Shown: one piece after another, positions 1-35,881 of the stretch
How the letters are laid out: every line of letters starts with the position of its first letter
Numbering within the stretch: position 1 is the first letter of the stretch
Source of the DNA: Cellulomonas biazotea
GTDB lineage: Bacteria > Actinomycetota > Actinomycetes > Actinomycetales > Cellulomonadaceae
Reading direction: 5' to 3'
Length of the DNA: 35,881 bases
NCBI RefSeq assembly: GCF_004306155.1
Contig: NZ_BIMR01000021.1
Coordinates: 1-35,881 of the forward strand
Notes under the pieces: generated by a model
What the model was told of the DNA's origin: nothing
Database searches by the model: none
Seen by the model: the letters and a program-made list of their open reading frames with translations, nothing else
Translations under genes and position numbers: made by a program

Positions 1-26
1 CCCCCGGCCCACGGCGGAGCCGAGGG

Positions 27-428
27 TCAGACGCGGCGGCGCTTCGGCGGACGGCAGCCGTTGTGCGCCTGGGGCGTCACGTCCTGGATCGAGCCGACCT
101 CGAGGCCGGTCGCCTGGAGCGAGCGGATCGCGGTCTCACGGCCGGAGCCGGGGCCCTTGACGAAGACGTCGACCTTGCGCATGCCGTGCTCCTGCGCCCG
201 GCGAGCAGCGGCCTCGGCGGCGAGCTGCGCGGCGAACGGGGTCGACTTGCGCGAGCCCTTGAAGCCCACCTGGCCCGACGACGCCCAGGCGATCACGGCG
301 CCGGACGGGTCGGTGATGGAGACGATGGTGTTGTTGAACGTGCTCTTGATGTGGGCCTGGCCGTGGGAGACGTTCTTCTTCTCCTTGCGGCGCGGCTTGC
401 GCACGGAACTGCGGGTCTTGGGAGGCAT
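27..428 (-). CDS. rpsK: 30S ribosomal protein S11
   Basis: S11 sits on the platform of the 30S subunit near the Shine-Dalgarno:anti-SD helix. The 133-residue product has the conserved core ([13 protein letters not shown] near the N-terminus, [15 protein letters not shown] in the second half) and the basic C-terminus ending in CRPPKRRRV. The start MPPKTRSS was chosen because the family begins there; an in-frame upstream extension has no family support. It is the last complete gene at the left edge, following rpsM by 90 bases. rpsD, rpoA and rplQ would be expected beyond the window. Intact and normal in length. Confidence 0.97.
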
Positions 429-518
429 CTGCTTCTTCTCTCGTGGTCTGCAGGTCGCTGGTCCGGCGTCCCGGGACGCGCGCACCGGTCGGTGCGTGAT
501 CCTCGCGGGACGGTCGGG

Positions 519-899
519 CTACTTGCGCCCGGCCTTCTTCTTGCCGGCGACGGTGCGCTTCGGGCCCTTGCGGGTGCGCGCGTTGGTCTTCGTGCGCTGA
601 CCGCGCACGGGAAGGCCACGGCGGTGGCGCAGGCCCTCGTAGCAGCCGATCTCGACCTTGCGGCGGATGTCCGCGGCGACCTCACGGCGGAGGTCACCCT
701 CGAGCTTGAAGTTGCCCTCGAGGTAGTCGCGCAGCGCCACGAGCTCGGTGTCCCCGAGGTCCTTGACGCGGACGTCCGGGCTGATGCCGGTGGCGGCCAG
801 GGTCTGCTGGGCGCGCGTGCGACCGACCCCGTAGATGTAGGTGAGCGCGATCTCCAGCCGCTTCTCGCGGGGGAGGTCGACGCCGATAAGACGTGCCAT
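519..899 (-). CDS. rpsM: 30S ribosomal protein S13
   Basis: S13 forms the head of the 30S subunit and contacts P-site tRNA and the 50S subunit. The 126-residue product starts [16 protein letters not shown], contains the helix-two-turns-helix core ([14 protein letters not shown]), the family signature [20 protein letters not shown] and a Lys-rich tail ending KKKAGRK that enters the decoding region. The ATG at 899 is the family start; longer in-frame starts run into the leader and are not supported. It is separated from rpmJ by a 229-base interval with hairpins, so it may have its own promoter or attenuator. Confidence 0.97.
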
Positions 900-993
900 G
901 TGCCTGGTGGCTCCTGAACTGCGTCGGAGGTCTTCCGCACCACCCTCCCGCGTGCTGCGGGCCCCGGCCTCCGACCGAGGGTTCGCCGGCCCG

Positions 994-1055
994 GCCGGGC
1001 GTGAGCCCGGCACCGGCCCGGAGTGGCGGTGCGCTTGCCGGCTCCCGAGGGAGCC
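994..1055 (-). promoter_or_regulatory. Paired hairpins in the rpmJ-rpsM interval
   Basis: The 229-base gap between rpmJ and rpsM holds two perfect short hairpins. GGCTCCC/GGGAGCC lies at 1040-1055 (7 bp, effective loop CTCG on the minus strand). GCCGGGC/GCCCGGC lies at 994-1011 (7 bp, 4-nt loop). Neither is followed by a clear U-tract on the minus strand, so simple termination is doubtful. They could be a ribosomal-protein leader, an mRNA processing site or a partial terminator before the alpha operon. The hairpins are seen; the function is inference. Confidence 0.4.
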
Positions 1056-1128
1056 GATGGTCCCCGTGAGGACCGTGGTGCTGCTCGACGTGCGTCGCGG
1101 GACGAGCTCGCGGCGCACCGTCAGGGCG

Positions 1129-1242
1129 TCAGCCCTGGCGCTGCTTGTGGCGCAGGTTCTCGCAGATCACCTGGACGCGACCGTGCCGGCGGATCACCTT
1201 GCACTTGTCGCAGATCTTCTTGACGCTGGGCTTGACCTTCAT
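1129..1242 (-). CDS. rpmJ: 50S ribosomal protein L36
   Basis: L36 is the smallest large-subunit protein and binds 23S rRNA near the peptidyl transferase stalk base. The 37-residue product begins [19 protein letters not shown] and has the zinc-ribbon ligands C11, C14, C27 and H32, so it is the zinc-containing (C+) form. It lies 67 bases after infA, the usual order infA-rpmJ-rpsM. A second, zinc-free paralogue under Zur control would be expected elsewhere in many actinobacteria, but none is visible here. Confidence 0.96.
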
Positions 1243-1309
1243 CGCGTGATTCCTCCGCCGCCGTTGACCCGCGGTCGACCCGGGGCGTGACGGCGTGTTC
1301 GAGTGGTGG

Positions 1310-1531
1310 TTACTTGTAGCGGTAGACGATCCGACCGCGGGACAGGTCGTACGGGCTCAGCTCCACGACGACCCGGTCCTCCGGGAGGATGCGGATGTAG
1401 TGCTGACGCATCTTGCCCGAGATGTGGGCGAGCACCTTGTGGCCGTTGGTGAGCTCCACGCGGAACATCGCGTTCGGCAGAGCCTCCACGACGCTGCCCT
1501 CGATCTCGATGACACCGTCCTTCTTCGCCAT
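1310..1531 (-). CDS. infA: Translation initiation factor IF-1
   Basis: IF-1 binds the 30S A site and helps IF-2 and IF-3 during initiation. The 73-residue product is a single OB-fold: [20 protein letters not shown] at the start, [19 protein letters not shown] in the middle and a C-terminal RGRIVYRYK, all typical of actinobacterial IF-1. The ATG at 1531 is preceded by AGCGGAGGAC, a strong ribosome binding site. It is the first gene of the infA-rpmJ-rpsM-rpsK run, downstream of a terminator, so a promoter is expected in 1532-1760. Confidence 0.97.
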
Positions 1532-1759
1532 GTCCTCCGCTAACTGTCGGTCCTGTTTCGATCAGCCCACGTCGGCCGTGGCCCCCGCACAGGACGTGCG
1601 GGAACGGGACCGGCGTTCGTGGAGAGCGGTACGCCCCGACACGGTGGGGACCACCCGCCGGGCGTCCTGACGGACGACCGGGGACGACCCGTCACGCGAC
1701 AGTGACAGAGGCGCACACACCCAACGGACCATGGTACGGCATCCGGCTCAATGGACGAA
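1532..1759 (-). other. Presumed promoter/leader interval upstream of infA
   Basis: No gene is visible here on either strand. The interval lies between the terminator hairpin of the preceding surface-protein gene and the infA ribosome binding site, so an infA promoter must fall here or slightly upstream. I did not find a -35/-10 pair good enough to mark. The rest of the gene-free stretch, 1814-1877, holds nothing recognisable. Confidence 0.4.
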
Positions 1760-1813
1760 ACCGCCGGACCTGGCCGCGCAGCCCCGTGAGGAGCTGCCGC
1801 CAGGTCCGGCGGT
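1760..1813 (-). terminator. Hairpin terminator after the LATTG surface-protein gene
   Basis: A perfect inverted repeat has its core CCGCCGGACCTGG at 1761-1773 and CCAGGTCCGGCGG at 1800-1812, extending to about 15 bp (1760-1774 with 1799-1813), with a 24-nt loop. On the minus strand it starts 65 bases after the stop of the upstream gene and is followed by GTTTCGTCCATT, a weak U-rich tail. It most likely ends transcription before infA. The symmetrical stem could also work for plus-strand transcripts. Confidence 0.65.
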
Positions 1814-1877
1814 CCGTCGACGGACGGTCGTCCGCGCGACCGTCGTCAGGGCGTCCGCAGCACGCCCGTCAGGGACG

Positions 1878-2849
1878 TCAGGCGTCCGAGCCGTTCGTCC
1901 GACGACGCTGGCGCAGCACGACGAGCGCGCCACCCGCGGCGACGAGCACGCCGGCACCGATCACGACCGGCAGGACCGTCGAGCCGGTCGTGGCGAGCGT
2001 CGCGCCGCCACCGGCCGCGAGGACCTCGGAGCGCACGGTCGGCGACGGGGTCGGGGCGACCGGCGTGGTCGCGGTGGGCGTCGGCGTCGGGGCCGCGAGG
2101 ACCTCGGACGTCGGGGTCGGAGTCGGAGCCGGGGCGGTCGGGGTGGGCGTCACGACGGGCGTCGCGGACGGTGTGGGTGTCGCGACCGGGGTCGGCGTCG
2201 CGGACGGCGTCGGGGTCGGCGTCACCGTGGGGGTCGGCGTCGGGGTCGGCGTGGCCGACGGGGTGGGCGTCGGCGTCGGGGTCACCGAGGGCGTGGGCGT
2301 CGGCGTCGGGACGACCGCACCGCACGCGGGAACCTCACCGACGTGCTCCTCGAGGTCCCAGTGGCGGGCCTGGAACAGCGGGCCGCCGACGTTCTCCCAC
2401 GTGAGGACACCGTTCGGGTACTTCGGTGCCTTCGAGCCCGTGAAGACCTCCGGCCCGCCGTGCGCCATGTCCTCCTGGACGCCCCAGCCCGGGCCGCAGA
2501 CCTCGACCGGCACGGCCGCCTGGATCTCCTCGAGCGTCAGGTCGCGCCACTCGGCGCCGGGCCACGTCGTCACCAGGTACTGCTGGCCCGAGTTCGGCCA
2601 CGCGGCGTACTTGCTCGGGTCGAGCTTGAGGTAGACGTACGCGGCGGTCGTCTTCTGCTCGGCCTCGGGCTTGGGCTTGGAGACGCCCTTGCCCTGGCCG
2701 TAGCCGCCACCCTGACCGGGGCCGCCCCAGGAGCCGCCCGCCGCGGCGGGCGCGGCGGCGAGCACGCCGGCCGTCAGGACGGTGGCACCGACGACAGCGG
2801 CACGCCGCGCGTGGGACCGGAAGGACGACGGACGACTGCTGCGCTGCAT
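1878..2849 (-). CDS. LATTG-anchored cell-wall surface protein with Pro-Thr stalk
   Basis: The 323-residue precursor is built like a sortase substrate. It has a basic N-terminus and hydrophobic signal segment ending near APAAAGG (about residue 38), then a Gly-rich and Lys/Pro linker. A small domain (about 69-178) follows, with motifs such as [20 protein letters not shown] and [14 protein letters not shown] and two cysteines (C118, C176) that could form a disulfide. A Pro-Thr-Pro stalk spans about 181-280. The C-terminus has LATTG (285-289), a hydrophobic helix and an RQRRR tail. LAXTG signals are used by class E sortases in actinobacteria; that assignment is from family knowledge. The function of the small domain is unknown to me. 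ATG 2849 was chosen because it gives a clean signal peptide; a start 15 or 10 residues upstream is possible. The stalk makes the plus strand very G-rich at 2040-2320. Confidence 0.82.
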
Positions 2850-3256
2850 AGGGACCAACCCATCGTGTGCGGCAGGCATGACGAAGGGGCACACGCCTGC
2901 GTGGCCGGCGGACCGCGCACGAGCACCCCGCCGCGGGCGCGCGACGAGGTGCTGGACGGTCCCGGCGGGAGGACGAACCCGCCGCTCGGCACACTATCCG
3001 ACATATCAGACGTGGCGGGGCCATTTACCCAGGTCGGACGCCAATTCTCGGCGAGTTGGACGGTTGTTCACCCGATCGTGTGAGAGCGCGACCGCAGGAC
3101 CCGGCCCGTGACCGCGGGTCCGGCCGACGATCCCCCGGCGCGCCGCGCCGAGACACGCCAGAGCAGCCGCATCCAGGCGCGCGCACGGACACCGCTCACG
3201 CGACGCACCCGGCGTCACGGCGCGCGCAAGGAGCGGCGTCGCCGGACCTACGGCGC
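2850..3256 (-). other. Long interval between map and the surface-protein gene
   Basis: No gene is supported in these 407 bases. A 7-bp inverted repeat GGACCCG/CGGGTCC at 3097-3121 could weakly terminate map transcripts, but it has no U-tract. The AT-richest part, about 2990-3070, is the likely promoter zone for the surface-protein gene, which would leave a leader of roughly 100-150 nt. I could not match the leader to a riboswitch class by eye. Confidence 0.35.
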
Positions 3257-4099
3257 TCAGTCGAGCGGAGCCACCTCGACGCCGTGTGCGGCCAGCGCGG
3301 CCGCTCCCCCGTCCGGCGCGGTGAGCACCCAGATCCCGTGCTCCCCCACCGCGACGGTGTGCTCCCAGTGCGACGCCCGCGACCCGTCGACCGTCACGAC
3401 GGTCCAGTCGTCGTCGAGCACCTGCGTGAACCGCTCGCCACGCACGACCATCGGCTCGATGGCGACGCACAGCCCGGGCCGCACGCGCAGGCCGCGGTCC
3501 CGCGTCCGGTAGTTGAGGACGTCGGGCGGCTGGTGCATCGCCGTGCCGATCCCGTGCCCGACGTACTCCTCGACGACGCCGAACCGGCGCCCGCCGTTGA
3601 GGCCCTCGGCGGCGGCGGCGTCCACGACGTCCTCGACCGCCTCGCCGACCGCTCCGAGCCGCTCGGCACCGGCGAGCGCGGCGATCCCGGCCCACATGGC
3701 GCGCTCGGTGGTCCGTGCGAGCTCGTGGTCGACCGGATCGGCCCCGTCGAGCACCACGGTGACGGCGGAGTCGCCGTGCCAGCCGTCGACCACGGCGCCG
3801 CAGTCGACGGACACGACGTCGCCTGCCTGGAGCACCCGCGGCCCGGGGATCCCGTGCACGACCTCGTCGTTGACCGACACGCAGAGCGTCGCCGGGTAGC
3901 CGTGGTAGCCGAGGAACGACGGCGTGGCGCCGGCGTCCGCGATGACGCGTGCGGCCACGGCGTCGAGGTCGGCGGTCGTCACGCCGGGTGCGACGTGCTC
4001 GCGCACGGCCTCGAGGGCCCGGGCGACCACCAGGCCGGCCCGGCGCATGACGCGGACCTGCTCGGGCGTCTTGTACTCGACGCGCTCACGACCGAACAC
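3257..4099 (-). CDS. map: Methionine aminopeptidase, type I
   Basis: Removes the initiator methionine from nascent proteins; cytosolic and ribosome-associated. The 280-residue pita-bread enzyme shows all five metal ligands: D99 (in SVDCG), D110 (in WHGDSAV), H182 (in GHGIG), E215 (in IEPM) and E246 (in HWEHT). Their spacing matches the E. coli enzyme. H82 (VVHGIPG) is the conserved substrate-side histidine. The start is GTG at 4099, 39 bases after adk, in the common secY-adk-map order. It lacks the SH3-like zinc-binding N-terminal extension found in type Ic enzymes. Intact. Confidence 0.96.
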   Translation of the reverse strand: MFGRERVEYKTPEQVRVMRRAGLVVARALEAVREHVAPGVTTADLDAVAARVIADAGATPSFLGYHGYPATLCVSVNDEVVHGIPGPRVLQAGDVVSVDCGAVVDGWHGDSAVTVVLDGADPVDHELARTTERAMWAGIAALAGAERLGAVGEAVEDVVDAAAAEGLNGGRRFGVVEEYVGHGIGTAMHQPPDVLNYRTRDRGLRVRPGLCVAIEPMVVRGERFTQVLDDDWTVVTVDGSRASHWEHTVAVGEHGIWVLTAPDGGAAALAAHGVEVAPLD

Positions 4100-4138
4100 G
4101 GTTCACCACCCCACGACGCGGGTCTCGACGACGGCCCG

Positions 4139-4711
4139 TCAGCGGGCCGCGGTGCCGATCGCCGTGAGCAGACGGGCGGTGACGTCGTCGACGTCGCCGA
4201 TGCCGTCGACCTGGACGAGCAGGCCGCGCTCGCCGTACACGGCCGAGATGGGAGCGGTCTGCTCGGCGTAGACGTCGAGGCGGTGCCGGATGACGTCCTC
4301 GGTGTCGTCCTCGCGGCCCTCGATCTCGGCGCGCTTGAGCAGACGCTCGACGACCACCGTCGGGTCGGCCGTGATCTCGACCGCGAGGTCGAGCGGGCGG
4401 TCCCCGAGGATCTCGTCGAGCGCGGCGACCTGTGCCACGTTGCGGGGGTAGCCGTCGAGCAGGAAGCCCTCGGCGGCGTCGTCCTGCGCGAGCCGGTCGC
4501 GCACGAGGTCGTTCGTCAGCTCGTCGGGCACGAGGGCGCCGGACGCGGTGATCGCCTGGACCTTCTTGCCGAGCTCCGTGCCGCCCTTGATGTTGGCGCG
4601 GAAGATGTCGCCGGTCGAGATCGCCGGGATGCCGAGCTCGTCGGCGAGGCGGGCGGCCTGCGTGCCCTTGCCCGCTCCGGGCGGACCGAGGAGGACGAGA
4701 CGTGCGGTCAC
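4139..4711 (-). CDS. adk: Adenylate kinase
   Basis: Catalyses ATP + AMP to 2 ADP in the cytosol. The 190-residue protein has the P-loop GPPGAGKGT at 9-17, the AMP-binding STGDIFRAN segment, the family signature FLLDGYPRN and a short LID without the zinc cysteines. This is the short form usual in actinobacteria. The GTG start at 4711 overlaps the secY stop (GTGA, 4 bases), so translation is probably coupled to SecY. Longer in-frame starts would lie inside secY and are rejected. Confidence 0.96.
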   Translation of the reverse strand: MTARLVLLGPPGAGKGTQAARLADELGIPAISTGDIFRANIKGGTELGKKVQAITASGALVPDELTNDLVRDRLAQDDAAEGFLLDGYPRNVAQVAALDEILGDRPLDLAVEITADPTVVVERLLKRAEIEGREDDTEDVIRHRLDVYAEQTAPISAVYGERGLLVQVDGIGDVDDVTARLLTAIGTAAR

Positions 4712-6006
4712 CGCAGGAACCCTTCGTAGTGCCGCTGCTGGAGCTGCGACTCGATCTGCTTGACGGTCTCGAGCCCGACGCCGACGACGATGAGGATCGA
4801 CGAGCCGCCGAACGGGATGTTCGTGCCGACCTCGAGGACGATGAACGCGATCGTCGGGATCAGCGCGACCAGGGCCAGGTAGATCGAGCCCGGCGCCGTG
4901 ATGCGCGTGATGACGTAGTCGAGGTACTCGGCCGTCGGGCGACCGGCCCGGATGCCGGGGATGAAGCCGCCGTACTTCTTCATGTTGTCCGCGACCTCGT
5001 CCGGGTTGAACGTGATCGCCGTGTAGAAGTAGCAGAAGAAGATGATGAGGACGACGTAGATCGCGATGTGGTACGGCGACGCGGGGTCGGCCAGGTACCG
5101 CGAGACCCACTGCACCCACCCGGCCGCCGGGTCGCCGAACTGGGCGACGAGGCCCGGCACCGCGAGCAGCGACGACGCGAAGATCACCGGGATGACACCG
5201 GCCATGTTGATCTTGATCGGGATGTAGGTGCTCGACCCGCCGTACATGCGGCGGCCGACCATGCGCTTGGCGTACTGCACCGGGATGCGGCGCTGCGACT
5301 GCTCGACGAACACGACGAGGCCGATGACGAGCACGACGATCGCGAGGACGACGATGAACTTCGCGGGGCCGTTGTCACCGGAGGCGATCGACCACATCGC
5401 GGTCGGGAAGCTCGCCGCGATGGACGTGAAGATGAGCAGCGACATGCCGTTGCCGACACCGCGCTCGGTGATGAGCTCGCCGAGCCACATGATGAGGCCG
5501 GTGCCCGCGGTCATCGTGATGACCATGATCAGCAGCGTGACCCACGAGTCGTCGGGGATGACGTCGACGGGGCAGCCCTGGAACAGCTGGCCGCTGCGCG
5601 CGATCGTGATGATCGTCGTCGACTGCAGGATCGCCAGCGCGATCGTCAGGTAGCGCGTGTACTGCGTGAGCTTCGCGGTGCCGGACTGGCCCTCGCGGTG
5701 CAGCTCCTCGAACTTGGGGATGACCACCCGCAGCAGCTGGATGATGATGCTCGCCGTGATGTACGGCATGATCCCCAGCGCGAAGACGGAGAGCTGCAGG
5801 AGCGCTCCCCCGCTGAAGAGGTTCACCAGGCCGAGCAGGTCGTTGGAACCCGCCGTCGCGTCGATGCAGACCTGCACGTTCGGATAGCTCACGCCCGGGG
5901 TCGGCAGGAAAGAGCCGACCCGGAAGATCACCATGATCCCGATCGTGAAGAGCAGCTTGCGCCGCAGGTCGGGCGTCCGGAACGCCCTGACGAATGCGCT
6001 GAGCAC
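4708..6006 (-). CDS. secY: Preprotein translocase subunit SecY
   Basis: SecY is the channel of the SecYEG translocon in the cytoplasmic membrane. The 432-residue protein has the expected ten hydrophobic segments. The first follows RTPDLRRKLLFTIGIMVIFR, and the plug/TM2 region includes VNLFSGGALLQLSVFALGIM and PYITASIIIQLL. The GTG start at 6006 is preceded by CCAGGAGGACCAG, a strong ribosome binding site, and gives the usual MLSAFVRAFRTPDL N-terminus. It leads the secY-adk-map unit; a terminator separates it from rplO. Intact. Confidence 0.97.
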   Translation of the reverse strand: MLSAFVRAFRTPDLRRKLLFTIGIMVIFRVGSFLPTPGVSYPNVQVCIDATAGSNDLLGLVNLFSGGALLQLSVFALGIMPYITASIIIQLLRVVIPKFEELHREGQSGTAKLTQYTRYLTIALAILQSTTIITIARSGQLFQGCPVDVIPDDSWVTLLIMVITMTAGTGLIMWLGELITERGVGNGMSLLIFTSIAASFPTAMWSIASGDNGPAKFIVVLAIVVLVIGLVVFVEQSQRRIPVQYAKRMVGRRMYGGSSTYIPIKINMAGVIPVIFASSLLAVPGLVAQFGDPAAGWVQWVSRYLADPASPYHIAIYVVLIIFFCYFYTAITFNPDEVADNMKKYGGFIPGIRAGRPTAEYLDYVITRITAPGSIYLALVALIPTIAFIVLEVGTNIPFGGSSILIVVGVGLETVKQIESQLQQRHYEGFLR

Positions 6007-6099
6007 CTGGTCCTCCTGGGCCGCCCGGTGGCGGCGTCTCGTACGACCCGGGTTGGTCCCGGGCCGTGCCGGCCCCGCCACGACGCGGGGCAACGAGGC

Positions 6100-6129
6100 A
6101 CCCTAACGGATGCCCGACGACAAACGGAA
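6100..6129 (-). promoter_or_regulatory. Candidate promoter of secY-adk-map
   Basis: On the minus strand TTCCGT (6124-6129) and TAGGGT (6100-6105) are separated by 18 bases. The -10 fits the actinobacterial TANNNT pattern. The -35 overlaps the tail of the rplO terminator. It lies about 95 bases before the secY start. Read by eye only. Confidence 0.45.
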
Positions 6130-6130
6130 C

Positions 6131-6163
6131 GAGGCCGGTGGGAAGTGAGATCCCACCGGCCTC
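6131..6163 (-). terminator. Intrinsic terminator after rplO
   Basis: A perfect 13-bp stem (GAGGCCGGTGGGA at 6131-6143, TCCCACCGGCCTC at 6151-6163) with a 7-nt loop starts 10 bases after the rplO stop. On the minus strand it is followed by GTTCCGTTTGT, a U-rich tail. This is the clearest intrinsic terminator in the window and marks the end of the spc ribosomal protein run. Confidence 0.85.
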
Positions 6164-6172
6164 GTCCGGCGT

Positions 6173-6895
6173 TCAGTCCTGCGCGACGGAGCCGCCGGCA
6201 GCCACGATCTTCTCCTTCGCGGACGCCGAGTAGGCGTCCACGGCCACGGAGACCTTGACCGTGAGCTCGCCGGTGCCGAGCACCTTGACGGGCTGGCCCT
6301 TGCGGACCGCGCCCTTCGCGACCAGGTCGGCGACCGTCACGTCGCCACCGTCCGGGTACAGCGCCGAGAGCTTGTCCAGGTTGACGACCTGGAACTCGAC
6401 ACGGAACGGGTTCTTGAAGCCACGGAGCTTGGGCAGCCGCATGTGCATCGGCATCTGCCCGCCCTCGAAGCGCGTCGGCACCTGGTACCGGGCCTTGGTG
6501 CCCTTGGTACCACGACCGGCCGTCTTGCCCTTCGACGCCTCACCACGACCCACGCGGGTCTTGGCGGTCTTGGCGCCGGGGGCCGGACGCAGGTGGTGCA
6601 CCTTGAGGGTGCCACCGTTGCCGGGCTGTGCGGCGGCCTCGGCCGCCTTGCGGGCGGCCTCCGTCGGCGCAGCCTTCTCCGACTTGGCCTTCGCCGGGGC
6701 GGCGGCCTTCTTCGCGGGCGCCTTCTTCTCGGCAGCCGGCTTCTCCGCGGCGGCGGCGGTCTCGGCCTTGGCGGCCTTGGCCTTCGTCGTCTTCGGAGCC
6801 TCGGCGGCCGTGTCGGCGGCCTTCTTGGCAGGAGCCTTCTTGGCGGCGGCCTTGGGGGCCGTCACCTCCTCGGTCTCCTTCTTCTCGTCAGCCAT
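6173..6895 (-). CDS. rplO: 50S ribosomal protein L15 with long Lys/Ala/Pro-rich N-terminal tail
   Basis: L15 is an early-assembly large-subunit protein. The core (about residues 96-240) is normal: [20 protein letters not shown], the Gly-rich [17 protein letters not shown] loop and a C-terminal beta domain ending GGSVAQD. In front of it is an unusual 95-residue low-complexity tail made of A, K, P and E with repeated PAKKA/APAKKAA units, resembling histone H1-like or HupB-like tails. No in-frame start lies next to the core, so the tail is probably translated. ATG 6895 has GGAG five bases upstream and is preferred to the GTG at 6901 that overlaps the rpmD stop. The 240-residue length compares with about 145-150 for the usual protein. 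Confidence 0.93.
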
Positions 6896-6897
6896 GC

Positions 6898-7080
6898 TCA
6901 CTCCACCTCTTCGACCGCGACGAGGTGCCGCACGGTCTGGACCATGCCGCGGATCTCAGGGCGGTCCTCCTTGACGACGACGTCGCCGATCCGCTTGAGG
7001 CCCAGGGTGCGCAGCGTGTCGCGCTGGTTCTGCTTGCCACCGATGCCCGAGCGCTTCTGGGTCACCTTGAGACGAGCCAT
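6898..7080 (-). CDS. rpmD: 50S ribosomal protein L30
   Basis: A 60-residue protein, [20 protein letters not shown] at the start, with the L30 signature [15 protein letters not shown] and [17 protein letters not shown]. It belongs to the large subunit. Its ATG overlaps the rpsE stop by one base (TGATG), and its stop lies two bases before the rplO ATG, so the three genes are probably translationally coupled. Confidence 0.96.
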
Positions 7081-7724
7081 CACGCACCCACCTTCTCGGA
7101 GGCGGCCGCACGACCCTCGGCCTGCGCCCGCAGGAGCGCGGCCGGGACGACGTGCTCGACCGGCAGACCACGGCGCGCGGCCACGGCCTCCGGCTGCTCG
7201 AGACCCCGCAGGGCCGCGACCGTCGCGTGCACGATGTTGATCGCGTTCGACGAGCCGAGCGACTTGCTCAGGACGTCGTGGATGCCGGCGCACTCCAGGA
7301 CGGCGCGCACCGGACCACCGGCGATCACGCCGGTACCCGGCGACGCCGGACGCAGGAAGACGACACCGGCGGCGGCCTCACCCTGGATGGGGTGCGGGAT
7401 GGTGCCCTGGATGCGGGGGACGCGGAAGAAGTTCTTCTTCGCCTCCTCGACACCCTTGGCGATCGCCGCGGGCACCTCCTTGGCCTTGCCGTAGCCGACG
7501 CCCACGGTGCCGTCACCGTCGCCCACCACGACCAGCGCGGTGAAGCTGAAGCGGCGACCACCCTTGACGACCTTGGCCACACGGTTGATCGTCACGACGC
7601 GCTCGACGAAAGCGCTCTTCTCGGCGGCGTCCTGACGACGTCCACCGTCACGACGGCCGCCGTCGCGGCGGTCGCCGCCGGTGCCGCCCTGGGCACCGGT
7701 GTTGCTGCGTGCAGGAGCAGCCAT
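7080..7724 (-). CDS. rpsE: 30S ribosomal protein S5
   Basis: S5 helps maintain decoding accuracy and mRNA unwinding at the entry channel. The 214-residue protein has the N-terminal double-stranded RNA-binding domain ([20 protein letters not shown]) and the C-terminal domain ([33 protein letters not shown]). Before them is a flexible tail with two copies of RRDGG (about residues 19-30), longer than in E. coli but of a type seen in actinobacteria. Start ATG 7724, stop overlapping rpmD. Confidence 0.97.
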
Positions 7725-7755
7725 CAGTGAGTCCTCTTCTTCCCGGTGTACGTCG

Positions 7756-8127
7756 TCACAGCGCCAGGCCACCCTCGCGGGCACCGTCGGCGACCGCGGC
7801 CACCCGGCCGTGGTACTTGTTGCCGCCACGGTCGAACACGACCGCGTCGACGCCCTTGGCCTTCGCGCGCTCGGCGACGAGCTCGCCGACCTTGCGGGCC
7901 TTCGCGGACTTGTCGCCCTCGGTGCTGCGCAGGTCGACCTCGAGGGTCGAGGCCGACGCGATGGTCTGCCCGATCGCGTCGTCCACGACCTGGGCCGTGA
8001 TGTGACGCGCGGAACGGGTGACGACGAGGCGCGGCCGAGCGGCCGTGCCCACGACCTTCTTGCGCAGGCGCAGGTGCCGGCGCTGGCGGGCGATCGTCTT
8101 GCCCTTGCCCTTGATGCTGATCGCCAT
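7756..8127 (-). CDS. rplR: 50S ribosomal protein L18
   Basis: L18 binds 5S rRNA in the central protuberance. The 123-residue product has a basic N-terminus ([20 protein letters not shown]), the segment [20 protein letters not shown] and the C-terminal [20 protein letters not shown] typical of the family. It starts three bases after the rplF stop. Normal in length. Confidence 0.97.
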
Positions 8128-8130
8128 GGC

Positions 8131-8670
8131 TTACTTCCCAGCCTTTCCGACCTTGCGGCGCACGTTCTCGCCCGCGTACCGCACGCCCTTGCCCTTGTAC
8201 GGCTCAGGCTTGCGGATCTTGCGGATGTTCGCGGCGACCTCGCCGACCTGCTGCTTGTCGATGCCCTGCACCGAGAAGCGGGTCGGGGCCTCGACGACGA
8301 AGGTGATGCCCTCCGGCGGCGTGACGACGACCGGGTGGCTGAAGCCGAGCGCGAACTCGAGGTCCGAGCCCTTCGCGGTCACGCGGTAACCCGTACCGAC
8401 GATCTCGAGCTTCTTGACGTAGCCCTCGGTGACGCCGGTGACGAGGTTCGCCAGCAGCGTGCGGGTGAGGCCGTGCAGCGAGCGAGCGAGACGCTCGTCG
8501 TTCGGGCGGGTGACCACCAGGGCACCGGCCTCGTCGCGCGCGACCTCGATGGGGGCGGCGACCGTGTGCGTGAGGGTGCCCTTCGGGCCCTTCACCGTCA
8601 CGACGGCACCGTCGATGTTGACGTCCACGCCGGTCGGGACCGAAACGGGGACTCTGCCGATACGAGACAT
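8131..8670 (-). CDS. rplF: 50S ribosomal protein L6
   Basis: L6 lies near the factor-binding region and sarcin-ricin loop. The 179-residue protein has two similar alpha-beta domains. It begins [20 protein letters not shown] and carries the C-terminal signature [20 protein letters not shown]. Placed between rpsH and rplR as usual for the spc operon. No anomalies. Confidence 0.97.
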
Positions 8671-8694
8671 GGCTAGCTCCTTTCCGTCTCGGGA

Positions 8695-9093
8695 TTACCA
8701 GACGTAGGCGAGGACTTCCCCACCCACGCCCTTCTTGGCGGCCTGCTTGTCGGTGAGGAGACCGGAGGACGTGGACAGGATCGCCACGCCCAGGCCGCCG
8801 AGCACCTTGGGCAGGTTGGTCGACTTGGCGTACACGCGCAGGCCCGGCTTGGACACGCGCTTCAGGCCGGCGAGCGCACGCTCGCGGTTCGGGCCGTACT
8901 TCAGGGTGACGACGAGGTTCTTGCCCACGGGGGCGTCCTCGACGGTCCAGCCCTGGATGTAGCCCTCGGCCTGCAGGATCTCCGCGACGTGCGACTTGAG
9001 CTTCGAGAACGGGATCGACACCGTGTCGTGGTGCGCCGAGTTCGCGTTGCGCAGACGCGTGAGGAAGTCTGCGATGGGGTCGGTCATGGTCAT
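8695..9093 (-). CDS. rpsH: 30S ribosomal protein S8
   Basis: S8 binds the central domain of 16S rRNA; in E. coli it also represses the spc operon, though whether that holds here is unknown. The 132-residue product contains [15 protein letters not shown] at the start and the C-terminal signature [19 protein letters not shown]. Two ATGs two codons apart (9093 and 9087) are possible; the longer one is given. An 85-base interval with a hairpin separates it from rpsN. Confidence 0.96.
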
Positions 9094-9121
9094 CGGGCTT
9101 CAGCCCTTTCTCGCCGGGGTA

Positions 9122-9148
9122 TCCCGGACCCGCTGAGCGGGCCCGGGA
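9122..9148 (-). promoter_or_regulatory. Hairpin between rpsN and rpsH
   Basis: TCCCGG-A-CCCGC pairs with GCGGG-C-CCGGGA around a TGA loop, with one mismatch. It lies inside an otherwise tightly packed operon and lacks a U-tract, so mRNA processing, partial termination or protein-mediated control of rpsH are all possible. Only the structure is seen. Confidence 0.35.
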
Positions 9149-9178
9149 CCTACCGACGATCGGTTCCTACTGGGGGTC

Positions 9179-9364
9179 TTACCAGCTGCTCTTGGTGACG
9201 CCGGGGAGCTCGCCGCGGTGGGCCATCTCCCGCACGCAGATCCGGCACAGGCCGAACTTGCGGTACACCGAGTGCGGACGGCCGCAGCGCTGGCAGCGCG
9301 TGTAGGCACGCACCGCGAACTTCGGCTTCGCCGCGGCCTTGTTGATCAGAGCGGTCTTCGCCAT
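9179..9364 (-). CDS. rpsN: 30S ribosomal protein S14, zinc type
   Basis: The 61-residue S14 is the short, zinc-binding (type Z) form, with the four ligands C24, C27, C40 and C43 in CQRC and CRIC. It binds the 30S head. It lies in the usual place between rplE and rpsH, one base after the rplE stop. A zinc-independent paralogue in another operon is common in this phylum but is not in the window. Confidence 0.97.
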
Positions 9365-9365
9365 G

Positions 9366-9932
9366 TCAGTTCTCCTTGAACGGGAAGCCGAGGAGCTTGA
9401 GGAAAGCGCGACCCTCGTCGTCGTTGTCGGCCGTCGTCACGATCGTGATGTCCATGCCCCGGACGCGGTCGATCTTGTCCTGGTCGATCTCGTGGAACAT
9501 CGACTGCTCCGTGAGGCCGAACGTGTAGTTGCCGTGCCCGTCGAACTGGTTCGCGGACAGGCCACGGAAGTCGCGGATGCGGGGCAGGGCCGTCGACAGC
9601 AGACGGTCCAGGAACTCCCACGCCCGGTCGCCGCGCAGCGTGACGTGCGCGCCGATCGGCATGCCCTCACGCAGCTTGAACTGCGCGATCGACTTGCGGG
9701 CCTTGGTGACCTGCGGCTTCTGGCCCGTGATCTGGGTCAGGTCGCGGATCGCGCCCTCGATGAGCTTGGAGTCCTTGGCGGCCTCGCCGACACCCATGTT
9801 CACGACGACCTTCACCAGGCGCGGGACCTGGTTGATGTTGTCGTACGCGAACTGCGTGTGGAGCGCCGGCTTGATCTCGTCGGCGTAGCGGGTCTTCAGA
9901 CGCGGCTGGGCCGGAGCGGTGATCTCGGTCAT
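9366..9932 (-). CDS. rplE: 50S ribosomal protein L5
   Basis: L5 carries 5S rRNA into the central protuberance and contacts P-site tRNA. The 188-residue protein has [17 protein letters not shown], the [15 protein letters not shown] segment, and a C-terminus including [16 protein letters not shown] and LLGFPFKEN. Its ATG overlaps the rplX stop by one base (TGATG). Intact. Confidence 0.97.
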
Positions 9933-10273
9933 CAGATGTCCTTACCGGAACGCTTGGCGACGCGGACACGGACGTTCCGCGTGCGGCCGTCACGCTCGAC
10001 CTGCTCGGTGCGGTAGCCGACCCGGGTGCCCTTCTTGGTCTCCGGGTCGACGAGCATCACGTTGCTGATGTGGATGGGGGCCTCGACGGTCTCGATGCCA
10101 CCGGTGCGGGTGCCACGCGAGGTCTGGCCGGCCTTGACGTGCTTCTGCACGCGCTGCACGCCCTCGACGACGACGCGCTGCGTCTCCGTGAGGACCTCGA
10201 GCACACGGCCCTGCTTGCCCTTGTCGCGCCCCGAGATGACGAGGACGAGGTCGCCCTTCTTGATCTTCGCCAT
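9932..10273 (-). CDS. rplX: 50S ribosomal protein L24
   Basis: L24 starts large-subunit assembly by binding the 5' end of 23S rRNA. The 113-residue protein has the KOW motif near its start ([20 protein letters not shown]), then [14 protein letters not shown] and the conserved [14 protein letters not shown]. It begins two bases after the rplN stop and overlaps rplE by one base. Confidence 0.97.
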
Positions 10274-10275
10274 GG

Positions 10276-10644
10276 TCAGAGCACCTCCGGCGCCAGCGAG
10301 ATGATCTTCATGAACTTCTTGTCGCGCAGCTCGCGGCCCACCGGGCCGAAGATGCGCGTCCCACGGGGCTCCCCGTCGTTCTTGAGGATCACGGCGGCGT
10401 TCTCGTCGAACTTGATGTACGAACCGTCCGGACGGCGGCGCTCCTTGCGGGTGCGCACGACGACAGCCTTGACGACGTCGCCCTTCTTGACGTTCCCGCC
10501 GGGGATGGCGTCCTTGACGGTGGCGACGATGACGTCGCCGATACCGGCGTACCGGCGGCCGGAGCCGCCGAGCACACGGATGCAGAGGATCTCCTTGGCA
10601 CCCGTGTTGTCAGCGACACGCAGTCGCGACTCCTGCTGGATCAT
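10276..10644 (-). CDS. rplN: 50S ribosomal protein L14
   Basis: L14 forms bridges B5 and B8 with the 30S subunit and is the docking site of RsfS-type silencing factors. The 122-residue protein is typical: [35 protein letters not shown] and [14 protein letters not shown]. It is the first gene of the spc run; 151 bases with a large hairpin separate it from rpsQ, so an internal promoter or attenuator may lie in front. Confidence 0.97.
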
Positions 10645-10728
10645 GACCTACTCCTGTCGTCTGGCGGGTTCTCGGCGGTGTGACCGACCGAGCCTGGCCG
10701 AACGGATAGTTGCCGTGATGCACACGTC

Positions 10729-10767
10729 GCGGCGGGGGCTGTCCCCTGGCGGGGCGACCCCCGCCGC
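10729..10767 (-). promoter_or_regulatory. Strong nested hairpin between rpsQ and rplN
   Basis: A perfect 10-bp outer stem (GCGGCGGGGG at 10729-10738, CCCCCGCCGC at 10758-10767) encloses an inner CCCC/GGGG stem (10743-10746 with 10751-10754). It falls in the only sizeable gap between the S10 and spc gene runs and starts 29 bases after rpsQ. There is no U-tract on the minus strand. It may be a partial terminator or processing site separating the two expression units. Confidence 0.5.
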
Positions 10768-10795
10768 CCGTGGGCAACTTGGGTGGTGCTGGGTC

Positions 10796-11080
10796 TTACT
10801 TGGCCTTCTCGAGGATCTCCACCAGGCGCCACCGCTTGGTCGCGGACAGCGGGCGGGTCTCCATGATCAGGACGAGGTCGCCGACGCCGGCCGAGCCCTG
10901 CTCGTCGTGCGCCTTGACCTTGCTGGTGCGTCGGATGACCTTGCCGTAGAGCGGGTGCTTGACCCGGTCCTCGACCTCGACCACGACGGTCTTGTCCATC
11001 TTGTCGCTGACGACGTAGCCGCGACGCGTCTTGCGGTACGCGCGGTGGTCCGCCGTGGCGGTCGTGCTCTTCTCGTTCAT
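10796..11080 (-). CDS. rpsQ: 30S ribosomal protein S17
   Basis: S17 is a primary 16S rRNA-binding protein with an OB fold. The 94-residue product has [20 protein letters not shown] and [20 protein letters not shown], as in the family, plus a short N-terminal extension ([15 protein letters not shown]). Last gene of the S10 run; it starts seven bases after rpmC. Confidence 0.97.
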
Positions 11081-11087
11081 GCTGCCC

Positions 11088-11327
11088 TCACTCGCTCGCG
11101 GTCGGAGCGGTACGGATGCCGAGCTCGCGCTCGCGCAGGATCGTGTAGATCCGGGCGATGTCGCGACGGACGGCCTTCAGACGGCCGTGGCTCTCGAGCT
11201 GACCGGTCGCGGACTGGAAGCGGAGGTTGAACAGCTCCTCCTTGGCCTTCTTCAGCTCGGCGACCAGCTTCTCGTCGTCGAAGGCGTCCAGCTCGGTGGG
11301 AGCCAGGTCCTTGGTTCCGATAGCCAT
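11088..11327 (-). CDS. rpmC: 50S ribosomal protein L29
   Basis: L29 sits at the polypeptide exit tunnel near L23 and contributes to the trigger factor and SRP docking surface. The 79-residue protein is mainly two helices ([20 protein letters not shown], then [20 protein letters not shown]), with a short C-terminal tail. Its ATG overlaps the rplP stop by one base (TGATG). Confidence 0.96.
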
Positions 11328-11743
11328 CAGTTACCACCCTCGCGAACCACGAAACGGGTCTTCATCGGGAGCTTGTGCTGCGCGCGGCGCATGGCCTCGC
11401 GAGCCAGCGGCTCCGGGACGCCGGCGAGCTCGAACATCACTCGGCCGGGCTTGACGTTGGCGATCCACCACTCGGGCGAGCCCTTGCCGGAACCCATGCG
11501 GGTCTCGGCGGGCTTCTTCGTGAGGGGACGGTCCGGGTAGATGTTGATCCAGACCTTCCCACCACGCTTGATGTGGCGGGTCATGGCGATACGCGCAGCC
11601 TCGATCTGCCGGTTCGTGACGTAGGCGGGCTCGAGAGCCTGGATGCCGTACTCACCGAACGAGATCGACGTACCACCGGTCGCGGCGCCGGAGCGCCCCG
11701 GGTGGTGCTGCTTGCGGTGCTTGAGTCGGCGCGGGATGAGCAC
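11327..11743 (-). CDS. rplP: 50S ribosomal protein L16
   Basis: L16 helps position A-site tRNA at the peptidyl transferase centre. The 138-residue protein starts with GTG ([19 protein letters not shown]) and has the family signatures [20 protein letters not shown] and [20 protein letters not shown]. It is three bases downstream of the rpsC stop. Intact. Confidence 0.97.
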
Positions 11744-11746
11744 GGC

Positions 11747-12586
11747 TCAGGCCTCCGTTCCGGTCTCAGCCGAGGTGTCCGCCGCGGGAGCGGCCTCGGT
11801 CGCGGGGGCCTCGACAGGGGCGTCCGACGGGCGCTCGCGACGGCCGCCGGCACGGGGGCCACGGTCTCCACGATCGCCACGGTCACCGCGCGGGCCACCA
11901 CGGGCCGGACGCGGAGCCTGGGTCGCCTGCTCGCGGGCGAACTCCTTCTCGGTCATGTCGCCCTTGTAGACCCAGACCTTCACGCCGATGCGGCCGAAGG
12001 TCGTGCGGGCCTCGAAGAAGCCGTAGTCGATGTTCGCGCGGAGCGTGTGCAGCGGCACACGACCCTCGCGGTAGAACTCCGTGCGGCTCATCTCCGCGCC
12101 GCCGAGGCGGCCGGAGACCTGCACGCGGATGCCCTTGGCACCGGCGCGCTGGGCCGACTGGATGCCCTTGCGCATGGCACGACGGAACGACACGCGGCTC
12201 GCGAGCTGCTCGGCGATGCCCTGGGCGACCAGCTGGGCCTCGATCTCGGCGTTCTTGACCTCGAGGATGTTCAGCTGGACCTGCTTGCCCGTGAGCTTCT
12301 CGAGCTCGCCGCGGATGCGGTCGGCCTCCGCGCCACGACGCCCGATGACGATGCCCGGGCGGGCGGTGTGGATGTCGACGCGGACGCGGTCACGCGTGCG
12401 CTCGATCTCGACCTTCGCGATGCCCGCGCGCTCCAGGCCCGTGCCCATGAGCTTGCGGATCTGCACGTCCTCGCGGACGTAGTCGCGGTAGCGCTGACCC
12501 GGCTTCGTCGAGTCCGCGAACCAGCGCGACCGGTGGTCCGTCGTGATGCCCAGGCGATACCCGAGCGGGTTGACCTTCTGTCCCAC
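11747..12586 (-). CDS. rpsC: 30S ribosomal protein S3
   Basis: S3 lies at the mRNA entry site and, with S4 and S5, has helicase activity. The 279-residue product has [20 protein letters not shown], the KH domain region ([20 protein letters not shown]) and the C-terminal S3 domain ([20 protein letters not shown]). The last 56 residues (224-279) are low-complexity: Arg/Gly-rich with three GDR repeats, then acidic and Ala-rich. Such tails are common in actinobacteria. The GTG start overlaps the rplV stop by one base (TAGTG). Confidence 0.97.
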
Positions 12587-12954
12587 TATCGGGTCCGTCC
12601 CTTCGTCTCGCGCTCAGCGACGACCACGGTGATGTGGCTCGTGCGCTTGAGGATCTGGCTGGCACGCCCCTGCGCCCGCGGACGGAACCGCTTGAGCGTC
12701 GGGCCCTCGTCGACGAACACCTCGGCGACGTAGAGGTTCGCCTCGTCGAGCCGCTCGCTGTTGCGCTTGGCCCCCTCGACCGCGTTGGCGATCGCCGACT
12801 GCACCGTCTTGAGGACGGGCTCCGCGGCCGCCTGCGGTGCGAACTTCAGCACCGCCACGGCCTCGCCGGCCTGCTTGCCACGGATGAGGTCCACGACGCG
12901 CCGGGCCTTCTGGGGCGTGACGCGGACGAACCGCGCCTTCGCCTTGGCTTCCAT
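12586..12954 (-). CDS. rplV: 50S ribosomal protein L22
   Basis: L22 lines the exit tunnel through its long beta hairpin; changes in this hairpin give macrolide resistance in other bacteria. The 122-residue protein begins [20 protein letters not shown] and has the C-terminal hairpin [20 protein letters not shown]. The hairpin loop shows no deletion or duplication. Normal length. Confidence 0.97.
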
Positions 12955-13007
12955 TGCTGTCCTGCCTTCTTGTCTCTGCCGTCAGGGCGTCACCAGCTGA
13001 CCGGGGG

Positions 13008-13289
13008 TCAGCGGCGACGGCCCTTCCGGTCGTCCTTCTCGTGGCCGCGGAACGTGCGCGTCGGAGCGAACTCGCCGAGCTTGTGCCCGACCATCGACTC
13101 CGTGACGAAGACCGGCGCGTGCTTGCGTCCGTCGTGCACCGCGAACGTGTGGCCCAGGAAGTCCGGCGTGATGACCGAACGGCGGGACCACGTCTTGATG
13201 ACGTTCTTGCTACCGGACTCGTTCTGCGCGTCGACCTTCTTCTGCAGGTGGCCGTCGACGAACGGGCCCTTCTTGAGGCTGCGAGGCAT
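13008..13289 (-). CDS. rpsS: 30S ribosomal protein S19
   Basis: S19 is in the 30S head, with S13. The 93-residue product has [20 protein letters not shown], the signature [20 protein letters not shown] and [20 protein letters not shown]. It lies 12 bases after rplB and 53 bases before rplV, in the canonical S10 order. Confidence 0.97.
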
Positions 13290-13301
13290 CTCGGGCTCCT
13301 A

Positions 13302-14138
<837 letters not shown>

Positions 14139-14160
14139 GAGTCCTCAGTCCTTCCGGGCC

Positions 14161-14463
14161 TCAGCCGACCGGTCCGCCGAAGATGTCGATCGTGCCCTCG
14201 CGGAGGGTGACGATCGCACGCTTCGTGTCCTTGCGGCGGCCGATGCCGAACCGGGTCCGACGGGCCTTGCCCTGACGGTTGGCGGTGTTCACCGAGTCGA
14301 CCTTCACGCCGAACACCTGCTCGACGGCGATCTTGATCTCGGTCTTGTTGGCGCGCGGGTCGACGAGGAAGGTGTACTTCCCCTCGTCCAGAAGGCCGTA
14401 GCTCTTCTCGGACACGACCGGCGCGATCAGGATGTCGCGGGGGTCCTTGCCGACGGTGGTCAC
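14161..14463 (-). CDS. rplW: 50S ribosomal protein L23
   Basis: L23 at the tunnel exit is the main docking site for trigger factor and SRP. The 100-residue protein has [40 protein letters not shown] and [20 protein letters not shown]. Its GTG start overlaps the rplD stop (GTGA), implying coupled translation. Confidence 0.97.
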
Positions 14464-15158
14464 TTGGTCTCCTCCTCGGCGGCCTCGGACTCGCTCGCCA
14501 CGGCCTTGGCGCCCTTGGCGGGGCCGGCCAGGAACGCGTCGAGAGCGCCCTGCGTGAACACGACGTCGTCAGAGATCAGCACGTCGTAGGTGTTGAGCTG
14601 GTCGGCGACCAGCAGGTGCACCCGCTCGACGTTCCGCAGCGACTTCCACGTGATCTCGTCCTGGCGCTCGACGACGACCAGCACGTGCTTGCGGCCCGAC
14701 AGGTTGTCGAGGACCGCGAGAGCGGACTTGGTCGACGGCGCGGTGCCCGGGGCGAAGCCCGAGACGACGTGCACGCGGCCGGCGCGAGCGCGGTCCGAGA
14801 GAGCACCGCGGAGCGCCGCGGCCTTCATCTTCTTGGGGGTGCGCTGGCTGTAGTCGCGCGGCGTGGGGCCGTGGACGACGCCACCACCGGCGAACTGCGG
14901 AGCACGCGTCGAACCCTGGCGGGCGCGACCGGTGCCCTTCTGCTTGTACGGCTTGCGCCCACCACCACGGACCTCGCCACGCGACTTCGTGTCGTGGGTG
15001 CCCTGGCGAGCCGCCGCGAGCTGCGCGACGACGACCTGGTGGATCAGCGGGATGTTGGTCTGCACGTCGAAGACGTCAGCGGGCAGGTCGGCCTGGCCGG
15101 CCTTCTTGCCCTGGGCGTCGAGGACGTCGACGGTCAGCGTGTCGCTCATGGAGGTCAC
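14460..15158 (-). CDS. rplD: 50S ribosomal protein L4
   Basis: L4 reaches into the exit tunnel; in E. coli it is also a repressor of the S10 operon, which is not shown here. The 232-residue protein has the tunnel loop [20 protein letters not shown] and the C-terminal RNase E-like fold region. It has an acidic C-terminal tail ([11 protein letters not shown]). The GTG at 15158, overlapping the rplC stop and preceded by GAAGGGTGC, is preferred to the ATG three codons further in, which has no ribosome binding site. Confidence 0.96.
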
Positions 15159-15814
15159 GCACCCTTCACAGCGGATCGCACGACGACGACGCCACCCTTG
15201 GGGCCGGGAACGGCACCCTTGACGAGGATGAGACCCCGCTCGGCGTCGACCGCGTGCACGGTCAGGTTCTGGGTGGTCTGACGGGCGACACCCATCCGAC
15301 CGGCCATCTTGATGCCCTTGAACACGCGCGACGGCGTCGAAGCGCCACCGATCGAGCCGGGCTTGCGGTGGTTGCGGTGCGCACCGTGGGAGGCGCCGAC
15401 GCCGTGGAAGCCGTGGCGCTTCATGACACCGGCGGTGCCCTTGCCCTTGGTGGTCCCGATGACGTCGACGAGCTGGCCGGCCTCGAAGGCGGCGGCCGTG
15501 AGCTCCTGGCCGAGCGTGAACTCGGCGGCGTCCGACGTGCGGATCTCGGCCACGTGCCGGCGCGGCGTGACGCCGGCCTTCTCGAAGTGGCCCTTGAGCG
15601 GCTTGGTGACCTTGGTCGGCTTGATCTCGCCGAAGGCGAGCTGCACAGCGGCGTAGCCGTCGGTCTCAGCGGAGCGGACCTGCGTCACGACGTTGGTGCC
15701 GACCGCAACCACGGTGACGGGCACGAGACGACCGTTGTCGTCCCAGAGCTGCGTCATGCCGAGCTTGGTGCCGAGCAGCGCCGTGACGGGGCGCGCGTTC
15801 TGCTGGGTAACCAT
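15155..15814 (-). CDS. rplC: 50S ribosomal protein L3
   Basis: L3 is an assembly-initiator protein close to the peptidyl transferase centre. The 219-residue protein has [20 protein letters not shown] at its start, and the central signature with [20 protein letters not shown] and [20 protein letters not shown], where the extension that approaches the active site lies. It follows rpsJ by 22 bases. Confidence 0.98.
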
Positions 15815-15836
15815 GAAGATCAGTTCCTTCCCAGCG

Positions 15837-16145
15837 TCAGAGCTTGATCTCGATGTTCACGTCCGCAGGCAGGTCGAGACGCATGAGCGAGTCGACGGCC
15901 TTCGGCGTGGGATCGATGATGTCGATGAGCCGCTTGTGCGTGCGCATCTCGAAGTGCTCGCGGCTGTCCTTGTACTTGTGGGGCGACCGGATGACGCAGA
16001 AGACGTTCTTCTCCGTCGGCAGCGGCACCGGACCCACGACCGACGCACCAGCGCGGGTCACCGTGTCGACGATCTTGCGCGCCGAGCTGTCGATGACCTC
16101 GTGGTCGTAGGACTTGAGCCGGATGCGGATCTTCTGTCCCGCCAT
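15837..16145 (-). CDS. rpsJ: 30S ribosomal protein S10
   Basis: S10 is in the 30S head and also takes part in transcription-translation coupling with NusB/NusG. The 102-residue product has [40 protein letters not shown] and [20 protein letters not shown]. It is the first gene of the S10 run. The ATG at 16145 is chosen; longer in-frame extensions run into the leader and have no family support. Confidence 0.98.
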
Positions 16146-16372
16146 GGCGTCGTCTACTTCTCTCTCTTCGAACCGGTCCGTCCGACCCCCGCACTCGGGC
16201 GTGTCGCTTCGCGCGGCACACCTCTGCACTGCGTACCGTTTCCGGCACGAGATCGGTGGTTGCAGTCGAGCGTCCACCACCGGGTGACCCCGAGGTCCGG
16301 ACGCTCTCCACGTCTGTCGGCCCTGCCGGTCGGGCGCACGTAGGCACACCACCCCCAGCGGGCAACTTGTAC

Positions 16373-16402
16373 AGTCTGCCAGACGCAGCCCAGATACTCC
16401 AA
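16373..16402 (-). promoter_or_regulatory. Candidate promoter of the S10 operon
   Basis: On the minus strand TTGGAG (16397-16402) and CAGACT (16373-16378) are separated by 18 bases, within the AT-richer patch of the tuf-rpsJ interval. A start near 16366 would give a leader of about 220 nt before rpsJ. No gene is seen elsewhere in 16146-16514. The call is by eye; the -10 deviates at its first base. Confidence 0.4.
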
Positions 16403-16514
16403 TTGCGTGCGGCTGTGCCCTCCCCCACACCTGTCGCACCCGCCGTCGCGCGCCGACGGGCTCCACGGGAGCCGGCTCCGCCACCGCCGCGACGACGTCG
16501 CACCCCGGGGACGA

Positions 16515-16550
16515 CGAAGGGCCCGGGAGCCGTAGCTCCCGAGCCCTTCG
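16515..16550 (-). terminator. Terminator hairpin after tuf
   Basis: CGAAGGGCCCGGGAGC (16515-16530) pairs with GCTCCCGAGCCCTTCG (16535-16550) over 16 bp with one mismatch and a CGTA tetraloop. It begins 29 bases after the tuf stop. The downstream U-tract is poor (TCGTCGTCC), as is frequent for high-GC actinobacterial terminators. It separates the str operon from the S10 operon. Confidence 0.78.
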
Positions 16551-16578
16551 CTCAGCGATCAGCCCCGAGGGGCAGGGA

Positions 16579-17772
<1,194 letters not shown>

Positions 17773-17894
17773 TGGGTGTCCTCCTCAGGACTTGGTAGAG
17801 AGTGCCCGTCTGCGGCTACCGGGAGGGTAGACGCGAGGCGTGCGGTCCTACGGGTCGGTTTGTGTGATGGAACTACAGGTGTCGACCTGTGGGA

Positions 17895-19997
<2,103 letters not shown>

Positions 19998-20093
19998 GTG
20001 AGTTGCCCCTTGTCGGTTGGCTTGTGGTGGTGCCGCGGCCCCGCCCGCACCTGGCGGACCAGGGATCGGACGGGGCGCGGCGACCGGCTGGGA

Positions 20094-20564
20094 TTACCAG
20101 CGGTAGTGCGCGAACGCCTTGTTGGACTCGGCCATCTTGTGCATGTCCTCGCGGCGCTTGACCGCGGCACCGAGGCCGTTCGAGGCGTCGAGGATCTCGT
20201 TCATGAGGCGCTCGGTCATCGTCTTCTCGCGGCGAGCGCGCGAGTAGTCGGTGAGCCAGCGCAGGGCCAGGGTCGTCTGGCGCACGGGGCGCACCTCGAC
20301 CGGGACCTGGTACGTGGCGCCACCGACGCGGCGCGAGCGGACCTCGAGCGAGGGACGCACGTTGTCGAGCGCGCGCTTGAGCACGACGACCGGGTCGCCC
20401 TGCGTCTTCTCACGCACACCCTCGAGGGCGCCGTAGACGATGGCCTCGGCGACGGACTTCTTGCCGTCGAGGAGGACCTTGTTGATCAGCTGCGTGACGA
20501 CCGGCGACCCGTAGACCGGGTCGGAGATCAGCGGCCGCTTCGGGGCCGGACCCTTGCGAGGCAT
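20094..20564 (-). CDS. rpsG: 30S ribosomal protein S7
   Basis: S7 nucleates assembly of the 30S head and in E. coli represses the str operon. The 156-residue product has [20 protein letters not shown], the signature [20 protein letters not shown] and a C-terminal region ending in AHYRW. Its ATG overlaps the rpsL stop by one base (TGATG), indicating coupled translation. Confidence 0.98.
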
Positions 20565-20935
20565 CAGCCCACCTTCTTCGCGCCGTAGCGGCTACGCGCC
20601 TGCTTGCGGTTCTTGACGCCCTGCGTGTCGAGGGCACCACGGACGATCTTGTACCGGACACCCGGGAGGTCCTTCACACGGCCGCCGCGGACGAGCACGA
20701 TCGAGTGCTCCTGCAGGTTGTGGCCGACACCGGGGATGTACGCGGTGACCTCGACCTGGCTCGAGAGACGGACACGGGCCACCTTGCGGAGGGCCGAGTT
20801 CGGCTTCTTCGGGGTCGTGGTGTAGACGCGGGTGCACACACCGCGTCGCTGGGGGCTGCCCTTGAGGGCGGGCGTCTTCGACTTGTTCGTCTTCGCCTGC
20901 CGGCCCTTGCGGACCAGCTGCTGGATCGTAGGCAC
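20564..20935 (-). CDS. rpsL: 30S ribosomal protein S12
   Basis: S12 monitors codon-anticodon pairing in the decoding centre. The 123-residue protein starts at GTG 20935 ([20 protein letters not shown]) after GGAG. It has the conserved [18 protein letters not shown] and [20 protein letters not shown] segments. K43 and K88, where substitutions cause streptomycin resistance in other bacteria, are the wild-type lysines, so no resistance allele is visible. First gene of the str operon. Confidence 0.98.
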
Positions 20936-21226
20936 TACGTCTCCGTCTGTTGGATGAGCTCTGGTCGACCGGACCCCGTCACCCTGGACGGCCGGCATGG
21001 TCGGGTTCGTCGCCCGTCGTGCGACTTCCCCGGTGGTCTTGCGTCCTGCACCGACCCCCGCGCCCGGGCGTGTCGCCCCGTCGTTCGGCAGCCCTGTCGC
21101 CCGGGATTCCGTGACGGAGGGTGCGCGGCGGATGGGGGACCACCTGGCGCGCCCGGTCGTGCTCCTGCGAGGAGGACCGCGTCCGGGTGCATGCGCGAGA
21201 GCCCGACGGCGCGGGCACGGTGTCCT

Positions 21227-21255
21227 ACGTTACCGGGCGCGTTCCGCACCGTCAA
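21227..21255 (-). promoter_or_regulatory. Promoter of the str operon (rpsL)
   Basis: On the minus strand TTGACG (21250-21255) and TAACGT (21227-21232) are separated by 17 bases, close to the sigma-70/HrdB-type consensus and the best promoter match in the window. A start near 21220 would leave a leader of about 285 nt to rpsL. Nothing else is recognised in 20936-21226. Confidence 0.7.
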
Positions 21256-21289
21256 AGAGACGGCCCTCACCCATCGTGCCCCCGAACGC

Positions 21290-21325
21290 CCGGATGGGCC
21301 CGCCGAGACCGGCGAGCCCATCCGG
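21290..21325 (-). terminator. Terminator hairpin after rpoC
   Basis: CCGGATGGGC (21290-21299) pairs perfectly with GCCCATCCGG (21316-21325), continued after one mismatch by CGCC/GGCG around a 6-nt loop. It begins 22 bases after the rpoC stop and ends 35 bases before the -35 of the rpsL promoter. The downstream U-tract is weak. Confidence 0.72.
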
Positions 21326-21346
21326 GACGTGCTGCGGACGGTGACG

Positions 21347-25213
<3,867 letters not shown>

Positions 25214-25294
25214 GGGGTCCTACTTCCTTCGCTTGCCGGTGTCCCTCATCAGGGCGTCCCCGGCGGACGGAAATGGTGCAAGGGGGTGCGGGCG

Positions 25295-25324
25295 CCCGGC
25301 GCGGCTGGGGTCAGCCGCGCCGGG
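25295..25324 (-). promoter_or_regulatory. Strong hairpin between rpoB and rpoC
   Basis: A perfect stem of 12-13 bp (CCGGCGCGGCTG at 25296-25307, CAGCCGCGCCGG at 25312-25323) with a 4-nt loop begins eight bases after the rpoB stop. There is no U-tract on the minus strand. rpoC must be expressed with rpoB, so full termination is unlikely; partial termination, mRNA protection or a processing site are more likely. Confidence 0.5.
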
Positions 25325-25332
25325 GCTCGGCG

Positions 25333-28300
25333 TCAGATCTCTTCGATGCTGCTGGCGTTGGGGCGACGCGACAGGTCGATCCCGAGCTCCTCCGCGGCGC
25401 GGTAGACCTCGTCGTCGTTCTCCTTCATGTCGATCGAGACACCGTCGGACGACAGCACCTCGACGTTCAGGCAGAGCGACTGCATCTCCTTGAGGAGGAC
25501 CTTGAAGGACTCCGGGATGCCCGAGTCGGGGATGTTCTCGCCCTTGACGATGGCCTCGTACACCTTCACGCGGCCGGGGACGTCGTCCGACTTGATGGTG
25601 AGGAGCTCCTGCAGCGTGTAGGCAGCGCCGTACGCCTCGAGGGCCCAGACCTCCATCTCGCCGAAACGCTGGCCACCGAACTGCGCCTTACCACCCAGCG
25701 GCTGCTGCGTGATCATCGAGTACGGGCCGGTCGAGCGGGCGTGGATCTTGTCGTCGACCAGGTGGTGCAGCTTGAGGATGTACATGTAGCCCACGGCGAC
25801 CGGCTCCGGGAACGGCTCGCCCGAGCGGCCGTCGAAGAGGCGGGCCTTGCCGTCGGCCTGCACCATGCGCTCGCCGTCGCGGTTCGGCAGCGTCGAGCCG
25901 AGCAGACCCGTGAGGGTCTCCTCCGGCACGCCGTCGAACACGGGCGTCGCGACCGGGTTGCCGGCCGTCGAGGACGCCGCGACGTCCGGGACGCCCTCGC
26001 GCCACGTGACGTCACCCTCGGCGAGCTGGATGTCCCAGCCCTGCTTGGCGACCCAGCCGAGGTGCGTCTCGAGGACCTGGCCGACGTTCATACGACCGGG
26101 CACACCCAGCGGGTTGAGCACGACGTCGACGGCGGTGCCGTCCGCGAGGAACGGCATGTCCTCGACGGGCAGGATCTTCGAGATGACGCCCTTGTTGCCG
26201 TGACGGCCGGCGAGCTTGTCGCCGTCCGTGATCTTGCGGCGCTGCGCGATGTACACGCGGACCAGCTCGTTGACGCCGGCGGGCAGCTCGTCGCCGTCCT
26301 CACGGCTGAACGTGCGGACCTCGATGACCGTGCCGGACTCGCCGTGCGGCACCTTGAGCGACGTGTCGCGGACCTCGCGGGCCTTCTCGCCGAAGATCGC
26401 GCGGAGCAGGCGCTCCTCCGGGGTCAGCTCGGTCTCGCCCTTGGGCGTCACCTTGCCGACGAGGATGTCGCCCGCCGCGACCTCGGCGCCGATGCGGATG
26501 ATGCCGCGCTCGTCGAGGTCGGCCAGGACCTCCTCGGAGACGTTCGGGATGTCCCGCGTGATCTCCTCGGGGCCGAGCTTGGTGTCACGCGCGTCGACCT
26601 CGTGCTCCTCGATGTGGATCGAGGACAGGACGTCGTCCTGCACGAGGCGCTGCGACAGGATGATCGCGTCCTCGTAGTTGTGGCCCTCCCACGACATGAA
26701 CGCGACGAGCAGGTTGCGGCCGAGCGCGAGCTCGCCCTCGTCCGTCGCCGGGCCGTCGGCCAGCACCGAGTTCACCTCGACGCGGGCGCCCTGGTCGACC
26801 AGCACGCGCTGGTTGTAGGACGTGCCCTGGTTCGAGCGGCGGAACTTCGCCACCCGGTACGTCGACGTGGTCGCGTCGTCGTTGGCGACGACGATCAGGT
26901 CGGCCGACACCTCGGTGACGACACCCGGCTTCGTCGCGACGATGACGTCGCCCGCGTCGATCGCGGCAAGACGCTCCATGCCGGTGCCGACGAGCGGCGC
27001 CTCGGAGCGGACCAGCGGCACGGCCTGGCGCTGCATGTTCGCGCCCATGAGGGCACGGTTCGCGTCGTCGTGCTCGAGGAACGGGATCAGGGCCGTCGCG
27101 ACCGACACCATCTGGCGCGGGGAGACGTCCATGTAGTCGATGTTCTCGCCGGTGACGTACTCGATCTCGCCGCCCTTGACGCGGACGAGGACGCGGTCCT
27201 CCTCGAACGAGCCGTCGGCCTCGAGCGGCGCGTTGGCCTGCGCGATGACGTGGCGGTCCTCGTCGTCGGCGGTGAGGTAGTGCACCTCGTCCGTGACGCG
27301 GCCGGCGACGACCTTGCGGTACGGCGTCTCGACGAAGCCGAACGGGTTGATCCGCCCGAACGACGCGAGCGAGCCGATGAGACCGATGTTCGGGCCCTCA
27401 GGGGTCTCGATCGGGCACATGCGGCCGTAGTGCGACGGGTGGACGTCACGGACCTCCATGCCGGCGCGGTCGCGGGACAGACCACCCGGGCCCAGCGCGG
27501 ACAGACGACGCTTGTGCGTCAGGCCGGCGAGGGGGTTGTTCTGGTCCATGAACTGCGACAGCTGGCTCGTCCCGAAGAACTCCTTGATGGAGGCAACGAC
27601 GGGACGGATGTTGATCAGCGTCTGCGGCGTGATCGCCTCGACGTCCTGCGTCGTCATGCGCTCGCGCACGACGCGCTCCATCCGGGACAGGCCCGTGCGG
27701 ACCTGGTTCTGGATGAGCTCGCCGACCGCACGGATGCGACGGTTGCCGAAGTGGTCGATGTCGTCCGTCTCGACGCGGATCTCGATCGCCTCGCCGGCCC
27801 GCGTGCCGGGCAGCGCGGGCAGGTCGATGTGCAGCGACGCGAGGTACTTGATGGTCGCGACGACGTCCGCGAGCGTGAGGACGGAGTCCGCGAGGGGCGC
27901 GTCCTGGCCGAGCTTCTTGTTCAGCTTGTAGCGGCCGACCTTCGCGAGGTCGTAGCGCTTGGGGTTGAAGTAGAAGTTCTCGATGAGCGCGCGGCCGGCC
28001 TCGACGGTCGGCGGCTCGCCCGGGCGGATCTTGCGGTAGAGGTCGAGCAGCGCCTCGTCCTGCGTCTGGACGTGGTCCTTCTCGAGCGTGTCGATGACGG
28101 CCGGGTACGCGGCGAACTCCTCGCGGATCTCCGACTCCGTCATGCCGAGCGCCTTGAGCAGCACCGTGGCGTTCTGCTTGCGCTTGCGGTCGACGCGGAC
28201 GCCGACGTTGTCGCGCTTGTCGATCTCGAACTCGAGCCACGCACCACGGCTCGGGATGACCTTGGCCGTGAGGATGTCCTTGTCGGACGTCTTGTCGGCC

Positions 28301-28839
28301 TGACGCTCGAAGTAGACGCCCGGCGAGCGGACGAGCTGCGAGACGACGACACGCTCGGTGCCGTTGATGATGAACGTGCCGCGCTCGGTCATGAGCGGGA
28401 AGTCGCCCATGAAGACCGTCTGGCTCTTGATCTCGCCGGTCGTGTAGTTGACGAACTCGGCGGTGACGAACAGCGGCGCGGCGAAGGTGAAGTCCTTCTC
28501 CTTGCACTCCTCGGCCGTGTACTTCGGGGGCTCGAAGCGGTGCTCGCGGAAGGAGAGGGACATCGACCCGCCGAAGTCCTCGATCGGCGAGATCTCCTCG
28601 AAGATCTCCTCGAGACCGGCGGTCTCGGGGACGTCCTGACGACCGGCCTCGAGGGCGGCGGCCACGCGGGCCTGCCAGCGCTCGTTGCCGAGGAGCCAGT
28701 CGAAGCTCTCGGTCTGCAGCCCGAGGAGGTCCGGGACCTCGAGCGGCTCGTAGATCTTGGCGAAGGAGATGCGACGGGATGCGGTGCGGTTCGCGATGGC
28801 GTCAGCGGTCGGTGCAGAAGGGGTGCGCGAGGCAGCCAA
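25333..28839 (-). CDS. rpoB: DNA-directed RNA polymerase subunit beta
   Basis: The 1168-residue beta subunit of RNA polymerase. It starts at TTG 28839 ([18 protein letters not shown]) with AAGGACC upstream, as in mycobacterial rpoB. The rifampicin region is readable: FMDQNN with D432, THKRR with H442, and LSALGPGG with S447. These match the susceptible residues at the three main resistance positions (E. coli 516, 526, 531). Other conserved blocks are [38 protein letters not shown], the [19 protein letters not shown] active-site region and the [21 protein letters not shown]-terminal segment. Full length. Confidence 0.98.
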
Positions 28840-28949
28840 GAGGGGTCCTTCCCTGCGGATCGTGGTCACGCTGCGCAGGTCAGGCGGAGCGCGATCCCCC
28901 GGCCGGACGAGCCGCGGGACGTCGCGCACGTACGACGTCCACAGCTCGG

Positions 28950-28994
28950 GTTATACGGGATCGCGGGCACAGGCCAGCGCAAAGCGCTAGCATA
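28950..28994 (-). promoter_or_regulatory. Candidate tandem promoters of rpoB-rpoC
   Basis: Two good -10 hexamers on the minus strand lie in the AT-richest patch of the rplL-rpoB gap: TATGCT (28989-28994; a weak -35-like GTGGAC 18 bases upstream) and TATAAC (28950-28955; CTGGCC 16 bases upstream). Either would give a leader of about 110-150 nt. The rest of the gap, 28995-29238, shows no gene on either strand. Confidence 0.45.
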
Positions 28995-29238
28995 CTCAAC
29001 CGGCATGGGAAAGTCCACCCGGCGTCGCACGACGACCGAGGGTCACCGGCGGCTCCGTCGACGCCCTTCCCCATCACCTGCTCGAACGGGCGGCTACGCC
29101 CGCTCCGACGACCACGCTGTCGCCGCCGCACATGGTGGCACACGTCACCCCGACCGCGAAAGCGGAGCAGGTCGGGCGCCGTTTCCGCACCCGTCCGCGG
29201 ACCCGGCCGTCATCAGACCGGACCCGCCCGGGAGACGA

Positions 29239-29272
29239 CGAAGGCCGCACCCCCGCAGGGGTACGGCCTTCG
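29239..29272 (-). terminator. Terminator hairpin after rplL
   Basis: CGAAGGCCG-C-ACCCC pairs with GGGGT-A-CGGCCTTCG around a GCA loop (14 bp plus one mismatch). It begins 47 bases after the rplL stop. It likely ends or attenuates rplJL transcripts before rpoB; in many bacteria this gap carries partial termination so that L7/L12 is made in excess over RNA polymerase. Confidence 0.7.
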
Positions 29273-29319
29273 TGCGGAGCGCCTCCGGCACGCGGTCCGA
29301 GGACCCGGCCGGAGTCAGA

Positions 29320-29709
29320 TCACTTGAGGGTGACCGTGGCGCCGGCGCCCTCGAGCTGCGCCTTGGCCTTCTCGGCGGCCTCCTTGTTGACACCCTCCAG
29401 GACGGCCTTGGGGGCCTCGTCCACCAGGTCCTTGGCCTCCTTGAGACCGAGGGACGTGAGGGCGCGCACCTCCTTGATGACCTGGATCTTCTTGTCGCCG
29501 GCGGCCTCGAGGACGACGTCGAACGAGTCCTTCTCCTCCTCGGCCTCGACCTCGGCGCCCGCGCCACCGGCGGCGGGGGCCGCGACGGCGACGGGAGCGG
29601 CGGCGGTGACCTCGAAGACGTCCTCGAACGCCTTCACGAACTCGGAGAGCTCGATGAGGGTGAGGCCCTTGAACTGCTCGATGAGCTCGTCGGTGCTGAG
29701 CTTCGCCAT
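29320..29709 (-). CDS. rplL: 50S ribosomal protein L7/L12
   Basis: L7/L12 forms the multicopy stalk that recruits and activates translational GTPases. The 129-residue protein has the N-terminal dimerisation helices ([20 protein letters not shown]), an Ala/Pro/Gly-rich flexible hinge (about 36-60), and the factor-binding C-terminal domain ([34 protein letters not shown]). It lies 102 bases after rplJ. Normal length. Confidence 0.98.
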
Positions 29710-29811
29710 GATCGGCGTTCCTTTCGTACGGTGCCCGGTCGGCCACGGTGGCCGCCGAAGCAGATGTGGGGGTGTGCGCGTCGGCTCACCGTCCCGGCTG
29801 TGCCGGCACGG

Positions 29812-30342
29812 TCAGGCGGCAGCGCCTTCCGACTCCTGCTTCTGACGCAGGGCATCGATGACACGGGCGGCCTGGGCGGTGTTCGCGGTGAAGACGTAGG
29901 CAGCCTGGTAGAGCTTGGCCTTCATCGCACCGGCCGCCTTGGCCAGGAGCACCTCGCGGGACTCGAGGTCCGCGAGCTTGGTGACCTCCGCGGCGGTCAG
30001 GGTGCGCCCGTCGAGGACACCACCCTTGATGACCAGCGCGGGGTTCGCCTTGGCGAAGTCACGCAGACCCTTCGCGGCCTCGACCGGGTCGCCGGTGACG
30101 AAGGCGATCGCCGACGGGCCCGCGAGCGCGTCGTCGAGGCCAGTCAGACCGGCGTCCTTGGCCGCGATCGCGGTCAGCGTGTTCTTCACCACGGCGTAGG
30201 TAGCGTTACCGCCGAGCGCCTTGCGCAGCGTCTTGAGCTGCGCGACGGTGAGCCCGCGGTACTCGGTCAGCACGGCCGCGTTCGACTCACGGAACCGGTC
30301 CGTGAGCTCTGCGACAGCGGCTGCCTTGTCCGGCCTCGCCAT
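29812..30342 (-). CDS. rplJ: 50S ribosomal protein L10
   Basis: L10 anchors the L7/L12 dimers to the stalk base. The 176-residue protein begins [20 protein letters not shown], has [20 protein letters not shown] and a C-terminal helical tail ([19 protein letters not shown]) that binds L12 dimers. ATG 30342 follows GGAAGGATTGCC. The L10-L12 complex binds its own leader in several bacteria; the structured leader upstream is consistent with such control. Confidence 0.97.
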
Positions 30343-30392
30343 GGCAATCCTTCCGATGGTGGTGCCACCGGTCTCCGCCCCGGAAACGGCAA

Positions 30393-30416
30393 GAGCCCCG
30401 CGCAGGCGCGGGGCTC
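30393..30416 (-). promoter_or_regulatory. Hairpin in the rplJ leader (candidate L10 leader or attenuator)
   Basis: A perfect 11-bp stem GAGCCCCGCGC/GCGCGGGGCTC with a 2-nt central loop lies 51 bases upstream of the rplJ ATG. On the minus strand it is followed by TTGCCGTTTCC, so it could terminate. It is downstream of the candidate promoter at 30542-30570, in a leader of about 190 nt, where L10(L12)4-type autoregulation is known in other bacteria. Function is inferred from position. Confidence 0.55.
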
Positions 30417-30541
30417 GACGTCGGGACTCGGCTGAACCGGTCCGTCCGGGAACTCTCACCTGCGCTGGCCTCCGCTGCTGCGGGACTTCGGTCGGGATCG
30501 CTGAGCGCGACACCGACGACCGGCGGTCTTGGGCGTCGACC

Positions 30542-30570
30542 AGAGTACGTGAACGTCTAGTCATGACCAA
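30542..30570 (-). promoter_or_regulatory. Promoter of rplJ-rplL
   Basis: On the minus strand TTGGTC (30565-30570) and TACTCT (30542-30547) are separated by 17 bases. The predicted start is near 30535, about 190 bases before rplJ. It sits between the CHAT-gene terminator and the leader hairpin, exactly where an rplJ promoter is needed. Confidence 0.55.
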
Positions 30571-30577
30571 ATCGGGT

Positions 30578-30601
30578 CCCGCCCGACGGCAGACGGGCGG
30601 G
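30578..30601 (-). terminator. Terminator hairpin after the CHAT gene
   Basis: CCCGCCCG (30578-30585) pairs with CGGGCGGG (30594-30601) with an 8-nt loop. It starts 10 bases after the CHAT stop and on the minus strand is followed by ACCCGATTTGG. It would insulate rplJ from the upstream operon. The stem is short and the U-tract is weak. Confidence 0.55.
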
Positions 30602-30611
30602 CGGGCCGTCG

Positions 30612-33224
30612 TCAGACCGGTGCGCCGAAGCACATGAGCGGCGCGACGACGCCCGTGCGGCGCGCGTCCTCCGCCATCGCCGTCGCGACCGCCTGCGCCA
30701 CCGGGTCGCCCTCGCGCAGCAGCGCGTGCATCCGCGTCATGACCCGCATCGCCGTCTCGTCGGGGATCGGGGCGATCGCCGCGACCACGCAGCCCACGCC
30801 CCGCCGCAGCAGGACGCTCGCCATGCCGAGCGCCTCACCGCCCGCCCGGACGCTCGCCCGGCCCACCTCGCACGACGACAGCACCACGAGGTCCGGCGTC
30901 TGCGAGCCCGCGTCGAGCTCGTGCGCGAACAGCGGGCCGTCCGCCATGCGCAGCGAGGAGAACAGCGGGTTGTCGGGCTCGTGCCGACCGTGCGCCGCCA
31001 GGTGCACGAGCCCCGGGGACCCCAGCACCTCGATCGTGCGCGCGACGGTGGCGTCGTCGGCCACCAGCACCTCGCCGCCCGACCACAGCGACCCCACCTC
31101 ACGCACCTCGTCGTCCGCGTGCCGCAGCCCCGGGCCCGCGGCCGCGGTCACCCGCTCCGGGTGCGCCGGCGCCGTCCCCGCGTACCGCACCCAGTGGTGG
31201 ACCGACGGCGCGACCACCGTGGGGCGTCCGGCACGGGGCGCGAGCATCGACCACGGCAGCGCCGCCAGCCAGCCCGTGGCGACGACGACCAGCTCGCCCG
31301 GCACCTCCACCAGGGGCGCCAGGCGCGACTCCAGCGCCGCCGTGCCGTGCGCCAGCGAGCGGTGCGCGACCTCCCGCAGCTCGGCGGGGACCAGCGGGTT
31401 CGCCGTCACCTCGAGGTCCGCGTGCACGCGCCGCACGACCTCCGCGACGTCCGCCGCGCGACCGAGACGGTGCAGCGCCATGCCGTGCGCGGACGCCGCG
31501 ACCGCGAGCAGCTCGCCGCGGTGCACGCCGATGTCGACGAGGACCGAACCCGGCCGCTCCGCCAGCACCCGCCGCACGTCGGCCGCCCGCCCCGGGCGGT
31601 CGTCGCCCGCCTGACCGCGCTCGTGCCACGACCGCGCGAGGATCTCGTGCTTGAGCCGCTGCGCCTCCCGCACCGCCTTCGCCCGCACCGGGTCCGCGCT
31701 CGCCCGACCGATCACGCCCCGGCTGTCGTCGATGAGTCGGCGCAGCTGCGACAGCAGGGCCGCGGAGTCCGGGTCGCTCGGCGGGCTGACCCGCGGGGTC
31801 CCGCCGATCACCGCGCGCACCCGCTCCCCCGCGTCGAGCACGGCCGTCGGACGACCCGTCGCGAGCGCGAGCTCGACGTCCAGGGTCGCCAGGGCACGCC
31901 CGTGCACCGCCCCCGCCGTCCGCAGGTCGAGCGACCCGAACCGCGACCGGTGCAGCGCCAGGTCACGCTGCCCCGCGTGCACGAAGCGGGCCGCCCGCGC
32001 GCGGTCGCCCGCCGCGAGCGCGAGCTTCGCCCGGATCCAGCGCCCGTGCAGGCGCACCGCGATCGGGTCGCTCCCCCGCACCGTCCCCAGCTGCTCGAGC
32101 AGACCGTCCGGGTCGTCCAGCGCACCCCGCGCCAGGTCCGACTCGATGCGCACGTACGCCGCGCCGACCTCCCAGGCCGTCCGGCCCGTCGCCCGGCACA
32201 TCGCCTCCAGCCGGCCGGCACGGCGCGACAGGCCCGCCCACAGGGTTCGTGTCCGGGGGTCGTCCTGCCGGGCCTGCGCGTACGCGACCGCGTCGACCTG
32301 CAGCCCGAGCAGCGCCGCGCGCACGACCCACGCGTCCTCCCGTCGTCGCCGGAACCGTCGCGCCGCGGACGCCGCGAACCGGCCCGCCGCCGCGACGTCC
32401 CCGCGCAGCAGCGCGCACTCCGCCCGGGCGAGCTCGCACTCCGCGACGTCCCGGACCCGGCGGTGCTGCTCGAACAGCTCCGCCGCCTCCGCGAGCGTCT
32501 GGTCCGCCACCCCGACCAGACCCGCCTCCAGCAGCACCCGCGCGCGGTCCATCAGCGCCGTCGGCCGCGACGGACCCGGCAGGATGCGCGCCGCCGCCTC
32601 CATCCGGGCCAGCGCCTCCGGCAGGTCGCCCGCCACGAAGTCCAGGTAGCCGAGGTTGTGCTCCGCCTTGAACGTCAGCAGCTCGAACCCTGCCCGGCGG
32701 GCCCGCCGGGCGCACTCCGCGTAGTCGGCGCGCGACAGCGCCACGTGATGCATGTCCGTGTGCAGCACGCCCCGGTTGAGCAGCACCCGGCAGGCGTCGA
32801 TCGGGTCGGCGTCGTCGATCGACGCGACCGCCTCGTCGAGCCAGTGCAGCGCCTCGTGCTGGCGGCCCGCCCGCAGAGCCAGAAGACCACGCAGGCCCGC
32901 GACCGCCGGCGGCAGACCCGACCAGCCCGCCGACGGGTCCTGCTCGTGCTCGACGAGCATCGCGTCGAGCTCGTCGAGCGCCGCACCCGGCACCCCGCGC
33001 GTCTCGAAGTCGGCCTTCGCGAGCTCCACGAGCGCCCGCGCACGCAGCCGCGCCACGTCACGCGACGCCGGCAGCGCCTCCAGGTCGTGCAGCAGAGGAC
33101 GCAGCCGACGTCGCGCACGCGTGGGACGCCCCTCGGCGTTCTCCGTCTCCGCCCGTGCGAGCGCGTCCGCGAGGACGTCGACTCCGGGCGGTCCGGCCGC
33201 CGCCGGGCCGCCCAGGTCCGACAT
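30612..33224 (-). CDS. TPR-CHAT domain protein (caspase-like protease)
   Basis: An 870-residue cytosolic protein. The N-terminal two thirds is Ala/Leu/Arg-rich helical repeats of TPR type (for example [20 protein letters not shown] and [20 protein letters not shown]), with no signal peptide or membrane segment. The C-terminal part, roughly from residue 590, is a CHAT domain, a caspase-like peptidase. The presumed catalytic pair is visible: H745 in [18 protein letters not shown] and C785 in [13 protein letters not shown], followed by [16 protein letters not shown]. Both are intact, so an active cysteine protease is likely. Its ATG is five bases after the stop of the preceding gene, so it is the third gene of a coupled operon with an ECF sigma factor. 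CHAT proteins act in programmed cell death, heterocyst control and type III-E CRISPR (Craspase); which role applies here is unknown. Confidence 0.9.
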
Positions 33225-33229
33225 CTGCG

Positions 33230-33733
33230 CTAGAGCTCGATCTGCGGGGTGACGATCGGCACCTGCGGGTCCGACGGGCGACGCAGCACCAGCCGCGCCG
33301 GGCCGCGCTCGACCTCCGAGAACGAGAAGCGTCCGTCGACGTCCGACGTCACCGTCGTCACGTCGCCCGACTGGTGCAGCTCGACCGTGAGCTCGCCGGC
33401 CGGGGCCGCCCAGCCGTCGACGCGCACGCGTCCCGCCTCCGGGTGGACCGAGATCATCACGGTGAGCACGTCCGTCGTGAACGTGATCGTGCCGGCCTCG
33501 ATGCTCGTCTCGTCCGCCCGCACCGCGAGCGCGGGCTCGCCCACGAGGTGCAGCTCCGCGAGCTCGGCGTGCAGCGCCTCGATCGTCAGCGCCATGCCGA
33601 TCCGGTCCACCAGCCCCGACGGGACCGGGTCGGACGTGTCCACCAGCGACGCCAGCCGCGTGAGGATCTCGAGGTCGGCGACGTCCAGCGAGCCGGACGC
33701 CACCAGGGCCAGGGTGCTCTCGTCGGTGCTCAT
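33230..33733 (-). CDS. Unrecognised 167-residue protein between ECF sigma factor and CHAT gene
   Basis: I do not recognise the family with certainty. The first 65 residues are predicted helical (VADLEILTRLASLVDTSDPV, then GLVDRIGMALTIEALHAELA). The rest is beta-rich: SIEAGTITFTTDVLTVMISV, VRVDGWAAPAGELTVELHQ, and TTVTSDVDGRFSFSEVERGP followed by ARLVLRR. The last block resembles carboxypeptidase regulatory-like or transthyretin-like beta-sandwich domains. There is no signal peptide, no membrane helix and no HxxxCxxC zinc motif of classical ZAS anti-sigma factors. ATG 33733 overlaps the sigma-factor stop (ATGA), and CHAT starts five bases after its end. The position suggests a soluble sigma regulator or an adaptor between sigma factor and protease. 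That role is inference. Confidence 0.75.
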   Translation of the reverse strand: MSTDESTLALVASGSLDVADLEILTRLASLVDTSDPVPSGLVDRIGMALTIEALHAELAELHLVGEPALAVRADETSIEAGTITFTTDVLTVMISVHPEAGRVRVDGWAAPAGELTVELHQSGDVTTVTSDVDGRFSFSEVERGPARLVLRRPSDPQVPIVTPQIEL

Positions 33734-34362
33734 GACACGCTCCAGGCGGGGTCGTTGGAGAGGGCGAGGCGGAGCTTCGCGAGGCACCGGCCGCGCGTCG
33801 GTCCGATGCTGCCCACCGGCATGCCCAGCGCCCGGGAGACGACCGTGTAGTCGGGGCGGTCGACGAGCGCCACCAGACCCAGCAGCCGACGGCACCGGTC
33901 CGGCAGCGTCGCCACGTGCTCCCAGAGCACCCGGTCCCGCTCGGACCGGACCGCGACGGTGTCCGGACGATCCTCCGCCGGAGCCGACAGCCAGTCCGTC
34001 ACGTGCTCGTCCTGCTCGTGCCGGACCAGGTCGTCGCGGGTACGACGCACCGCCCGCCACGCCGCACGCTTGGCCGTCACGAGCATCCACTGCAGCGTCG
34101 CGCGCGGGTCCCGGATCGACTCGATGTCCCGCACCAGCGTCAGCCACACGTTCTGCACGATGTCCTGCGCCTGCTCCGCGTCCACGCCCTGGGCGCGGAC
34201 CGTGTGCCACAGCAACGGCGTCATCACCTGCACGAGAGAGGCGAGCGGCGCCCGGTCCCCGTCGCGGTACGCGACGACGGCACGGGCGGCGTGGTCGGCC
34301 AGCCCCTCTCCCTGGTCGCGGAGCGCGGCGTCAACCGGCCCCACCAGGTCATCACTCATCAT
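33730..34362 (-). CDS. ECF-type sigma-70 family sigma factor
   Basis: The 210-residue product has a sigma region 2 (about 36-108), with DAEQAQDIVQNVWLTLVRDI and ATLQWMLVTAKRAAWRAVRR, and a region 4 (about 143-200) with a helix-turn-helix ending SRALGMPVGSIGPTRGRCLA. Regions 1 and 3 are missing, as in ECF sigma factors. It would direct RNA polymerase to a small regulon, possibly including its own operon and the divergent protease gene. Two adjacent ATGs (34362, 34359) follow GAGGGG. Longer in-frame starts extend into the control region and lack support. First gene of the CHAT operon; its stop overlaps the next ATG by four bases. Confidence 0.9.
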   Translation of the reverse strand: MMSDDLVGPVDAALRDQGEGLADHAARAVVAYRDGDRAPLASLVQVMTPLLWHTVRAQGVDAEQAQDIVQNVWLTLVRDIESIRDPRATLQWMLVTAKRAAWRAVRRTRDDLVRHEQDEHVTDWLSAPAEDRPDTVAVRSERDRVLWEHVATLPDRCRRLLGLVALVDRPDYTVVSRALGMPVGSIGPTRGRCLAKLRLALSNDPAWSVS

Positions 34363-34717
34363 GGACCCCTCACAGGCTGGCCTCGTCGGGCGGCCGCGCC
34401 CCTGACACAGTAGGGCGGCCCGGACAACCCCTACAAGGAGGACACGGACACGCGACCGACTGGCGTGCGACGGCCCGAGACCGGACCACCCGCGCGCCCG
34501 CGGGCGCAGTCCCCCGTGCTGGGGTCGACGAGCAGGAGCGGACCGGCCCGCCCCAGATACGTCCCACCGAAGATTTCTCGTCCGGACGTGTATCTGGACG
34601 CCCGTCACCCGCTCCTCGCCAGCACCCGCCCGACCTCCCCCGGTCCGGCACGCGCCGCACCGCCGGCGCTGGTCAGGGCGGCACCGTGGTTCTCGACCAT
34701 CTGAGGAGACGCACGAC
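34363..34717. promoter_or_regulatory. Divergent control region between sigma factor and protease genes
   Basis: These 355 bases contain no supported gene and must carry promoters in both directions. For the minus strand, TTGTAG and TACTGT with an 18-base spacer are present near 34409-34438 but are only a weak candidate. For the plus strand, AGGAG directly precedes the protease ATG; a promoter was not identified with confidence. The most striking element is the inverted repeat at 34553-34597. Confidence 0.5.
34553..34597. repeat. Imperfect inverted repeat, candidate operator
   Basis: CCAGATACGTCC (34553-34564) is mirrored by GGACGTGTATCTGG (34584-34597): the 12 bases match exactly except for a GT insertion in the right arm. 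The 19-base spacer contains the AT-rich GAAGATTTCTCG. It lies 120 bases before the protease start and about 190 bases from the sigma-factor start. It could be an operator or two opposed ECF promoter elements. Only the symmetry is seen. Confidence 0.55.
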
Positions 34718-35881
34718 ATGACCGAGCAGGACAGCGCCCCCGAGCCTCTCAGCCGGGAGCAGATCCGCCCGACCAAGCGCGCCCACGAGGACGGGCTCAT
34801 CGCCCGCCCCGGGGTCGTGGGTGTCGACATCGGCGAGAAGTGGTCCGACGGGCAGCCCACCGGACGGCAGGCGATCGTCGTCCACGTCACCCGCAAGCTC
34901 GACGCGGGCGACCTCTCCGACGACCAGCGCATCCCCGCCACGATCGACGGCGTCCCCACCGACGTCGTGGAGCACCGCGTCGTCCTGCACCACGAGGCCA
35001 CCCACCCCGGGATCCCCACCGCCGAGGACGTCACCGCCCTCATGCGCGGCCGCGTCCGGCCCCTCGCCGGCGGCGTCAGCATCGGCCCCGTCGACCCCGT
35101 CACCATCCAGGGCGAGTCGTCCGCCGAGCTGCGCTCCGTCAACGGCACCCTCGGGGTCGTCGTCACCGAGCGGCACACCGGGCGTGCCCTGGCGCTCACC
35201 AACTGGCACGTCGCCGCCGGCGACGGGCTCGAGGACGTCGGCAGCCAGTGGGTCCAGCCCGCGCGCGCCGACGGCGCACGCCCCGGCGACCAGATCGGCC
35301 AGCTCGTCCGCGGCACGCTCACCGACCGGATCGACGCCGCCGTCGTCGCCCTCGCACCCGGCGCCCGCTGGGTCCCGGGGATCGTCGGCATCGGTGCCGT
35401 CACCGGCTCCGCGAAGGCCGTCGCCGGGTCCGTCGTGCGCAAGCACGGCCGCACCACCGGCCTGCGGACCGGCCGCGTCGTGTCCACCGACTTCACGACG
35501 TCCGTCGACTTCGGCCCCGGCATCGGCTGGCGCACCCTGCGCGACCAGCTCCGCGTCGAGCCCGAGCCCGGGCAGACGTCGTTCTCCGCCGGCGGCGACT
35601 CCGGGTCGGCCGTCGTCGACGAGGACGGCAAGGTCGTCGGCCTGCTGTGGGCAGGCGAGCACGACGGCTCCTACTCCGTCGCCAACCCGATCGACGCCGT
35701 GCTCGGCACGCTGGGCGTCGACGTCGCGACCCCCGCGTCCGTCCGGGCCCGCCGCGCCGCGCTCGCGCGGCAGGCCGCGCAGGCCCAGGCGTCGCGGCTG
35801 CAGGGCAGCGGAGGCGGGCTCTTCCCGCCCGTGGCCGCGGCCTACCGGGGACGTCGCCGGCGGCGGCCCGCGGGTCCGGCG
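34718..35881 (+). CDS. Trypsin-like serine protease, cytosolic, 3' end outside the window
   Basis: Open for 388 codons to the window edge without a stop. The chymotrypsin-fold triad is visible: H164 in ALTNWHVAAG, D206 in TDRIDAAVVAL, and S295 in SAGGDSGSAVV followed by VVGLLWAG. The region before it (about 20-110, including RPGVVGVDIGEKWSDGQPTG and AIVVHVTRKL) resembles the N-terminal part of Nal1-like and related bacterial trypsin-like peptidases. There is no signal peptide or membrane helix, so it should act in the cytosol, unlike most bacterial trypsins. After about residue 345 the sequence is low-complexity Ala/Gln/Arg, ending in an Arg-rich YRGRRRRRPAGPA at the edge. ATG 34718 has GAGGAG upstream. 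It is the only plus-strand gene in the window and shares its upstream region with the ECF sigma factor of the CHAT operon. Confidence 0.88.
   Translation, partial: MTEQDSAPEPLSREQIRPTKRAHEDGLIARPGVVGVDIGEKWSDGQPTGRQAIVVHVTRKLDAGDLSDDQRIPATIDGVPTDVVEHRVVLHHEATHPGIPTAEDVTALMRGRVRPLAGGVSIGPVDPVTIQGESSAELRSVNGTLGVVVTERHTGRALALTNWHVAAGDGLEDVGSQWVQPARADGARPGDQIGQLVRGTLTDRIDAAVVALAPGARWVPGIVGIGAVTGSAKAVAGSVVRKHGRTTGLRTGRVVSTDFTTSVDFGPGIGWRTLRDQLRVEPEPGQTSFSAGGDSGSAVVDEDGKVVGLLWAGEHDGSYSVANPIDAVLGTLGVDVATPASVRARRAALARQAAQAQASRLQGSGGGLFPPVAAAYRGRRRRRPAGPA

Follow-up and report, generated by a model that had tools for sequence, protein, structure and literature searches.

A four-part protease–sigma factor module beside the ribosomal genes of Cellulomonas biazotea, a candidate CRISPR-free proteolytic switch

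The soil bacterium Cellulomonas biazotea carries, adjoining its ribosome genes, a four-part module composed of a caspase/separase-like CHAT protease, an ECF sigma factor, a small partner protein and a trypsin. Analysis of the window (the whole 35,881-nt contig) confirmed that all four genes are genuine and intact and that they form a single unit. From their sequences we propose, with a probability of roughly 0.55, that the module is a self-contained, Craspase-like proteolytic switch independent of CRISPR, in which the CHAT protease would cut the partner, the sigma factor would be freed and the proteases would be induced.

The gene set and its conservation

The positions that a preliminary description had assigned to the CHAT, sigma, partner and trypsin genes all hold in the gene map and Pfam search (Table 1), as do the 4-nt overlap of the sigma and partner genes (33730–33733) and the 5-nt gap between the partner and CHAT genes (33225–33229). 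The HMM searches that it had proposed for CHAT, sigma-70 region 2 and Trypsin_2 gave matches for each, and the catalytic residues that it had called intact are present: H745 and C785 are conserved in 111 of 111 aligned CHAT homologues, and H164, D206 and S295 in all 28 aligned trypsins. Because the window is a whole contig, the trypsin gene lacks its 3′ end; nine uncut orthologues encode 575–677 residues. The sigma factor, for which a second gene calling picked an alternative GTG start at 34344, has sigma2 and sigma4 regions and no long extension, a feature of the ECF54 group.

Table 1. Features of the module and its flank in the window
Feature	Position	Strand	Details
TPR–CHAT protease, separase/Csx29-like predicted fold	30612–33224	−	870 aa; PF12770, E = 2.7e-25
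CHAT residue codons	H745 30990–30992; C785 30870–30872; D822 30759–30761	−	
Partner (adaptor), candidate anti-sigma	33230–33733	−	167 aa; R72 codon 33518–33520
ECF sigma factor	33730–34362	−	210 aa; Sigma70_r2, E = 1.1e-6; TIGR02937 above cut-off; alignment to relatives
Promoter-like site GTATCTG-N15-CTCCT facing sigma operon	34534–34560	−	
Promoter-like site GTATCTG-N15-CTCCT facing trypsin gene	34590–34616	+	
NAL1-like trypsin (Trypsin_2)	34718–35881	+	Trypsin_2, E = 6.8e-8; cut by contig end
Trypsin catalytic codons	H164 35207–35209; D206 35333–35335; S295 35600–35602	+	
rplL and rplJ, flank of module	29320–30342	−	rplA–rplJ interval in orthologues

Gene neighbourhoods were compared for 80 named sigma relatives, the best 80 of 525. 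The partner, of about 160 residues, lies directly downstream of sigma in 79 of these loci, and genes for a TPR–CHAT protease and for a serine protease are found near sigma in 73 and 75 loci, respectively; partner and sigma also adjoin in seven loci with no protease near. In 112 of 135 sigma/partner pairs, duplicates included, the stop and start codons could overlap by 4 nt. In an order sample of 119 genomes, all 29 CHAT-positive genomes fell among the 34 sigma-positive ones (P = 6.6e-23); neither of the outcomes that the preliminary description had named as evidence against the grouping occurred. Where a partner has no CHAT gene nearby, the genome holds a CHAT homologue elsewhere (10 of 10), with sigma beside the partner in eight. 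Co-occurrence in the 119-genome sample and these scattered loci led us to reject a chance neighbourhood. Exceptions to the pairing comprise partners with no adjoining sigma gene (L058, L064, L232 and the second partner of the tandem loci L055, L106 and L109) and sigma relatives with no detected partner (L225–L229 and L231; also L120, at a contig end).

The serine protease varies in type. In relatives it is either an S8 subtilase encoded within the operon or a NAL1-like trypsin read divergently, and some have both; the trypsin is found in Cellulomonas, including the window, the subtilase in most relatives, and the two together in three Knoellia/Nocardioides loci. The subtilase also occurs in a paralogous cassette of C. 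biazotea itself (L035:862–2559), not in that of the window. The trypsin had been taken as a fixed part of the system; the relatives' loci show instead that either of two serine proteases can fill this place.

Promoter-like elements at the heads of transcription units

A promoter-like element, GTATC(A/T)G-N15/16-CTCCT, lies upstream of these units. The control region that the sigma operon and the trypsin gene had been said to share contains two divergent copies, one towards each, with distances to the annotated starts of some 100 and 170 nt, which bears out the view of the genes as a unit under a common element; none of 100 shuffles of the region gave two sites (mean 0.02). GTATC(A/T) was present in sense orientation in 97 of 113 non-duplicate upstream windows, and CTCCT followed, with at most one mismatch and at an offset of 22 or 23, in 79 of 90 aligned sites. 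The element heads 27 of 28 trypsin, 56 of 70 sigma and 46 of 67 S8 units, whereas it was found at only 3 of 27 separate CHAT units and at 21 of 1,109 control genes; it is absent from all six partnerless sigma loci (L225–L229, L231). In genus g18, whose CHAT gene sits in a different ribosomal cluster from sigma, two of three genomes keep the CHAT site (L214, L216), and no site was found beside CHAT in G076. Exact sites in both divergent directions occur in 14 of 60 Cellulomonas genomes, and the three Knoellia/Nocardioides loci with both serine proteases give matrix matches in both directions, that on the trypsin side of L142 being weak (score 8.9).

Exact sites outside divergent pairs numbered 30 in the 19 Cellulomonas genomes with an orthologue and 37 in the 41 without, a few of the latter belonging to other cassette subtypes; a reversed-pattern control gave seven in all 60. 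These counts weakly suggest that there may be a wide regulon in Cellulomonas. A search of 20 genomes returned 67 sites (reversed control, two). Among the 42 inspected, 29 have a gene within 400 nt downstream, two of these being cassette genes. Pfam scanning of 26 of the other 27 genes gave three peptidase matches (astacin, trypsin and M15); the 27th (L272) has a BLAST match to L179. We do not claim from these matches that proteases are enriched outside the cassettes. Several putative targets recur across genomes, which is suggestive only: astacin (G008, G076), an AMIN-like protein (C. biazotea itself, G422), DUF6345 (G393, G422), a DUF6323-like protein (G076, G422), a MIR protein (C. biazotea, G008, G020) and subtilase (G052, G076). 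Sites at GyrB, P450, SIR2 and other genes may be due to chance. Besides trypsin and subtilase, the proteases behind the element include astacin, thermolysin, a zinc carboxypeptidase and a papain-like protein in some genomes.

A candidate proteolytic switch and its alternatives

The AF2 model of the CHAT protein (pLDDT 90.3, pTM 0.86) is predicted to fold like separase and Csx29. Its top match was separase (VIA Z 28.7, rmsd 3.0, 306 aligned residues), with a VIA Z of 28.3 to Csx29 and of 23.5–28.3 to the Csx29/Craspase chains among the matches listed. D822, invariant in 44 aligned sequences, aligns with a Ser in Csx29 (alignment counted by hand). Searched by sequence against the PDB, the CHAT domain matched DdvA best (8rot/8rw5; E = 2.2e-12), and a Pfam search found no anti-sigma domain in the CHAT protein. 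The partner is modelled as helices (residues 3–64), a low-confidence linker and a C-terminal Ig-like sandwich (82–151). R72, in that linker, is its most conserved basic residue (123 of 124 sequences; the next, R135, 111 of 124). Pfam gave a sub-threshold CarboxypepD_reg match at residues 101–153 and neither a peptidase nor a known anti-sigma domain; a fold search matched generic Ig-like folds only, and a sequence search gave no match to a Csx30 chain up to E = 10.

The sigma factor would be made together with its partner, which most likely keeps it inactive. The TPR array of the CHAT protein would probably detect a signal and so activate the separase-like protease. This protease would then cleave the flexible linker of the partner, the most likely site being just after the near-invariant Arg72. 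The freed sigma factor would then read the observed promoter pattern and raise its own operon, which includes CHAT in the window, together with the divergent trypsin. The induced effector or amplifier could be the serine protease, which is a trypsin in Cellulomonas and a subtilase in most relatives. This reading is supported by the conservation of the gene set, its co-occurrence even when scattered, the element at unit heads, the likeness of CHAT to separase, the conserved R72, the invariant D822 and the Craspase precedent. Against it stand the partners and sigma factors that occur without each other, the lack of a Csx30 match, the scarcity of the element at separate CHAT units, the site-to-start distances and the exact sites that are also common in Cellulomonas genomes without an orthologue. 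Conservation of R72 may also reflect binding rather than cutting.

Another possibility is that the trypsin or subtilase cuts the partner, with CHAT acting as a downstream killer or on the serine protease precursor: trypsins favour Arg, and the promoter heads serine protease units much more frequently than separate CHAT units. We consider this quite unlikely, since R72 and CHAT are retained whereas the serine protease switches between two unrelated folds, and a sigma-controlled protease would be a poor first trigger. The proteases could instead act on the sigma factor itself and keep it low, with no anti-sigma and with the partner as a targeting or scaffold protein, as put forward for ECF54 in the accessible part of PMC8999054 (section 3.3). 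That arrangement seems unlikely in view of the near-constant adjacency of partner and sigma, and it leaves the linker Arg unexplained; moreover, the 'carboxypeptidase' of that account may be the CarboxypepD_reg-like partner.

The Ig-like domain of the partner model and the lack of an anti-sigma match would also suit a ligand-sensing sigma co-activator, with proteolysis as output only, but the conserved Arg and the link to CHAT would then go unexplained, and we regard this as improbable. That unrelated neighbours are merely held together by the ribosomal cluster is hardly credible: many copies do lie in the rplA–rplJ interval, but the same set is found at many other sites and co-occurrence persists when the genes are scattered. 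Returning to the proposed switch, a bolder form of it, which we hold to be doubtful, would be a phylum-wide, CRISPR-independent, separase-type system in which cleavage of an anti-sigma at one Arg lets sigma induce signal-peptide-free proteases for programmed self-digestion, possibly the kind of module behind the type III-E protease arm.

Comparison with known systems

Separase, the eukaryotic cohesin protease, shares with the window protein a TPR/helical N-terminal part and a caspase-like C-terminal part, but it has no sigma factor, which the window has. PADLOC models (2023 library, E 0.01) gave no match for the four window proteins, although absence from that library does not exclude a known defence system; one relative's CHAT protein gave a weak BovA match (E = 0.0024). 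EACC1/EACC2 conflict systems resemble the module in having a caspase-like protease, sometimes accompanied by genes for an ECF sigma and a TPR protein, but, as far as the available part of PMC8195603 describes them, contain EACC domains and variable sensors, none of which Pfam named in the window proteins. DdvA, deposited as a CHAT-domain protein and a transmembrane anti-sigma factor (8rot/8rw5), likewise links CHAT to sigma control; by its PDB entries its CHAT domain lies within the anti-sigma protein itself, whereas that of the window is a separate protein.

In type III-E Craspase (Csx29, Csx30, CASP-sigma), a TPR–CHAT protease cuts Csx30, an inhibitor of an ECF sigma, according to the accessible part of PMC10028731. 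The window has the same three kinds of component and, unlike Craspase, an additional serine protease. A repeat search found nothing array-like in 29500–35881 (the contig ends at 35881), and no Cas genes were recognised by eye among the ribosomal, rpo and translation genes of the 36-kb contig map; with no array beside the genes, we rejected a CRISPR reading of this interval. If the proposed switch is correct, separase-like control of sigma factors would be common across Actinomycetota independently of CRISPR, a point relevant to how Craspase arose and to caspase-like signalling in bacteria.

Among the nearest described groups is ECF54, actinobacterial ECF sigma factors for which a neighbourhood of CHAT, subtilase and 'carboxypeptidase' and control by proteolysis have been published (accessible part of PMC8999054); calling the system undescribed was therefore too strong. 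Because the window cassette carries a trypsin where the ECF54 neighbourhood has the subtilase, and was set against ECF54 by description, we call it ECF54-like only. The trypsin version, the promoter element and the candidate cut site were not found in the searchable literature, and the element, the cut site and in-trans co-occurrence were not found in the accessible ECF54 text. The small partner is proposed here as both anti-sigma and CHAT substrate, and the genomic hint from ECF54 is thereby made testable, with the inhibitor, its cut site (R72), the responding promoters and the proteases made all specified.

A conserved gene set and its genomic location

The preliminary description placed the genes for the CHAT protease, the small partner protein and the ECF sigma factor in a single minus-strand operon divergent from the trypsin gene, and both gene calls and domain matches agree with this layout. 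The trypsin gene extends past the end of the contig, all of which is covered by the window, and rplJ, rplL, rpoB and rpoC (named by eye on the gene map) lie downstream of CHAT. Among the ribosomal-cluster genes, positions 1878–2849 (−) encode a glycine-rich protein that begins with a signal-like sequence. The Cellulomonas cassette occupies the rplA–rplJ interval, as do cassettes carrying a subtilase (S8) as the serine protease (L047, L087, L088, L094, L096, L141, L144 and L222), some of them oppositely oriented. Further copies occur at other sites. Placement close to genes for translation and RNA polymerase recurs but is not obligatory.

The partner was found in 31 of 98 relatives. Of the first 20 stretches retrieved, 18 contain the full set of sigma, partner, CHAT and serine protease; the exceptions are L036, where CHAT is a fragment bordering a contig end, and L051, which has just sigma and partner. 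A sigma-profile scan matched 566 stretches, of which 525 are relatives. The best 80 of these, all actinobacterial by title, were analysed with genes assigned at E below 1e-8. In this sample, which is biased to close relatives because it comprises the best sigma matches, the partner adjoins sigma in 79 loci (the other, L120, stops at a contig edge), CHAT is found in 73 and S8 or trypsin in 75. Trypsin occurs without S8 in 16 loci, all from Cellulomonas by title, and both proteases are present in Knoellia flava, Nocardioides gansuensis and K. sinensis. More distant loci retain the set in different orders, and in L062, a relative at the phylum level only, trypsin replaces S8.

Several loci depart from these arrangements. 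L055, L106 and L109 (Salsipaludibacter albus and similar) carry two partners and two CHAT genes in tandem with a subtilase and a single sigma gene, which in L055 and L109 is preceded only by a weak GTATCAC site. In L082 (Cellulomonas), a second CHAT gene and a subtilase lie where trypsin would be. Upstream of the L143 cassette is a 513-aa gene for what may be another caspase-family protein, judging by its N-terminal sequence only.

Across 119 genomes of the order, scoring limited to the top first-look candidates detected sigma in 34 genomes, CHAT in 29 and the partner in 27. All 29 CHAT genomes also have sigma (P = 6.6e-23, a value that ignores relatedness); CHAT was not detected at threshold in five sigma genomes, and two of the 27 partner genomes have a partial partner and no sigma. 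Ten genomes have a partner and no nearby CHAT; all of them carry a CHAT homologue at another place (best E no higher than 2e-88), and sigma adjoins the partner in eight. Some loci count against a strict sigma–partner pairing: no sigma was found within 700 nt of the partner in L058, L064 and L232 or of the second partner in the tandem loci, and no partner was detected beside the sigma relatives L225–L229 and L231.

A promoter-like element ahead of cassette units

Two divergent copies of the element GTATC(A/T)G-N15/16-CTCCT lie between sigma and trypsin. GTATCTG is found on one or other strand of the divergent region in all 34 Cellulomonas sequences compared (24 after near-duplicate removal); outside this genus, GTATCAG predominates. 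Of 113 upstream windows (about 500 nt each, duplicates removed), 97 have sense-oriented GTATC(A/T). When the 90 sites located 30–300 nt upstream were aligned, CTCCT emerged at a constant spacing, exact at offset 22 in 59 and at 23 in nine, with one mismatch in seven and four, respectively, and elsewhere or worse in 11. A matrix built from 69 sites gave 249 hits, these training sites included, against 19 for a single column-shuffled matrix (3.87 Mb, both strands). Unit heads lacking a site belong largely to more distant lineages.

Cassette genes, gene orders and sites. Orders refer to the best 80 of 525 sigma relatives; unit heads to 138 loci, with non-independent orthologues and a matrix partly trained on the same loci.
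Feature	Locus or scope	Position or count
CHAT gene	window	30612..33224 (−)
Partner gene	window	33230..33733 (−)
Sigma gene	window	33730..34362 (−)
Trypsin gene	window	34718..35881 (+)
Element	window	34534..34560 (−)
Element	window	34590..34616 (+)
S8-sigma-partner-CHAT	80 loci	39
Divergent trypsin-sigma-partner-CHAT	80 loci	15, plus 1 interrupted by contig end
Sigma-partner-S8-CHAT	80 loci	11
S8 and trypsin	80 loci	3
Remaining arrangements	80 loci	11
Site at trypsin	unit heads	27/28
Site at sigma	unit heads	56/70
Site at S8	unit heads	46/67
Site at CHAT	unit heads	3/27
Site at partner	unit heads	1/5
Site at other genes (control)	same loci	21/1109
CHAT site	L214	5575, about 320 nt upstream
CHAT site	L216	5561, about 690 nt upstream
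Site before astacin gene (loose pattern only)	G076	61 nt
Site before gene of subtilase with FG-GAP repeats	G076	75 nt
Site before thermolysin gene	G076	77 nt

With spacers of 14–16, the C. biazotea genome has eight exact matches (two in the window, one before a paralogous sigma on contig C99 and five elsewhere) and none to the reversed pattern. Across the genus, a spacer of 15 gave 95 matches, spread over 40 of the 60 genomes, against seven for the reversed control, and the divergent pair stands at the cassette in 14 of the 60. We read the element as a −35/−10 pair that would be recognized by the cassette's own sigma factor; that sigma drives its own operon and trypsin is well supported.

In two genomes of one genus (G092 and G356), CHAT has its own upstream site (L214 and L216) and lies within a different ribosomal gene cluster (map to infA); the sigma–partner pairs (L085 and L217) likewise have sites. 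In a third, G076, a site accompanies sigma and partner (L051), and none was found beside CHAT, which an S8 gene adjoins. The astacin, subtilase and thermolysin of G076 showed no obvious N-terminal hydrophobic stretch on a simple scale. The loose pattern has visible background (69 matches against 27 for the control in ten genomes; nine against zero in G076 by itself), and we claim no target enrichment. Certain other predicted targets recur between genomes. In Cellulomonas phragmiteti (L150, and L053 from the same genome), a site lies 51 nt ahead of an operon encoding, in this order, an S8-vWA subtilase, a 120-aa protein, an M14-vWA carboxypeptidase, sigma, partner, S8 and CHAT; the two vWA proteases upstream of sigma lie in L150:1989-7876 and L053:9657-15544.

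GTATCA-like sites overlapping the sigma 3′ end right before the partner (L059:8720, L061:9046, L063:8155 and L089:8226) are either coincidence or a partner promoter; in L063 and L089 they coincide with G-I-S codons. The strong site at L048:11101 (+) is directed opposite to the S8 operon, and no sense-oriented called gene is close to it; a small conserved gene (MAKLSFLAGLAAGYVLGAKAG..) lies nearby on the opposite strand, as it does upstream of 14 named cassettes. Thirteen genus matches start GTATCAGACA; matches of this kind occur also in genomes without this cassette orthologue. One lies before a DoxX gene in G030 and one before an FAD-binding gene in G036.

Partner, proteases and known systems

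The predicted partner structure (pLDDT 84, pTM 0.50) has helices at residues 3–12, 18–34 and 41–64 and strands within 82–151, with confidence below 50 at 65–78; the low pTM suits two domains joined by a flexible linker. R72, within the low-confidence stretch, is conserved in 123 of 124 sequences, mostly as (G/A)-V-R-(G/S/A), and the exception (L149) has Arg adjacent to the aligned position. Arg is the preferred residue before the cleavage site of separases and metacaspases. In our reading, the partner would act as an inhibitor that CHAT may cut at R72, and the proteases would serve as effectors.

Catalytic residues are intact in CHAT (H/C, 111 of 111 aligned), trypsin (H/D/S, 28 of 28) and S8 (D in 80 of 81, H and S in all 81). 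The cassette subtilases L139:4082-5638 and L035:862-2559 carry short tandem peptide repeats (GWGDGI-type and HSTNPF-type) before the protease domain.

For ECF54, control by proteolysis without an anti-sigma factor has been proposed (PMC8999054). In the papers searched, we found neither the promoter element nor the trypsin version nor the linker Arg described; the motif may already be in print. The CHAT model (pLDDT 90.3, pTM 0.86) places the protein in its fold class by prediction, matching separase (Z 28.7, rmsd 3.0, 306 aligned) and Csx29 (8eey; Z 28.3, rmsd 8.6, 504 aligned); Rap and other TPR proteins reach about 26, so the TPR part alone also gives high Z. Sequence comparison matches the CHAT domain to the anti-sigma DdvA (E 2.2e-12), Craspase (about 5e-7) and, weakly, separase (0.014). 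D822 is invariant in the 44-sequence CHAT alignment and, by hand count, is aligned with a Ser of Csx29; it may contribute to Arg binding.
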